Shown here in pieces: positions 1-64,000 of a DNA stretch of 64,000 nt. This DNA is from Pseudomonas sp. BSw22131 (GTDB taxonomy: Bacteria; Pseudomonadota; Gammaproteobacteria; Pseudomonadales; Pseudomonadaceae): assembly GCF_026810445.1 (NCBI RefSeq), contig NZ_CP113949.1:3782001-3846000 (forward strand). Direction: 5' to 3'. The position numbers and the translations under genes are program-made. How positions within the stretch are numbered: position 1 is the first letter of the stretch; each line of letters begins with the position of its first letter. The notes under the pieces are model-generated. The model was not told where the DNA came from, did not search any database, and saw nothing but the letters and a program-made list of their open reading frames with translations.

Positions 1-8
1 ACGTTGCC

Positions 9-800
9 ATGCCGGCGCTACGCTGGACGACGCTTGCCCTGCTTACGCTGGGCTACGTTGTTGCACTGATCTATGGGCAGTTGAGCCTGCCTGTTGTAGT
101 GACGCTGGGTCTGCTGATCATGGCCGGCATCTGCGTCAATCATTTTCGGCACTGGGCCGTTCTCGCCTTTGGCCACGCCCTGTTTATAGCAGTAGCAATC
201 GGCCTGGCGAGTCACTGGCTACCGGGCTTTCTCAACGCCCGCGCCATCGCGGCCGTGCGCATGAGCCCGGACGCAGCGCCGTTTTCGATGTTTCTCAATC
301 TGGATAAACCGCTGATAGGCTTTTGGGTCGTGCTCGCCTGTCCGTGGGTGTTTTACCGTGCCGCGACGGGCCGCTCACTGCTATCCACCGCAGTGGTGCT
401 GCTGATTACCACCGGTATATGCATGGCCACCGCAGTGGGGCTTGGCATGATCGCCTGGACACCCAAATGGCCTGAGCACGCTGGAATCTGGATATTCAAC
501 AATCTACTGCTTGTTACGCTGACGGAGGAGTTGTTGTTCCGGGGCTACATTCAGGGAGGCTTGAGCCGACTTTTTGAACGCGTCCCCGGCGGTGACGTAC
601 TGGCGATCGCTGTGGCGTCCGCATTATTCGGCCTGGCGCATTTCGGCGCAGGCTGGGAGTGGGTCGTGCTGGCTGGACTTGCCGGAGCTGGCTACGGAAT
701 CGCCTTCAAGCTCGGAGGTTTGACGGCTGCTGTATTGACACACTTCGGCCTGAATCTGGTGCACTTGACGCTGTTCACTTACCCCATGTTCAATCGATGA
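9..800 (+). CDS. CPBP family intramembrane metalloprotease
   Basis: The 263-residue protein is almost entirely hydrophobic, with about seven or eight membrane segments. It carries the signature of the CAAX-protease/bacteriocin-processing (CPBP, Abi) family: EELLFRGYIQG near residues 172-182 (the EExxxR motif), a second motif around LAHFGAGWEW near 212, and THFGLNLVHL near 243. In this family the glutamates and histidines bind a catalytic metal within the inner membrane. Physiological substrates of most bacterial members, including this one, are unknown. The ATG at 9 opens on a plausible cytoplasmic-to-membrane transition, but only eight bases of upstream sequence are visible, so an earlier start cannot be excluded. 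It lies 102 bp before the chemoreceptor gene, with no sign that the two are functionally linked. Confidence 0.85.
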   Translation: MPALRWTTLALLTLGYVVALIYGQLSLPVVVTLGLLIMAGICVNHFRHWAVLAFGHALFIAVAIGLASHWLPGFLNARAIAAVRMSPDAAPFSMFLNLDKPLIGFWVVLACPWVFYRAATGRSLLSTAVVLLITTGICMATAVGLGMIAWTPKWPEHAGIWIFNNLLLVTLTEELLFRGYIQGGLSRLFERVPGGDVLAIAVASALFGLAHFGAGWEWVVLAGLAGAGYGIAFKLGGLTAAVLTHFGLNLVHLTLFTYPMFNR

Positions 801-902
801 CGCTTGAGCCAGAGCCTGCGCTGACGGCTGCTCATCACAATAACCTCAATTTTTGTCAGGACACGCCGATACCCACTCAAAGCCTTCCCGGATAGATAGC
901 TC

Positions 903-2468
903 ATGCGCAACAACCAGCCCGTCACCCAACGCGACCGCACGTTTCCCGCCAACCAACGATTGATCTCTACCACCGATGTACGCGGCGTGATCACTTACTG
1001 CAATGATGCGTTTGTTGAGATCAGCGGCTTTTCCTACGAAGAGTTGCTGAAGGCGCCCCACAATACCGTGCGCCACCCTGACGTTCCGTCGGCAGTATTC
1101 GAGCACATGTGGGTCACGCTCAAGCAGGGCCAGCCTTGGATGGGCATCATCAAGAACCGTTGCAAGAACGGCGATCATTATTGGGTGAACGCCTACGTGA
1201 CGCCGGTCTTCGAAAAACAGCAGGTGGTGGGCTATGAATCGGTACGGATCAAACCCACGGCGGAACAGATCCGCCGCGCTGAAGCGCTCTACGCACGTAT
1301 CAACAGCGGCAAGCCGGCAGTGCCTGGGCATGACAAATGGCTACCGGTCGTAAAGAACTGGCTTCCGTTTATTCTCGTGAGCCAGTTGAGCTTTCTGATT
1401 GGGGCATTCCTGAACTCTCACTGGGGCTTTGCGCTCGCTGCTGTGCTGTCAGTGCCGCTGGGGCTGCTGGGCCTGAGCTGGCAACAACGCGGAATCAAGC
1501 GCTTGCTGCGTCTTGCCGAACAAACCACCTCTGACCCGCTGATCGCCCAGATGTACACCGACAGCCGAGGTCCGCAGGCACGTCTTGAGATGTCGATCCT
1601 CAGCCAGGAGGCGCGTTTGAAAACTTGCCTGACTCGCCTGCAGGACACGGCGGAACACCTCACCGATCAAGCCAGACAGTCCGACAGCCTCGCACATGCC
1701 AGCTCCACGGGGCTGGAGCGCCAGCGTGTGGAAACCGAACAGGTTGCCACCGCGATCAATCAAATGGCCGCGACCACTCAAGAGGTTGCCAGCCACGTGC
1801 AACGCACCGCTGATGCCACGCAGCAGGCCAACGCCCTCACCCGCCGAGGCCGTGACATCGCCAGCGAAACCCGTGAAGCCATTCAGCGGCTCTCTGCGTC
1901 CGTAGGCGAGACCGGACTGACCGTCACCCAGTTGGCCAAGGACAGCGACGAAATCGGCGGTGTGGTGGATGTCATCAAAGGCATTGCAGACCAGACCAAC
2001 CTGCTGGCACTCAACGCGGCCATCGAAGCCGCGCGTGCCGGGGAAATGGGCCGCGGTTTTGCAGTCGTTGCCGATGAAGTGCGCCAGTTGGCACAACGCA
2101 CCACGGCCTCAACTGTCCAGATCCACAGCCTGATCGCCAAGCTGCAACACACTGCCAACGCGGCCGTGCAGACCATGAGCATCGGACACCGCCAGGCCGA
2201 AGAAGGCGTTGAACGGGTGCTGGAAGCGGACAAGGCGCTCGTGGGCATCAGCGACGCCGTTGCGAACATCACTGAAATGACAACCCAGATCGCTGCAGCG
2301 ACCGAGGAGCAAAGCTCGGTGGCCGAAGAAGTCAGCCGCAACATCACTACCATTGCCCAACTGTCCGATCAGACATCCGAGGAAGCTCGCCGCTCCGCCA
2401 CACTCAGCGCCGAACTGGCCGCAACCGCCAACACCCAATACTCGTTGGTAGAACGGTTTAATCGATAG
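903..2468 (+). CDS. aer: Aer-like PAS-domain methyl-accepting chemotaxis protein
   Basis: The 521-residue protein has the architecture of the aerotaxis receptor Aer. An N-terminal PAS domain (about 20-110, [15 protein letters not shown] through [11 protein letters not shown]) would bind FAD and sense redox state. A hydrophobic anchor follows at about 150-195. The cytoplasmic signalling hairpin has the highly conserved tip [20 protein letters not shown] at about 362-381, flanked by coiled coils. There is no periplasmic ligand domain, as expected for a receptor that monitors electron transport rather than an external ligand. Output would go through CheW and CheA to the flagella. In P. aeruginosa, from memory, aer also lies close to the cbb3 oxidase genes, which occur here 12 kb downstream beyond an accessory island. 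A strong terminator follows. Confidence 0.87.
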
Positions 2469-2485
2469 GCCTCAACGCAGAAACC

Positions 2486-2523
2486 AAAAGCCCCGGCATC
2501 TGATTGTGCCGGGGCTTTTTTTT
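2486..2523 (+). terminator. Rho-independent terminator after aer
   Basis: A perfect stem GCCCCGGCA/TGCCGGGGC with an 8-base loop is followed by eight T residues. It ends the aer transcript. Beyond it the sequence becomes AT-richer, and a possible weak promoter (TTGACA at 2614, TATTAT at 2635, 15-base spacer) precedes the next gene. Confidence 0.92.
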
Positions 2524-2763
2524 GCCTGCTTTAAATGAAGGAATTAGTGCTTGCGTAGCTGGTAACGATGCTGGTGCTTAGAGCTTTTTTTGTTCGATCA
2601 GTGAAATGTAGGGTTGACACCCCAGCCGCATTCCTATTATTTGAAATACAGATTAGATACATAGTTACCGCGCAGAGACGGTACTTGTCTGATCTTCATT
2701 ATTAATGGCTTTGGTACGCATGGCACTGTGAGTGAGGCTTGTGTGTGCCAATGAGGAAAACTC

Positions 2764-3429
2764 ATGAATACAGCTAAAACATCATATCCATTACCCTTGG
2801 TTTTTGTTCCAAGCTCCGACCCAGAGGATGGGTTACTGCAGACTGTCGATCTTTCACAGCCAATACTGGTTAATGTCGAAGTCTGGAAAGCAGCGGAGCC
2901 ACATTATTATGCCCAGCTTGTCTTGGATGATCAGCTGATTGGAGATGCAAGGACTATCACAGAAAGCGACGCACCCGGCGACACAATGACTTTCGAGCTG
3001 CCTGAAAAGCTGCTTGAATCTAACGGCATTTATAAGCTGGCGTTCCGAGCATCAAGTCCCTTTAGTGAACAGCATGTTGTCTCCGAATCTATCGAACTGA
3101 AAGTCGACCGTACCCCACCAGGCGCAGCGATGCTAGCCCCTATTATTTTCCCCAACGTCACACTAGGAGAAGACTTGATTGGCAAGATCGCGGGTTACTC
3201 AGATATGCAAATCGGAGACTCTATACGGACACTATGCAATGGCGTGATGGGTCCTGGTCATACTGTGACAATGGAGGAGACCCTCGAAAAACCCATTTCC
3301 ATTGTTTTCAGTCGAGCTTATCTGGAGGGCTTGGCAAGTGAAAGTGTACTGATCGAATACTTTGTCACAGACAGGGCCGGTAATGTTTCAGTCATGTCGA
3401 TGCCGGTGGTTTTGACGATGAATGTCTGA
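2764..3429 (+). CDS. Two-module Ig-like repeat protein of unknown function
   Basis: This 221-residue protein consists of two beta-rich modules of about 110 residues (roughly 10-115 and 116-221). The same module type recurs in the genes at 4207, 7642 and 9570 and in the decayed copy at 3461. The second module ends with IEYFVTDRAGNVSV, closely matching YYTVTDRAGNES in the 7642 product. Each module contains a GDxI(x)2-4 strand segment (IGDSIRTL here) and ends in a V-x-V-type strand, suggesting an immunoglobulin-like fold. No signal peptide, lipobox or membrane segment is visible. The ATG at 2764 follows a good ribosome site (GAGGA at 2753-2757). The gene has lower GC than the core genes. I do not recognise a characterised homologue; the fold is inferred from pattern only. 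Confidence 0.72.
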   Translation: MNTAKTSYPLPLVFVPSSDPEDGLLQTVDLSQPILVNVEVWKAAEPHYYAQLVLDDQLIGDARTITESDAPGDTMTFELPEKLLESNGIYKLAFRASSPFSEQHVVSESIELKVDRTPPGAAMLAPIIFPNVTLGEDLIGKIAGYSDMQIGDSIRTLCNGVMGPGHTVTMEETLEKPISIVFSRAYLEGLASESVLIEYFVTDRAGNVSVMSMPVVLTMNV

Positions 3430-3460
3430 CTATTCGATATCTGACTGAGCATGACCTTCT

Positions 3461-3785
3461 AAAGATTGCCAGGATTTGGCGATTCCGTTTCCGGGCAGAC
3501 TCACGCGGCTTGCGACCGTCAACGTGGATTCAAGAACTTGATGCGTCATGCCCGGATACGCTGCGGTGACGCCGTAGATACCATTCATACGAATTTCCCC
3601 AGAGTACAGGGAGCTAAAAAACAATCCACAAGGATGATATCAACCAAGCCATAACGATACCTTTTGCATGGACTTTTCTCGAAAGCGAGGACGCCAGGAC
3701 TGTGGAAATCGAGTACGGCGTCACAGATCGAGCAGGTAAAACGTCGACTAAATCGCTACTTGCAAGGCTGATTCTGAATGTGTGA
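3461..3785 (+). pseudogene. Decayed Ig-like module of the same family
   Basis: Reading across three frames recovers a broken copy of the module. The stretch from about 3470 to 3574 gives ...ATVNVDSRT, a stop, then MPGYAAVTP and another stop. A frame change then gives VDTIHTNFPRVQGAKK (3573-3620), and another gives DDINQAITIPFAWTFLE, IEYGVTDRAGKTSTKS and ILNV-stop (3633-3785). The order of these pieces follows the intact modules exactly: PGYTGIAWGDQIRSFWG and YYTVTDRAGNES in the 7642 product, IGDSIRTL and IEYFVTDRAGN in the 2764 product. At least two frameshifts and two in-frame stops separate it from a functional gene. It lies 30 bp downstream of its intact relative and probably records an old duplication or a displaced 3' segment. 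Confidence 0.75.
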
Positions 3786-4206
3786 CACGAAAAGCACCCT
3801 ATCCATTTGGACTTACCTTATAAATTATGACACCCGTTTGACCACCATAGAAAATAAAATTAAAAATATATCAATGATTTTATGAGCCCGATCTCGCAAT
3901 AGCCAATCTGACGCCTCACAGCATCTTGGGAATCGTCTGTAATACCCGTCTGACATATTGGACCTTTTGTAAAGATGGCGCTTCCAGCAATGCCCGTAAT
4001 CATTGGCCCAATCTGAAATTCCAGACACACAGCGGTTTTGAATAATGAGTAGTGTTTTCAACCGATATCGCGTCAAGCTGTGCAAATTCGAAAGTTGACA
4101 TCAAGAAATTTCGAACTGAACATAGGTCTCGCAAACACTTCTCCTACAGCCAAAACCGAGAAATCCGAGCGCTTCGAACATGCCTAACAAAACTCAGGGA
4201 GCACCT
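3786..4206. other. Non-coding AT-rich gap
   Basis: I see no convincing gene in these 420 bases. An open frame on the minus strand (3825-4085) has no ribosome site and no recognisable motif. The right end holds TTGACA at 4096 with no good -10 at the usual distance, and the AGGGAG ribosome site of the next gene at about 4196-4201. Confidence 0.5.
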
Positions 4207-4833
4207 ATGGGAAATGATGACAAAAACAAAAATTCAGATACCTGGCACTATATCGACGCACGTAACATAGCCACTTGTGACAGTGAAGCGTCAGCGCAGC
4301 CAACTGCCCTGTTATTGCCTGTTCAAGAGACCCCCATGCAACCGGGATCAATAGAACTCCCGGAAGATAGCGAGTCAGTTGATATTTACAAGGAAGTACT
4401 CAAACGCGCCCCCGGTTTCCCATGGGCAACCGAAGGCCCTAGAGACCGAAAGCCTGCAATTTTCCTGGCACCCTACTTGACCGGGCTGGATAGCGACATA
4501 GTGACGCCTGAGCAAATCGTCGAAGGCGTGTATATCAACATTCCGCGGTCGAGGAATTTATGGAGAGGCGACCTGATAAAAACGGTCTGGGGCTACAACA
4601 CTTTTTATACGACGCTAGACGCGAATCCTCATCGTGATGCGCCAAGACTGATCCAATACATGAACAGCGAACAATTAACCAATTATCAAAGTGGCGTAGT
4701 TCACGTCCATTACGAGGTTGTGCGTCGTTCAAGACTGGTGGGGATTTCCGAGCGACTTATTATCACGCTGGGAGGTAAAGGCAGGCCTCGGAATCCAAGG
4801 CGCCGCAGATCAGTAGGACGAAAAGGCTTTTAG
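4207..4833 (+). CDS. Single Ig-like module protein with basic C-terminal tail
   Basis: The start is placed at the ATG at 4207 because AGGGAG lies six bases upstream; the earlier in-frame ATG at 4180 has no ribosome site. The resulting 208-residue protein has a polar, low-complexity N-terminal half rich in S, P and E (to about residue 60). One Ig-like module follows at about 85-190: it contains WRGDLIKTVWGYNTFYTTL and VVHVHYEVVRRSRLVGISE, echoing the GDxIxxxWxG and Y-x-V strands of the neighbouring repeat proteins. It ends in a strongly basic tail (RPRNPRRRRSVGRKGF). Nothing indicates export. The function is unknown; the basic tail could bind nucleic acid or an acidic partner, but that is speculation. 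A convergent terminator separates it from the autotransporter. Confidence 0.68.
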   Translation: MGNDDKNKNSDTWHYIDARNIATCDSEASAQPTALLLPVQETPMQPGSIELPEDSESVDIYKEVLKRAPGFPWATEGPRDRKPAIFLAPYLTGLDSDIVTPEQIVEGVYINIPRSRNLWRGDLIKTVWGYNTFYTTLDANPHRDAPRLIQYMNSEQLTNYQSGVVHVHYEVVRRSRLVGISERLIITLGGKGRPRNPRRRRSVGRKGF

Positions 4834-4834
4834 A

Positions 4835-4868
4835 CAAAAAATCCCAGCCACATGACGTGGCTGGGATT
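4835..4868 (-). terminator. Terminator between convergent genes
   Basis: A 12-bp perfect stem AATCCCAGCCAC/GTGGCTGGGATT with loop ATGAC has an A run on its left (T run on the minus strand). It is therefore best suited to end the minus-strand autotransporter transcript, and it also lies directly after the plus-strand gene. Confidence 0.85.
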
Positions 4869-4889
4869 CATCAGCGCTCGATAGAGGTT

Positions 4890-7163
4890 TTAGAAGGCTA
4901 GCGTCAGACCGACGTTAGCGCCCCAGGGTTGCTCGACATGTTCGCCTTTCATGTAATCAAGGTCGGCGTGCAGTTGAATTCGCTTGGAAAGCGATACGGC
5001 AATCCCGCCGCCAAGTTCTACGCGAGAACCGGACAGGTTGTTATCGAACCGGGTTTCATTGACTTTCACATCATTGTTGCGAGCAAACTCATGCGCCAAG
5101 GCAACACGAACGTACGGCTGAACAACGCTGCCATCCTCAAGCGTAAAGTTACGACCCGCAGTAGTCCCGACTTTGCCCAGCAGAGACTTCGCGCCACTGT
5201 TGCTAGCCTTCAAACCATTATCCAGCCGGTAGCTGTCCCCGCCGACCAGCACGCCGGACAGCTGAGTGTACGGTTCGACGAAGTAGTCATCCGCCAGTTT
5301 GATGTGCTTGCCAACCTCCACCGAACCACCCACGCCGGTGTTGTCGTAGCGACCTTTGGTTTTGCTGCCGTCACTCATCGCAACCTTCGCTTCATTGCGA
5401 AATTTGTTGAGTTTGAGCACGCCGTCGACGTAGTAACCGTCGTCGGACAACCACGTGCCGTAACCCCCGAAGTAGTAACTGTTCACCTGGCCGGTTGTGC
5501 CACGGCTCAAATCCAGATCAGATTTGCTGTAACCGCCCATCACACCCAACACCAGACTGCCGTTGCCGACCGAAATCGGCGCATCGGCACCCAACGACAA
5601 CCCTTGCTGCTTCTGCTGGTAATCGACCCCTGTGCCCGTATTGGCATTGAAACGATTGCCATAGGCTCTGATCCAGCCACTCCCCTGCTCCTGCCCACGG
5701 ACCTCACCCATGCGGCTGCGCAACGTCGTCAACTCACTGTTCCAGATCGCAGGCGCCGCGTTGAACAACGCCAACGCGCTTTGCGTCGACGGACTGATGG
5801 TCTTGCCCTCACCCACGATGAACCAGTCGTTTTCCTGCTTCTCGAGCAAGTAGGAATAAGCGCCGAGGTCGACACGATTGCCGATCAAGCCGAATTGAGC
5901 ATCACCGCCTTCGGTGTGGACGATTCGTAGCGGTTCAAACTCAGCGGGTACCGCTTCAACGCCAGTGTTCTGCACATTCAACAGGTGCTGTCCTGTGGCT
6001 TGCCCGTCTACCTGAAGCAGGTCGCCTTGAGCATTGTCCAGGTTGATGCGCATGTCGAAGGTGCCGTTGCCAGCGAGTTCATTCAGCGAGAGGGTGTGAA
6101 AGGCGTTGCCGGAAAAGCTGACTCGACCTCTTTCCAAGGTCAGTTTCTTCACATCACTGTCACCGATCAGTTGCCAATGGGCGCCAGTGGATACCGCCAT
6201 GTCATTCCCATTGGAGACGTTACCGGTCAACAGAGTGTTGTTTCCCAATTCTAAATCCAGCTTGCTACCGCCATCGGCGATTAGATTACCCATAAGCCGG
6301 CTGCCGTCGACGGCGAGATCCAGTTCACTTTCACCAGAGACCTCCACCAGGTTTCCATTCCCGGACAACAATGAAGCATTGTTTTTAACGGTAATGGCCG
6401 CAATTGCTCCTTTGCTTGATACACCAAGGACCTTGATGGACGGGCCGTTGATCCCTTGAACAATTGAGTCGTCAATATCGACGAAAGTGGGCAAATTATG
6501 CTGGGGTCCGCCGCCAGGCAAAGCACCCACTGGCCGAATTCTGAGGCCGATATCTTCACCTGTGATCAAGCTTTTCTCTTTAATCGTTATCCTTGAGGTA
6601 TTTGTGTCAACCCCCATAGCTTCACCGACAGCACCACGCGATGCTGTGACATTGCTACCACTCAAAGACAGCAGGCCCTTGGCCGAAAACAGACCGGTTC
6701 CAACCCCCGAAATGAGACTATCGGAAATGATAACTTCGGACCCTACCGAGACAGCCCCGGGGCTTCCCGCCTCCAGTCTTAGACCTGTGCTACGCGAACT
6801 GCTAATTCGAGTTTTGTTTGCGATGAGCTTGCCACCGGTCAAAGTCAATGCAGGAGAAGAATAGATGGAATTATTTCGCGCATCGTCCACAACTGCCTCA
6901 CTCAGGTAAACAGTTGCAAAATTCCCCGCAACACCACTCACTTCAGCACCTTCGACGTTCAAAATCGAGTGAGGTAGCAAGCGATACAACATCCAAGTCG
7001 ACTCATTTACATTCAGCGTTTCACCGGAAGCAACATGTACATACTCAAGACTTGTGGTACGCGTCGGTTCTTCTCCCATTGCATATTCAATTGAAAAAAA
7101 ACCGCCCATTATGCCGATAACGGTCACTTTCGTCATACGTCTTAAATCACAGTACCCACTCAT
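4890..7163 (-). CDS. Pertactin-type autotransporter with outer-membrane beta-barrel
   Basis: This is a type V secretion (autotransporter) protein. The start is placed at 7163 (757 residues), where AGGG lies seven bases upstream. The reading frame is open 16 codons further to 7211, and an ATG at 7136 would begin directly on the signal-like segment MTKVTVIGIMGGFFSIEYAMG. The passenger (to about residue 475) is a beta-helix of short repeats rich in G, S, T, N and V, as in pertactin and AidA-like adhesins. The last 265 residues form a 12-strand beta-barrel beginning near GSGWIRAYG and ending in the canonical aromatic C-terminus VGLTLAF recognised by the BAM complex. The signal sequence is weak, and no catalytic triad is evident in the passenger, so adhesion is more likely than proteolysis. 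It sits inside the Ig-like module island in opposite orientation. Confidence 0.88.
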   Translation of the reverse strand: MSGYCDLRRMTKVTVIGIMGGFFSIEYAMGEEPTRTTSLEYVHVASGETLNVNESTWMLYRLLPHSILNVEGAEVSGVAGNFATVYLSEAVVDDARNNSIYSSPALTLTGGKLIANKTRISSSRSTGLRLEAGSPGAVSVGSEVIISDSLISGVGTGLFSAKGLLSLSGSNVTASRGAVGEAMGVDTNTSRITIKEKSLITGEDIGLRIRPVGALPGGGPQHNLPTFVDIDDSIVQGINGPSIKVLGVSSKGAIAAITVKNNASLLSGNGNLVEVSGESELDLAVDGSRLMGNLIADGGSKLDLELGNNTLLTGNVSNGNDMAVSTGAHWQLIGDSDVKKLTLERGRVSFSGNAFHTLSLNELAGNGTFDMRINLDNAQGDLLQVDGQATGQHLLNVQNTGVEAVPAEFEPLRIVHTEGGDAQFGLIGNRVDLGAYSYLLEKQENDWFIVGEGKTISPSTQSALALFNAAPAIWNSELTTLRSRMGEVRGQEQGSGWIRAYGNRFNANTGTGVDYQQKQQGLSLGADAPISVGNGSLVLGVMGGYSKSDLDLSRGTTGQVNSYYFGGYGTWLSDDGYYVDGVLKLNKFRNEAKVAMSDGSKTKGRYDNTGVGGSVEVGKHIKLADDYFVEPYTQLSGVLVGGDSYRLDNGLKASNSGAKSLLGKVGTTAGRNFTLEDGSVVQPYVRVALAHEFARNNDVKVNETRFDNNLSGSRVELGGGIAVSLSKRIQLHADLDYMKGEHVEQPWGANVGLTLAF

Positions 7164-7261
7164 TCCATTACCCTGATGACATTCAAATGAATGATCAGTG
7201 TGGACTGGCATTTTGGGTTAACGAGTACTTTCCACGGCATAAGCTATCGGCCACTTCCTAA

Positions 7262-7584
7262 ATTTACGTCGTACTCATCCTACATGACAGACACTGGAAA
7301 GCGCCCGAACAAATCGAATCCAGCCTCAATGCTCTGACAACTCAGATCACCGCCATACCAGATTTGATCCTCCGCAAAAACCGAGAACTTTTTAAAAGCC
7401 AAGTTGGAAAATCCTCGCTGACAACACTTTCATTAATAATTATTTAACACCAGGCATTGACACAACCCTAATACTGATATTACTTGAAAAAGCGATCAGA
7501 AAAGCGATTGATGAGAATCAACAATATCTGATCGATGAAATGAAACTTAAGGCACGCCATCACCGGGCGTCACAAAAAACTTAA
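7262..7584 (+). pseudogene. Frameshifted remnant of an unknown gene
   Basis: Two adjoining frames both read as plausible protein. The first (7262-7447) gives RHWKAPEQIESSLNALTTQ and PDLILRKNRELFKSQVG. The second, open from 7396 to the stop at 7582-7584, gives ILADNTFINNYLTPGIDTT and EKAIRKAIDENQQYLIDEM. One frame change around 7396-7420 would join them into a helical, charged polypeptide of about 105 residues. No start codon or ribosome site is present at the left end, so the 5' part is missing as well. I do not recognise the family. The remnant occupies the gap between the autotransporter and the next Ig-like gene. Confidence 0.5.
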
Positions 7585-7641
7585 TAAAAGCGACCACTTT
7601 TCAGGCCGAAGTTCTCGGCTGCTTAAATATGGAGAAAGGCT

Positions 7642-9504
7642 ATGTGCAACTCACGCAACCCCCGTTTACTGATTACACGTCCTCGCAAATCAAAGCCTCG
7701 TGATTTGAACCCACCGACCATCCCATTGGCTGATCCAATTGATGGATTATTGACTCTGGAAGACTTGCAGCAACAGGTCACTCTGTCTCTGACTGTTTGG
7801 GACGACGCCCTGCCGGGCGATACGTATAAGCTCCGGTGGAATAACGAACCCACCAATGTCTTTAAGTCGATTGCGGACGACGAATTGCCTGGCGATCTAT
7901 TGTCGTTGGTAATTCCCGCATCATTACTGGTTGATGGCGTCCATCAGGCGGGATACACCGCGCGCAGTTCCGATGGCGGTCAGGAAGGCGAGTCGCCGGA
8001 TACTCCGGTGATTGTAGATCGCACGGCTCCTGGCGGGGATCTGCTAGCAGCGTTGGTGTTTCCTGCTGTAACGCAAGACGGAATGCTTACATCTGAAGAG
8101 CTGAAGGCTTTGGGCAACGTGCTCACGGCAGAGGTACCCGGGTATACAGGTATCGCCTGGGGCGACCAGATTCGGTCGTTCTGGGGAGCAGTTCCAGGGC
8201 CAGAGCACACGGTTATTGAAGAAGAAGTCACCATGAATCGGGTGATGCTGAACTTTTCGCGTGCGTTTCTTGAAAGCCTGGGTGATGTCACAGATCCGGT
8301 CTATTACACCGTGACAGATCGTGCAGGCAATGAATCAATTCATTCGCTGCCCAAGCGATTCCGCTTATTCCTGCGCGATGTTCCCCAGGACTTCCCGGCC
8401 CCTCTGTGTGCCCAGGCCGATGACTCAGTCATTGATGATTCCGATGCACGTGCTGCTGTCCTGGTGGAGATCCCTCATTACCCGGATGCTCAACCCGGCG
8501 ACAAAGTCATGCTGTATTGGGGTGAAACAGCGATGCCCGAGGCTACGTTATTGAGTGGTGATGAAACTCAAAATCCTATGTTAGGGATAAATGTGCGTTA
8601 CGCAATCATTGCCCTGCCAGGCGACGGCCCAGTATCCCTGCGTTACGAGGCCCGCCGCAATGGCGTGCTGATTGGCAGCTCGCTGCTGCTCGATGTAAAC
8701 GTCTATCTTGAGCTGCCAGGGCCCCAAGATCCGGACCCAGAAACTCCAGAAAATGAAGCCCTGGCACTACCTGTCATCAAAGGAAGCAGCGACAATGCTA
8801 ACAATGAAGACAACGTTATTGATGAAGACGATTTTCTTCTGGAGGCTCATGCAACTGTTCAATGGAACGATGAGTTTGCCGTCAGCGACGTTATTCGCTT
8901 GTACTGGGGATCACAAACCGCGCCCGTTGTATTTCCGATTAAATCGACCGACCTTAATAAAGATTTAGTACTCACTATTCCGAACCAGCTGATGGCGAAC
9001 GAAGGATCAGGTGCTTTGATCAAGGTCTTCTACACAGTGACTCACAACGGCAATCCAAATACCTCCCGCTCTGCGGAACAAGGTGTTGTCGTAAATGCTA
9101 AAGGCGACCTACCGGGGGGTGTCGACGGCTTAGCTGCTCCGATTTTCTCCAATGCCAACGCTAATAACGCAATTAGCCCGATTCTAAGTCCAGATGGCAC
9201 ACCTATTAAAATTATGCCATACGAGCATATTGATAAGTATCCGCGAGTCACTCTGGTCTTCCATGGTTATAACGCTGCAAATGGAAACGTACCGGTTCCA
9301 GGTGCAAGCCTCGAAGAGACTCATGTACTTGATGAGTTCGAAATGATCAGCGGCTACAGTTTCCGAGTGTCGGACAGACAACTTCGATTGATTTGCACAG
9401 GTCGTGCTGAGGCTTACTACCGCGTCGAAGGCCCTAATGGGCCAGTCAATTCCAAGACTGCCCCGGTGCTTATCCGCATGGCTACGCCTGGCCAAGGCTG
9501 CTAA
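7642..9504 (+). CDS. Five-module Ig-like repeat protein of unknown function
   Basis: The 620-residue protein starts at an ATG with a strong ribosome site (GGAGAAAGG, about 7630-7638). It contains about five Ig-like modules, at roughly 30-130, 131-245, 250-355, 365-485 and 490-615. Recurring features are a P-G-D or S-D-V/I segment leading into a W-containing strand (PGDTYKLRWN, WGDQIRSFWG, PGDKVMLYWG, SDVIRLYWG) and a closing tyrosine strand (VYYTVTDRAGN, VSLRYEARR, KVFYTVTHNG, AYYRVEG). The first two modules match the two-module 2764 protein in order. The first 25 residues are basic and proline-rich rather than hydrophobic, so no Sec signal is visible. It ends in GQGC. Function is unknown; repeated Ig-like folds usually serve as stalks or binding surfaces. 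Confidence 0.72.
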   Translation: MCNSRNPRLLITRPRKSKPRDLNPPTIPLADPIDGLLTLEDLQQQVTLSLTVWDDALPGDTYKLRWNNEPTNVFKSIADDELPGDLLSLVIPASLLVDGVHQAGYTARSSDGGQEGESPDTPVIVDRTAPGGDLLAALVFPAVTQDGMLTSEELKALGNVLTAEVPGYTGIAWGDQIRSFWGAVPGPEHTVIEEEVTMNRVMLNFSRAFLESLGDVTDPVYYTVTDRAGNESIHSLPKRFRLFLRDVPQDFPAPLCAQADDSVIDDSDARAAVLVEIPHYPDAQPGDKVMLYWGETAMPEATLLSGDETQNPMLGINVRYAIIALPGDGPVSLRYEARRNGVLIGSSLLLDVNVYLELPGPQDPDPETPENEALALPVIKGSSDNANNEDNVIDEDDFLLEAHATVQWNDEFAVSDVIRLYWGSQTAPVVFPIKSTDLNKDLVLTIPNQLMANEGSGALIKVFYTVTHNGNPNTSRSAEQGVVVNAKGDLPGGVDGLAAPIFSNANANNAISPILSPDGTPIKIMPYEHIDKYPRVTLVFHGYNAANGNVPVPGASLEETHVLDEFEMISGYSFRVSDRQLRLICTGRAEAYYRVEGPNGPVNSKTAPVLIRMATPGQGC

Positions 9505-9510
9505 CTGAAA

Positions 9511-9536
9511 GGAAGCGGGCCTGAGGGCTCGCTTTC
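9511..9536 (+). terminator. Stem-loop between the two large Ig-like genes
   Basis: An 11-bp stem (GGAAGCGGGCC with GGCTCGCTTTC, two G-T pairs) and a TGAG loop lie seven bases after the 7642 stop codon. No T run follows, so it may slow or trim the transcript rather than end it. Confidence 0.45.
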
Positions 9537-9569
9537 AATAAAATAACAACCAAATTGAAAAAACACTTT

Positions 9570-12521
9570 ATGAATAATATAGATAAAACACTTTTGCCTG
9601 CACCTGCGATGCAGAACCTTCACGACCCAAGTGGCATCGGTTACGCCGATACGCTTGACCCGCACGTGCCCCTATCAGTACGTGTTGGACCTTACGTGAC
9701 GATCGCAGAAGGCGACATTATTGATCTTTATTGTAACGGCCAAATTGCGGCTAACTATACAGTTAAACTTGATGACCTGACCCCAGAAACACCCTCTTTC
9801 GTTGTTCTCCAACTTGATCAAAAATTTATTAGTCCGACGAATATAAACCTGCACTACAACGTTACCGAACCGATCGGAGGGCTACAGAATCAATCATCGC
9901 AGCTCTCGGTGAATGTGAAGTTGACCTTGCCTGGCGGCACCGACATCAACCCATCTACACCGTGGGAGAATGAAGCATTGGCCCTGCCGGCCGTATACCC
10001 CGCAGGCATCATCACTTCACCAGAAAGGGTGACTGTTGAGTTGGCGGCCTATGTGAACATGAGTGTCGGCGACCGAGTCACACTTTCCTGGCATGGCGAA
10101 CTTATCATGAAGGCAATTGAGCACGAGGACGATCTGGGCAAGCCAATTGTTATCCCTGTTAGCAAGGAAATTATTGAGCGCGCAGGCGACTCCGACATGA
10201 TCGAAGTTCGGTATGAGGTCCGGGACCTAGTCAACAACTGGTCTCGATGGTCACTGGCGACCTACGTGGACGTTGAGGCAGGACAATCTGCTCTATCCGC
10301 GCCAGTAGTCCCCCAAGCACCAAATATGGAACTAGACCTTGACAGGATACATGGGAACGCCGTACAGGCATTGATCTTGTCCCAACCGGAAATCGCCATA
10401 GGCGATGAAATCACCCTAGTTGTATCGCGAAGCACCGCCGAAGGCCTGCCGCTGGAACCCTACACAGACTTAAAACGGGTTGAGAATACGTCAAGCTTCA
10501 TTGACTTCCTGATCCCTAACCAACAATTCCAACCCATCACTCAAGGCCGGGCACTGCTCAAGTACATCGTTAACAAACCCTCAGGGGAAGCGCTGCGTTC
10601 AAAGAGTCTGCCGCTAAAAGTCATTGGCAGTGCCATGGAATTAGCGCTGCCCCGTGTGCCTGTCGTAGAAATGAATAACGGCGTACTGGACCCGACGACC
10701 AATAATGTGATCGTTGAAGTGCCGCCTTACTATTTTATGGGCAGTGGCAATGACGTGACACTGGTATGGATGGGTAAAAATGCCAGTGGCGCAAACGTCA
10801 TGCACGAAGAGGTGAAGAACCTCAACAACAGCGACGTTGGCAAATCCGTGAGCTTTCTGATTCCCGATCAAAAAGTCAGCGCTCTCGCGGGAGGGACACT
10901 TGAGATTTATTACAACGTGACCACCTTCTCTCGCGCCTTCTTCAAATCGCCAGTCCTGCAACTGACCGTTAGTGATGACAGCAGCGTTCCGCTGAAAGCC
11001 CCAACCGTTGACGGCGTCGAAAGCGGCGGCGTGCTAGATCCCAGCGACATTGTGCTGGAGGCGATAGTCCGAATAGAGCCATACGCCATGTCTGTCGGAG
11101 ACAAAATTTCGCTCTATTGGGACGGGCAAGGCTCCAGCGGCACTTACAGTGATTCGACGACAATCAACAGCGGCACGGTAGGCAGACAAGTCGTTTTTCG
11201 AGTTAATAAGACGTACGTCGACGCCAACATCAACAACAGCGTTGTAGTGTGGTACGAGGTAGACCGTAACAACCAAAAGTTCGTGTCTGAACAGTTGCAG
11301 TTTTCCGTGGGCAATATCGTTTACCCCGATATTCCGGATCCGACGGTAAAAGAGTCCGATGGCTACACCCTCGACCCTGCAAACACCATCGACGGAGCAA
11401 CGGTGGTAATTGACGCCAGCGCAATGCTCAAAATTGGCGACACCCTTCAGGTAAGTTGGAACGGCCCAAAAGGCAGCGACCAAAAAGAAAAAGTCATCAC
11501 CCCCACCGAGGCCGGCCAGACGCTGGAAGTGGTTTTCGCCAGCGCCCTGGTCAGTGTCAACGACGGGCAAACGGTGCAGGTGTCTTACAGCGTGACTCGC
11601 GCCAGTGGCATCGTTCAAGAGTCGGCCGTCGTGGCGCTGAAGGTGTTGAGCGCTGTGCTGGAACTGCCGGCACCGACAATGGACACGGTGGGGCCCGATG
11701 GCATCGTTCGGCCTTCGTTGATTCCCGATTCGGGCGCAACTGTGCGGGTCAACTATCCGGGCATGACCGAAGGAGATTTGGTCATGGTCCGCTGGATGGG
11801 CAATACGCTGGAGAGCACGCCTGCGCAAACGGTCGGGACCGAGACGACGCTGACGTTTAGCGTATCGAAGGCAGCGATCCTGGCCTCCGAAGGCAGTGCT
11901 GCGGTAGTGAGCTATTTTGTACAGCGCCAGGGTGCGGACCGTGAATCCGAAAAGCTGGCCGTGACCGTGTCATCTGCACTGGTGTTCGACACCTCGCCAG
12001 TGGTGCTGGGTGGCAAGGTTTACCTGTTGCCGGGCAATCCCGATCTGCTGCCCACCTTTCCGCAAGGCACCACGGTCAAGCGCATGGCCGAAGGCGGTCG
12101 ACCGCCCTACGTCTATAGCTCATCGGACACCAAAGTTGTGCATGTCGACACCGACGGTCTGGTATCGGTACGAGGTAATGGCGGCGCTTCGATTACCGCC
12201 ACGGACGCAGCGGGTGAAACCAAGGCCTACAGTGTTTCAGTGACAGGCGTGATCCACTGCATCGGCGTGGGCGCAGGTAACCTGACACAGCTGTCCAATG
12301 CGGCGTCCAACATCAACGCGCAGATCCCCAGCATTCAGGCGCTGATTGAAATCTATAACGCCTACAAAGGGCGGTGGCCCATGGGTAATGGCCTTTACTG
12401 GTCTTCGACGGTCGCCAAAAATGTGCTGGGCGCCAAGTGGTATTACGCGAAAGACCTGGCCACCGGAAAGGACTTCAAATACCTCCACATCAATGCCGCA
12501 CTGGGCGTTGCCATTCGATAA
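9570..12521 (+). CDS. Large Ig-like repeat protein with BIG2 and distinct C-terminal domain
   Basis: A 983-residue protein if begun at the ATG at 9570. A TTG at 9555 would add five residues, but MNNIDKTLLPAPAM lines up with the N-terminus of the 2764 protein (MNTAKTSYPLPLV); neither start has a clear ribosome site. Seven Ig-like modules span about residues 10-805, each with a GDxV/IxLxWxG core (VGDRVTLSWHGE, VGDKISLYWDGQG, IGDTLQVSWNGPKG, EGDLVMVRWMGN). They are followed by a bacterial Ig-like group 2 (BIG2) domain at about 805-893 (VYSSSDTKVVHVDTDGLVSV). The last 90 residues form a different domain containing IQALIEIYNAYKGRWPMG and YWSSTVAKN. There is no signal peptide. The 3' third looks GC-richer than the 5' part. 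The biochemical role is unknown. Confidence 0.74.
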   Translation: MNNIDKTLLPAPAMQNLHDPSGIGYADTLDPHVPLSVRVGPYVTIAEGDIIDLYCNGQIAANYTVKLDDLTPETPSFVVLQLDQKFISPTNINLHYNVTEPIGGLQNQSSQLSVNVKLTLPGGTDINPSTPWENEALALPAVYPAGIITSPERVTVELAAYVNMSVGDRVTLSWHGELIMKAIEHEDDLGKPIVIPVSKEIIERAGDSDMIEVRYEVRDLVNNWSRWSLATYVDVEAGQSALSAPVVPQAPNMELDLDRIHGNAVQALILSQPEIAIGDEITLVVSRSTAEGLPLEPYTDLKRVENTSSFIDFLIPNQQFQPITQGRALLKYIVNKPSGEALRSKSLPLKVIGSAMELALPRVPVVEMNNGVLDPTTNNVIVEVPPYYFMGSGNDVTLVWMGKNASGANVMHEEVKNLNNSDVGKSVSFLIPDQKVSALAGGTLEIYYNVTTFSRAFFKSPVLQLTVSDDSSVPLKAPTVDGVESGGVLDPSDIVLEAIVRIEPYAMSVGDKISLYWDGQGSSGTYSDSTTINSGTVGRQVVFRVNKTYVDANINNSVVVWYEVDRNNQKFVSEQLQFSVGNIVYPDIPDPTVKESDGYTLDPANTIDGATVVIDASAMLKIGDTLQVSWNGPKGSDQKEKVITPTEAGQTLEVVFASALVSVNDGQTVQVSYSVTRASGIVQESAVVALKVLSAVLELPAPTMDTVGPDGIVRPSLIPDSGATVRVNYPGMTEGDLVMVRWMGNTLESTPAQTVGTETTLTFSVSKAAILASEGSAAVVSYFVQRQGADRESEKLAVTVSSALVFDTSPVVLGGKVYLLPGNPDLLPTFPQGTTVKRMAEGGRPPYVYSSSDTKVVHVDTDGLVSVRGNGGASITATDAAGETKAYSVSVTGVIHCIGVGAGNLTQLSNAASNINAQIPSIQALIEIYNAYKGRWPMGNGLYWSSTVAKNVLGAKWYYAKDLATGKDFKYLHINAALGVAIR

Positions 12522-12653
12522 ACGCGGGTCTTTGACTCAGCGTCTGGCCGGCTGAACTGGTCAGCTTCCCCCAGGTGCCGGCGTCATGGGTAAGTGCGGG
12601 GAATGTTCAGATCCGGAATACTGAGCGACGCTCACCAGTGAACGTGGGCGTCG

Positions 12654-13310
12654 TTAATCCCGTAAAAAGCGGGCGATCTGTTCAGCAGCCCTTTGCAGGC
12701 ACTCATCCTGAGTGACACCTGCGACCTTCAGGGGCTTGAGGTCGTGGTTGGCTGTCGGCACCCATTGCACAGTGATCGCACTCGACAATATGTAGCCCTC
12801 AACCGCCTCTCGATTACCCAATGCGTCCCGTTCGCCCTGAATGATCAGCGTCGGCGTTTGCAACGGCTCGAGGTGCGCAACCCTAGGTTTCTCAGGCTTA
12901 CCCACAGCGTAAAACGGGTAGCCAAGACACACCAGCGCGTCCACCTGCAACTCGTCTGCGATCACGCTGGCCATCCGCCCGCCCATAGACTTGCCGCCAA
13001 TCGCCAATCGCCCACCTACGTTATCCCGCAGGGTTTGGTACACCTCGCGCCAATGCTCCAGCAATCTGGGCTGCGGATTGGGCGGACGCCTTTTGCCATC
13101 GATCCGTCGCTGAGCCATATAAGGAAACTCAAAGCGCATGACACCTACGCCCTGTTCAGCGAGGCGTTGCGCCATGTCGTTCATGAACTCACTGTCCATT
13201 GGGGCGCCAGCGCCATGGGCCAGGATCAACGTCGCTTGATGACCCGCTAGCGCCTTGGGCGCGCTCCAGAGCCAACCCTGCCGAGTCGCCAATGTCGCGC
13301 ACTGGTCCAT
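12654..13310 (-). CDS. Alpha/beta hydrolase of the dienelactone-hydrolase-like family
   Basis: The predicted 218-residue enzyme begins MDQCATLATRQGWLW. The frame stays open further upstream, and a GTG at 13334 is an alternative start. Early on it has LILAHGAGAPMDSEFM, the oxyanion region typical of KANL3/Tex30-like small hydrolases. The nucleophile elbow is GGKSMGGRMAS (Ser about 111), and the strand DALVCLGYPFY follows. Conserved TLIIQGERDALGN provides the acid, and a late histidine (TANHDLKPL) completes the triad. This family is cytosolic; substrates are generally unknown. It is transcribed away from the cbb3 operon and towards the Ig-like gene, and its C-terminus is followed by a 130-bp gap with no obvious terminator. 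Confidence 0.82.
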   Translation of the reverse strand: MDQCATLATRQGWLWSAPKALAGHQATLILAHGAGAPMDSEFMNDMAQRLAEQGVGVMRFEFPYMAQRRIDGKRRPPNPQPRLLEHWREVYQTLRDNVGGRLAIGGKSMGGRMASVIADELQVDALVCLGYPFYAVGKPEKPRVAHLEPLQTPTLIIQGERDALGNREAVEGYILSSAITVQWVPTANHDLKPLKVAGVTQDECLQRAAEQIARFLRD

Positions 13311-13690
13311 ATCACTGCTGTTCTTTTTAACCACGCCTGCCTCTTTATTGATGACTGTGTGTTGCGATGGGCAACCCCCCACCCAAAGCGGCGATTATGC
13401 CCAGCCAATGCCGCCTGCGGACAGCAAAGGTTCAGCCAGGCCTGAGTACGCTGCTTTGGCACTTCGGAAAGAGACAGCCAGGCTCTGGACGCCCCAAACC
13501 TCACGCAACCGGGCGGCTCCACTGGATGATCTTTGCTCCGCCATCGCAGACTATCGTTGCAGTCGCGAGGGTCATTTGCCTGCTCGGGCCACATTTTTAT
13601 GGGCAGTGATGAGTGCAATTTGCTACGTCTTTTGTATACATTTATCGAAAAAGGCTCCGCCTAAAGTTCATGGAAAGTAGGCGCAGTATC
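13311..13690. other. Non-coding region with a GTATAC palindrome
   Basis: Several open frames cross this stretch, but none has a ribosome site or recognisable content. The perfect palindrome TGTATACA lies at 13633-13640, and a second GTATAC occurs at 13784-13789. Such 8-bp palindromes can be operators for GntR-type regulators, but no such regulator is present nearby. Confidence 0.35.
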
Positions 13691-13778
13691 GTTTCAGCAT
13701 GGCCTGAAACCCCAAGACCCCGCACCTTGCAATGAGGTGCGGTGTTTCAGCGCTGCTGCGCGACGAAATGTCGCAGCC
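13691..13778. other. Three consecutive stem-loops upstream of ccoN
   Basis: Hairpin 1 is GTTTCAG/CTGAAAC (13691-13710). Hairpin 2 is CCGCACCT/AGGTGCGG (13720-13742). It is followed by another GTTTCAG copy at 13744 that could compete with hairpin 1. Hairpin 3 is built on CGAC-GAAAT-GTCG with flanking GCTG/CAGC (about 13756-13778). No T run follows any of them. The next 390 bases up to ccoN hold no gene and no TTGAT-N4-ATCAA box. This could be a structured leader or small RNA, but there is no direct evidence for a transcript. Confidence 0.4.
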
Positions 13779-14167
13779 GTTATGTATACGACTTCCAACG
13801 CTTTCATTTCACGACTAAGCTGCGCGGGTAATGGACTGGCAGCAGCTGGCCACAGGCCTGGTGAAAGATTGTGTACGGCATTCACGGTGCAGCTTTAGCA
13901 CCGCATTCGGTCGGCCATCGAAGCCTGACTGTATCCAGAATGCGGGACCGGATGTGCGACCCTCACACTCGACCTGTCTCCCCGGCCTTTCGGTCCGCCC
14001 GGGCATTTTCTCTTTGCGCGTTACAGCGTCGGGACTGTGCTTCGCGGCTGCATGATCAGTATCGGCATGACACGCTGAGCGCCAGGCGCGCAGCGAAACG
14101 TCTGCTCTTATTCCATTGTGCGGCCAATGGTTACCTCTAATAAATATCCAGACCGTGGAACCCTAGA

Positions 14168-15610
14168 ATGAGCACAGCAACCATCCCGACTGCTTATAAC
14201 TACAAGGTGGTTCGCCAATTCGCCATCATGACGGTCGTCTGGGGGATTCTTGGCATGGGGCTCGGCGTTTTCATCGCTTGCCAGCTGGTGTGGCCGGAGT
14301 TGAATTTCGGCCTGCCGTGGACCACGTTTGGACGGTTGCGCCCGCTGCACACCAACCTTGTGATCTTCGCCTTTGCCGGTTGCGCCTTGTTCGCGACGTC
14401 TTACTACGTCGTGCAACGGACCTGCCAGACGCGGCTGATCTCGGACGGCATGGCAGCATTTCACTTCTGGGGATGGCAAGCGGTCATCGTCGGCGCCATC
14501 GTCACCTTGCCGCTGGGCTACACCACCACCAAGGAATACGCCGAGCTGGAATGGCCAATCGCGATCCTGCTGGCGGTGGTCTGGATCACTTATGGGGTGG
14601 TGTTTTTCGGGACCATCGCCAAACGCAAAACCAGACACATCTACGTCGCCAACTGGTTTTACGGCGCCTTTATCATCGTCACGGCCATGCTGCACATCGT
14701 CAACCACATCGCTCTGCCGGTCAGCTTTTTCAAATCCTATTCCGCCTATTCAGGCGCCACCGACGCGATGATCCAATGGTGGTACGGGCACAACGCCGTG
14801 GGCTTTTTCCTGACCACGGGCTTTCTCGGGATGATGTATTACTTCGTGCCCAAACAGGCCGAACGCCCGATCTATTCCTATCGCCTGTCCATCGTGCATT
14901 TCTGGGCGTTGATCACGCTGTACATCTGGGCCGGCCCGCACCATTTGCACTACACTGCGCTGCCCGACTGGGCGCAATCGCTGGGCATGGCAATGTCGAT
15001 CATCCTGCTGGCACCCAGTTGGGGCGGCATGATCAACGGCATGATGACCCTCTCAGGCGCCTGGCATAAGTTGCATTCCGACCCCATCCTGCGCTTCCTC
15101 GTGGTCTCGCTGGCGTTCTACGGCATGTCGACCTTCGAAGGGCCGATGATGTCCATCAAGACCGTCAACTCACTGTCCCACTACACCGACTGGACCATCG
15201 GCCACGTACACGCCGGGGCGCTGGGTTGGGTCGCGATGATTTCCATCGGTTCGCTGTACCACATGATTCCGAAAATCTTCGGCCGGCCGCAGATGCATAG
15301 CATCGGCCTGATCAATACGCACTTCTGGCTGGCAACCATTGGCACCGTTCTCTACATCGCCTCGATGTGGGTCAACGGCATTACACAGGGCTTGATGTGG
15401 CGAGCGATCAACGATGACGGCACGCTGACTTACTCGTTCGTCGAAGCGATGCAAGCCAGCCATCCGGGCTACATCGTCCGGGCGCTGGGCGGTGCGATCT
15501 TCGCCAGCGGCATGCTGTTCATGGCCTACAACGTGTTCCGCACGGTTCACGCCTCCAGCGCTGAAGAAGCAGAAGCCGCCGCGCAGATCGCTGTCGTGGG
15601 AGCCCACTGA
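14168..15610 (+). CDS. ccoN: Cytochrome cbb3 oxidase catalytic subunit I
   Basis: The 480-residue, 12-helix heme-copper oxidase subunit reduces oxygen to water in the inner membrane with very high oxygen affinity. Diagnostic segments are [18 protein letters not shown] (heme b ligand), MVVR-type segment [15 protein letters not shown] (Cu-B histidine and the following tyrosine region characteristic of C-type oxidases), [15 protein letters not shown] (Cu-B histidine pair) and [15 protein letters not shown] (paired hemes b and b3). It is the first gene of ccoNOQP and overlaps ccoO by one base (TGATG). No ANR-type palindrome is visible in the 850 bp upstream, so this looks like the less oxygen-regulated of the two cco operons usual in Pseudomonas; that assignment is an inference. 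Confidence 0.97.
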
Positions 15611-16221
15611 TGATCAAACACGAAACCCTTGAGAAGAACATCGGCCTGTTGTCATTGTTCATGGTCATCGCCGTTGCGATTGGCGGATTGACCCAGATCG
15701 TGCCGCTGTTCTTTGAGGACGTCACCAACAAACCGGTAGAAGGCATGAAGCCACGCCCGGCGCTGGAGCTGGAAGGCCGTGACGTATTCATTGCCAACGG
15801 TTGCGTGGGTTGCCACTCGCAGATGATCCGTCCCTTGCGCGCCGAAACCGAACGTTACGGCCACTACTCGGTGGCGGGTGAAAGCGTTTGGGATCACCCG
15901 TTTCTGTGGGGTTCGAAACGCACCGGGCCGGACCTTGCACGGGTCGGCGGTCGCTACTCCGATGACTGGCACCGGGCGCATTTATATAACCCGCGCAATG
16001 TGGTGCCTGAATCAAAAATGCCGGCGTATCCATTCCTGGTCGAGAACCGTCTCGACGGCAAGGACACGCCCAGGAAGATGGAAGTCCTGCGCACATTAGG
16101 CGTGCCGTATACCGACGCAGACATCGCCGGGGCCACGGCCGCAGTCAAAGGCAAAACAGAAATGGATGCGTTGGTCGCCTATCTGCAAGGCCTGGGCACT
16201 CTCATCAGAAGCAAAAGGTGA
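15610..16221 (+). CDS. ccoO: Cytochrome cbb3 oxidase subunit II (mono-heme c)
   Basis: The 203-residue membrane-anchored cytochrome c has one N-terminal helix (about 10-35, [16 protein letters not shown]) and a periplasmic domain with a single heme c motif CVGCHS (about residues 64-69). Conserved [18 protein letters not shown] and [19 protein letters not shown] follow. It passes electrons from CcoP to the b-type hemes of CcoN. The start overlaps the ccoN stop by one base, so translation is coupled. Length is normal for the family. Confidence 0.97.
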
Positions 16222-16226
16222 TTGCC

Positions 16227-16418
16227 ATGGATATCGGAATGATTCGAGGCCTCGGCACCCTGGTGGTAATGGTGGCCTTTATCGGTTTGGCGCTATGGGT
16301 CTTCAGTCCACGGCGCAAAGCCGAGTTCGACGATGCGACCATGCTGCCGTTTGCCGATGACCCGGAGGCGATCAAGCAGATGCAGCAGGCAAAAGCTGCC
16401 AGGAGCCGCAGACAATGA
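16227..16418 (+). CDS. ccoQ: Cytochrome cbb3 oxidase small subunit IV
   Basis: A 63-residue single-span membrane protein ([19 protein letters not shown]) with the conserved C-terminal LPFADDPE motif of CcoQ. It stabilises the oxidase complex. The start chosen is the ATG at 16227, seven bases after AAGGTG; an in-frame GTG at 16218 overlaps the ccoO stop and is less likely. Its TGA overlaps the ccoP start (ATGA). Confidence 0.93.
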
Positions 16419-17392
16419 GTACGTTCTGGAGTCTGTACGTTGCGGTGCTCACCCTGGGTACGATTTTTTGCCTGGCCTGGCTGTTGCTGGCGACCCGCAA
16501 AGGCCAGCGCGCCGACGTGACCGAAGAAACGGTCGGTCACTCTTTCGACGGCATCGAGGAGTACGACAACCCGCTGCCCAAATGGTGGTTCATGCTGTTC
16601 ATCGGCACCCTCGTTTTCGCCGTGGGTTACCTGGCGCTCTATCCCGGTCTCGGCAACTGGAAGGGCCTGTTACCGGATTACGACTACGCCGATAACGACA
16701 AAAAGGTAGCGTTTTCCGATGGCCAGCAAGGCTGGACCGGCGTGCACGAATGGGAGAAGGAAATGGCCCGTTCAAACGCACGATTCGGACCGATCTTCGC
16801 CAAATTCGCCGCAATGCCCATCGAAGCGGTCGCACGCGATCCGCAGGCCTTGAAAATGGGCGCTCGCCTGTTCGCGTCCAATTGCTCGGTGTGCCACGGC
16901 TCGGATGCCAAAGGCGCTTATGGTTTCCCTGACCTGACCGACGCTGAATGGCGCTGGGGTGGCGCGCCAGAAACCATCAAGGCCTCGATCATGGGCGGCC
17001 GCCACGCTGTCATGCCGGCGTGGCTTGAGGTGATTCAGGAACAAGGCGTGAAGGACGTATCGGCTTATGTCCTGACGCTGATGGACGGCCGCAAACTCCC
17101 CGCAGACGCCAACGTCGATCTTGCCAATGGCCAGAAAATTTTTGCCACCACTTGCGTGGCTTGCCATGGCCCGGAAGGCAAAGGCAACCCGGCGATGGGC
17201 GCGCCTGACCTGACGCATCCCGCAGCGTTCATCTACGGCTCAAGTTTTGCTCAACTCCAGCAAACCATCCGCTATGGCCGCCAGGGCCAAATGCCTGCGC
17301 AGCAGGAGTTGCAGGGCAACGACAGGGTTCACATCCTGGCGGCGTACGTTTACAGCTTGTCGCACGGAGAGCAGAAGCAGCAGCCCCAGTGA
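16415..17392 (+). CDS. ccoP: Cytochrome cbb3 oxidase subunit III (di-heme c)
   Basis: The 325-residue protein has two N-terminal membrane helices ([20 protein letters not shown] and [19 protein letters not shown]). Two cytochrome c domains follow, with heme motifs [16 protein letters not shown] (about residue 155) and [20 protein letters not shown] (about 245). It accepts electrons from soluble c-type cytochromes and relays them to CcoO. The second transmembrane segment and the WWFM motif are typical of the long form of CcoP found in Pseudomonas. It overlaps ccoQ by four bases and ends the structural operon; 46 bp separate it from ccoG. Confidence 0.97.
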
Positions 17393-17438
17393 TCGGGCCG
17401 AACCACAAAAACCAACGCCACCGCCGTGAGATGCACCG

Positions 17439-18854
17439 ATGAGCGACCAGATCCCGGTACACAACGTCACACCGCAGGCTAAAACAGACGATGACCGGGT
17501 CGACCTCTACGCGTCGCGGGAGAAGATCTACACCCGCGCGTTCACCGGCATTTTTCGCACACTGCGCATGGGCGGTGGCACACTGTTGCTGCTGCTGTAT
17601 TTCGGCACTGTCTGGCTCAACCGGGGCGGACATCAGGCAGTCTGGTGGAACCTGCCGGAGCGAAAGTTCTACATTTTCGGCGCAACGTTCTGGCCTCAGG
17701 ACTTCATCCTGTTGTCCGGCATCCTGATCGTCAGCGCCTTCGGGTTGTTCTTCATCACAGTCTTCGCCGGTCGTGTCTGGTGCGGCTATACCTGCCCGCA
17801 AAGCGTCTGGACATGGATTTTCATGTGGTGCGAGCAAGTCACCGAAGGCGACCGTAATCAGCGCATCAAGCTCGACAAACTGCCGATGAGCGCCAACAAA
17901 TTCGTGCGCAAACTGGCCAAGCACAGCCTTTGGCTGATCATCGGATTCGTCACCGGGCTGACCTTCGTCGGCTACTTCTCCCCCATACGCGAACTGGTCG
18001 TCGAATTCTTCACCGGCCAGGCCGATGGCTGGGCGTACTTCTGGATCGGCTTTTTCACCCTGGCAACTTATGCAAATGCTGGCTGGCTGCGCGAACAGGT
18101 GTGCATCTATATGTGCCCGTATGCGCGCTTCCAGAGCGTGATGTTCGACAAGGACACGCTGATCGTCTCCTACGACCCACGCAGAGGCGAGACACGCGGC
18201 CCTCGCAAAAAGGACCTGGACTACAAAGCGCACGGGCTGGGCGACTGCATCGACTGCACGCTGTGCGTACAAGTCTGCCCGACCGGGATCGACATCCGCG
18301 ACGGCCTGCAAATCGAGTGCATCGGCTGCGCGGCCTGCATCGATGCCTGCGACGCGGTCATGGACAAAATGGAATATCCACGGGGCTTGATCAGTTACAC
18401 CACCGAGCACACCCTTTCCGGGCAGATCACGCATAAACTGCGCCCGCGCCTGATCGGCTATGCAGTTGTGCTGCTATTGATGTCGGGCTTGCTGGTCGGG
18501 GCGTTTTTGATGCGCTCGCTGGTAGGGTTCGACGTCAGCAAAGACCGCGTGCTGTACCGCGAGAACGCCCAGGGGCGGATCGAAAACGTCTACAGCCTGA
18601 AAATCATGAACAAGGACCAGGTTGATCACACTTATTTGCTGGAGGCCAGCGGGCTGCCTGACATGGCGCTTCAAGGCCGACGTGAGATCAAAGTGGCGGC
18701 TGGCGAAATTATCGCGCAACCGGTGCAATTGTCGGTCGCGCCGGAGCAACTGCCGTCGAGTACCAATGAGGTGACATTCATGCTCAGGGACACCGATGAC
18801 AGCAGTACACACATCCAGGCCAAAAGCCGATTCATCGGCCCACAAGTACGTTGA
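17439..18854 (+). CDS. ccoG: cbb3 oxidase assembly protein CcoG (FixG/RdxA), Cu reductase-type ferredoxin
   Basis: The 471-residue inner-membrane protein has about five helices and the conserved WCGYTCPQSVWTWIFMWCE segment. Its bis-[4Fe-4S] ferredoxin domain (about 265-310) contains CIDCTLCVQVCP and CIGCAACIDACD. An Ig-like FixG C-terminal domain fills the last 120 residues. In characterised systems CcoG reduces copper for delivery to the Cu-B site of CcoN. It starts the accessory cluster ccoGHIS directly downstream of ccoNOQP, the standard order in Pseudomonas and Rhodobacter. Confidence 0.95.
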   Translation: MSDQIPVHNVTPQAKTDDDRVDLYASREKIYTRAFTGIFRTLRMGGGTLLLLLYFGTVWLNRGGHQAVWWNLPERKFYIFGATFWPQDFILLSGILIVSAFGLFFITVFAGRVWCGYTCPQSVWTWIFMWCEQVTEGDRNQRIKLDKLPMSANKFVRKLAKHSLWLIIGFVTGLTFVGYFSPIRELVVEFFTGQADGWAYFWIGFFTLATYANAGWLREQVCIYMCPYARFQSVMFDKDTLIVSYDPRRGETRGPRKKDLDYKAHGLGDCIDCTLCVQVCPTGIDIRDGLQIECIGCAACIDACDAVMDKMEYPRGLISYTTEHTLSGQITHKLRPRLIGYAVVLLLMSGLLVGAFLMRSLVGFDVSKDRVLYRENAQGRIENVYSLKIMNKDQVDHTYLLEASGLPDMALQGRREIKVAAGEIIAQPVQLSVAPEQLPSSTNEVTFMLRDTDDSSTHIQAKSRFIGPQVR

Positions 18855-18880
18855 GTCACCCGTACCGAGAGAACACGGAC

Positions 18881-19420
18881 ATGCCCGCAGCGATCGCCTC
18901 AAGCCCCTGGTACAGACACCTCTGGCCGTGGATCATCATTGGCATTCTCGCCTGCTCGGTCACGCTGACCCTGGCGATGGTGACCATTGCGGTCAAAAAC
19001 CCTGACAACCTGGTCAACGACAACTATTACGAAGCAGGCAAAGGTATTAACCGCTCGCTAGACCGCGAACGGCTGGCGCAGGTATTGAAACTGCGCGCGG
19101 CGGTGCATCTGGATGACATCACCGGCGAAGTGGATCTGCGCCTGAGCGGCAACACCCAGCCGCAAACGCTCGAGCTGAACCTGATCTCACCGACCCAGCC
19201 CGAGAAAGACCGGCGCATCCTGCTGACCCGCAGCGAATCGCAAACGGACCGCTACGTGGGCCAACTCAACGACAAGGTGCAAGGCCGACGGTTTGTCGAA
19301 CTGCTGGGCGTCGAGAACGGCAAGACGTGGCGGATGTTTGAGGAGGAAGCGGTCAGTCACGACCACGATCTGGTGTTGGGCGACGAGCCGCTCCAGGGTG
19401 CCGAAGATTTGAAGCGGTAA
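18881..19420 (+). CDS. ccoH: cbb3 oxidase assembly protein CcoH (FixH)
   Basis: The start is set at the ATG at 18881 (179 residues), since the upstream frame back to a TTG at 18851 lacks family resemblance. One N-terminal membrane helix (HLWPWIIIGILACSVTLTLA) precedes a periplasmic FixH domain with the conserved NPDNLVNDNYYEAGKGIN. CcoH associates with the oxidase and is needed for a stable complex. Its TAA overlaps the ATG of ccoI (TAATG), so the two are translationally coupled. Confidence 0.9.
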   Translation: MPAAIASSPWYRHLWPWIIIGILACSVTLTLAMVTIAVKNPDNLVNDNYYEAGKGINRSLDRERLAQVLKLRAAVHLDDITGEVDLRLSGNTQPQTLELNLISPTQPEKDRRILLTRSESQTDRYVGQLNDKVQGRRFVELLGVENGKTWRMFEEEAVSHDHDLVLGDEPLQGAEDLKR

Positions 19421-21930
19421 TGAACGAACACCTGACCACGCGTTTAGCGCCCACGCTCTGCTATCACTGCACGCTGCCCGTGCCATCCGGCAGCCGCTTC
19501 ACTGCGTCGATTCTCGGTGAAGACCGCGAGCTGTGTTGCCCCGGATGCCAGGCAGTCGCGCAGGCGATAGTCGCTGGCGGCCTGGAAAGTTACTACCGGC
19601 ATCGCAGCGAAGCCTCGCCCAACCCCGACACCCTTCCTGCTCAACTCATGGATGAACTCAAGCTTTACGACCGCCCGGACGTACAAGCGCCGTTCGTGCG
19701 CCATGATCAGGCGTTTGCCGATACCACGCTGATGCTTGAGGGCATCAGTTGCGCGGCCTGTGGTTGGCTGATCGAGGGGCATTTACGCGCTCTGCCGGGT
19801 GTCGCCGAAGCACGCCTGAACCTGTCCACTCATCGTTTGCATGTGCGCTGGGCGCATGCCGATTTGCCGCTGAGCGCGCTGCTCGGCGAACTGCGCCGCA
19901 TCGGTTATGCCGCTTACCCGTACCACCCCGACAAGGCTGCCGAAAAACTGGCCCGGGACAATCGACTGGCGCTTCGGCAATTGGGAGTCGCCGGGCTTTT
20001 GTGGTTTCAGGTGATGATGGCAACCATGGCGACCTGGCCGGAGTTCAACATCGACCTCAGCCCGCAACTGCACATCATCCTGCGCTGGGTAGCGATGTTT
20101 CTGACGACACCCATCGTGTTCTACAGCTGTGCACCTTTATTCAAAGGGGCACTGCGCGACCTGCGCACCCGTCACCTGACGATGGATGTTTCGGTATCGC
20201 TGGCCATTGGCGCGGCCTATGTTGCGGGGATCTGGACCGCCATGAGCGGCGAAGGCGAATTGTATTTCGACGCTGTCGGCATGTTTGCGTTGTTCCTGCT
20301 TGCCGGTCGCTACCTCGAACGACGCGCCCGCGAACGCACCGCTGCCGCCACCGCTCAACTGATCAATCTGCTGCCCGCGTCGTGCCTGAGACTCAGTGCT
20401 GATGGCAGCACCGAGCGCATCCTGCTTGCGCAGTTGAGCCTCGGTGATCGGGTATTGGTGCAGCCGGGCGCGGTGGTGCCAGCAGACGGCAAGATCGTCG
20501 ACGGACAATCCAGCGTCGACGAATCGCTGCTGACCGGGGAATACCTGCCGCATACGCGCCACGTCGGAGACACAGTGACGGCCGGCACTTTGAACGTTGA
20601 AGCTGCCCTCATCATCGAGGTGACCGCGCTGGGCCACGACACCCGGCTCTCGGGCATTGTGCGGCTGCTTGACCGCGCCCAATCGGAAAAACCCCGGCTG
20701 GCAGAAATCGCTGATCGCGCTGCGCAGTGGTTTTTGCTGGCGTCGTTGATTTTCGCGGTCGTTATCGGTGCGCTGTGGTGGCAACTGGATTCCTCAAGGG
20801 CGTTCTGGATTGTCCTGGCCATGCTGGTCGCGACCTGCCCTTGCGCCTTGTCGCTGGCAACGCCCACTGCGCTGACGGCGGCAACCGGCACGCTGCACAA
20901 GCTCGGGCTGTTGCTGACACGCGGGCATGTGCTCGAAGGCCTGAACCAGATCGATACAGTGATTTTCGACAAGACCGGCACACTGACTGAAGGACGACTG
21001 ACGCTGCGCGCTATCCAGCCGCTGGCCGACGCCGACAGCGACACATGCCTGGCCCTTGCTGCTGCACTGGAAAGCCGTTCGGAACACCCGATTGCACGTG
21101 CTTTTGGACGGGCGCCGTACCCCGCTGACTGCGTGGTAAGCACGCCAGGCCTGGGGCTGGAAGGCCGGGCAGACGAGCGCATGTTGCGCATTGGCCAGCC
21201 CGCCTTCGTCTGCCAGCTCAGCGGTTGCCCGGTGCCGCCAATGCCTGACGAACCGGGGCAATGGCTGCTGCTGGGGGATGATCGGCAGGCGCTGGCGTGG
21301 CTGGTGCTTGACGACCGGCTGCGTGAAGACGCCGCCGCCCTGGTCAACGCCTGCAAAGCGCGCGGCTGGCGATTGCTGTTGTTATCAGGTGACAGCTCGC
21401 CGATGGTTGCCAGCGTCGCCGCCGAACTGGGGATCGAAGAGGTACGCGGCGGGTTGCGCCCGGATGACAAGCTGGAGATGCTGCAACAGTTGCGCGCTGA
21501 GGGTCGCAAGGTGTTGATGCTCGGCGACGGAGTCAATGACGTGCCGGTGATGGCCGCAGCCGATATCAGCATTGCCATGGGATCGGCCACTGACCTTGCG
21601 AAAACCAGCGCCGACGCAGTGCTGCTGTCCAACCGCCTGCAGGCGCTGGTCGAGGCATTCGGCCTGGCGCGAAGGACACGCCGCATCATCATTGAAAACC
21701 TGCTGTGGGCCGGGCTCTACAACGGCTTGATGCTGCCGTTTGCAGCGCTCGGCTGGATCACACCGCTTTGGGCGGCAGTCGGGATGTCCGTCAGTTCGCT
21801 CACGGTGGTGCTCAATGCGCTGCGCCTGACCCACGCCAACGGCACGCCAGTCGAGGCGTCCCGCCAGAGCGCTGCCGACATGCATGCGCAACGTATTTCG
21901 GAGACTTCATGCCCGCGCTCTACATCATGA
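19420..21930 (+). CDS. ccoI: Copper-exporting P1B-type ATPase for cbb3 oxidase (CcoI/FixI/CopA2)
   Basis: The 836-residue P-type ATPase has a cysteine-rich N-terminal zone (CYHCTLPV, CCPGCQAVAQ) and a heavy-metal-associated domain with GISCAACGWLIEGHL. Eight membrane helices include the metal-translocation motif CPC (ATCPCALSLATP). The actuator motif is TGEYLPH, the phosphorylation site is DKTGTLTEG, and the hinge is MLGDGVNDVPVM. It moves copper to the periplasmic side for oxidase maturation rather than for bulk detoxification, as the FixI-type N-terminus and position indicate. The 3' end overlaps ccoS by 22 bases. Confidence 0.96.
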   Translation: MNEHLTTRLAPTLCYHCTLPVPSGSRFTASILGEDRELCCPGCQAVAQAIVAGGLESYYRHRSEASPNPDTLPAQLMDELKLYDRPDVQAPFVRHDQAFADTTLMLEGISCAACGWLIEGHLRALPGVAEARLNLSTHRLHVRWAHADLPLSALLGELRRIGYAAYPYHPDKAAEKLARDNRLALRQLGVAGLLWFQVMMATMATWPEFNIDLSPQLHIILRWVAMFLTTPIVFYSCAPLFKGALRDLRTRHLTMDVSVSLAIGAAYVAGIWTAMSGEGELYFDAVGMFALFLLAGRYLERRARERTAAATAQLINLLPASCLRLSADGSTERILLAQLSLGDRVLVQPGAVVPADGKIVDGQSSVDESLLTGEYLPHTRHVGDTVTAGTLNVEAALIIEVTALGHDTRLSGIVRLLDRAQSEKPRLAEIADRAAQWFLLASLIFAVVIGALWWQLDSSRAFWIVLAMLVATCPCALSLATPTALTAATGTLHKLGLLLTRGHVLEGLNQIDTVIFDKTGTLTEGRLTLRAIQPLADADSDTCLALAAALESRSEHPIARAFGRAPYPADCVVSTPGLGLEGRADERMLRIGQPAFVCQLSGCPVPPMPDEPGQWLLLGDDRQALAWLVLDDRLREDAAALVNACKARGWRLLLLSGDSSPMVASVAAELGIEEVRGGLRPDDKLEMLQQLRAEGRKVLMLGDGVNDVPVMAAADISIAMGSATDLAKTSADAVLLSNRLQALVEAFGLARRTRRIIIENLLWAGLYNGLMLPFAALGWITPLWAAVGMSVSSLTVVLNALRLTHANGTPVEASRQSAADMHAQRISETSCPRSTS

Positions 21931-22127
21931 TTCCGGTCGCGCTGCTGATCGTCGGGGTCGCCATCTACATCTACTTCTGGGCGGTGGACAGCGGGCAGTA
22001 CGACGACCTCGACAGCCCGGCGCACAGCATTCTGTTCGACGATCAGGACCCCAATCATCAGGCAGGCGTGGATGAGGCGTCAGGCAAGGTCAGAACGTCT
22101 GCACAGGAGAAACCACCCCATGAGTGA
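21909..22127 (+). CDS. ccoS: cbb3 oxidase maturation protein CcoS (FixS)
   Basis: A 72-residue protein with one membrane helix (IMIPVALLIVGVAIYIYFWAV). It carries the family signature FFWAVxSGQ(Y/F)DDLDxP, here FWAVDSGQYDDLDSPAHSI. CcoS is required for heme and copper incorporation into the oxidase. The start lies inside the end of ccoI, and the stop overlaps the start of the SafE-like gene by eight bases, so the block from ccoH to the latter is a tightly packed operon. Confidence 0.94.
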   Translation: MPALYIMIPVALLIVGVAIYIYFWAVDSGQYDDLDSPAHSILFDDQDPNHQAGVDEASGKVRTSAQEKPPHE

Positions 22128-22803
22128 TTTGCTGCCCATGCTCGCCTCCGCGGTGATCCTCGGCCTGCTCGGGGGCGGCCACTGCCTGGGGATGTGCGGG
22201 GGATTGATGGGAGCGCTGACGCTGGCCATTCCCAAAGAGCAACGCAGCCGACGGTTTCGGCTGCTGCTGGCTTACAACGTCGGCCGCATCGTCAGCTACG
22301 CCTTGGCAGGGCTGGTAATCGGCCTGGCAGGCTGGGCAGTCGCCAACAGTCCGGGGGCGATGTTCATGCGGGTGCTCGCCGGGCTGCTGCTGATCACCAT
22401 GGGGCTGTACCTGGCGGGTTGGTGGAGCGGCCTTACTCGACTGGAAAGTCTGGGCCGGGGTTTATGGCGCTACATTCAGCCGGTCGCCAGCCGACTGCTG
22501 CCGGTGTCCAGCCTGCCCCGCGCCTTATTGCTGGGCGCACTGTGGGGCTGGCTGCCCTGCGGCCTGGTTTACAGCACGTTGTTGTGGTCAGCCAGCCAGG
22601 GAGATGCGCTGCACAGTGCTGTGCTGATGCTCGCGTTCGGGCTCGGCACCTGGCCGGTGTTGCTCGCAACCGGGCTCGCGGCTGAGCGTACCACTGCGCT
22701 GTTGCGCAAACGCGGCGTGCGGATGGCGGGCGGCATTCTGGTGATCGCTTTTGGCCTCTGGACCTTACCGGGCCCGCACCAGCACTGGCTGATGGGGCAT
22801 TGA
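22120..22803 (+). CDS. Sulfite exporter TauE/SafE family membrane protein (cco-linked)
   Basis: The 227-residue protein has six hydrophobic segments. It begins with the conserved glycine-rich GLLGGGHCLGMCGGLMGAL, whose H-x3-C-x2-C-like arrangement suggests metal handling. AGRN-type LLAYNVGRIVSYALAGL and LPCGLVYSTLLW follow. It starts at 22120, nine bases after AGGAGA. Members located next to ccoGHIS are thought to help copper delivery or redox chemistry during oxidase assembly rather than sulfite export; that is inference from position. Note the two cysteine motifs, CxxxC near the start and PCG mid-protein, resembling DsbD/CcdA-like proteins. Confidence 0.85.
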   Translation: MSDLLPMLASAVILGLLGGGHCLGMCGGLMGALTLAIPKEQRSRRFRLLLAYNVGRIVSYALAGLVIGLAGWAVANSPGAMFMRVLAGLLLITMGLYLAGWWSGLTRLESLGRGLWRYIQPVASRLLPVSSLPRALLLGALWGWLPCGLVYSTLLWSASQGDALHSAVLMLAFGLGTWPVLLATGLAAERTTALLRKRGVRMAGGILVIAFGLWTLPGPHQHWLMGH

Positions 22804-22867
22804 CTCCGCGCCTGCCCGATACCGAGCGTCGCGCCGAAACCTGGCGAAGTGTCTTCCTGACCGACCA

Positions 22868-22881
22868 TTGACTCAGGTCAA
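22868..22881. promoter_or_regulatory. ANR/FNR binding site upstream of hemN
   Basis: TTGACTCAGGTCAA is a perfect inverted repeat differing from the FNR/ANR consensus TTGAT-N4-ATCAA at one symmetric position. It lies 61 bp before the hemN start, consistent with class II activation under low oxygen, and the anr gene itself is 1.5 kb downstream. Confidence 0.85.
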
Positions 22882-22942
22882 TGGCGACCACCATGCCGTT
22901 CCCTAAACTGGCGCCACCGCCAGACTTTTCGGGAACACACGC

Positions 22943-24325
22943 ATGCTCGACGACTTTCGTTGGGATTCTGACCTCGTCCGCCGCTATTCACTGACAGGGC
23001 CGCGCTATACGTCCTACCCCACCGCCGTGCAGTTTCATACGCAAATCGGCGCGTTCGACCTGCTGCATGCCATGCGCGAAAGCCGCAAGGCCCTGCGCCC
23101 ATTGTCGCTGTACGTGCACATCCCGTTCTGTGCCAACGTCTGCTATTACTGCGCCTGCAATAAAGTGATCACCAAGGATCGCGGCCGCGCGCAGTTGTAC
23201 CTGGAACGCCTTGAGCAAGAAGTCGACCTGCTCGCCTGTCACGTGGACCCAAGGCAAGTCGTCGAACAATTGCATCTCGGCGGAGGCACCCCGACCTTTC
23301 TTGGCCACGCCCAAATGCGACAGCTCATGGCCCACCTGCGCCGACGCTTCCACTTGCTCGATGACGACTCTGGCGATTACAGCATCGAAATCGACCCCCG
23401 CGAAGCCGACTGGTCGACCATGGGGATGCTGCGCGACCTGGGTTTCAATCGCGTCAGCCTTGGCGTGCAGGATCTTGATCCCGTGGTGCAACGGGCGATC
23501 AATCGGTTGCAGAGCCTGGACGAGACGCAGGCCATCGTCGACGCTGCACGCACCCTTCAATTTCGCTCGGTGAACATCGACCTGATCTACGGCCTGCCAA
23601 AGCAGACGCCCGAAGGTTTCGCCCGCACCCTCGACGACATCATCGCGCTACAGCCGGACCGGCTCTCGGTATTCAATTACGCGCACTTGCCCGAGCGCTT
23701 CATGCCTCAGCGCCGTATCGATCCCGCCGACCTGCCGGACGCGGAGCAAAAGCTTGAGATGTTCAGCCGCACACTGAATCAACTCAGCCAGGCCGGCTAT
23801 CGCTACATCGGGATGGACCACTTTGCCCTGCCCGACGATGAGCTGGCGATTGCCCAGGAAGACGCCACCCTGCAGCGCAATTTCCAGGGCTATTCGACCC
23901 ACGCTCACTGCGACCTGATCGGTCTGGGCGTTTCCGCCATCAGCCAGATCGGCGATCTCTACACGCAAAACAGCAACGACCTCACCGACTACCAAAACCT
24001 GCTGGCCAGCAGTCAACCGGCCACCCGGCGCGGGCTGCGATGCACCACTGATGACAGGCTGCGTCGGGCCATCATTCAGCGACTGATGTGCAACTTCAAC
24101 CTGAAATTCGCCCCAATAGAATCGGCCTTCAGCATCGTCTTTCAGGACTACTTCAGCGATATCTGGCTTCAATTGTTGACGATGGCCGAAGACGGGCTGC
24201 TCGACATCGACGCCGAAGGCATTCAGATCAAACCCGCTGGAAAACTGTTGATCAGGGCGATTTGTATGGTGTTCGACGCGCACCTGACGGTTAACAACCG
24301 TTATCGATTTTCCCAAGTGATCTAG
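22943..24325 (+). CDS. hemN: Oxygen-independent coproporphyrinogen III dehydrogenase
   Basis: The 460-residue radical SAM enzyme decarboxylates coproporphyrinogen III to protoporphyrinogen IX without oxygen. It supplies heme during microaerobic or anaerobic growth. The cluster motif is IPFCANVCYYCACN (CxxxCxxC, about residues 62-69), with the N-terminal YTSYPTAVQFH and the GGGTPTFL SAM-binding loop. Length and the C-terminal HemN domain separate it from the heme chaperone HemW, which is shorter. It is preceded by an ANR box, and its product meets the heme demand of the adjacent cbb3 oxidase. Confidence 0.96.
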   Translation: MLDDFRWDSDLVRRYSLTGPRYTSYPTAVQFHTQIGAFDLLHAMRESRKALRPLSLYVHIPFCANVCYYCACNKVITKDRGRAQLYLERLEQEVDLLACHVDPRQVVEQLHLGGGTPTFLGHAQMRQLMAHLRRRFHLLDDDSGDYSIEIDPREADWSTMGMLRDLGFNRVSLGVQDLDPVVQRAINRLQSLDETQAIVDAARTLQFRSVNIDLIYGLPKQTPEGFARTLDDIIALQPDRLSVFNYAHLPERFMPQRRIDPADLPDAEQKLEMFSRTLNQLSQAGYRYIGMDHFALPDDELAIAQEDATLQRNFQGYSTHAHCDLIGLGVSAISQIGDLYTQNSNDLTDYQNLLASSQPATRRGLRCTTDDRLRRAIIQRLMCNFNLKFAPIESAFSIVFQDYFSDIWLQLLTMAEDGLLDIDAEGIQIKPAGKLLIRAICMVFDAHLTVNNRYRFSQVI

Positions 24326-24444
24326 GAAACGGCGAGTGACCTTGCAGGAATCTTTTCCTCGCGAGGCAGGCTATTTCTGGTCTGGGGGTTAAACCGTGGG
24401 TTACCCTCACGACTTATGTGTGTTTTCTTACAAGGATTGACCTG

Positions 24445-25179
24445 ATGCCTGAGCCAGTAAAACTGCGCAGCCACACCCAGGCCCATTGCAAGGATTGCAG
24501 CCTGGCCCCGTTATGCCTCCCGCTTTCACTGAACCTGGAAGACATGGATGCACTCGACGACATCGTCAAACGCGGCCGGCCGTTGCGAAAAGGCGAATTC
24601 CTGTTTCGCCAGAACGACAGGTTCGATTCGGTGTACGCGGTACGCTCCGGCGCCCTTAGAACCTTCAGCCTGAGCGACAGTGGCCAGGAGCAGATCACCG
24701 GCTTTCATCTGCCCAGCGAACTGGTCGGCCTGTCTGGCATGGACGCCGAAGCGTACCCGGTCTCGGCACAAGCGCTCGAAACCACGTCCGTATGCGAGAT
24801 CCCTTTTGATCGCCTGGACGAGCTGTCCGTACAATTGCCGCAACTGCGTCGGCAACTGATGCGGGTCATGAGCCGGGAGATTCGCGACGATCAGCAAATG
24901 ATGCTGCTGCTGTCGAAAAAGACGGCGGATGAGCGTATCGCCACGTTTCTCGTCAACCTGTCCGCACGCTTCCGCGCTCGCGGATTTTCGGCCAACCAGT
25001 TCCGGTTGAGCATGTCGCGCAACGAAATCGGCAATTACCTGGGGCTGGCCGTCGAGACGGTTTCACGGGTATTTACGCGCTTTCAACAGAGCGAGTTGAT
25101 TGCCGCGGAAGGCAAGGAAATCCACATCATTGACCCCATTCAGCTGTGCGCGCTGGCGGGCGGCTCGCTGGAAAGCTGA
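24445..25179 (+). CDS. anr: Anaerobic regulator ANR (FNR family)
   Basis: The 244-residue CRP/FNR-type activator carries the oxygen-sensing [4Fe-4S] cysteines in [14 protein letters not shown] (three cysteines near residues 16-25) plus a fourth in TTSVCEIPF (about 116). A cyclic-nucleotide-like beta-roll, a dimer helix, and the helix-turn-helix [20 protein letters not shown] (about 191-210) follow. The E-SR pattern of the recognition helix predicts binding to TTGAT-N4-ATCAA. The start is the ATG at 24445, eight bases after AAGGA. It switches on low-oxygen genes including hemN next door. No ANR box is visible in its own upstream region. Confidence 0.95.
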
Positions 25180-25245
25180 TGCGTGAGGGGTTCGGCAGGC
25201 TTAGACTAGCGGCTTTGGTTTACCTTCCTGCCCAGGATACTTTCG

Positions 25246-25794
25246 ATGATTTTCGATGAGTTCAGCTTCAAATCCCTGATCCGCCCGGTCGTGGACTTCC
25301 CTAAGCCCGGGGTGATATTTCGTGATATCACGCCGTTGTTTCAGTCGCCCAAAGCCCTTCGGCTGGTCATGGACAGCTTCGTGCAGCGCTACATCGACTC
25401 GGATTTCACCCACGTAGGTGCCATGGACGCGCGGGGCTTTCTGATCGGATCGGTCATCGCCTACGAACTCAATAAACCGCTGGTGCTGTTTCGCAAGCAA
25501 GGCAAGCTGCCCGCCGATGTGCTGGCCGAGGCCTATCAGACCGAATACGGCGAAGCGCTTCTGGAAGTGCATGCCGACAGTCTGTGCGATGGCGATTCAG
25601 TGGTGATGTTCGATGACTTGATCGCCACCGGCGGCACACTGATAGCCGCCGCCAACCTGATCCGCCGCATGGGTGCGAAGGTACACGAAGCCGCTGCCAT
25701 CATTGACCTGCCCGAGCTTGGCGGCTCGCAACGGCTTGAAGACATGTCGATCCCGACGTTCTGCCTGACACAGTTTGCGCTGACCGATCAGTGA
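25246..25794 (+). CDS. apt: Adenine phosphoribosyltransferase
   Basis: The 182-residue type I phosphoribosyltransferase converts adenine and PRPP to AMP in purine salvage. The PRPP-binding loop is [14 protein letters not shown] (about 120-133). The N-terminal [20 protein letters not shown] is typical of APT, and [11 protein letters not shown] contributes to substrate binding. It follows anr by 66 bp in the same direction, the usual Pseudomonas arrangement. An imperfect GC-rich hairpin and a REP element lie immediately downstream. Confidence 0.96.
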
Positions 25795-25846
25795 CAAAAC
25801 CCCGCCTGTAGAGGCGGCTGTGTTGGCGCATCGCAGGCGCCATCAG

Positions 25847-25873
25847 CTGTAGGAGCGAATGTATTCGCGAGGC
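25847..25873. repeat. Single REP palindrome
   Basis: TGTAGGAGCGAATGTATTCGCGAGG belongs to the same REP family seen at 32626, 54506, 56428 and 62962. It lies between the convergent apt and FMN reductase genes. Confidence 0.75.
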
Positions 25874-25935
25874 GGCAGATCTGATTCAACCTTGACGTCG
25901 CTTCGCCAACAAGTTGGCTCAGATCTATCAGCCCT

Positions 25936-26499
25936 TCAGCCCTTTAGCGTGCTCTCGACGTGCCCGGCGAAGGCATTGATGATGCCTTGCAGGAACGGCC
26001 GCGTTTTCTCGTTCAACTTACCGTGTTCGTCGAAGAACGTGCCCGCGCCGCCCAAGTACGCTTCGGGTTGCTGCATGCACAGCACGTTGAGGAACACGAA
26101 CGACTGACGCAGGTGCTGGTTGGCGCCAAACCCGCCAATGGCGCCCGGTGATACGCTGACCACTGCCGCAGGCTTGGCGCTGCCCCAAGCGCTTTTGCCG
26201 TAGGGGCGCGAGCCGACGTCAATGGCGTTTTTCAGCGCCCCTGGAACGGATCGGTTGTATTCCGGTGTAACGAAGAGAAAGCCATCTGCGCCTTGCAGCT
26301 CCTGACGGAAACGAGTGTAGGACTCAGGTGGGGTCTCATGGTCGATGTCTTCGTTGTAAAGCGGCAGGTCGCCAATTTCGACAATCTTGAGTTTCAGGCT
26401 GCTGGGCGCGAGCTCGGCCATGGCGTTGGCTACTTTGCGGTTGATAGAGTCTTTTCTCAAGCTACCGACAATCACTGCAATCGTATGGACCTGGCTCAT
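25936..26499 (-). CDS. NADPH-dependent FMN reductase / quinone reductase family
   Basis: The 187-residue flavodoxin-like enzyme reduces FMN, quinones or metal ions such as chromate with NAD(P)H. It shows GSLRKDSINRKVANAM (phosphate-binding loop, about 12-27), the conserved FVTPEYNRSVPGALKNAIDV (about 76-95) and SPGAIGGFGANQHLRQSF, matching the ChrR/YieF/azoreductase group. It is cytosolic and usually a dimer or tetramer. It stands alone, convergent with apt. The precise substrate cannot be told from sequence. Confidence 0.9.
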   Translation of the reverse strand: MSQVHTIAVIVGSLRKDSINRKVANAMAELAPSSLKLKIVEIGDLPLYNEDIDHETPPESYTRFRQELQGADGFLFVTPEYNRSVPGALKNAIDVGSRPYGKSAWGSAKPAAVVSVSPGAIGGFGANQHLRQSFVFLNVLCMQQPEAYLGGAGTFFDEHGKLNEKTRPFLQGIINAFAGHVESTLKG

Positions 26500-26817
26500 T
26501 TACGTGTCTCTTGTGCTGATTGATGAGCTGACAGTTATAGATGAAACCCCGGATTTGTTCTGCTCAGAATGTGCGGTCATTCCCATCGGACTGGCCGATA
26601 GATGCTCCACCTGCCCCTGCGAACCCTGGAGACAAGATGGGCTCCGTGTATTTTTTTCACTGACGAAAACTACCCTTCAAATCGACGGTCTTAAGGCATA
26701 ACCGCGAGCAGGGCGACATATCTTTCAGACTTACCTTACGAGCGGCCGCAGATTGTCGGCGCGCAGTGGTACGATGCGAGTGAAAACGAGTAGTTATTTC
26801 CAGAGGTTACAAAGCAA
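26500..26817. other. Intergenic region between divergent genes
   Basis: No gene is supported here. The region separates the minus-strand FMN reductase from the plus-strand 70-residue protein and must hold both promoters. I did not find a strong sigma70 pair or a recognisable operator. The right end carries an AGAGG ribosome site at about 26802-26806. Confidence 0.5.
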
Positions 26818-27030
26818 ATGGCTTCAGTTCTAGTTGGACAATTTCATGCCAGAGACGCAGAAGGCCGCGTCTACCCTGTGCATGAGTTCCGCGAATCACA
26901 GCCTGTCGAGGCTGACGGCACGGAGCCTAAGTCCACCTATCGACTGGCAATTGGTGATCGCGTGAACCATCTTGGCGGCGATGATTTCGAGTTGCTTCAG
27001 TCTGGAACAAAGATCACGCGGGTTAGCTGA
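26818..27030 (+). CDS. Conserved small protein of unknown function
   Basis: A 70-residue, soluble, mixed alpha/beta protein beginning MASVLVGQFHARDAEGRVY and ending GDDFELLQSGTKITRVS. The pattern of alternating hydrophobic strands (VLVGQFHARD, TYRLAIGDRVNHL, FELLQSGTKITRV) suggests a small beta-sheet. The ribosome site AGAGG is well placed and codon use is normal for the core genome, so it looks real. I do not recognise a function. Its final codons AGC TGA form the first unit of the heptamer array that fills the space to the next gene. Confidence 0.75.
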   Translation: MASVLVGQFHARDAEGRVYPVHEFRESQPVEADGTEPKSTYRLAIGDRVNHLGGDDFELLQSGTKITRVS

Positions 27031-27176
27031 AAGCTGAAAGCGGATAGCTGCAAGCTGCAAGCTGCAAGCTGCAAGCTGCAAGCTGCAAGCTGCAACAAGG
27101 CTAGCGGAGTTACAGCCTTTAGCTTGAAGCTTGAAGCTTGAAGCCTGGATTTTGAAGCTTGAAACCCTCAGCTTTC
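27025..27176. repeat. Phased heptamer array between two convergent stop codons
   Basis: From 27025 the sequence reads in exact 7-base steps. There are two copies of AGCTGAA, AGCGGAT, then seven copies of AGCTGCA (27046-27094). A 26-base unrelated centre follows. The array then resumes with three copies of AGCTTGA (27121-27141), AGCCTGG, ATTTTGA, AGCTTGA, AACCCTC and AGCTTTC. Six of every seven bases in the left half can pair with the right half (CAAGCT with AGCTTG), giving a long stem with a regular G-A mismatch. It may act as a two-way terminator. Confidence 0.9.
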
Positions 27177-27749
27177 AGACGACCCGTCGTCATCAAAAAT
27201 CAGATACCAAAAAATCGCCACTTCTTCACTTGTCGGATCGATCGCGCGATACAGCAGATGGTCGACCCCTCCCACGATAAATCCGTAGCTCTCATAGAGT
27301 CGGCATGCGGCCGGATTGTTGTTCTGGGTTTCCAGCATGATGCCGGGAAGGTTGCGTTTGCGGCTCCAGAACTGCGCCACGTTTAGCAATGAACGGGCAA
27401 CGCCATTGCGCCTTGCCGTCGCATCCACTGCCAGTTCGTCGACGTGCGCAAAACCGTTCCAGTGCGTGCTCAGCACAATATGCCCTACCGCCTCCTCGCC
27501 GATCCATGCCACCAACACGGTGCTGTCTGTGCGATCCCGATAGTCGCAAAACTCTTGCGAATCGATGCCGTAGTTTTTCACATAAGGCTCGACTGAATCG
27601 ATGCGCCACTGTGCGACCGGCTTGCCGATCTGCACGTGTGCGTAGCCGCTGACCGTGAAGGTAAATTCGCTGTTGAGGATGTAGTCCTCAAAACATTCGT
27701 CAGCAACACGAACACTTAGCACAGGAGGTGCGGCGGGAGAGTCAGTCAT
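27168..27749 (-). CDS. GNAT acetyltransferase, streptothricin acetyltransferase (SatA)-like
   Basis: The start at 27749 (193 residues, MTDSPAAPPVLS) is preferred over an upstream in-frame ATG at 27806. The GNAT core is clear: VAWIGEEAVGHIVLSTHWNG (strands 2-4), VDELAVDATARRNGVARSLL (acetyl-CoA pyrophosphate loop R-R-N-G-V-A), then GIMLETQNNNPAACRLYESY and GFIVGGVDHLLY. The C-terminal EEVAIFWYLIF and the GVDxLLY motif match, from memory, streptothricin acetyltransferases such as Bacillus SatA. Such enzymes inactivate streptothricin by acetylating its beta-lysine. The resistance phenotype is not demonstrated here; many homologues have unknown substrates. Its stop codon lies inside the right edge of the heptamer array. 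Confidence 0.82.
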   Translation of the reverse strand: MTDSPAAPPVLSVRVADECFEDYILNSEFTFTVSGYAHVQIGKPVAQWRIDSVEPYVKNYGIDSQEFCDYRDRTDSTVLVAWIGEEAVGHIVLSTHWNGFAHVDELAVDATARRNGVARSLLNVAQFWSRKRNLPGIMLETQNNNPAACRLYESYGFIVGGVDHLLYRAIDPTSEEVAIFWYLIFDDDGSSES

Positions 27750-27814
27750 GTCGGGCCTGCACCGTCGATGAGTGGAGAGGATCAGTAAGGAGGCGCGCCC
27801 AGGCACGCCATTCC

Positions 27815-28579
27815 TCAGGCTGAAGTGGCTTGCTGCCGGGCTTCAAGCAATTGCACCCACAGCGCGGGAGCGCCAGCGGATTTGGTGATGACCGTCATGC
27901 GTGCCTCGTGCTCGGCCATTTCGCTGTCACTGGCCCGAATGATCGGGCCCGGCGTGCGATTGGCAATCCGGCGAACCTCGCTGGGACGGTCAGCCCCGCC
28001 CTCGCCGTCATTGTTGCCGGCCAGGGACAGCGTGGTCTGACCACCTGTCATCGCCAGATAGACGTCCGCCAGGATCTCGGAGTCGAGCAACGCGCCGTGC
28101 AACTCACGCCCGGAGTTGTCGACGCCATAGCGCTTGCACAGCGCATCGAGGCTGTTACGTTGCCCCGGATGCCGCTCGCGGGCCATGGCCAGGGTGTCGA
28201 GCACGGTGCAGTAAGTGGTGATATCGGTGCGGTCGGTCTGACCGATCAGCGCAAATTCGTTGTTGATGAAGCCAACGTCGAACGCTGCGTTATGGATGAC
28301 CAGTTGCGCGCCTTTGACGAACTCGAAAAATTCGTCTGCAACCTCGGCAAAGCGTGGTTTGCCAATCAGGAACTCATCGGTAATGCCGTGGACGCCAATG
28401 GCGCCTTCGTCACTCTCACGGTCCGGTTGCAGGTACACATGGAAATGGCGCCCGGTAAGGCGTCGGCCAATCAGCTCGACACAACCGATCTCGATGACCC
28501 GGTGACCATCGGTCACGGGCATGCCGGTGGTCTCGGTATCGAGGACTATTTTTCGTTCAAGGGTGTTTTGTACAGTCAT
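27815..28579 (-). CDS. dnaQ: DNA polymerase III epsilon subunit (3'-5' proofreading exonuclease)
   Basis: The 254-residue protein has the DEDDh exonuclease motifs. Exo I is IVLDTETTGMP (about 11-21), Exo II contains HNAAFDVGFINNEF (about 97-110), and Exo III is near HGALLDSEILADVYL (His and Asp, about 160-174). The last 60 residues, after a flexible linker, include the region that binds the polymerase alpha subunit (EHEARMTVI and ALWVQLLE). It proofreads newly made DNA. It is codirectional with rnhA, as in E. coli where the two are divergent neighbours and in Pseudomonas where they are adjacent; a REP element lies between. Confidence 0.96.
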   Translation of the reverse strand: MTVQNTLERKIVLDTETTGMPVTDGHRVIEIGCVELIGRRLTGRHFHVYLQPDRESDEGAIGVHGITDEFLIGKPRFAEVADEFFEFVKGAQLVIHNAAFDVGFINNEFALIGQTDRTDITTYCTVLDTLAMARERHPGQRNSLDALCKRYGVDNSGRELHGALLDSEILADVYLAMTGGQTTLSLAGNNDGEGGADRPSEVRRIANRTPGPIIRASDSEMAEHEARMTVITKSAGAPALWVQLLEARQQATSA

Positions 28580-28636
28580 TGCTTACCGCCTCAACGTCAG
28601 GCGCGGATATTAGCATGGGTCAATCGGGTCTCGCCC

Positions 28637-28724
28637 CTGTGGCAGGGACCTTGCTCGCGATAGCGATATACCTGTCATGAGCTCGGTGGCAGGCAAATCG
28701 CAATCGAGGGCAAGCGCGGTCCCA
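28637..28724. repeat. REP doublet between rnhA and dnaQ
   Basis: A left arm TGGCAGGGACCTTGCTCGCGA and an inverted right arm around CGAGGGCAAGCGCGGTCCCA form an imperfect REPIN-like pair. The sequence differs somewhat from the GTAGGAGCG family elsewhere in the window. Confidence 0.65.
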
Positions 28725-28732
28725 AGAGGCGA

Positions 28733-29185
28733 TCAGCCGCGCTTGATACCGCGTACCTCATCAACGCCACGATTGGCCAGCTGATCCGCGCGCTCGTTGC
28801 CGGGGTGTCCGATGTGACCGCGAACCCATTGCCAGCTCACTTTGTGGCGATTGACCTGCTCGTCAAGCAGTTGCCAGAGATCGGCATTTTTGACCGGCTC
28901 CTTGGCGGCGGTTTTCCAGCCACGTTTTTTCCAGTTGGGCATCCATTCGGTGATGCCCTTCATCACGTACTGGGAGTCCGTGACGAGAGTGACTTCACAG
29001 GAGCGTTTCAACTCTTCAAGACCGCGAATGGCACCGGTCAGCTCCATGCGGTTATTGGTGGTATTGGCTTCCCCACCCCACAGTTCCTTCTCCACGCCCT
29101 TGCACACCAGCAACGCGCCCCAGCCACCGGGGCCAGGGTTGCCTTTGCAGGCGCCGTCTGAGAAGAGTTCAACGGTTTCACTCAT
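28733..29185 (-). CDS. rnhA: Ribonuclease HI
   Basis: The 150-residue enzyme cuts RNA in RNA-DNA hybrids. Catalytic acidic residues are visible in [17 protein letters not shown] (first Asp), [15 protein letters not shown] (Glu), [14 protein letters not shown] (second Asp) and [10 protein letters not shown] (fourth Asp). The basic protrusion KKRGWKTA helps bind the hybrid. The start is the ATG at 29185, preceded by GGAAAG seven bases away, rather than the ATG at 29200. Confidence 0.96.
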
Positions 29186-29259
29186 GACAACTTTCCACAC
29201 ATTTAGGGGGCTTCTCGGCGTCTGGGCCGACTTTCAAAGTTGGGCGCTGCATCACGGCT

Positions 29260-30018
29260 TCAAGGCTCGGGACTGCGCCGATTGACCTTGGCCATCGGCA
29301 ACGGCAGCAATTGGCCCATGGGCTCGCGCCGGGGCATGCGCAGGGGCCGTAACCCGACCACCAGTTTACGAGCCACCAGCACGTAGAAACCCGCTCCCGG
29401 ACTTTGCCAGCCGTCACCCAGACGTTCGAGACCTGCCAGACGTTGCTGCCAGGCCGGCGAAGCAAGCGGCGGACGATAGCACCCGAAGCGGCGTTTCTCC
29501 AGCGCAAAGCCCAGCAGGTTCAGCCAGTCACCGACCCGGGAAGGCGAGATACAGCGCGCCCGGCGCAAGCCATCGCGGGCGAACAAATGACGGATGCCCC
29601 ACGTGCTCCATGGATTGATCCCGACGATCAGCAAATGACCGCCCGGCCTCACACTGCTCGCGGCCTCGCGCAGCAGACCGTGCGGCGAAAGGCAAAAATC
29701 CAACCCGTGCTGCATGACCACGACGTCGGCTGCATGCTCGCTCAACGGCCACGCTTGTTCTTCACAGACGATTTCGACCCCCGGCAGCGGCGCACCCAGT
29801 CGCACGTTGCGCTGGACCTGCTTGGCAGCGGGTGGCGTCTCGGCCGAGGGACCGTAATGCACCAGATACCCCCCAAAAAACCGCTCCAACTCTTGTTCGA
29901 GCACGCGTTTTTCTTCTTCCAGCAACAACTGCCCGAGCGGCCCGGACAGCCAGTCACGCGCCGAGCTGATCAGCTCAAGCCATTCGGGATCGGCCTGGGC
30001 AAACGCTTCATCGGTCAT
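29260..30018 (-). CDS. Class I SAM-dependent methyltransferase (unknown substrate)
   Basis: The start at 30018 (252 residues, MTDEAFAQADPEWLEL) has GGAGA seven bases upstream. The methyltransferase fold is indicated by DVVVMQHGLDFCLSPHGLL (motif around strand 4) and RPGGHLLIVGINPWSTWGI (strand 5). It continues with a partly conserved C-terminal lobe ending in VNRRSPEP. From memory, the equivalent gene in P. aeruginosa is also found between rnhA and gloB and is annotated only as a methyltransferase-domain protein. It is divergent from gloB, 90 bp apart. The target is not known. Confidence 0.85.
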   Translation of the reverse strand: MTDEAFAQADPEWLELISSARDWLSGPLGQLLLEEEKRVLEQELERFFGGYLVHYGPSAETPPAAKQVQRNVRLGAPLPGVEIVCEEQAWPLSEHAADVVVMQHGLDFCLSPHGLLREAASSVRPGGHLLIVGINPWSTWGIRHLFARDGLRRARCISPSRVGDWLNLLGFALEKRRFGCYRPPLASPAWQQRLAGLERLGDGWQSPGAGFYVLVARKLVVGLRPLRMPRREPMGQLLPLPMAKVNRRSPEP

Positions 30019-30108
30019 TTGCGGTCTCCATGAGTGATCTCGCGAGTGATGCTCGCCTGGAACGTATTGAAACTTTAAGATGCATTTTTGTTTACAGCGA
30101 GGCGCGCC

Positions 30109-30888
30109 ATGATACAGGTCCAAGCCCTTCCCGCTTTCTCCGACAACTACATCTGGTTGTTACAGGATTCGACCACTCAACACTGCGCGGTAGTTGATCC
30201 GGGTGATGCGGGGCCGGTGCTGACGTGGCTTGCGCAAAACCCTGGCTGGCAACTGACCGACATTCTGGTCACGCACCACCACGCAGATCATACGGGGGGC
30301 GTCGAACAGCTTAAAAAGGTCAGCGGCGCCAAGGTGTACGGGCCCGCCGCAGAGAACACGCCAGTGCGCGACGTGTCGCTCGACGATAACGATCAGTTAA
30401 CCGTACTCGGCCTGACCTTCGGCGTCTACGCGGTGCCGGGCCATACGCTGGGCCACATTGCTTTCTATCATGCTGACCCGCAGGCACCTCTGTTGTTTTG
30501 CGGAGACACCTTGTTTGCCGCAGGTTGCGGGCGATTGTTCGAAGGCACGCCTGAACAGATGCACCGCTCCCTCGGACGACTCGCTGAGCTGCCCGACAAT
30601 ACACTCGTTTATTGCGCCCACGAATACACGCTGAGCAACCTGCGGTTTGCAGTAGCGGTGGAGCCTGCCAACCCCGATGTGCTCCAGCGCTTTGACGACG
30701 TGACCCGACTTCGCAACGAGAACCGCATCAGCCTGCCTTCCAATCTGGCGCTGGAACGCAAGACGAACCCCTTCTTGCGGGTCGACATACCGGCGGTCAA
30801 GGAAAAAGCGGACGAACGGAGTGGCACCGATAACCGCACACCTGTGGCGGTATTTGCGACCCTGCGCGGCTGGAAAGATAAGTTCTAA
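30109..30888 (+). CDS. gloB: Hydroxyacylglutathione hydrolase (glyoxalase II)
   Basis: The 259-residue metallo-beta-lactamase-fold enzyme hydrolyses S-lactoylglutathione to lactate and glutathione, the second step in methylglyoxal detoxification. The binuclear metal site is [10 protein letters not shown] (about 52-61), with further ligands in PGHTLGH (about 110) and [18 protein letters not shown] (Asp, about 129). The substrate region includes [13 protein letters not shown]. The start is the ATG at 30109 ([16 protein letters not shown]), matching the family N-terminus; an upstream ATG at 30088 is less likely. Confidence 0.96.
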
Positions 30889-30987
30889 AGTGAGGGCGGA
30901 TTGGTCCAGAAATTCTGAAAGGTTGACCGTTGTTAAGACGCTTTCTAGAATCGCCCGACATTTTCGACTGGAACTATCCCCCAGCCA

Positions 30988-32601
30988 ATGTCGTCATCTA
31001 TACGCAGAACCTTTAATACCGACGCATTGACTCGGTTGGCCCAAGCGATCGCGGTTGTCGCGAGCGCTACTTTGGCAGGCTGCCAGACCACCAGCAGTCT
31101 GGAGTCTCGCAGCGCCACCCCGGCACCGAATCTCGCAGCTAAAATCAAGCAACAACCCGTTTTCCTCGCCCGCAAACCGACTCCGCAGACGCCGCCACAC
31201 GACGTCTGGGAGCGTATGCGTGAAGGCTTCCAGTTGCAGGGCGGCAACGACCTCAACCCGCGCATCGAGCAACAGCGCCTGTGGTACGCCAACAATCCTT
31301 CCTTCCTGGAAACCGCAGGCGAGCGTGGCAGCCTGTACATGCACTACATCGTCGAGCGTCTCGAAGAGCGCAACATGCCGCTGGAGCTGGCGCTGCTGCC
31401 TGTTATCGAAAGCGCCTACAACCCGATGGCCCTGTCGCGCAGTGATGCGGCCGGGATCTGGCAGTTCATCCCGTCCACCGGCCGTTATTTCAACCTGCGC
31501 CAAACCAATTTCTACGATGGCCGCCGAGATATCACGGCGTCCACCACCGCAGCGCTGGATTACCTGACCAAGCTCCACGATATGTTCAATGGCGACTGGT
31601 TGCTGGCACTGGCGGCCTATAACGCAGGCGAAGGCACCGTCAGCCGCGCCATCGAGCGCAACGATAAGCTGAACCTGCCCACTGACTACTGGAACCTGCC
31701 GTTGCCGCAGGAAACCCGCGATTACGTGCCCAAGCTGCTGGCGCTGTCGCAGGTAGTGATGTCGCCCGAGGCGTACGGAGTCAACCTCAACCCGATCGCC
31801 AACAAGCCGTATTTTCAGGTCGTCGAACTCAACCAGCGCATGGACCTGTCCAAGGTCGCCGCGATGGCCAACATTGATGAAGACGAACTGATCCAGCTCA
31901 ATCCCGCCTTCAAAAAACGGCTGACCATTGATGGCCCGCAACACCTGTTGGTGCCGACTTCCAAGTCGCAGTTGCTGACCACCAGCCTTTCGAACATGAA
32001 GCCGGAAGAGCTGATCGACTGGCAGCAATATCGAGTCCGACGCGGCGACAGCCTGGCCAGCATTGCCAGTCGCTATAAAGTGTCGGCCAACACGATCAGG
32101 GATTTGAACAAGCTGCCCGGCAACCGCGTCAAGCCCGGTCAGGCGATTACGATTCCGGTGCAGCCGGGTATTAAAATGGCGCTCCCTGTGTTCGAGGAAG
32201 TGGCCGAAGTTGACGAGAAGCCCGTCCGCACGCGTGCTTACAAGGTCAAGAAAGGCGACAACTTGATCCAGATCGCGAAACTCAACAAGGTTGACGTCAA
32301 GGACCTGCAGCACTGGAACAAACTGTCCGGGCAAAATCTCAAGGTCGGTCAGACCTTGATCATGCAAGACAACAGCAAACCCGCCAAGGCCGCAATCAGC
32401 ACGCGTGCCATTGCCAGCAAAGGCACCAGCAGCAAAGAAGCCGACCAGAAATCCATGCAGTACAAAATCCAGAAAGGCGACTCGCTGTATCTGGTCGCCA
32501 AACGGTTCAATGTCGAGATGCAGCACCTCAAGCGCTGGAACCCGCGCAGTGGTCAGGCGTTGAAGCCAGGCCAGACCTTGACGGTTTACCTGCCGCATTG
32601 A
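30988..32601 (+). CDS. mltD: Membrane-bound lytic murein transglycosylase D
   Basis: The 537-residue lipoprotein has a signal sequence ending in the lipobox TLAGC (cysteine near residue 32). Its SLT (Slt-type lysozyme-like) catalytic domain contains PVIESAYNPMALSRSDAAGIW (catalytic Glu, about 140), ALAAYNAGEGTV and YVPKLLAL. Three LysM domains follow (RVRRGDSLASIASRYKV about 350, KVKKGDNLIQIAKLNKV about 418, KIQKGDSLYLVAKRFNV about 490) and bind peptidoglycan. It cleaves glycan strands to 1,6-anhydromuramyl ends in the periplasm, anchored at the outer membrane. The position next to gloB is conserved in Pseudomonas. Confidence 0.95.
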   Translation: MSSSIRRTFNTDALTRLAQAIAVVASATLAGCQTTSSLESRSATPAPNLAAKIKQQPVFLARKPTPQTPPHDVWERMREGFQLQGGNDLNPRIEQQRLWYANNPSFLETAGERGSLYMHYIVERLEERNMPLELALLPVIESAYNPMALSRSDAAGIWQFIPSTGRYFNLRQTNFYDGRRDITASTTAALDYLTKLHDMFNGDWLLALAAYNAGEGTVSRAIERNDKLNLPTDYWNLPLPQETRDYVPKLLALSQVVMSPEAYGVNLNPIANKPYFQVVELNQRMDLSKVAAMANIDEDELIQLNPAFKKRLTIDGPQHLLVPTSKSQLLTTSLSNMKPEELIDWQQYRVRRGDSLASIASRYKVSANTIRDLNKLPGNRVKPGQAITIPVQPGIKMALPVFEEVAEVDEKPVRTRAYKVKKGDNLIQIAKLNKVDVKDLQHWNKLSGQNLKVGQTLIMQDNSKPAKAAISTRAIASKGTSSKEADQKSMQYKIQKGDSLYLVAKRFNVEMQHLKRWNPRSGQALKPGQTLTVYLPH

Positions 32602-32625
32602 TGTGGAAAGTTAAACCGCACGATG

Positions 32626-32705
32626 TGTAGGAGCCAACTTGTTGGCGAGAGTTTGATTCGGTGTATCAGATACATCGCCTCGCTAAACACGTTCGCTCCT
32701 ACAGG
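32626..32705. repeat. REPIN (inverted REP pair) after mltD
   Basis: The left arm TGTAGGAGCCAACTTGTTGGCGAGAG and the right arm CTCGCTAAACACGTTCGCTCCTACA face each other across about 28 bases. They form a REP doublet between mltD and the peptide transporter operon. Confidence 0.8.
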
Positions 32706-32789
32706 TAATCGATACCTGCCCTGACGACTCTTTTTCCAACCGATACAAGCTGTTACTGTGACCGACCGCTGCCTGGATCGAACCTTGAT

Positions 32790-34619
32790 TTGATACGCCC
32801 TTGCCTGCTGATCCTCAGCCTGGCCTTGAGCTCGACAGCCACCGCGACCATCAGCGAAAGCCACGGTTACGCACAGTTCGGCACCCTCAAGTACCCGGCC
32901 AGTTTTACGCACTTCGACTGGGTCAATCCCGAGGCGCCGAAGGCTGGCACCTTGCGAATGATGGCCTTCGGTAACTTCGATACCCTCAACCCGTACACCT
33001 TCAAGGGCAGCAGCCCGATCTCCACGCCCAATTTCGGTCAGTACGGCGTCAGTGAGTTGAACGAACCACTGATGGTGGGCACGGGCCAGTACGATCCCTC
33101 CGGTGATGAACCAACGTCCAGCTATGGCCTGATCGCCAAATCCGTCGAATACAGCGAGGACCGCAGCTGGGTGGTGTTCAACCTGCGTCCCGAAGCCCTC
33201 TTTCACGATGGCAAGCCGATTACTGCGTATGACGTCGCGTTTTCCTACAGAACGCTGCTCAAAGACGGTCATCCGCAATACCGCACCGCGCTGCAAGAAG
33301 TGCAACGGGTGGACATCCTCAACCGCCACCGCATTCGTTTCGTGCTCAAGCGAAGCGGCAACCCATTGTTGATACTGCGGCTGGGCGAACTGCCCGTCTT
33401 GCCTCAGCACTACTGGAAAAACCGCGACTTCAAGGCCACCACGTTCGAGCCGCCGCTGGGCAGCGGGCCGTACCGGATCACACAGGTACGTCCGGGACGC
33501 AGTCTGGTGTTTGAGCGAGTCAAGGATTACTGGGGCAAAGACCTGCCGGTCAACCGAGGCAAGTACAACTTCAACCGTGTCGAGGTCGAGTTCTACCGTG
33601 ACGCCGATGTGGCGTTCGAGGCATTCAAGGCGGGCGAGTTTGATATCTACATCGAACACCAGGCAAAGAACTGGTCCACGGGCTATGACTTTCCGGCAGT
33701 GGCCAACGGCAGCGTGATCAAGGCGCAGATCACCCACAAGATTCCGACACAAACCCAAGGCCTGTTCATGAACACCCGTCGCACGACCTTCGCCGACGTG
33801 AAGGTACGCGAAGCGCTGGGCTTGATGTTCAACTTCGAGTGGACCAACCGCACGCTGTTCAACGACGCCTACAAGCGCTCGACGAGCTATTACCCCAACA
33901 GCGAATTTTCGGCGACCGAATTGCCCGCTGGTCGTGAGTTCCTGACGCTGGCGCCGTACCGCGAACAATTACCGCCCAGCCTCTTCACCCAGCCCTTCAA
34001 CGTGTCTAAAACCGACGGCGGCGGTATCCCGCGGGACACCATGCGCAAGGCGCTGGGGCTGTTCGCCGATGCGGGCTGGAAGTATGCCGACGGGCATCTG
34101 GCCGGCAGCAACGGCCAGCCGTTGCGTTTCGAAATACTCTTGGTCAACCCCAACCTCGAACGAATCCTGCAGCCTTACATCGAAGACCTCACGCGTATCG
34201 GCATTGATGCGAGGCTGCGCACTGTCGACCGCGCGCAATACAAACAGCGTCTGGACCAGTTCGATTTCGACATGATTCTGATGACCCTGAACCAGACCCT
34301 GAGCCCTGGCCTTGAACAATGGCAGTACTTCCACTCAAGCCAGGCCAGCATCAGAGGCAGCAAAAACTACGCGGGCATCGCCAATCCGGTGGTGGATAAC
34401 CTGCTCAATCAATTGCTGGCTGCCAAAACCCGGGACGACCAGGTTGCCGCAACCAAAGCACTGGACCGGGTCCTGCTCTGGCAGCACTACATGATCCCCA
34501 ACTGGTACCTCAACAATCACCGTCTGGCGTACCACAACCGGTTCGCCATGGTCACCACCCCGCCCTACACCCTGGGCCTGCGTGCGTGGTGGCTCAAGCC
34601 TTCGGAGAAACCCCAATGA
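32790..34619 (+). CDS. Peptide ABC transporter substrate-binding protein (first of two)
   Basis: The 609-residue periplasmic binding protein belongs to SBP family 5 (YejA-like). The signal peptide is MIRPCLLILSLALSSTATA with cleavage near residue 20. The mature part begins with the YejA hallmark YAQFGTLKYPASFTHFDWVNP, with PNPYT-type LNPYTFKGSSP following, and includes the family segment RPEALFHDGKPITAYDV. The only start compatible with this signal peptide is TTG at 32790; no strong ribosome site is seen, so the start is uncertain. It is the first gene of a five-gene operon and overlaps the next binding-protein gene by four bases (ATGA). Confidence 0.88.
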   Translation: MIRPCLLILSLALSSTATATISESHGYAQFGTLKYPASFTHFDWVNPEAPKAGTLRMMAFGNFDTLNPYTFKGSSPISTPNFGQYGVSELNEPLMVGTGQYDPSGDEPTSSYGLIAKSVEYSEDRSWVVFNLRPEALFHDGKPITAYDVAFSYRTLLKDGHPQYRTALQEVQRVDILNRHRIRFVLKRSGNPLLILRLGELPVLPQHYWKNRDFKATTFEPPLGSGPYRITQVRPGRSLVFERVKDYWGKDLPVNRGKYNFNRVEVEFYRDADVAFEAFKAGEFDIYIEHQAKNWSTGYDFPAVANGSVIKAQITHKIPTQTQGLFMNTRRTTFADVKVREALGLMFNFEWTNRTLFNDAYKRSTSYYPNSEFSATELPAGREFLTLAPYREQLPPSLFTQPFNVSKTDGGGIPRDTMRKALGLFADAGWKYADGHLAGSNGQPLRFEILLVNPNLERILQPYIEDLTRIGIDARLRTVDRAQYKQRLDQFDFDMILMTLNQTLSPGLEQWQYFHSSQASIRGSKNYAGIANPVVDNLLNQLLAAKTRDDQVAATKALDRVLLWQHYMIPNWYLNNHRLAYHNRFAMVTTPPYTLGLRAWWLKPSEKPQ

Positions 34620-36487
34620 CTGCCTTTCGCTCCCTGCTGACGCAGGCTGGCGCCGTGTTCCTGATGGGCGTCGCCTGCGCTGCTCAGGCGGCCCCGGAAC
34701 ATGCAATCACCCTTTACAACGAAGCCCCCAAGTATCCGGCGAACTTCAAGCACTTTGACTATGCCAATCCCGACGCACCCAAAGGCGGGCTGTTTCGTCA
34801 GGCGGGGTTTGGCGGCTTCGACAGCCTCAACCCGTTCATCAACAAAGGCGTGCCCGCCGACGACATAGGCCTGATCTACGACACACTCGCCCGCCAGGGT
34901 CTGGACGAGCCATTTACCGAATATGGGCTGGTCGCCGGCAAGATCGAGAAGGCCCCGGATGGCAGTTGGGTGCGCTTTTACCTGCGCCCGGAAGCGAAGT
35001 TCAGCGACGGCCACCCGATGCGTGCCGAAGACGTGGTGTTCAGTTTCCAGACGCTGATCAAGGACGGCTCGCCGCTGTACCGCAGCTATTACGCCGATGT
35101 CGATCAAGTCATCGCCGAAGACCCGCTCAAGGTTCTGTTCAAGTTCAAACACACTGATAACCGCGAGCTGCCGCTGATTCTTGGTCAGTTGCCGGTGCTG
35201 CCAAAACACTGGTGGGAAGGCCGTGACTTTGGCAAGAGCAATCTGGACATCCCGCTCGGCAGCGGGCCTTACAAGGTGGCTGAGGTCAAAGCCGGGCGCT
35301 CCATCCGCTATGAGCGCGACAAGAATTACTGGGCGAAAGACCTGCCGGTCAACAAGGGTTTCTACAATTTCGACACGCTATCGATTGACTACTACCGCGA
35401 CAACACCGTAGCGCTTGAGGCAATGAAAGCCGGTGCGTTCGACTACTGGCTGGAAAACAGTGCAAAAAACTGGGCCACGGCCTACGACACGCCAGCGGTG
35501 CGTGATGGTCGCCTGATCCGCGAAGAGATTTCCAACGGCAACCCGCAGGGGATGCAGGGCTTCATTTTCAATTTGCGCAAACCCATGTTCCAGGACGTTC
35601 GCGTGCGTCAGGCGTTGAGCCTGCTGCTGGACTTCGAATGGACCAACAAGCAATTGTTCAATGGCGCCTACACCCGCACCAAAAGCTATTTCGATAACTC
35701 CGACATGGGTTCGAGCGGCTTGCCGACGCCTGCCGAGCTGAAGATTCTTGAGCCCCTTCGCGACAAGCTTGCGCCGCAGGTTTTCACCGAAGAATTCAAA
35801 CTGCCGGTCACCGATAGCAGCGGCATGATTCGCGAGCAGCAACGCAAAGCCTTCCAACTGCTCAAGGAAGCGGGCTGGAAAATCGTCGGTGACAAAATGG
35901 TCGACACCGAAGGCAAGCCAGTAACCATCGAGTTCCTGCTGGCGCAAACCGAGTTCGAGCGCGTGCTGCTGCCGTTCAAGCGCAACCTCAGCGACCTTGG
36001 CATCAACCTGGAAATTCGCAGGGTCGACGTTTCGCAATACATCACCCGCCGACGCTCACGCGATTACGACATGATCGTGGGCAGCTTCCCGCAGTCCAGT
36101 TCTCCGGGTAACGAACAGCGCGAATTCTGGGATTCCGGAAGCGCCGACAAACCGGGCAGCTACAACGTTTTGGGGCTCAAGGATCCGGCGGTCGACACAC
36201 TGGTCAGCGGCTTGATCAACGCCGATTCGCGCCAAAGCCTGATCGACCATACCCGCGCCCTGGATCGCGTCTTGTTGTGGGGCTACTACGTGATCCCCAA
36301 CTGGCACATCAAAACCTGGCGCGTCGCGTACTGGGACCATATCGGTCACCCGAAAGTCTCGCCGCTGTACGACGTCGGGAACATGACCTGGTGGGTCAAA
36401 CCGGACGCCAAACCTGCCGTTCCGCTGGACGCTGCGCCTAAACCAGCAGAGCCGACAACGCCAGAACCTGCGAGCGCGGAGCGATAA
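34616..36487 (+). CDS. yejA: Peptide ABC transporter substrate-binding protein (second of two)
   Basis: The 623-residue YejA-like binding protein has signal peptide [26 protein letters not shown], cleaved near residue 26. It is clearly paralogous to the preceding gene along its whole length; for example, [19 protein letters not shown] corresponds to YPASFTHFDWVNPEAPKAG. The C-terminus has a proline- and alanine-rich tail ([18 protein letters not shown]) absent from the first copy. The start overlaps the previous stop. Both would feed the same YejBEF transporter, widening its peptide range. In E. coli YejABEF takes up microcin C-like peptides. Confidence 0.9.
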
Positions 36488-36488
36488 G

Positions 36489-37562
36489 ATGCTGGCCTAT
36501 ATTTTTCGGCGCTTGCTGCTGATCATTCCGACGCTGTTCGGCATTCTGCTCATCAACTTCGTGATCATCCAGGCCGCGCCGGGCGGTCCGGTCGAGCAGA
36601 TGATTGCCAAGCTCGAAGGCTTCGAGGGTGCCACCAGCCGGATCGCCGGGGGCGGCGCGGAAGTGGCGGTCGCGGGCTCGACTTACCGGGGCGCGCAAGG
36701 CCTGGACCCGAGCCTGGTCAAAGAAATCGAACACATGTATGGCTTCGACAAGTCGGCGCCGGAACGCCTGTGGATCATGATCAAGAACTACGCCCAACTG
36801 GATTTTGGCGACAGTTTCTTCCGTGACGCCAAGGTCATCGACCTGATCGTCGAGAAGATGCCGGTCTCCATTTCCCTAGGGTTGTGGAGCACGCTGATCA
36901 TGTACCTGGTGTCGATCCCGCTGGGCATCGCCAAAGCCACACGACACGGCAGCCATTTCGACGTCTGGACCAGTTCGGCCATCATCGTGGGCTACGCCAT
37001 TCCGGCGTTCCTGTTTGCGATCCTGCTGATCGTGGTGTTCGCGGGCGGCAGTTATCTGGACTGGTTCCCGCTGCGCGGCCTGACCTCCAACAACTTTGAC
37101 CAAATGAGCTGGCTGGGCAAGATCGGCGATTATTTCTGGCACCTCGCGTTGCCCGTCACCGCCCTGGTGATCGGCAACTTCGCCACCATGACCCTGCTGA
37201 CCAAGAACAGCTTTCTGGACGAGATCGGCAAGCAGTACGTGATTACCGCCAAAGCCAAGGGCCTTTCACAGCATCGCGTGCTCTACGGGCATGTATTCCG
37301 CAACGCCATGCTGCTGGTCATTGCAGGCTTCCCGTCGGCGTTCATTGGTATCTTTTTCACCGGTTCTTTGCTGGTCGAAGTGATCTTCTCCCTCGACGGC
37401 CTGGGCCTGATGAGCTTTGAAGCCGCGATCAACCGCGATTATCCGGTGGTGTTCGGCACGCTATTCATCTTCACCCTGCTGGGGTTGGTTGTGAAGCTGA
37501 TCGGCGACCTGACCTACACGCTGGTTGACCCGCGTATCGACTTCGAAAGCAGGGATCATTGA
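36489..37562 (+). CDS. yejB: Peptide ABC transporter permease YejB
   Basis: The 357-residue inner-membrane permease has the DppB/OppB N-terminal helix ([20 protein letters not shown]). It carries a long periplasmic insertion typical of YejB (about 35-95) and the EAA cytoplasmic loop that contacts the ATPase ([20 protein letters not shown], about 246-265). Six membrane segments are visible. It starts two bases after the binding-protein gene and forms a heterodimeric channel with YejE. Confidence 0.95.
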
Positions 37563-37563
37563 T

Positions 37564-38583
37564 ATGACGTTGTCCCCTCTCAATCGACGCCGCTTCGCAC
37601 GCTTCAAAGCCAATAAACGTGGCTGGTGGTCGTTGTGGCTGTTCCTCATTCTGTTCGGCCTGAGCCTGGGCGCCGAATTGATCGCCAACGACAAACCGCT
37701 CGCCGTGCGCTACGACGGCCAGTGGTATTTCCCAGTGATAGAGCGCTACCCGGAAACCACCTTCGGCGGCGAATTCCCGCTGGAAGCCAACTACAAAAGC
37801 CCTTACATCAAGGAGCTGCTGGCGGCCAAAGGCGGCTGGACGTTGTGGGCGCCGATCCCCTTCAGCTACCAGAGCATCAACTACGACCTGAAAGTCCCGG
37901 CCCCGGCCCCGCCGTCCCGGGAAAATCTGCTGGGCACTGACGATCAGGGCCGCGACGTACTGGCGCGGGTGATTTATGGCTTCCGGGTCTCGGTACTTTT
38001 TGCACTGACGCTGACCGTGCTGAGCTCGATCATCGGTGTGATCGCTGGCGCGCTACAGGGGTTCTACGGCGGCTGGGTAGACCTGGTTGGCCAGCGCTTT
38101 CTGGAGATATGGTCAGGCCTGCCGGTGCTGTATCTGCTGATCATCCTCGCGAGCTTCGTGCAGCCCAACTTCTGGTGGCTGCTGGGCATCATGCTGCTGT
38201 TCTCGTGGATGAGCCTGGTGGACGTGGTCCGGGCCGAGTTTCTGCGCGGGCGTAACCTGGAATACGTGCGCGCAGCGAGGGCTCTGGGCATGCAAAACGG
38301 CGCAATCATGTTCCGCCACATTCTGCCCAACGCCATGGTTTCGACCATGACCTTCATGCCGTTCATTCTCACTGGCGCGATCGGCACCCTGACTGCGCTG
38401 GACTTCCTGGGCTTCGGCCTGCCCGCCGGATCGCCCTCGCTGGGCGAACTGGTCGCGCAAGGCAAATCCAATCTGCAAGCGCCCTGGCTGGGCATCAGTG
38501 CTTTCGCTGTACTGGCGCTGATGCTCAGCCTGCTGGTGTTCATCGGTGAATCCGCTCGCGATGCGTTCGACCCAAGGAAATGA
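37564..38583 (+). CDS. yejE: Peptide ABC transporter permease YejE
   Basis: The 339-residue OppC/DppC-type permease begins MTLSPLNRRRFARFKANKRG, and the first helix is WWSLWLFLILFGLSLGAEL. It has the large periplasmic loop characteristic of YejE (about 45-130) and the NLLGTDDQGRDVLARVIYGF entry into the second membrane region. The EAA loop YVRAARALGMQNGAIMFRHI contacts the ATPase. The ATG at 37564 was chosen; an upstream in-frame ATG at 37525 lies inside yejB. It is followed one base later by yejF. Confidence 0.94.
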   Translation: MTLSPLNRRRFARFKANKRGWWSLWLFLILFGLSLGAELIANDKPLAVRYDGQWYFPVIERYPETTFGGEFPLEANYKSPYIKELLAAKGGWTLWAPIPFSYQSINYDLKVPAPAPPSRENLLGTDDQGRDVLARVIYGFRVSVLFALTLTVLSSIIGVIAGALQGFYGGWVDLVGQRFLEIWSGLPVLYLLIILASFVQPNFWWLLGIMLLFSWMSLVDVVRAEFLRGRNLEYVRAARALGMQNGAIMFRHILPNAMVSTMTFMPFILTGAIGTLTALDFLGFGLPAGSPSLGELVAQGKSNLQAPWLGISAFAVLALMLSLLVFIGESARDAFDPRK

Positions 38584-38584
38584 G

Positions 38585-40195
38585 ATGAAGCAGGACAATC
38601 TGATCGAAATCCGTGACCTGTCCGTCGAGTTCGTCAGCGGTGACAAAACGCAGCGCGTGGTCGAGGGCATCAGCTTCGACATTCGCAAGGGCGAGACCCT
38701 GGCGCTGGTTGGCGAGAGCGGTTCGGGAAAATCCGTCACCGCGCACTCGATCCTGCGCCTGCTGCCCTACCCGCTGGCCTCTCATCCGACGGGCACGATT
38801 CGTTACGCCGGCCACGACATGCTGACCGCAAGCGAAAAACGCTTGCGGGCGATTCGTGGCAATCGCATCGCGATGATCTTTCAGGAGCCGATGACCTCGC
38901 TGAATCCGCTGCAATCGGTCGAAAAGCAGATCAACGAAGTGCTCGGCCTGCACAAAGGCCTGACGGGCAAGGCAGCCACTGAGCGCACGCTGGAGTTGCT
39001 CGACATGGTTGGCATCCCCGAGCCGCGAAAGCGCCTTAAAGCATTGCCTCACGAGCTCTCTGGCGGGCAACGGCAACGGGTGATGATCGCCATGGCGCTG
39101 GCCAACGAGCCCGAACTGCTGATTGCGGATGAGCCGACCACCGCGCTGGACGTCACCGTGCAGCTGAAAATCCTCGAACTGCTCAAGGAATTACAACGCC
39201 GCCTGGGGATGGCATTGCTGTTGATCAGCCACGATTTGAACGTGGTTCGACAAATAGCCAACCGAGTATGTGTCATGCAGCGCGGTTGCATCGTCGAACA
39301 GGCATCGTGCGAAGAGCTGTTCCGTTCACCACAGCATCCTTACACCCGGGAATTGCTCAGCGCCGAGCCTACGGGCGGCCCTGCAGATAACCTTCCGGGC
39401 GCGCCCATGCTGGAGGTTGAAAACCTGAAAGTCTGGTTTCCGATCAAGAAGGGCTTTTTCAAACGCACCGTCGATCACGTCAAAGCGGTGGATGGCATTC
39501 ACTTCAGCCTGCCAAAGGGTCAAACCCTTGGCATCGTGGGTGAGAGCGGTTCTGGCAAGTCGACACTGGGTCTGGCGATTCTCCGGCTGATCGGTAGCGA
39601 CGGTGACATACGCTTTCAGGGCAAACCGCTAGACTCCCTGACGCAGCAGCAGGTCCGCCCGCTACGGCGACAGATGCAGGTGGTGTTTCAAGACCCGTTT
39701 GGCAGCCTGAGCCCGCGCATGTCGGTCTGCGACATCGTTGGCGAAGGCCTGCGCATCCACAAGATGGGCACGGCGGTGGAGCAGGAATCGGCGGTGGTCG
39801 AAGCGCTCAAGGAGGTCGGGCTGGATCCGGACGCCCGACACCGCTATCCACATGAGTTTTCCGGGGGGCAGCGGCAAAGAATCGCCATCGCACGGGCATT
39901 AGTGTTAAAACCGGCGCTGATTTTGCTGGACGAGCCGACTTCCGCGCTCGACCGCACCGTTCAGCGCCAAGTGGTGGAGCTGCTGCGTTCACTGCAAGCC
40001 AAGTACAATTTGACGTATTTGTTTATCAGCCATGATCTGGCGGTAGTCAAAGCGCTGAGCCACCAACTGATGGTGGTCAAGCAAGGCCAAGTGGTCGAAC
40101 AGGGTGCAGCGCAAGATATCTTCGCCGCACCGCAACATCCTTATACACAGCAGCTGCTGGAAGCCGCCTTTTTGGCGCCGGCAGCTGTCGATTAA
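38585..40195 (+). CDS. yejF: Peptide ABC transporter ATPase YejF (fused tandem ATPases)
   Basis: The 536-residue protein holds two complete ABC ATPase domains in one chain. The first has Walker [14 protein letters not shown] (about 40), signature [13 protein letters not shown] and Walker [13 protein letters not shown]. The second has Walker [13 protein letters not shown] (about 320), signature [15 protein letters not shown] and Walker [13 protein letters not shown]. Both contain the oligopeptide C-terminal extension ([24 protein letters not shown]). It powers the YejB-YejE channel. fabI follows 19 bp downstream and could share its transcript. Confidence 0.95.
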
Positions 40196-40214
40196 CCTGA
40201 TAGAGGAACAACAC

Positions 40215-41009
40215 ATGGGTTTTCTCGCCGGTAAGCGCGTCCTGATCGTCGGTGTCGCAAGCAAACTGTCCATCGCATCCGGCATCGCCGCCGCCATGCA
40301 TCGCGAGGGCGCTGAGCTTGCCTTCACCTACCAGAATGAAAAACTCAAAGGCCGCGTCGAAGAGTTCGCGCAGGGCTGGGGCTCCAACCCTGAGCTGTGC
40401 TTCCCTTGCGACGTCGCCAGCGACGAAGAAATCGCCAAAGTCTTCGAAGAGCTGAGCAAAAAGTGGGACGGCCTGGACGTGATCGTTCACTCGGTCGGCT
40501 TTGCACCAGGCGATCAACTGGACGGCGACTTCACCGAAGCCACCACCCGTGAAGGCTTCCGCATCGCTCACGACATCAGCGCCTACAGCTTCGTGGCACT
40601 GGCCAAAGCCGGTCGCGAGATGATGAAAGGCCGCAATGGCAGCCTGTTGACCCTGTCTTACCTGGGTGCAGAACGCACCATGCCGAACTACAACGTGATG
40701 GGCATGGCAAAAGCCAGCCTGGAAGCGGGCGTACGTTACCTGGCAGGCAGCCTCGGCCCGGACGGTACTCGCGTCAACGCCGTTTCCGCCGGCCCGATCC
40801 GCACCCTCGCGGCCTCCGGCATCAAGAACTTCCGCAAAATGCTGGCAGCCAACGAAGCGCAGACACCTCTGCGTCGCAACGTCACCATCGACGAAGTCGG
40901 CAATGCCGGTGCATTCCTGTGCTCCGATCTGGCTTCGGGCATCAGCGGCGAGATCATGTACGTTGACGGCGGCTTCAACACCACCGCAATGGGCAATCTC
41001 GAAGAGTGA
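40215..41009 (+). CDS. fabI: Enoyl-[acyl-carrier-protein] reductase (NADH) FabI
   Basis: The 264-residue short-chain dehydrogenase-fold enzyme performs the last step of each fatty acid elongation cycle, reducing trans-2-enoyl-ACP with NADH. It shows [19 protein letters not shown] (nucleotide site) and the FabI catalytic arrangement Tyr-x6-Lys in [20 protein letters not shown]. The C-terminal substrate loop includes [12 protein letters not shown]. The start is the ATG at 40215, preceded by AGAGGA. FabI is the target of triclosan. A strong terminator follows, convergent with nhaA. Confidence 0.96.
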
Positions 41010-41075
41010 TGTGATGGAGGGTAATACCTTCCATCGCTTCCTGGCCCTAAACAGGTTTACATCTGTTTGAGCCTT

Positions 41076-41106
41076 AAAACGCCCGATGCACTGCATCGGG
41101 CGTTTT
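41076..41106. terminator. Bidirectional terminator between fabI and nhaA
   Basis: A perfect 14-bp stem AAAACGCCCGATGC/GCATCGGGCGTTTT with loop ACT-like centre. The A and T flanks allow function in both directions between the convergent genes. Confidence 0.9.
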
Positions 41107-41121
41107 GTATGTTTGGCCCCT

Positions 41122-42459
41122 TCAAAATTTAACCTTGCCCCAGATCAATCCAATCATCGCTGCAATAGTCGACGCAGCCAGTACGCTGAGCTTTGCGGAC
41201 GACAGTAGAGCCGGATCAGAAAACGCCAGTGCGGCAATGAAAATGGACATGGTGAATCCAATACCTGCCAGCAGCCCCACCAGCACAACGCCTTTCCATG
41301 TCACGCCGTCCGGCAGCGTGCAGATATTGAGTTTAACCAACGCCAGGCTTGCGAGAATCACGCCAAGCGGTTTGCCCAGTACCAGCGCCAGAATAATCCC
41401 CACAAAGACACTTTGCGAAACCGCCTCGTCAAGGTTGGCCCCCCCAAGACTGACCCCGGCATTAGCCAGTGCGAACAGCGGCATCACACCGTAAGCGACC
41501 CAAGGGTGAAGGCCAACTTGTATGCGTTGTACCGGTGGCAGCACCTCCCGTTCGGCGTGGCGTAGTTGCTTCAGGGGTTTGGCAACCGCTTGCGGGTTAT
41601 CGCCTGTCTGGGAAAAACGCTCCATCAATTCATGGAAAGTACGACCGATCGTGTCCAGCGGGCGCTCAACCGCAGGCTTGGAATTGACTGGAGCCATAAG
41701 ACCCAAAATCACACCCGCGAGTGTAGGGTGCACTCCGGTCTTCAACAGGCCAAACCAAACAATCGCGCCGGGTAAAACGTAGGCGTAAGCCTTGCCGATC
41801 CCCATCCGCTGGAAGATCAGAACCAACAGAAGTCCGCCAACCACGACCAATAATCCGAGGTAATCCAGACTGACCGTGTAGAAAACCGCGATTATCAGGA
41901 TCGCAACGATGTCATCAATGATGGCCAAAGCCAGCAGCAAAATGCGCACACCGCTTGGAATCGACTTACCCAACAGGGCAAGGACGCCAACGGCGAATGC
42001 GATGTCGGTGGCGGTCGGGACAGCCCAGCCAGCACTGGCCTCGCTACCATGGTTGAGCAGCGTGTAAATGATCGCTGGCATCAGGACGCCGCCCAGCGCA
42101 GCGCCGAGCGGCAGGGTGGCGAGTCTCATATTTGCCAGCGCGCCGTCCCTGATTTCCTGACGAATCTCCGCGCCGACGACCAGAAAGAAGATCGTCATCA
42201 GCCCGTCGTTGACCAGAAAATGCAGTGAACGCGAAACCGAGAAATCACCCAACCCCAACGTAAGCTGGGTATTCCAGAAATGCTCGTAGGAATCGGCAAA
42301 CGGGCTATTGGCCCAGATCAGGGCGATCATTGCAGCCAGAAGCAGGACAATGCCGCTGACGGCTTCGATGTGAGAGAACCGTTCGAGCGCTGACAGCGCG
42401 CGCTCGGTCAACACCTGAGGACGGGGAATGGAAGCGGACGCCATTTTTTTATCAGACAC
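41122..42459 (-). CDS. nhaA: Na+/H+ antiporter NhaA
   Basis: The 445-residue inner-membrane antiporter expels sodium in exchange for protons. A GTG start at 42459 is chosen because GGAGAG lies seven bases upstream; the frame is open much further but without a signal. Diagnostic sequences include HFLVNDGLMTIFFLVVGAEIR, AGWAVPTATDIAFAVGVLALL (the PTATDIAF motif with the ion-binding aspartate) and LALAIIDDIVAILIIAVFY (the adjacent aspartate pair). A hydrophilic loop of about 45 residues near 285-330 is followed by the last four helices. It lies between fabI and ppiD with a DUF2254 gene, a position not shared with P. aeruginosa as I remember it. Confidence 0.94.
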   Translation of the reverse strand: MSDKKMASASIPRPQVLTERALSALERFSHIEAVSGIVLLLAAMIALIWANSPFADSYEHFWNTQLTLGLGDFSVSRSLHFLVNDGLMTIFFLVVGAEIRQEIRDGALANMRLATLPLGAALGGVLMPAIIYTLLNHGSEASAGWAVPTATDIAFAVGVLALLGKSIPSGVRILLLALAIIDDIVAILIIAVFYTVSLDYLGLLVVVGGLLLVLIFQRMGIGKAYAYVLPGAIVWFGLLKTGVHPTLAGVILGLMAPVNSKPAVERPLDTIGRTFHELMERFSQTGDNPQAVAKPLKQLRHAEREVLPPVQRIQVGLHPWVAYGVMPLFALANAGVSLGGANLDEAVSQSVFVGIILALVLGKPLGVILASLALVKLNICTLPDGVTWKGVVLVGLLAGIGFTMSIFIAALAFSDPALLSSAKLSVLAASTIAAMIGLIWGKVKF

Positions 42460-42645
42460 ATTTACTCTCCGTTGGCGGCCCGACCAACGCTTGAGCTTTA
42501 ACCTGCACTGTGCTTTATGCCGCAGCGCACCCGCGGCGATCATAAGTAGCTGGCCGATAAGATGCAAACTGCAATCCAGCATGCCGCGATGAAACTTCTA
42601 CCTTGTCAATTACTCCATCAGCCGTAGCCATTTAAGGTAATGCAC

Positions 42646-43920
42646 ATGATCGCGCGTTGGCGTTGGATAGCGAATCAATTCACCAAGCGGCTTTGGTTCA
42701 GAGCCTCACTGTTCTCGATTCTTGGTGTAGCCACGGCGTTGCTCGCCGTGATCTTCAAGGACTTCATCCCGGAAACATTGCCAGCGCTCATTGGCGCGGA
42801 TGCAGTGGACAAGATCCTCGGGATCATTGCTTCCAGCATGCTCGCTGTCACAACCTTCTCGTTAAGCACCATGGTTACGGCATACGGTGCCGCAAGCAGC
42901 GGAGTGACGCCTCGTGCCACCACTCTCGTCATGGAAGACACCACGACGCAGAACGCACTGGCCACTTTTATCGGTTCGTTTCTCTTCAGCCTGGTTGGCA
43001 TCATTGCATTGAGTACCGGCGCCTACGGAACACAGGGTCGGGTCTTGCTGTTCGCGGTGACGATAGTGGTTGTGATCCTGATTGTTTACACCCTGCTGCG
43101 CTGGATCGATCACCTGTCCAAACTCGGGCGTGTAGGAGAAACCATCGACCGGGTCGAAAAAGCTGCGATAGAGGCTATCAACCAACGCGTTCAGTGGCCG
43201 TACCTGGGCGGCTCAGCTTACCCGCATGATCTTGTACTCGCGCCTTGCGCGCGGACCCTGTCCAGTCAACACACTGGCTACGTCCAGCATATCGATGTGC
43301 ATGCCTTGGGTATCGTTGCCGAGGAGTGTCAGATCCAGATCTATCTAGAAATTCTTCCAGGGAGCTTTGTGCATCTGGGCATGCCCCTCGTGCGTATTGT
43401 TGCATTGAACGGCAAGGATGAGGATGACCAGGCTATCAAGGAGAAGATCCTGGCGACCTTGAGCATAGGTATCAGGAGAACGTTTGAACACGACCCGCGT
43501 TTTGGACTTTCCGTACTCTCCGAGATTGCGTCACGCGCGTTGTCGCCGGCGGTCAACGACCCAGGCACTGCCATTGACGTCATTGGCCGGGGAGTCAGAA
43601 CCTTGACCTGCTGGGGTAAACCGCACGCGTCTACGCCGAACAACAACCCGGGTTGCGACCTGGTGTACCTGAAAGGATTGACGGTTGATGATTTGTTCGA
43701 CGATTTTTTCGCCCCAATCAGCAGGGACGGCGCAGGCCTGCTTGAAGTTAACCTTCGTCTGCTAAAGGCTCTCCTCAGCCTCGCGCAGATAAACCCGGCG
43801 CTCTTCAATCAAAGCTGCAAACGGCACGCGGAGCTGTTGATCATGCGTGCCAATATTTCACTCGCACTGCAACAAGAGAAGGATAAACTTAGCTCATTGG
43901 CAAAGACACTTTGCTCATAA
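42646..43920 (+). CDS. DUF2254 membrane protein
   Basis: The 424-residue protein has four hydrophobic segments in its first 160 residues (LWFRASLFSILGVATALLAV, ILGIIASSMLAVTTFSLS, ALATFIGSFLFSLVGIIALS, VLLFAVTIVVVILIVYTLL). A large soluble C-terminal domain follows, containing the conserved GIRRTFEHDPRFGLSVLSEIASRALSPAVNDPGTA region (about 278-312). This pattern is that of DUF2254, a widespread family with no established role. The ATG at 42646 is eight bases from AAGG, better placed than the ATG at 42640. It is divergent from nhaA with a 186-bp gap and ends before a strong terminator shared with ppiD. Confidence 0.88.
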   Translation: MIARWRWIANQFTKRLWFRASLFSILGVATALLAVIFKDFIPETLPALIGADAVDKILGIIASSMLAVTTFSLSTMVTAYGAASSGVTPRATTLVMEDTTTQNALATFIGSFLFSLVGIIALSTGAYGTQGRVLLFAVTIVVVILIVYTLLRWIDHLSKLGRVGETIDRVEKAAIEAINQRVQWPYLGGSAYPHDLVLAPCARTLSSQHTGYVQHIDVHALGIVAEECQIQIYLEILPGSFVHLGMPLVRIVALNGKDEDDQAIKEKILATLSIGIRRTFEHDPRFGLSVLSEIASRALSPAVNDPGTAIDVIGRGVRTLTCWGKPHASTPNNNPGCDLVYLKGLTVDDLFDDFFAPISRDGAGLLEVNLRLLKALLSLAQINPALFNQSCKRHAELLIMRANISLALQQEKDKLSSLAKTLCS

Positions 43921-44008
43921 AAAGCTTGAGGAGCGCGATTTTGCACTGCTCTCTGCGTGTGCTGAGCGCTTTGCAATCAGGGCAACCGCCATCAGGCTGA
44001 CACCCATG

Positions 44009-44043
44009 AAAAAGCCCCGGTCTCTCACGAGCCGGGGCTTTTT
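44009..44043. terminator. Bidirectional terminator between DUF2254 gene and ppiD
   Basis: The stem AAAAAGCCCCGG/CCGGGGCTTTTT is flanked by A and T runs, suitable for both converging transcripts. Confidence 0.92.
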
Positions 44044-44061
44044 GTATGTCCGCTTGATCGA

Positions 44062-45933
44062 TCAGTACTTCTCGATCTTCGCGGCATTCTGCAACTGAGC
44101 ACGGTATGCGGCGAAATCCTGCTGCCCTTCACGGGAAGCGAGGAAGCGACGGTACTGGGCTTTCTCTTCATCGGTTGGCGCCGCTGCCTGATTGACGCCG
44201 TTGAGGCGCACGATCACGAAGCTGCCGTCAGCGGCGGTCAGGTTGCCATAAACAGGCTTGTCCTGGCCTTCAGGCTTGGGCATACGGAACACCGACTGCA
44301 AGACCTGAGGATCGACACCCTCCTGCCCGCGTGAAGCCGCTTCAACGACCTTCCAGCTCTGGCCGGCCTGCTTGTCTGCCAACGGCGTCTTGCCGTCACG
44401 CAAACCTGCAAGAAGCGCCTCGCCTTTGGCTTTCACCGCTTCACTGGCGTGTTGCTTGGCCAATTGCGCACGAATAGCGCTGGAGACCGTTGCAAGAGGC
44501 AACTGCTCAGGCTGACGGTGTTCCTTGGCACGTACCACCACGACAGTCTCAGGGTCGAGTTCCAGCGCCGAACTGTTGGAACCCTCTTCCAGCACTTCGG
44601 GGCTGAATGCCGCCTGAATGACTGCGCGGTTGGCGGTCAGGCCTTCGCCACCTTCACGACCAAACGGAGCAGTGGTCTGAACTTTCAAACCCAGATCCTG
44701 CGCAGGCTGCGCCAGATCGGAGGATTCGAACGCCGAATCTTCCAGTTGCTTGGTGGCTTCCACGAACTTCTGCTCGACCAGTTGCGACTTGAGGTCGTTG
44801 GTCAGCTTGTCCTTGAGGCTTGCAAACGTCGGTACTGAAGGCGCTTCGACGCCCAGCAGCTTGATCAAGTGCCAGCCAAACTGACTGCGAACCGGTGCCG
44901 ACACCTGATCCTTGTTCAACGCGTACAGTGCGTCCTCGAAAGCCGGATCATAGACACCCTTGCCCGCGTAACCCAGATCACCGCCTTTGGCTGACGAACC
45001 CGGATCCTGCGAGAACTCCTTGGCCAGGGCCGCGAAATCTTCACCTTTGGCCAGACGCTGCTGAATCTCTTCAACCTTCGCCTTGGCCTGGGCATCGTTC
45101 ATCTTGTCGTTGACTTCGATGAGGATATGCGCCGCACGACGCTGCTCAGCCAGGTTGGCGATGTCCTTCTGGTAAGCAACCTGAAGCTCTTCATCCTTGA
45201 CCGACACTTTGTCGAAGAACGAGGACTTCTTCAGCTCGATGTAATCGAGTACGACTTGCTCAGGGCTGAGAAACTCCTTGGCATGCTCGTCGTAATGGGC
45301 CTTGATTTCGTCGTCGGTGACTTTAACGCTGGATACATCGGCTGGAAGCGTCAGGGTCGCGAAGTCACGCGTCTGTTTTTCAAGACGGGCGAAAGCATCG
45401 ACTTGCGCATCCGTGATGAATGCACTGCCAGCGATCCCGGCACGCACCTGACCGATCAGCATTTCCTGCCCAAGCATCTGGCGGAATTGCAGACGGGTGA
45501 AGCCCAGCTGACGAACCACCTGATCAAAACGGTCGGCATTGAACTTGCCGTCCACCTGGAATTCGGGGGTCATCAGGATTTGTTGATCAAGCGAGGCTTC
45601 AGAGAAGCCAAACTTCGAATCAGCAGCACCTTGCAGCAGCAACTTGCGGTCGATCAAACCCTTGAGGGCCGAATCGCGGAGCATTTGATCATTGAGCAGC
45701 GCAGGATCGAAATCCTTGCCCAGTTGTTGCGCGAGTTGCCGGCGTTGCATGTCAACCGCCTGAGACAACTCGTTCTGACTGATTTCCTCGCCATTGACCT
45801 TCGCGGCATCCTGACTGTGGCTGGTCGCTCTGAAAATGGCATCGAAACCCGTCAGGGCCATCAGAGCAATGATCACTCCGATAATGGTTTTGGCAATCCA
45901 GCCTTGTGAATTGTCCCTGATATTCTGCAGCAT
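44062..45933 (-). CDS. ppiD: Periplasmic folding factor PpiD (membrane-anchored SurA-like PPIase)
   Basis: The 623-residue protein has a single N-terminal membrane anchor (TIIGVIIALMALTGFDAIF). A SurA N-like chaperone region occupies about 30-180, and a parvulin-type rotamase domain about 255-360, recognisable by RRAAHILIEVNDK, FAALAKEFSQDPGSSAKGGD and VSAPVRSQFGWHLIKLL. A long C-terminal chaperone domain ends in QLQNAAKIEKY. PpiD binds proteins leaving the SecYEG channel on the periplasmic side. It follows hupB, as in E. coli and other pseudomonads. Confidence 0.95.
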   Translation of the reverse strand: MLQNIRDNSQGWIAKTIIGVIIALMALTGFDAIFRATSHSQDAAKVNGEEISQNELSQAVDMQRRQLAQQLGKDFDPALLNDQMLRDSALKGLIDRKLLLQGAADSKFGFSEASLDQQILMTPEFQVDGKFNADRFDQVVRQLGFTRLQFRQMLGQEMLIGQVRAGIAGSAFITDAQVDAFARLEKQTRDFATLTLPADVSSVKVTDDEIKAHYDEHAKEFLSPEQVVLDYIELKKSSFFDKVSVKDEELQVAYQKDIANLAEQRRAAHILIEVNDKMNDAQAKAKVEEIQQRLAKGEDFAALAKEFSQDPGSSAKGGDLGYAGKGVYDPAFEDALYALNKDQVSAPVRSQFGWHLIKLLGVEAPSVPTFASLKDKLTNDLKSQLVEQKFVEATKQLEDSAFESSDLAQPAQDLGLKVQTTAPFGREGGEGLTANRAVIQAAFSPEVLEEGSNSSALELDPETVVVVRAKEHRQPEQLPLATVSSAIRAQLAKQHASEAVKAKGEALLAGLRDGKTPLADKQAGQSWKVVEAASRGQEGVDPQVLQSVFRMPKPEGQDKPVYGNLTAADGSFVIVRLNGVNQAAAPTDEEKAQYRRFLASREGQQDFAAYRAQLQNAAKIEKY

Positions 45934-46000
45934 GCGTCCCCCAGAAACGGTTGTGTTTGACTCACCAACCGCGGAGCGTGGGTAGAATCCGGATAGAAGA

Positions 46001-46024
46001 AAGGCGCATCCGAAGATGCGCCTT
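46001..46024 (-). terminator. Terminator downstream of hupB
   Basis: The 10-bp perfect stem AAGGCGCATC/GATGCGCCTT with a CGAA tetraloop is followed on the minus strand by TCTTCT. It ends the hupB transcript 137 bp after its stop codon and precedes ppiD. Confidence 0.75.
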
Positions 46025-46161
46025 CTCGTAACTTGCGAAGCGGACAGGGTTCGAATTTGCGTCCCCCGAGGTGACAGGCCAGCTTACAACCAACCGCACT
46101 TGCCGCTTCGCAACCAGAACAGCGTCAGGCTGCTCTGGCTGGGTAAAGGCAAAAATGAAAC

Positions 46162-46434
46162 TCAGTTCACAGCTTCTTTCAGCGCTTTACCAGCTTTGAA
46201 ACCTGGCTTTTTGGCAGCAGCGATTTCCAGAGTCTTACCGGTCTGAGGGTTACGACCTACGCGAGCAGGACGATCCGTCACGGAGAAGGTACCAAAACCA
46301 ACCAGTACAACGGAGTCGCCAGCCTTCAGAGCGCCAGTGACGGACTCGATTACTGCGTCCAGCGCACGGCCAGCAGCAGCTTTCGGGATATCAGCGGATG
46401 CAGCGATAGCATCAATCAGTTCCGACTTGTTCAC
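46162..46434 (-). CDS. hupB: DNA-binding protein HU-beta
   Basis: The 90-residue histone-like protein has the full HU pattern: [37 protein letters not shown] and the DNA-grasping arm [20 protein letters not shown]. It bends and compacts DNA as a homo- or heterodimer. It follows lon at the standard position and has its own 150-bp upstream gap. Confidence 0.96.
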
Positions 46435-46585
46435 TCTAAGTCCCCTTATATCTATATTTGAGTATTTTCTAAGTTTTTTGGTGTGGCCAAACGAACGCTG
46501 AGTGGCCCGGCTATATTGACTGCCTGAGCTTGAAGAGCCGCTTTATAACAAGGGCTCTAAAAAGCTGTCAAGGAAGCCACTCAGA

Positions 46586-48982
46586 CTAATGCGTGCTAAT
46601 TCTTTCCTTTGAGTCAGACTCGCGTTTCTCATCCTTCGCAACCAGCTCCGGAGCCACATCCGGCAAGGGCTCCGGCGCGTATTGCAGCGCAATTTGCAGG
46701 ACTTCGTCAATCCATTTAACGGGCTTGATCTGAAGGTCCTGCTTGATGTTGTCAGGAATCTCTTTCAAATCGCGAACGTTTTCCTCGGGAATGATCACTG
46801 TTTTGATCCCACCGCGGTGTGCGGCGAGCAGTTTTTCCTTGAGTCCGCCAATCGCCAGAACCTGCCCGCGAAGGGTGATTTCGCCGGTCATTGCCACGTC
46901 TGCACGCACCGGTATCTGTGTAAGCGCTGAAACAAGCGCCGTGCACATGCCTACGCCTGCGCTAGGACCGTCTTTGGGCGTCGCCCCTTCTGGCATATGG
47001 ATGTGCGTGTCGCGCTTCTCATGGAAGTCCAGAGGAATGCCCAGGCTTTTCGCCCGACTGCGCACAACAGTCAACGCCGCAGTGATCGATTCGACCATGA
47101 CATCACCCAGTGAACCGGTTTTGATCAACTGACCTTTGCCCGGAACCACAGCGGCTTCGATGGTCAGCAATTCACCACCTACCTGAGTCCATGCAAGGCC
47201 CGTCACCTGACCAATCTGGTCCTGTTGCTCGGCCAATCCGTAGCGGAATTTGCGTACGCCCAGGAAATTCTCGAGCATTTCTGCAGTGACCTTCACCGAA
47301 AAACGCTTCTCGTGGGCGTGTTCTCTGACCGCTTTGCGGCAGACTTTGGCGAGCTGACGCTCAAGGCTTCGCACCCCGGCTTCACGCGTGTAATACCGGA
47401 TAATGTCGCGAATGGCCTCGACATCAAACTCGATCTCGCCTTTTTTCAGACCGTTTGCCGCAATCTGCTTGGGCGAAAGGTACTTGATCGCGATGTTGAT
47501 CTTTTCGTCTTCGGTGTAACCCGGCAAACGAATGACTTCCATGCGATCCAGCAGTGCAGCTGGAATGTTCATGGAGTTGGCGGTGCACAAGAACATCACG
47601 TCCGAGAGGTCGTAATCGACTTCAAGATAGTGATCGTTGAAATTGTGGTTCTGCTCAGGATCAAGCACTTCGAGCAGCGCAGAAGCAGGATCGCCGCGCA
47701 TATCGCTGCCCATCTTGTCGATCTCGTCGAGCAGGAACAGCGGATTACGGACGCCGACCTTGGTCATCTTCTGAATCAGACGGCCTGGCATCGAACCAAT
47801 GTAAGTCCGGCGATGACCGCGAATTTCCGCTTCGTCACGCACACCACCCAACGCCATGCGGACGAATTTGCGGTTAGTGGCGTTAGCGATCGACTCCGCC
47901 AGAGAGGTTTTACCCACACCTGGCGGCCCCACCAGGCACAGCACAGGACCGCGAATCTTCTTCACGCGCTTCTGCACGGCGAGGTACTCAAGGATGCGCT
48001 CCTTGACCTCGTCCAGACCGTAGTGATCGGCATCGAGAATGTCTTCGGCGCGAGCAAGGTCCAGACGCACCTTGCTTTGGGCTTTCCATGGCACCTGAAC
48101 CAGCCAGTCGATGTAAGACCGCACGACCGTGGCTTCTGCCGACATCGGCGACATCTGCTTGAGCTTGTTCAACTCGGCAGTTGCTTTGGTCAGTGCGTCT
48201 TTTGGCAGGCCAGCGGCATCGATGCGCTTTTTCAGCTCTTCGATTTCATTGTGGCCTTCATCGCCGTCGCCAAGTTCTTTCTGAATGGCCTTCATCTGCT
48301 CGTTCAGGTAGTACTCGCGCTGACTGCGTTCCATCTGCTTTTTCACGCGACCGCGAATGCGCTTCTCGACCTGCAACAGGTCGATTTCGGCATCCAGCAG
48401 GGCCAAAACGTGTTCGACCCGTGCAGACAGATCAATAATTTCGAGTATGTCCTGCTTCTGCTCGATCTTCAGCGCCATGTGCGCTGCCATGGTGTCGACC
48501 AGACGGCTTGGCTCATCGATGCTGTTAAGCGAAGACAAAACCTCGGCAGGGACTTTCTTGCCCAACTGTACATATTGCTCAAACTGAGCGAGCAAGCTGC
48601 GCACGAACACTTCGGATTCACGGTCAGGCGCATCGACTTCATCGATCAGCACGACCTCGGCACGGCAGTGCCCATCAATCTCGATGAAGCGCTCCACGGA
48701 GCCGCGCTGCTCACCTTCGACCAGAACTTTGACGGTGCCATCAGGAAGCTTCAACAGTTGCAACACCGTTGCAACAGTACCCACGCTATAAAGAGCGTCT
48801 TCACCAGGATCATCGTCTGCGGGATTTCTTTGCGCGAGCAACAGGATTTGCTTGTCGCCGGTCATTGCGGCTTCCAGAGCCTCAATCGACTTTTCGCGCC
48901 CCACGAACAGTGGGATAACCATATGCGGATAGACAACAACATCGCGCAACGGCAAAAGAGGCAATTCAATGGTCGTCTTCAT
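46586..48982 (-). CDS. lon: ATP-dependent protease Lon
   Basis: The 798-residue protein starts at the ATG at 48982 (MKTTIELPLLPLRDVVVYPH), preceded by GAGGCGAAATC. It contains the N-terminal substrate-binding Lon domain and the AAA+ module with Walker A VGPPGVGKTSLAESIA (about 350) and Walker B PLFLLDEIDKMGSD. The C-terminal peptidase has a Ser-Lys dyad in TPKDGPSAGVGMCTALVSAL (Ser about 676) and RGQVLAIGGLKEKLLAA (Lys). It degrades damaged and regulatory proteins. A textbook sigma32 promoter lies 58 bp upstream, so it is heat inducible. Confidence 0.97.
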   Translation of the reverse strand: MKTTIELPLLPLRDVVVYPHMVIPLFVGREKSIEALEAAMTGDKQILLLAQRNPADDDPGEDALYSVGTVATVLQLLKLPDGTVKVLVEGEQRGSVERFIEIDGHCRAEVVLIDEVDAPDRESEVFVRSLLAQFEQYVQLGKKVPAEVLSSLNSIDEPSRLVDTMAAHMALKIEQKQDILEIIDLSARVEHVLALLDAEIDLLQVEKRIRGRVKKQMERSQREYYLNEQMKAIQKELGDGDEGHNEIEELKKRIDAAGLPKDALTKATAELNKLKQMSPMSAEATVVRSYIDWLVQVPWKAQSKVRLDLARAEDILDADHYGLDEVKERILEYLAVQKRVKKIRGPVLCLVGPPGVGKTSLAESIANATNRKFVRMALGGVRDEAEIRGHRRTYIGSMPGRLIQKMTKVGVRNPLFLLDEIDKMGSDMRGDPASALLEVLDPEQNHNFNDHYLEVDYDLSDVMFLCTANSMNIPAALLDRMEVIRLPGYTEDEKINIAIKYLSPKQIAANGLKKGEIEFDVEAIRDIIRYYTREAGVRSLERQLAKVCRKAVREHAHEKRFSVKVTAEMLENFLGVRKFRYGLAEQQDQIGQVTGLAWTQVGGELLTIEAAVVPGKGQLIKTGSLGDVMVESITAALTVVRSRAKSLGIPLDFHEKRDTHIHMPEGATPKDGPSAGVGMCTALVSALTQIPVRADVAMTGEITLRGQVLAIGGLKEKLLAAHRGGIKTVIIPEENVRDLKEIPDNIKQDLQIKPVKWIDEVLQIALQYAPEPLPDVAPELVAKDEKRESDSKERISTH

Positions 48983-49040
48983 GATTTCGCCTCTACAGCG
49001 GCCATAAGGCCATGGACAGATAGATATGAGCTGAAAATCA

Positions 49041-49069
49041 AGATGGGGGTAGATACCCAAAAAAACAAG
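49041..49069 (-). promoter_or_regulatory. Sigma32 (heat-shock) promoter of lon
   Basis: On the minus strand CTTGTTT (-35, consensus CTTGAAA) and CCCCATCT (-10, consensus CCCCATNT) are separated by 14 bases, within the sigma32 range. The element directs transcription towards lon. Confidence 0.85.
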
Positions 49070-49104
49070 CATCGGTTTGAGGAAATGCAAAAGCACCTGA
49101 ATGC

Positions 49105-49128
49105 AAAAGGGGCCAGAAAGGCCCCTTT
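49105..49128 (-). terminator. Terminator downstream of clpX
   Basis: The stem AAAGGGGCC/GGCCCCTTT with an AGAAA-type loop is followed on the minus strand by TTTTGC. It separates the clpX transcript from the lon promoter. Confidence 0.75.
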
Positions 49129-49173
49129 GCGTTTTACATCATCGCCACATCGCTGGCGTTGTCACACCGAGAC

Positions 49174-50457
49174 TTAAGCGTCTGGTGCAACTTTTGCTGG
49201 CGGCTCGCTATTTTCGTAGATTAACAGCGGCTTGGACGTTCCCTCGATCACGCTCTCGTCGATCACCACCTTGCTCACGTCCGATTGCGACGGGATCTCG
49301 TACATGGTGTCGAGTAGGACGCCTTCCAGGATGGAGCGCAGGCCGCGAGCACCTGTCTTGCGCTCAAGCGCACGACGGGCAACCGATTTCAGCGCATCCG
49401 GGCGGAACTCAAGGTCCACGCCTTCCATTTCGAACAGTTTGCCGTACTGCTTGGTCAGCGCATTCTTGGGCTCGGTCAGAATCTGCATCAGCGCAGCTTC
49501 GTCAAGCTCATCCAGCGTAGCCAATACAGGCAGACGGCCAACGAATTCCGGGATCAAACCGAACTTGACCAAATCGTCAGGCTCGACTTCACGCAGGGAC
49601 TCGCCCACCTTCTTGCCTTCTTCCTTGCTCCGCACTTCGGCATTGAAACCAATACCACCGCGGGTAGAACGCGCCTGAATAACCTTTTCAAGGCCAGAAA
49701 ACGCACCACCGCAAATGAACAGGATGTTACGCGTGTCCACTTGCAGGAATTCCTGCTGTGGATGCTTGCGACCACCTTGCGGAGGAACGGAAGCCACGGT
49801 GCCCTCGATCAGTTTCAGCAGAGCCTGCTGTACGCCTTCGCCGGACACATCCCGGGTGATCGAAGGGTTGTCGGATTTGCGCGAGATCTTGTCGATCTCA
49901 TCGATGTAGACAATACCCATCTGGGCCTTTTCTACGTCGTAATCGCATTTCTGCAACAGTTTCTGGATGATGTTTTCTACGTCCTCACCCACGTAACCTG
50001 CTTCGGTCAGGGTGGTGGCGTCAGCAATGGTGAACGGTACATTGAGCAAGCGGGCCAGAGTTTCAGCCAGCAGGGTTTTGCCGGAGCCTGTAGGGCCAAT
50101 CAGCAAAATGTTGCTCTTGCCCAGTTCAACGTCGTCGTTTTTCTTGTCACGCTGGTTCAAACGCTTGTAGTGGTTGTAGACCGCTACTGCGAGAACCTTT
50201 TTGGCACGCTCCTGCCCAATGACGTATTGGTCAAGGATGCCGCTGATTTCTTTGGGCGATGGCAGTTTATGCGCGCTGCTTTCCGCCTGGGCTTCTTGCA
50301 CCTCCTCTCGGATGATGTCATTGCACAGGTCGACGCACTCGTCACAGATAAATACCGAGGGGCCGGCAATCAACTTGCGCACTTCATGCTGGCTTTTGCC
50401 GCAGAAGGAGCAGTAGAGCAGTTTGCCGTTGTCCTCGCCGTTGCGGGTGTCAGTCAT
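49174..50457 (-). CDS. clpX: ATP-dependent Clp protease ATP-binding subunit ClpX
   Basis: The 427-residue AAA+ unfoldase delivers tagged proteins to ClpP. The N-terminal zinc-binding domain has [11 protein letters not shown] and [10 protein letters not shown] (four cysteines, about 16-43). The ATPase has Walker [17 protein letters not shown] (about 117) and Walker [16 protein letters not shown]. The ClpP-docking loop has the IGF-type motif near 265 ([15 protein letters not shown]). The start is the ATG at 50457. It lies downstream of clpP in the same direction. Confidence 0.97.
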
Positions 50458-50571
50458 TCGATCGATCCAATCCGGTAGGCTTGCAACACAAGATGAAGGC
50501 AATTGCGGGCTTTTTCAAGTCCGCAGGTGGTGCGGATTTCCGGCCACCTGGGATTACTGCCTATCAAGCAG

Positions 50572-51213
50572 TCATTTAACCATTTGACGCTTATCGAGAA
50601 CCGAATCAACCAGACCGTACTCAGCAGCGCGTTCGGCGCTCATGAAGTTGTCACGGTTGGTGTCCTTCTCGATGGTTTCCAGCGACTGACCCGTATGGTG
50701 AGCCAGCAATTCATTCAGGCGCTGGCGAATGAACAGGATTTCTTTGGCATGGATGTCGATGTCCGACGCCTGCCCCTGAAAGCCGCCCAACGGCTGGTGA
50801 ATCATCACGCGCGAGTTAGGCAGCGCAAAACGCTTGCCATGTGCGCCGCCGGCCAGCAGGAAAGCACCCATGCTGCAGGCCTGGCCCATGCATGTGGTCG
50901 ACACGTCCGGCTTGATGAACTGCATGGTGTCGTAGATCGCCATACCAGCAGTCACCGAACCACCTGGTGAGTTGATGTAAAGATGGATGTCCTTGTCCGG
51001 GTTCTCCGCTTCAAGGAACAGCAGTTGCGCCGAGATCAGGTTGGCCATGTAGTCTTCTACCGGACCAACCAGAAAGATCACCCTCTCCTTCAGGAGACGC
51101 GAGTAGATGTCATAGGCGCGTTCGCCACGGGCGGACTGCTCGATAACCATCGGGACCAGGCCGCCTGCGGCCTGGATGTCAGAGTTCTGCTGAATATAAG
51201 AATTGCGGGACAT
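50572..51213 (-). CDS. clpP: ATP-dependent Clp protease proteolytic subunit ClpP
   Basis: The 213-residue serine protease forms the double-heptamer chamber of ClpXP. The catalytic Ser lies in [18 protein letters not shown] (about 115), His in [16 protein letters not shown] (about 140) and Asp further on. The start [14 protein letters not shown] at 51213 matches family N-termini; an in-frame ATG nine bases upstream is nearer GGGAG and could add three residues. It lies between tig and clpX as in most Gammaproteobacteria. Confidence 0.96.
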
Positions 51214-51252
51214 GTCCGGCATTCACTCCCAAATAGTCATGTCTTGAATACG

Positions 51253-51280
51253 CATAAGCCAGCGCGAAGGCTGGCTTATG
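51253..51280 (-). terminator. Hairpin between tig and clpP without T run
   Basis: A perfect 11-bp stem CATAAGCCAGC/GCTGGCTTATG with loop GCGAAG. On the minus strand it is followed by CGTATTC rather than a T run, so it probably sets mRNA processing or partial read-through rather than full termination. Confidence 0.5.
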
Positions 51281-51303
51281 GTGTTTTCGAACGAGAGGAG
51301 AAA

Positions 51304-52614
51304 TCAGTCGGCTTGTGGAGCTTCTACCGGCTTGACCGCTTCTTCGTACGAGACCGCTTTATCGGTCACGCTCGCTTTCTGCAAAACAGTATCCACAACT
51401 TGTTCTTCAAGCACAACCGAACGCACTTCGTTCATCTGCTGTTCGTTCTTGTAGTACCACGATACGACCTGCTCCGGCTCCTGGTAAGCGGAAGCCATTT
51501 CCTTGATCAGCTCGCGAACGCGATCTTCGTCTGGCTTGAGGTCGAACTGCTTGACCACTTCAGCAACGATCAGGCCCAGCTCGACACGACGCTTGGCTTG
51601 CTCTTCAAACAGCTCGGCCGGCAGCTGATCTGGCTTGATGTTGCCGCCAAACTGCTGAACGGCCTGCACGCGCAGACGGTTCACTTCGTTTTCCAGAAGC
51701 GCTTTAGGCACTTCGATCGGGTTGGCGGCCAGCAAGCCGTCCATTACCTGATTTTTGACCTTGGATTTGATCGCCTGACGCAGCTCACGCTCCATGTTCT
51801 TGCGAACTTCGGTGCGGAAGCCTTCGATGCCGGTTTCCTTGATGCCGAACTGATTGAAGAATGCTTCGTTCAATTCAGGCAGCTTAGGCTCGGAAACAGT
51901 GTTGACCGTGACGGTGAACTCGGCAGCTTTGCCAGCCAGGTCCAGGTTCTGGTAGTCCTCTGGGAACGTCAGGTTCAGGACGCGCTCTTCACCGGCTTTG
52001 GCGCCAACGAGGCCGTCTTCGAAGCCAGGAATCATACGGGCCGAACCCAACACCAGTTGAGTGCCGGTAGCGGAGCCGCCAGCGAACTCTTCGCCGTCAG
52101 CCTTGCCAACGAAATCGATGATCAGCTGGTCTTCGTTCTGAGCGGCACGGTCGGCTGCTTCAAAGCGAACGTTCTGCTTGCGCAGGATTTCCAGCATGTT
52201 GTCGAGGTCGCTGTCAGCCACATCGGCAGACAGACGCTCTACAGCAACGGATTCAAAACCGGCAACGGTGAACTCAGGGAATACTTCGAATGTTGCGACG
52301 TATTCCAGGTCCTTGCCTTTTTCGAAGGATTTTGGCTCGACCGACGGAGCGCCAGCCGGGTTCAGCTTTTGCTCTACCACTGCTTCGTAGAAGGTCGCCT
52401 GGATCAGGTCGCCCAGTGCGTCTTGACGAGCACCGTCTTCGTAACGCTGGCGGATCACGCTCATTGGCACTTTGCCTGGGCGAAAGCCCGGGATCTTGGC
52501 TTTACGTGCGGTCTGCTGCAGACGCTTGTTGACTTCGGTCTCGATGCGCTCAGCTGGCACGCCAATAGTCATGCGGCGCTCAAGAGTGGAAGTGTTTTCA
52601 ACAGAAACTTGCAT
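51304..52614 (-). CDS. tig: Trigger factor (ribosome-associated chaperone)
   Basis: The 436-residue chaperone meets nascent chains at the ribosome exit. The ribosome-binding signature is [17 protein letters not shown] near 44-60. A central FKBP-like PPIase domain (about 160-240) includes [19 protein letters not shown]. The long helical C-terminal arms end in KPVEAPQAD. The start [14 protein letters not shown] at 52614 is preceded by GAGGAATATCC. It heads the tig-clpP-clpX group. Confidence 0.96.
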
Positions 52615-52841
52615 GGATATTCCTCGTTGCACAGACGTTAGCCGGCCGTTTCCGACCCCAGAATCAAGGGCAAGCATTCTAGTGGGTCAAACTCAAGAAG
52701 TCACCCTACTGAGTGAGGGTAAATACGGTGGAATGATTCAAGGGATGTACCGCGGACAACAATCGTCGTCGCGAGGCTTCTGGCTCGGGCATGAATCGCC
52801 CTATATAAAAGGAAGCGATTATGGCCGGACGTCGCCCTGAA

Positions 52842-52869
52842 ATAAAAAAAGCCGCACTAGGCGGCTTTC
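52842..52869 (-). terminator. Terminator of the tRNA operon
   Basis: On the minus strand a stem AAAGCCGC/GCGGCTTT with a five-base loop is followed by seven T residues in all. It lies 43 bp after tRNA-Leu. Confidence 0.9.
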
Positions 52870-52911
52870 TTTAATCCTTGAGGCTGCCGGGGCAACTCTC
52901 GAGGTTTTTAC

Positions 52912-52996
52912 TGGTGCGGACGGAGAGACTCGAACTCTCACACCTTGCGGCGCTGGAACCTAAATCCAGTGTGTCTACCAATTCCACCACATCCGC
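52912..52996 (-). tRNA. tRNA-Leu (anticodon TAG)
   Basis: An 85-base class II tRNA beginning GCGGATGTGGTGGAATTGG with encoded CCA. The anticodon loop TTTAGGT reads codon CUA. The long variable arm and the T loop GTTCGAGTC are intact. It is the last gene of the tRNA operon. Confidence 0.96.
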
Positions 52997-53053
52997 GTTT
53001 GAAGCTGTCAAAGCAAAGGCGCCAGATTATAAGTCTGGCGCCTTCTTCGAATA

Positions 53054-53130
53054 TGGGGTGGACGAAGGGGATCGAACCCTCGACAACGGGAGTCACAATC
53101 CCGTGCTCTACCAACTGAGCTACGCCCACC
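53054..53130 (-). tRNA. tRNA-His (anticodon GTG)
   Basis: Bounds include the extra 5' G at position -1 that pairs with C73, a hallmark of tRNA-His, plus encoded CCA. The anticodon loop TTGTGAC reads histidine codons. T loop GTTCGATCC is intact. Confidence 0.96.
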
Positions 53131-53190
53131 ATATTGCGTTGTAACCGGCGCATTCGTAAAGAACACTACTTGTGCCAAAGCTGCCGTTAA

Positions 53191-53267
53191 TGGCGCACCC
53201 GGCAGGACTCGAACCTGCGACCATCCGCTTAGAAGGCGGATGCTCTATCCAGCTGAGCTACGGGCGC
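53191..53267 (-). tRNA. tRNA-Arg (anticodon TCT)
   Basis: A 77-base tRNA beginning GCGCCCGTAGCTCAGCTGG with encoded CCA. The anticodon loop CTTCTAA reads AGA. It is the first transcribed gene of the three-tRNA operon. Confidence 0.96.
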
Positions 53268-53414
53268 TTATTTAATTTGCATTCTTGCGACTACAAATTA
53301 AGAGCTTTCAATCATGCTGAGTCGATCTGAACTCCACCTGACTTAATCAACCTACCGACTTCGCAAGCCATCTCTGGCTACTCAGTGCTAGGCTGTGCCC
53401 GACAAGTGCGACGA

Positions 53415-53443
53415 ATCTTATAGACGGTCTAAAAGGTCGTCAA
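53415..53443 (-). promoter_or_regulatory. Sigma70 promoter of the tRNA operon
   Basis: On the minus strand TTGACG and TAAGAT are separated by 17 bases, about 145 bp before tRNA-Arg. It is the best sigma70 pair in the gap between the tRNAs and folD. Confidence 0.65.
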
Positions 53444-53575
53444 CTCTTTTTTCCAAAAAATTCAGGTAATTAAAGGGGTTAGGGGATTATGCAGACCAAC
53501 CGCCTTTGCCCGTGCGCGATGTCATGCGAGAATGCGCGCTCTTTTTTCCTCCCTTCCGATGGTTAATCACGCGTA

Positions 53576-54430
53576 ATGACTGCAAAACTAATAGACGGCA
53601 AAGCGATCGCAGCCAACCTGCGCCAGCAGATCGCCAAACGTGTCGCCGAGCGTCGCGAGCAGGGCCTGCGAACGCCAGGCCTCGCGGTGATCCTGGTCGG
53701 CAGCGATCCCGCCTCTCAGGTTTACGTCTCACACAAACGCAAAGACTGCGAGGAGGTCGGGTTCATCTCTCAGGCCTACGACCTGCCAAGCGCCACCACC
53801 CAGACCGAGCTGACGGACCTCATCGATCGCCTGAACGACGACGCCGCCATCGACGGGATTCTGCTGCAATTGCCGCTGCCGGAACACCTCGATGCCTCAA
53901 GCCTGCTTGAACGCATTCGCCCCGATAAAGACGTGGACGGTTTCCACCCCTATAACGTCGGTCGCCTGGCCCAGCGCATTCCTCTTCTGCGCCCTTGCAC
54001 GCCTAAAGGCATCATGACGCTGCTGGAAAGCACGGGTGTGGATTTGTACGGCAAAGATGCGGTGGTTGTAGGTGCATCCAACATTGTTGGCCGGCCTATG
54101 GCCATGGAACTGCTGCTCGCGGGCTGCACCGTCACCGTGACGCATCGTTTTACCCAGGACCTGGCCGGGCATGTCGGTCGTGCTGACCTGGTAGTGGTCG
54201 CCGCCGGCAAACCCGGGCTTGTGAAGGGCGAATGGATCAAGCAAGGCGCCATCGTCATCGACGTGGGTATCAACCGTCAGGATGACGGCAAGCTGGTAGG
54301 CGATGTGGTGTATGACACTGCCCTGCCCCGCGCTGGCTGGATCACTCCAGTACCGGGCGGCGTAGGCCCGATGACCCGCGCCTGTCTGCTGGAAAACACG
54401 CTTTACGCAGCGCAAACGCTGCACGGCTGA
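53576..54430 (+). CDS. folD: Methylenetetrahydrofolate dehydrogenase/cyclohydrolase FolD
   Basis: The 284-residue bifunctional enzyme interconverts 5,10-methylene-, methenyl- and 10-formyl-tetrahydrofolate with NADP, supplying one-carbon units for purines and initiator tRNA. Family signatures are [20 protein letters not shown] (catalytic Lys, about 50-60), [11 protein letters not shown], the NADP site [18 protein letters not shown] (about 162-179) and the C-terminal [19 protein letters not shown]. It diverges from the tRNA operon and is followed by a strong terminator. Confidence 0.96.
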
Positions 54431-54452
54431 TCGGCTTGACTGATCAGAGAAG

Positions 54453-54483
54453 CAAAAAACGGCACCCCAGGGTGCCGTTTTTT
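54453..54483 (+). terminator. Terminator after folD
   Basis: The stem AAAAAACGGCACCC/GGGTGCCGTTTTTT with a short loop. It is symmetric enough to serve the convergent glpV transcript as well. Confidence 0.92.
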
Positions 54484-54505
54484 ATGGGTTGCTCAGATGT
54501 GAAGA

Positions 54506-54597
54506 TGTGGGAGCGCGCTTGCCTGCGATTGCGGTGTGTCAGGTGCCATAACGGTTAGATGCACCCTCATTATCGGGGGCAAGCGCGCTCCTACAGG
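54506..54597. repeat. REPIN between folD and glpV
   Basis: Inverted arms TGTGGGAGCGCGCTTGCCTGCGA and GGGGGCAAGCGCGCTCCTACAGG are separated by about 45 bases. The right arm ends three bases from the glpV stop codon. Confidence 0.85.
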
Positions 54598-54600
54598 TCT

Positions 54601-56370
<1,770 letters not shown>

Positions 56371-56427
56371 AGACACCTCCAGTGTTTTTTCTTATTTAGT
56401 CCCGCTTTCAAACCTCTAGCGACTCTA

Positions 56428-56517
56428 TGCAGGAGCGCGCTTGCCCGCGAGGGCGATCTGTCTGCGAAGAATGTATCGACCGACAGTCCTCTATCGCGGG
56501 CAAGCGCGCGCCTACAG
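56428..56517. repeat. REPIN within the glp operon, between glpU and glpV
   Basis: The arms TGCAGGAGCGCGCTTGCCCGCGA and TCGCGGGCAAGCGCGCGCCTACA are nearly perfect inverted repeats over about 45 intervening bases. In RNA they would form a long hairpin between the glpU and glpV coding regions. Confidence 0.88.
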
Positions 56518-56544
56518 TTGAGCGGCGCTCTTACGACTCAATCT

Positions 56545-56817
56545 TCAACCCCAACGCATTACCACCAACAGCCACAACAGGGACAACCCCGATGCAACCC
56601 AGATGCTCCAGTCGGTCGCGCCGATTACCAGCAAATGCAGGTAGGCGCTGCCCAATAATCCGATGAACAACCGATCGCCACGGGTGGTGGAGATCGGCAA
56701 GAAACCTCGCCGCTCAATGCTCGCCGAACGCAACTCCCAAGCGGTCATACCGACCAGGATTGCGGCGATGCTGCCAAAGAAAATTGCGGTGGGCAGTGTC
56801 CAGGCCATCCATTCCAT
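56545..56817 (-). CDS. glpU: DUF2160 small membrane protein of glycerol ABC operon
   Basis: A 90-residue protein with three hydrophobic helices (LPTAIFFGSIAAILVGMTAW, RLFIGLLGSAYLHLLVIGA, SIWVASGLSLLWLLVVMRWG) and the central ERRGFLPISTTRGDRLFIGLL. This pattern is DUF2160, found in operons for glycerol uptake, where it is called GlpU and has no settled role. It lies 12 bp after glpQ. Confidence 0.85.
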   Translation of the reverse strand: MEWMAWTLPTAIFFGSIAAILVGMTAWELRSASIERRGFLPISTTRGDRLFIGLLGSAYLHLLVIGATDWSIWVASGLSLLWLLVVMRWG

Positions 56818-56829
56818 ATCAGCGACTCC

Positions 56830-57648
56830 TCAGACACGACCAAGAGCAAAGCCCTTGACCACGTGATTGCGAACGAACCAGATCACCAGCATCCCCGGCA
56901 GGATAGTCAATACCCCGGCCGCTGCCAGCACCCCCCAATCAATACCCGAAGCCGACACTGTACGCGTCATCACGGCCGCGATCGGCTTGGCGTTAACCGA
57001 TGTCAGCGTGCGCGCCAACAACAGTTCAACCCAGGAGAACATGAAGCAGAAGAACGCTGTCACACCGATGCCAGAGCCAATCAACGGGATGAAGATCTTG
57101 CCGAAGAACTTGGGAAAGCTGTAACCGTCGATGTACGCCGTTTCGTCGATCTCTTTCGGTACGCCCGACATGAAGCCTTCGAGAATCCACACCGCCAGCG
57201 GCACGTTGAACAGGCAATGTGCCAATGCGACCGCGATGTGAGTGTCGAACAACCCGATGGAGGAGTACAGCTGGAAAAACGGAAGCAGGAACACCGCCGG
57301 TGGCGCCATTCGGTTGGTCAGCAACCAGAAGAACAGGTGCTTGTCGCCGAGGAAACGATAGCGTGAAAACGCATAAGCCGCAGGCAATGCCACGCTCAGC
57401 GATATCACGGTATTCAGGCAAACGTAGTACAGCGAGTTGATGTAGCCGCTGTACCAGCTTTCATCGGTGAAAATCACCTTGTAGTTCGCCAGTGTGAAGT
57501 CCTGCGGGAACAGCGTCAGACCGCCGAGGATTTCGGTGTTGGTCTTGAACGACATGTTCACCAGCCAGTAAATCGGCAGCAGCAGGAACACCAGATAGAT
57601 CCACAACGGGATGATTGTTTTCAGAGAAACTTTTGCGCGCATGTTCAT
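56830..57648 (-). CDS. glpQ: Glycerol-type ABC transporter permease (second)
   Basis: The 272-residue MalG-like permease has six membrane helices. It begins MNMRAKVSLKTIIPLWIYLVF and has the EAA loop EIDETAYIDGYSFPKFFGKIFIPL (about 175-198) that contacts the ATPases. It pairs with the product of the upstream permease gene, nine bases away. The symbol follows the order of the Rhizobium glpSTPQUV operon and should not be confused with glpQ for glycerophosphodiesterase. Confidence 0.85.
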   Translation of the reverse strand: MNMRAKVSLKTIIPLWIYLVFLLLPIYWLVNMSFKTNTEILGGLTLFPQDFTLANYKVIFTDESWYSGYINSLYYVCLNTVISLSVALPAAYAFSRYRFLGDKHLFFWLLTNRMAPPAVFLLPFFQLYSSIGLFDTHIAVALAHCLFNVPLAVWILEGFMSGVPKEIDETAYIDGYSFPKFFGKIFIPLIGSGIGVTAFFCFMFSWVELLLARTLTSVNAKPIAAVMTRTVSASGIDWGVLAAAGVLTILPGMLVIWFVRNHVVKGFALGRV

Positions 57649-57657
57649 GGCCGCTCC

Positions 57658-58524
57658 TCAGTTCTTTTCGCCGTGGGTCATGGCGGTGTAGAACACCCAC
57701 GACACCAACAGAATGATCAGGAAATACACCAGCGAGAAAGCCGCCGCCGGACCGAGGTCAAACTGCCCCAGGGCCATGGTGGTGAGGGTCTGGCTGAGGA
57801 ACGTCGTCGAGTTACCCGGACCGCCACCGGTGAGCACGAACGGCTCGGTGTAAATCATGAAACTGTCCATGAACCGCAGCATCACCGCGATCAACAGCAC
57901 GCTCTTCATCTTCGGCAACTGGATGTGACGGAACACCGCCCAGCTCGACGCCCGATCAATGCGCGCGGCCTGGTAATACACATCCGGAATAGCCCGCAGG
58001 CCGGAATAAGCGAGCAGCGCCACCAGTGAAGTCCAGTGCCAGACGTCAATGATCAGCACCGTTACCCAGGCATCCGAAGCGTTCGCGGCGTAGTTGTAGC
58101 TGATGCCCAGCACGTTGTTGAGAAACCAGCCCATCAGGCCGATATCGCCACGGCCAAAGATCTGCCAGATGGTGCCGACCACGTTAAACGGAATCAGCAG
58201 CGGAATGGTCATCACGATCAGGCACAGCGAAGACCAGCGCCCTTTTGTCGGCATACACAGCGCAATACCGATACCCAGCGGGATCTCGATCAACAGCACA
58301 CACGCCGAATAGATGAACTGACGCAACAGCGAATCGTGCAGGCGCGGGTCCTGCAACACTTGGCGGAACCAGTCGGTACCGACGAAGTAGCGGCTGGACT
58401 GGTCGAAAATGTCCTGCACCGAATAGTTGACCACGGTCATCATCGGGATGATGGCGCTGAACGCCACCAGCAGAAACACTGGCATTACCAACCACCAGGC
58501 TTTGTTGTTCTGCACCTTACTCAT
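57658..58524 (-). CDS. glpP: Glycerol-type ABC transporter permease (first)
   Basis: The 288-residue MalF-like permease begins MSKVQNNKAWWLVMPVFLLV. It has six helices and the EAA loop IPDVYYQAARIDRASSWAVFRHIQLPKM (about 196-223). Its start overlaps the end of glpT by eight bases, marking tight coupling; the in-frame ATG at 58536 lies deeper inside glpT and is less likely. Confidence 0.86.
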   Translation of the reverse strand: MSKVQNNKAWWLVMPVFLLVAFSAIIPMMTVVNYSVQDIFDQSSRYFVGTDWFRQVLQDPRLHDSLLRQFIYSACVLLIEIPLGIGIALCMPTKGRWSSLCLIVMTIPLLIPFNVVGTIWQIFGRGDIGLMGWFLNNVLGISYNYAANASDAWVTVLIIDVWHWTSLVALLAYSGLRAIPDVYYQAARIDRASSWAVFRHIQLPKMKSVLLIAVMLRFMDSFMIYTEPFVLTGGGPGNSTTFLSQTLTTMALGQFDLGPAAAFSLVYFLIILLVSWVFYTAMTHGEKN

Positions 58525-59635
58525 GGGGCACCTCACTCGCCGGGTTGGCTTCCAGCAGATAGTCGTCGGCGTACAGCATCAACCACTGGCCGGGAAAACT
58601 GATCCATGCCTGACCTTGCGGCACCGGTTTGTCTTCCTGAATGCGGACCTTGAGCAACTGGCCCGCCAGTTTCAGCGTAATGATCTTGTAGGTGCCGAGG
58701 TCTTCGACGTAAGTCACGTCAGCGCACATGGCGTCGTCGTACGGGCCGTCCCAGAGATGCACGAACTCAGGGCGAATGCCGACCTTGAGGCTGGTCCACT
58801 GAGTCGACGCCAGGCGTTGCTGCAAACCTTCGGACAGCGGCAGGTGAATGTCACCGAACCCTACGCCACCCGGTTGCGGGGTGACTTCGATCAGGTTCAT
58901 GCCGGGGCTGCCGATGAAGTAGCCGACGAAGGTGTGACGTGGTTTTTCGAACAGCTCGCGGGGCGTGCCGAACTGCACGATCTGACCGCCGAACATCACG
59001 GCGATCTTATCGGCAAAAGTCGAAGCCTCAAGCTGGTCGTGGGTGACGTAGACCATGGTGATGTTGAACTGCTCATGGATTTGTTTGAGCTTGCGCCGCA
59101 GCTTCCACTTCAGGTGCGGGTCAATAACGGTCAACGGTTCGTCGAACAGGATCGCTGATACGTCATCGCGCACGAGACCCCGGCCCATCGAGACTTTCTG
59201 TTTCTCGTCGGCGGTGAGGTTCTTGGCTTTCTTTTTAAGCAGCGGTTGCAGGTCAAGTACGTCGGCGATTTCGTGAACCTTGGCCGCTACCTTTTTCTCA
59301 TCCATGCCCTGGTTGCGGAGCGGGAACGCGAGGTTGTCGAACACCGTCATGGTGTCGTACACCACCGGAAACTGGAAAACCTGGGCGATGTTGCGCTGCT
59401 CGGGGGACATGTCGTTGACCACTGTGCTGTCGAACATCACCTTGCCTTCCGACGGGCTCAGCAGGCCGGAAATGATGTTGAGCAGGGTCGATTTGCCGCA
59501 GCCGGACGGGCCAAGCAACGCGTAAGCGCCGCCCTGCTCCCAGATGTGGCTCATCTCGCGGATCGCATAGTCTTCAGGCCCGCTTGGCGTGGCGCTGTAA
59601 CTATGGGCGAGGTTTTGCAAACGGATCTCAGCCAT
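58517..59635 (-). CDS. glpT: Glycerol-type ABC transporter ATPase (second)
   Basis: The 372-residue ATPase of the MalK/UgpC group shows Walker A GPSGCGKSTLLNIISG (about 39-54), Q-loop VFQFPVVYDTMTVF, signature LTADEKQKVSMGRGL (a non-canonical LSGGQ) and Walker B AILFDEPLTVIDPH. A C-terminal regulatory TOBE domain follows. Its ATG overlaps the glpS stop. The unusual signature motif LTADEK is notable, since the partner ATPase keeps a normal LSGGQ. It is not the glycerol-3-phosphate antiporter also called GlpT. Confidence 0.87.
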   Translation of the reverse strand: MAEIRLQNLAHSYSATPSGPEDYAIREMSHIWEQGGAYALLGPSGCGKSTLLNIISGLLSPSEGKVMFDSTVVNDMSPEQRNIAQVFQFPVVYDTMTVFDNLAFPLRNQGMDEKKVAAKVHEIADVLDLQPLLKKKAKNLTADEKQKVSMGRGLVRDDVSAILFDEPLTVIDPHLKWKLRRKLKQIHEQFNITMVYVTHDQLEASTFADKIAVMFGGQIVQFGTPRELFEKPRHTFVGYFIGSPGMNLIEVTPQPGGVGFGDIHLPLSEGLQQRLASTQWTSLKVGIRPEFVHLWDGPYDDAMCADVTYVEDLGTYKIITLKLAGQLLKVRIQEDKPVPQGQAWISFPGQWLMLYADDYLLEANPASEVPHE

Positions 59636-60729
59636 CAGGCAACCCTCGCCATGCGCAGGCCCGGCGCCTGAATCAGGCCGCCCTGCTGATCGAATACAAA
59701 CAATTTATGCGTCGGGATGTAGACGCGGATCGACGCATCGACGTCGTACGCATGCACGCCCGGCAAATGCAGCACCAGCGAGAAATGCTCGTTGCGCACA
59801 TGCAGGAATGTTTCGGAACCGCTGATCTCGGCCAGCTCCACAGTCACCGCCAGTTCCAGATCGTCGTCGTTGGACGGCACCAGGCTCAGGTGGCTCGGGC
59901 GCACGCCAAAGCGGTAGTCGCCATCACCGATATTGCGCAGATCAACGTTGAGCGGGAAGTGTGCAAAGTTGGCGAAGCTGACTTCGTTGCCTTGTATGCG
60001 GCCCGGCATCAGGTTGATCGGCGGCTCTGAAAACAGCTCGGCGGCGAGCACGGTTTTCGGCTGGTGATAGACCTCAGGCGTGCGACCGCTCTGGATCACC
60101 CGGCCCTCGTGAAGAATGGTCGTGGTACCACCGAGGGCGAGCGCTTCGTTCGGCTCGGTGGTGGCGTAGATCGCGATGGTGTGGCGCGCTTCAAACAACA
60201 GGCGCATCTCCTGACGCAGCTCTTCGCGCAGCTTGTAGTCCAGGTTGACCAGGGGCTCATCGAACAGGATCAGCTCAGCGTCCTTGACCAGCGCCCGCGC
60301 CATGGCGGTACGTTGCTGCTGGCCGCCGGAGAGTTCCAGGGGATAACGGGAGAGGAATTTTTCGATCCGCAGCATTTTCGCGGTTTCCAGAACCTTGTTC
60401 TGGATTTCTTCTTTCGATACACCGGCCTGACGCAGTGGCGAGGCGATATTGTCGAAAACGGTCATGCTCGGGTAGTTGATGAACTGCTGATACACCATTG
60501 AAACGTTGCGATGGCGCACGGCAACTTTGGTGACATCTTTGCCATTCATCAGTACCCGGCCGCTGTCTGGCTTGTCCAGGCCGGCCATCAGGCGCATCAG
60601 GCTGGTTTTGCCTGATAAGGTGCGCCCCAGCAATACGTTGAATGAGCCAGGTTCGAAGCTCAGCGACGCATCATCGATCCAGATCTGACCGTCGACTGCG
60701 CGGCTGACGTGCTCAAGCGTGAGAGACAT
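59635..60729 (-). CDS. glpS: Glycerol-type ABC transporter ATPase (first)
   Basis: The 364-residue ATPase opens the operon. Walker A is [18 protein letters not shown] (about 33-50, deviating from GPSGSGKS), Q-loop [17 protein letters not shown], signature [15 protein letters not shown] and Walker [16 protein letters not shown], with a C-terminal TOBE domain. The H-loop appears altered: [17 protein letters not shown] has Thr-Glu where MalK-type enzymes have a conserved His (THDQ). It would therefore form an asymmetric pair with GlpT, which retains THDQ. A sigma54-type promoter lies about 90 bp upstream. Confidence 0.88.
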
Positions 60730-60815
60730 GGCGTGCCCTTTTGTCTGTTCTGATTCTTATTAGAAGACTGGTGCTTGTTGTTCTGGTCGCACGTTCGTCG
60801 ACCCGCTTGTTGGAT

Positions 60816-60832
60816 AGCGACAATCATGCCAA
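60816..60832 (-). promoter_or_regulatory. Sigma54 promoter of the glp transport operon
   Basis: On the minus strand TTGGCATGATTGTCGCT has the invariant GG and GC separated by ten bases and matches TGGCAYR-N4-TTGCW at all but one important position. It points towards glpS, with an expected start of transcription near 60805 and a leader of about 75 bases. Confidence 0.72.
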
Positions 60833-60916
60833 TCCGCGCGCACACGCACCTGAACAGCCACAAGCCACGGAATAGAGCCTTCTCGACGAGTTGCGCATCA
60901 GACTTACATTCGTTGC

Positions 60917-60986
60917 TGAACAAAAATGAACAGTAAACACTGAACACCTGAACAAAATGAACATTGACTTTGAACAATCCTGAACA
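60917..60986. repeat. TGAACA direct-repeat array, probable enhancer
   Basis: TGAACA occurs seven times in 70 bases, starting at 60917, 60927, 60941, 60949, 60958, 60971 and 60981, all in the same orientation. An eighth copy is at 60851. Spacing is 8 to 14 bases. The array lies about 110-180 bases upstream of the predicted sigma54 start and adjacent to the activator gene, the typical place for an enhancer. Confidence 0.8.
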
Positions 60987-61079
60987 ACAATGGACGTAGG
61001 TTCCGGGCACGGATGCTCATGCAAGCCGCTGATAAAAAACAAAGCATAAAAATAAAAGCATCCGCGCGGACTCCAACCC

Positions 61080-62930
61080 ATGGCCTTACCCAGCGTCTCC
61101 AGTAATCACGACACCATCATTCAGGACTCATGGGCCCGCTGCCGCGAATTCGGCCTGGACCATCAGTCGCGCCCCGCCTTCGGTCAGTTACCTGCACAAC
61201 AGGTTGCGCAGTTGCTTGAGCGCAATCATTCGTTAGTGCAAACCACGCATCAGCAAGTGCTGCCCTTTTACGAAAACATCCTCAGTAACTCCAATTGCCT
61301 GATCCTGCTGGCTGACCACCGAGGCCAGGTGCTGAACTCGTGGGGCACCAAACGCTTCGTCGAGCCGAAGCAAAGCCTGGGGTTCGTCGCCGGTGCCAGC
61401 TGGGTTGAACAAGCCACCGGCACCAATGCCATTGGCACCGCGCTGGCGTGCGAGCAGGCTGTACACATTGAGCACGACGAACACTTTCTGAAGGCCAATC
61501 GCTTCATGACCGGTTCTGCTGCGCCAATCTTCGATGCCAGCCGCCGCATGATCGCAGTGCTCGATGTCTCCAGCGACAGCTTCCTGCCGCCATCCCACAC
61601 GCTGGGCATGGTGAAAATGATGAGCCAGACCATCGAAAACCGGCTAATCCTCGACCAGTTCCACCACAGCTATTTCCAGCTCACGTTCAACACCGGCCTT
61701 AATAACCTCGACAGTCAATGGGCGGGTTTGCTGGTGTTCGACGAAAGCGGACACATCCTCTGTGCCAATCGGCGCGCCGACAATCTGCTGGGCGTGAGCC
61801 TGTTGCGGGTCAACATCGAAGACCTGTTCAAGGCGCCGGTCTCGCAACTGCTCGATCAGGTCGAGGGCCAGCCGTTCGAATTGCAGGCGTCAGGGCATAA
61901 CCGTTTTCATTGCCTGCTCAAGCGCCCCAAGGCTCAAGTCCTCCAACTGCGCAGCGTACCGTCTGCCAGGAAACCGCTGATCAACGAGCCCTCGCCTCTT
62001 GCAGATATGGGATTGGGAGACGAGAAAGTCGCGAAGGCCGCCAGTCAGGCGCAGCGCTTGCTGGAGAAAAACATTCCACTGCTGATTCACGGCGAAACGG
62101 GTGTCGGCAAAGAGGTCTTCGTCAAGGCCCTGCATCAGGCGAGCTCGCGTTCGCAGCAGCCGTTGATTGCCGTCAACTGCGCAGCGATTCCGTCCGAACT
62201 GGTCGAGGCTGAGCTGTTCGGCTACGAAAAAGGTGCCTTCACCGGCGCTCACCACAAAGGCAGCATCGGGCTGATCCGCAAGGCCGACAAAGGCACTCTG
62301 TTTCTGGACGAGATCGGCGACATGCCGCTGCCAGTTCAGGCAAGACTGTTGCGGGTGTTGCAGGAACGCTGCGTGCAGCCGCTGGGCAGCAGCGAGTTGT
62401 ATCCGGTGGACATTCGGGTAATTTCCGCCACCCATTGTTCGTTGCGCGAACAGGTGCAGAGCGGGCACTTCCGTCAGGATTTGTATTACCGAATCAGCGG
62501 GCTGAACCTTGAGCTGCCGCCGTTGCGCGAGCGCACTGATAAAGCCGCGCTGGTACGACGGATCTGGGAGCAACATCGGGAACCTGAGCAAACAGCCGGA
62601 TTCGACGCGCAAGTGATGGCACTGTTCGAACGCCATCCGTGGCCTGGCAACTTGCGTCAGTTGAGCAACGTTATTCAGGTGGCGTTGGCGCTGGCTGACG
62701 ACGAGGTGATTTCGGCAGAGCACTTGCCGGAGGATTTTTTCGCGGATATGGAGATGGGCAGCGATTTCTCACAGCCCGGCGAAGCGCTGAATGCCAAAGC
62801 GAATCTGGCCTCGGCAGCGGATTTGAGTGAGTTGTTGCAGGAGAGCGGCGGGAATATCTCCCACCTGGCCAAGCGGTTGGGCGTTAGCCGCAATACGCTT
62901 TACAAGCGGCTGCGCGAGCAGGGGTTTTGA
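61080..62930 (+). CDS. AcoR-like sigma54-dependent transcriptional activator
   Basis: The 616-residue enhancer-binding protein has an N-terminal GAF-type sensory region (about 50-190, containing GASWVEQATGTNAIGTALA), a PAS-like stretch (about 210-270) and an AAA+ domain (about 305-530). The AAA+ domain shows Walker A HGETGVGKEVF, the sigma54-contacting loop GAFTGA (YEKGAFTGAHHKG) and Walker B GTLFLDEIGDMP. A Fis-type helix-turn-helix follows at the end (HLAKRLGVSRNTLYKRL). The layout matches AcoR, activator of acetoin catabolism, and its relatives for alcohols and polyols. It diverges from the glp transport operon, whose promoter is of the sigma54 type, and is therefore the likely regulator of glycerol uptake. 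The ligand is unknown. Confidence 0.9.
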   Translation: MALPSVSSNHDTIIQDSWARCREFGLDHQSRPAFGQLPAQQVAQLLERNHSLVQTTHQQVLPFYENILSNSNCLILLADHRGQVLNSWGTKRFVEPKQSLGFVAGASWVEQATGTNAIGTALACEQAVHIEHDEHFLKANRFMTGSAAPIFDASRRMIAVLDVSSDSFLPPSHTLGMVKMMSQTIENRLILDQFHHSYFQLTFNTGLNNLDSQWAGLLVFDESGHILCANRRADNLLGVSLLRVNIEDLFKAPVSQLLDQVEGQPFELQASGHNRFHCLLKRPKAQVLQLRSVPSARKPLINEPSPLADMGLGDEKVAKAASQAQRLLEKNIPLLIHGETGVGKEVFVKALHQASSRSQQPLIAVNCAAIPSELVEAELFGYEKGAFTGAHHKGSIGLIRKADKGTLFLDEIGDMPLPVQARLLRVLQERCVQPLGSSELYPVDIRVISATHCSLREQVQSGHFRQDLYYRISGLNLELPPLRERTDKAALVRRIWEQHREPEQTAGFDAQVMALFERHPWPGNLRQLSNVIQVALALADDEVISAEHLPEDFFADMEMGSDFSQPGEALNAKANLASAADLSELLQESGGNISHLAKRLGVSRNTLYKRLREQGF

Positions 62931-62961
62931 TTTGAGGTCGGCGGCGTCTGCAATGACGTCT

Positions 62962-63020
62962 TTCGCGGGCAAGCTCCTACAGTTGAATGCGATCCCTTGT
63001 AGGAGCGCGCTTGCCCGCGA
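62962..63020. repeat. Two REP units in outward orientation
   Basis: TTCGCGGGCAAGCTCCTACA (62962-62981) and TGTAGGAGCGCGCTTGCCCGCGA (62998-63020) face away from each other, the reverse of the REPIN order elsewhere. They sit between the convergent activator gene and cysS. Confidence 0.8.
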
Positions 63021-63040
63021 TGGGTGTTTGACGCCGATGA

Positions 63041-64000
63041 TCAATCCGCCAAACGCCAGGTCGTCACGCCCTTGCCGTCTTCCAGCACAACGCCCATGTC
63101 GGTGAGCTGGTCGCGAACCCGGTCCGATTCTGCCCAGTTCTTGTCGGCACGCGCCTGCAGACGCGCCTGAATCAACGCCTCCACTTCTGCCGCATCGACA
63201 CGGCCTTCAGCGCCTGCACGCAAGAAATCGTCTGCCTCCAGCTGCAACACGCCCAACACACTGGCGAGCTGCTTCAAACGTGCTGCCAAACCGGCAGCAG
63301 CGGCCTTATCGCTTTCGCGCAGACGGTTGATCTCGCGCACCATCTCAAACAGCACGGCGCACGCTTCCGGCGTGCCGAAGTCATCGTTCATTGCCGCTGT
63401 GAAACGCTCGACGAACGCTTCGCCACCCGAAGGCTCGGCCAGCGGCAAGCCGCGCAACGCGTGGTAGAACCGCTCCAGCGCCGACTTCGATTCCTTCAGG
63501 CTGTCTTCGGAATAGTTGATCGCGCTGCGGTAGTGACTGGACACCAACAGATAACGCACCACTTCCGGCTGATACTTTTCCAGCACATCGCGAATGGTGA
63601 AGAAGTTGTTCAAGGACTTGGACATCTTCTCGCCATTGATGCGAATCATGCCGCAATGCAGCCAGGCGTTGGCATAGGTCTTGCCGGTGGCCGCTTCGCT
63701 CTGGGCGATTTCGTTCTCATGGTGCGGAAACTCGAGGTCGCTGCCCCCGCCATGAATATCGAACGTCTCACCCAGGCAGCAGGTGGACATCACCGAGCAT
63801 TCAATGTGCCAGCCCGGACGCCCGGCGCCCCACGGCGATTCCCAGCTTGGCTCTCCCGGCTTGACGCCTTTCCACAGCACGAAATCCAGCGGATCGTCTT
63901 TGGATTCGTCCACTTCGATGCGCGCGCCGATGCGCAAATCTTCGATCTTCTTGCGCGACAGCTTGCCGTAACCGAGGAACTTGCCCACGCGGTAATACAC
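63041..64000 (-). CDS. cysS: Cysteinyl-tRNA synthetase, 3' portion (truncated by window edge)
   Basis: The last 319 residues of a class I aminoacyl-tRNA synthetase; the N-terminal part with the HIGH motif lies beyond the window. Visible features are PGWHIECSVMSTCCLGETFDIHGGG and EFPHHENEIAQSEAATG (zinc site with Cys and His ligands), the KMSKS loop GEKMSKSLNNFF and the helical anticodon-binding domain ending in DGKGVTTWRLAD. It charges tRNA-Cys. In Pseudomonas it normally lies next to folD; here the glp operon and its regulator separate them. Confidence 0.95.
   Translation of the reverse strand: MYYRVGKFLGYGKLSRKKIEDLRIGARIEVDESKDDPLDFVLWKGVKPGEPSWESPWGAGRPGWHIECSVMSTCCLGETFDIHGGGSDLEFPHHENEIAQSEAATGKTYANAWLHCGMIRINGEKMSKSLNNFFTIRDVLEKYQPEVVRYLLVSSHYRSAINYSEDSLKESKSALERFYHALRGLPLAEPSGGEAFVERFTAAMNDDFGTPEACAVLFEMVREINRLRESDKAAAAGLAARLKQLASVLGVLQLEADDFLRAGAEGRVDAAEVEALIQARLQARADKNWAESDRVRDQLTDMGVVLEDGKGVTTWRLAD

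What the first reader, a model, noticed from the sequence alone, without database searches (positions are those of the whole stretch)
2764..12521. Island of signal-peptide-less Ig-like module proteins with 1, 2, 5 and 7+ modules
Four intact genes (2764, 4207, 7642, 9570) and one decayed copy encode proteins assembled from the same module of about 110 residues. Each module has a GDxI/V-x2-3-W-x-G strand and a closing Y-x-V strand; several share VTDRAGN. Copy number per protein varies from one to seven, only the largest has a BIG2 domain and a separate C-terminal domain, and none has a Sec signal. A surface autotransporter sits in the middle. The combination suggests a family that expands and contracts by module duplication, perhaps a secreted or intracellular scaffold. 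The function is unknown, and the link between the genes rests on sequence similarity and clustering.
Basis: partly seen in the sequence, partly recalled or inferred. Interest (0 to 1): 0.72.

Follow-up and report, generated by a model that had tools for sequence, protein, structure and literature searches.

The report
Leaderless intimin-like proteins beside an autotransporter
Many Pseudomonas genomes carry a conserved gene cluster in which rod-shaped, immunoglobulin-like proteins that look like surface adhesins but lack any recognisable export signal sit directly beside one kind of outer-membrane autotransporter, which suggests an undescribed two-part surface system.

The parts
2764..3429 (+). 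M2 gene: 221 aa, two Ig modules (residues 6-118, 121-221), no head; cut-down paralogue of modules 1-2 of g7642
3660..3786 (+). Remnant of a decayed module gene (readable VEIEYGVTDRAGKTSTKSLLARLILNV, then stop); tandem two-module copies occur in relatives (three each in L021 and L026)
   Evidence: bounds approximate
4207..4833 (+). M1 gene: 208 aa, one module (residues 84-191) after a long N-terminal extension; tail-to-tail with the autotransporter
4890..7211 (-). Pertactin-type autotransporter, 773 aa: Pertactin PF03212 at 354-463, barrel PF03797 at 513-751
7642..9504 (+). M5 gene: 620 aa, five Ig modules; residues 1-18 under pLDDT 50; Cys585 and Cys620 in the last module and its tail
9570..12521 (+). 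M7-head gene: 983 aa, seven Ig modules (residues 7-804), then Big_2 and intimin-type C-type-lectin-like head
12003..12518 (+). Head of g9570 (residues 812-983): Big_2 plus lectin-like domain with RWPMGN..YWSST
903..2468 (+). Conserved left neighbour: PAS-MCP receptor (called aer here by resemblance), marks the fixed chromosomal site
12654..13382 (-). Conserved right neighbour: alpha/beta hydrolase (PF20408), called abh here
14168..15610 (+). Conserved right neighbour, cbb3 oxidase subunit ccoN (name recalled from sequence, no family search run)

Best explanation
The island is a surface-adhesion locus in two halves. One half is an ordinary type Va autotransporter with a pertactin-like passenger, exported by its own signal peptide and barrel. 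The other half is a set of rods of Ig modules without signal peptides, at least one capped by an intimin/invasin-type head (Big_2 plus C-type-lectin-like domain). The rods work outside the cytoplasm, like the passenger of an inverse autotransporter cut off from its barrel, most likely attached to or displayed with the autotransporter, and the heads bind a host or neighbour-cell ligand. Shown here: gene content, order and conservation, genus-wide linkage to this autotransporter clade, Ig fold by prediction, intimin-like head by profile and fold, no recognisable Sec signal, no inverse-autotransporter barrel, purifying selection in related loci. Inferred: disulfide, location outside the cytoplasm, contact with the autotransporter, adhesion. 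Unknown: the export route.
Against: No export signal is known for these proteins, so surface location is unproven. Cysteine content (0.43%) is low but above the autotransporters' 0.16%. Distance correlation of passenger with module genes is no better than with the neighbour abh, so no specific co-evolution is shown. Three of 91 close and 7 of 20 more distant autotransporter loci have no module gene by this profile (two of the three are one genome with tandem autotransporters, one lies at a contig end). 17 of 87 module clusters have no such autotransporter near, and loci L044-L047 show none in the stretch fetched. The 22 loci were found with patterns from the head gene, so the presence of that gene in them is not independent evidence.
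Confidence: 0.5

Rival explanations
1. The Ig proteins are exported on their own, most plausibly by a type I system elsewhere in the genome, and act as free or cell-bound adhesins; the autotransporter is a co-regulated but physically independent adhesin.
Confidence: 0.25
2. The Ig proteins stay in the cytoplasm and serve the autotransporter, for instance as dedicated chaperones or regulators, or are an unrelated scaffold.
For: No recognisable signal peptide; operon-like placement directly upstream of the autotransporter.
Against: Intimin-type and RCC1 parts, and in Yersinia an InvE-type domain in the next ORF, conserved cysteine pairs, fast divergence like the exposed passenger.
Confidence: 0.13
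3. The proteins are type III or type VI secretion substrates that share a locus with an autotransporter.
For: No Sec signal; first 18 residues of the M5 model under pLDDT 50; the window's own genome has both a type III-like ATPase score (579 bits) and VipB.
Against: Of 91 genomes with the autotransporter, 55 have no type III ATPase score above the flagellar group and 3 have no VipB; G045 and G087 have neither yet carry module genes beside the autotransporter (L073; L100). The type III split rests on a visible score gap (549 bits and up against 536 and below) in a capped list, not on the family cut-off, which only 4 of 119 pass.
Confidence: 0.06
4. They are decayed inverse autotransporters that lost signal peptide and barrel.
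For: The head is intimin-like and the barrel is missing.
Against: The same barrel-less form across the syntenic loci, dN/dS below 1 where computable, an inverse-autotransporter barrel in only 1 of 119 genomes, and that one has no match to this autotransporter.
Confidence: 0.03

Closest known systems
Intimin / invasin / InvE (inverse autotransporters, type Ve)
   Same: Rod of Ig-like domains, then a Big_2-type domain and a C-type-lectin-like head; best profile hits (1e5u, 1f00) and top structural rows (1f00, 2zqk, 3ncx, then 1cwv and 5n40)
   Different: No signal peptide, no N-terminal barrel; a classical autotransporter is the usual neighbour instead
Pertactin-type classical autotransporters (type Va)
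   Same: The 4890-7211 gene: PF03212 and PF03797, signal-like N terminus by the loose rule
   Different: In this clade nearly always beside leaderless Ig-module genes (88 of 91)
Type I secreted Ig-rod adhesins (SiiE, MpAFP)
   Same: Long Ig rods without N-terminal signal; weak profile and fold similarity
   Different: No RTX or other type I domain found, much shorter, no transporter family in the flanking ORFs scanned
PF26918 (precomputed on homologues; name not available to me)
   Same: Listed on 117 of the 120 g9570 homologues shown
   Different: Not in the local library, so region and description are unknown

Membership tests
Inverse autotransporter (intimin/invasin) | C-terminal Ig rod ending in Big_2 plus C-type-lectin-like head | tested here: met
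Inverse autotransporter (intimin/invasin) | N-terminal signal peptide | tested here: not met
   First module starts at residue 7 of g9570; loose rule finds none in the four window module genes; no dedicated predictor was available
Inverse autotransporter (intimin/invasin) | N-terminal IAT beta-barrel (PF11924) | tested here: not met
   No such hit in g9570; 1 of 119 genomes, not this one
Classical autotransporter (for 4890-7211) | C-terminal PF03797 barrel and pertactin-type passenger | tested here: met
   E 1.1e-51 and 3.4e-27
Type I secreted adhesin | Ig rod without N-terminal signal, SiiE/MpAFP-like | tested here: inconclusive
Type I secreted adhesin | RTX repeats or type I C-terminal domain | tested here: not met
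   No such Pfam hit in the four window proteins or the five relatives scanned
Obligate type III or VI substrate | System present wherever the locus is | tested here: not met
   G045 and G087 have the locus and neither system by these searches
Bacterial Ig-like group 2 (Big_2) | Match over the curated cut-off | tested here: met
   Head only: 24.3 bits for the excised head, cut-off 22.8; 20.1 bits, below it, when the whole protein is scanned. The ~110-residue modules match no Pfam family over its cut-off

The most novel reading that the evidence does not exclude
A new two-component surface system of Pseudomonas: leaderless, disulfide-stapled Ig rods with interchangeable heads (intimin-type, RCC1, others) that leave the cell by a route not described so far and are captured or displayed by a dedicated pertactin-type autotransporter encoded beside them; in effect an intimin whose passenger and membrane anchor are separate genes.
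Probability: 0.3. Interest if true: 0.85.

Novelty: new variant of a known kind. Interest (0 to 1): 0.62.

Why it matters
Intimin and invasin are textbook cases (recalled) of an adhesive rod fused to its own exporter. Here relatives of their head occur widely in Pseudomonas: 58 of 119 genomes match the head profile, about 40 of them over 160 or more of its 178 positions by my count from the list, the rest only in part, often just the Big_2 half. In the cases examined there is no barrel or recognisable signal peptide, and module genes stand beside one autotransporter clade. If the proteins reach the surface, how they do so is a concrete open question in protein export that gene removal and localisation could answer. 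Where a source names the M5 relatives at all, it is mostly 'hypothetical protein' or, oddly, 'addiction module component'.

Tried and rejected
Module slippage: rejected by positional conservation. Phage origin: no relative in viral contigs, one scan. Wider spread: alignment A2 found only the own genome among 274 genomes drawn from the class; outside Pseudomonas only Yersinia thracica appeared among 36 loci of the genome scan. Co-evolution by distance correlation: not specific, the control gene abh gave as much. Known defence or phage families: PADLOC none, PHROGs only two weak hits of unknown function; NCBIfam gave weak hits below cut-off for the module proteins. Cysteines per module: single-cysteine modules 78 against 147 expected and pairs 44 against 35 over 497 thinned modules; spacing 30-42 in 19 of 44 (15% random); clade heterogeneity could produce part of this. 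The MpAFP and SiiE fold matches stand among unrelated rows and are not taken as membership. Foldseek 'pdb' searches were never accepted, so structural matches rest on VIA-align alone, which re-aligns Foldseek's top 1000. Ten paper searches listed no paper whose title or abstract start describes this gene pair; I saw listings and abstract starts only, no paper was opened, and the library lacks most subscription journals. Rows dropped before counts: one search listed 150 matches in 62 of the 69 positive genomes; 20 of the 29 lower-scoring autotransporter clusters were examined, chosen by hand; ORFs cut by a stretch end were dropped; loci L044-L047 are outside the 22-locus synteny count (no head and no autotransporter by these profiles).
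Full report
WHAT IS THERE. The window is part of an unnamed 5.74 Mb single-contig genome, Pseudomonas by the names of its closest relatives. Between a PAS-MCP receptor (903-2468) and an alpha/beta hydrolase followed by ccoN lie four module genes and one pertactin-type autotransporter. A trained profile counts 2, 1, 5 and 7 modules in g2764, g4207, g7642 and g9570. Independence test: a profile from g9570 alone finds g7642, g2764 and g4207 at 1.6e-23, 1.1e-10 and 1.3e-5, against 0.079 for the best of 900 shuffles. No Pfam or NCBIfam family covers the modules over its cut-off, PADLOC gives nothing and PHROGs two weak hits of unknown function. AlphaFold gives mainly beta-strand modules in g9570 (pLDDT 83.9, pTM 0.37) and g7642 (88.9, pTM 0.51); low pTM means that the arrangement of modules along the rod is not fixed.

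NO EXPORT PARTS. A loose signal-peptide rule accepts 55 of 59 autotransporter ORFs and 22 of 217 module ORFs, none of the 22 from the window, many of them deep in the ORF or in the first strand of a module. In 177 module proteins without head or RCC1 part the last detected module ends a median of 10 residues from the C terminus, but in many second-class partners no module was detected in the last 130-160 residues. An inverse-autotransporter barrel (PF11924) is found in 1 of 119 Pseudomonas genomes, one without a match to this autotransporter.

THE AUTOTRANSPORTER IS A PARTNER GENE. A genome scan with patterns from the head gene gave 36 loci, 35 Pseudomonas and one Yersinia. In 22 of 22 loci L013-L034 the order is single-module gene, tail-to-tail autotransporter, five-module gene (six modules in L024), head gene (two ORFs in L033); some carry further or broken module genes. 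Upstream, a two-module gene is there in 14, a four-module version in 2, none within reach in 6. The site is fixed: abh and ccoN in 22 of 22, aer in 21 of 22. In ten loci of the P. gingeri type the head gene is a giant of 2231-2957 aa and no autotransporter falls in the fetched stretch, but abh and ccoN are there in ten of ten; in G006, whose layout looks the same, an autotransporter lies just upstream between five-module genes. Loci L044-L047 show neither head nor autotransporter by these profiles. In 119 genomes, own one included, 70 of 87 listed module clusters lie within 10 kb of the autotransporter, 0.48 expected. Of the 91 clusters formed by the 94 best autotransporter matches, 70 had a listed module match, and 18 of the other 21 have module genes once searched by profile: 88 of 91. 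The exceptions are two tandem-autotransporter loci of one genome and a contig end. Of 20 lower-scoring autotransporter loci, hand-picked from 29, 13 have module genes and 7 do not. In the loci L003 and L049-L084 a module gene stands directly upstream of the autotransporter on the same strand in 29 cases, directly downstream in 9, and tail-to-tail in 8 (gap under 400 bases).

SECOND ISLAND. The same genome has another island (L003): two module genes, a second autotransporter, a head gene tail-to-tail with it, and a module gene with RCC1 repeats (PF13540, 2.3e-16), plus a lone two-module gene (L012).

EVOLUTION. Modules of one protein share about 25% identity (maximum 38%), while same-position modules of different loci share 49% and 58% on average, and the best match keeps its position in 1070 of 1155 and 732 of 735 comparisons. 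The rods are old; recent change is mostly by gene copies. Selection is purifying in related loci: dN/dS 0.09-0.54 in eight locus pairs, with two values not computable because synonymous sites were saturated; the window's own genes were not in those pairs. Mean pairwise identity over 23 loci (21 for aer): single-module gene 0.34, autotransporter passenger 0.36, five-module gene 0.48, head 0.53, seven-module part 0.55, abh 0.70, barrel 0.74, aer 0.89, ccoN 0.90. GC is about 46-57% from 2.5 to 11.5 kb against about 57-62% around it.

CYSTEINES. In the 40-row alignment of the five-module protein, Cys585 and Cys620 are both present in 25, both absent in 9, single in 6. In 28 of the 29 module genes directly upstream of an autotransporter a cysteine lies within 20 residues of the C terminus and another 117-141 residues from it; 22 of 29 have exactly two in the last 165 residues. 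Among 44 M5-type proteins of the window and L013-L048, 40 have the C-terminal cysteine, with the companion mostly 36-44 residues from the end. A constant C-terminal cysteine whose companion differs between classes is what a disulfide would look like. Module genes directly downstream or elsewhere have the C-terminal cysteine less often (20 of 43).

HOW IT MOST LIKELY WORKS. Rods and heads of this kind belong outside the cell; the autotransporter is the only outer-membrane element that I identified in the cluster (other ORFs of the related loci were not annotated). I therefore favour a split adhesin: autotransporter as anchor or dock, Ig proteins as rods, heads as ligand binders. Neither type III nor type VI secretion can be the obligate route: of 91 autotransporter genomes, 55 lack a type III ATPase by a score gap and 3 lack VipB; G045 and G087 lack both yet have the locus. 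A type I route is the main rival.

YERSINIA. In Yersinia thracica a five-module ORF (9683-11521 of L047) is followed by an ORF in another frame with BIg21 and InvE adhesion domains; the head profile compares weakly with it (hhalign probability 77.6, E 1.9e-5). It is described only.

LIMITS. Listings were capped (150 matches listed). Profiles were trained on family members, so the 88 of 91 count depends on that profile; the seven distant autotransporter loci without hits show that it does not fire everywhere. Names intimin, invasin, InvE and SiiE come from call outputs; their export biology is recalled, except SiiE as a type I substrate (abstract start in a listing).

Noticed in passing
L003 (G000:C1:1693000-1712900): Second island in the same genome with its own autotransporter, a module gene with the intimin-type head and one with RCC1 repeats instead.
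   Followed up: yes
L012 7631-8359: Lone two-module gene (242 aa) between genes that look by eye like an ABC amino-acid transporter and acyl-CoA dehydrogenases, without autotransporter or other module gene in 16 kb.
   Followed up: partly
L035-L043, L048: P. gingeri-type loci encode giants of 2231-2957 aa; in the two scanned, DUF4329 lies near the N terminus (above its cut-off in L035, below it in L036); seven of the ten giants have two heads.
   Followed up: partly
L054, L055 (genome G023): Two tandem pairs of this autotransporter without any module gene by profile.
   Followed up: no
L047 9683-12252: Yersinia thracica: module protein next to an ORF with BIg21 and InvE adhesion domains.
   Followed up: partly
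homologues: Several five-module homologues are named 'addiction module component' in public records; nothing found here supports that name.
   Followed up: no
window 2500-11500: The island has lower GC (about 46-57%) than its flanks although its site is conserved across species; a silencer-bound region is possible but untested.
   Followed up: no
L083 6356-8779: The one upstream partner gene without the C-terminal cysteine is 807 aa long and ends in an odd tail; it may be a wrong-frame or broken ORF.
   Followed up: no
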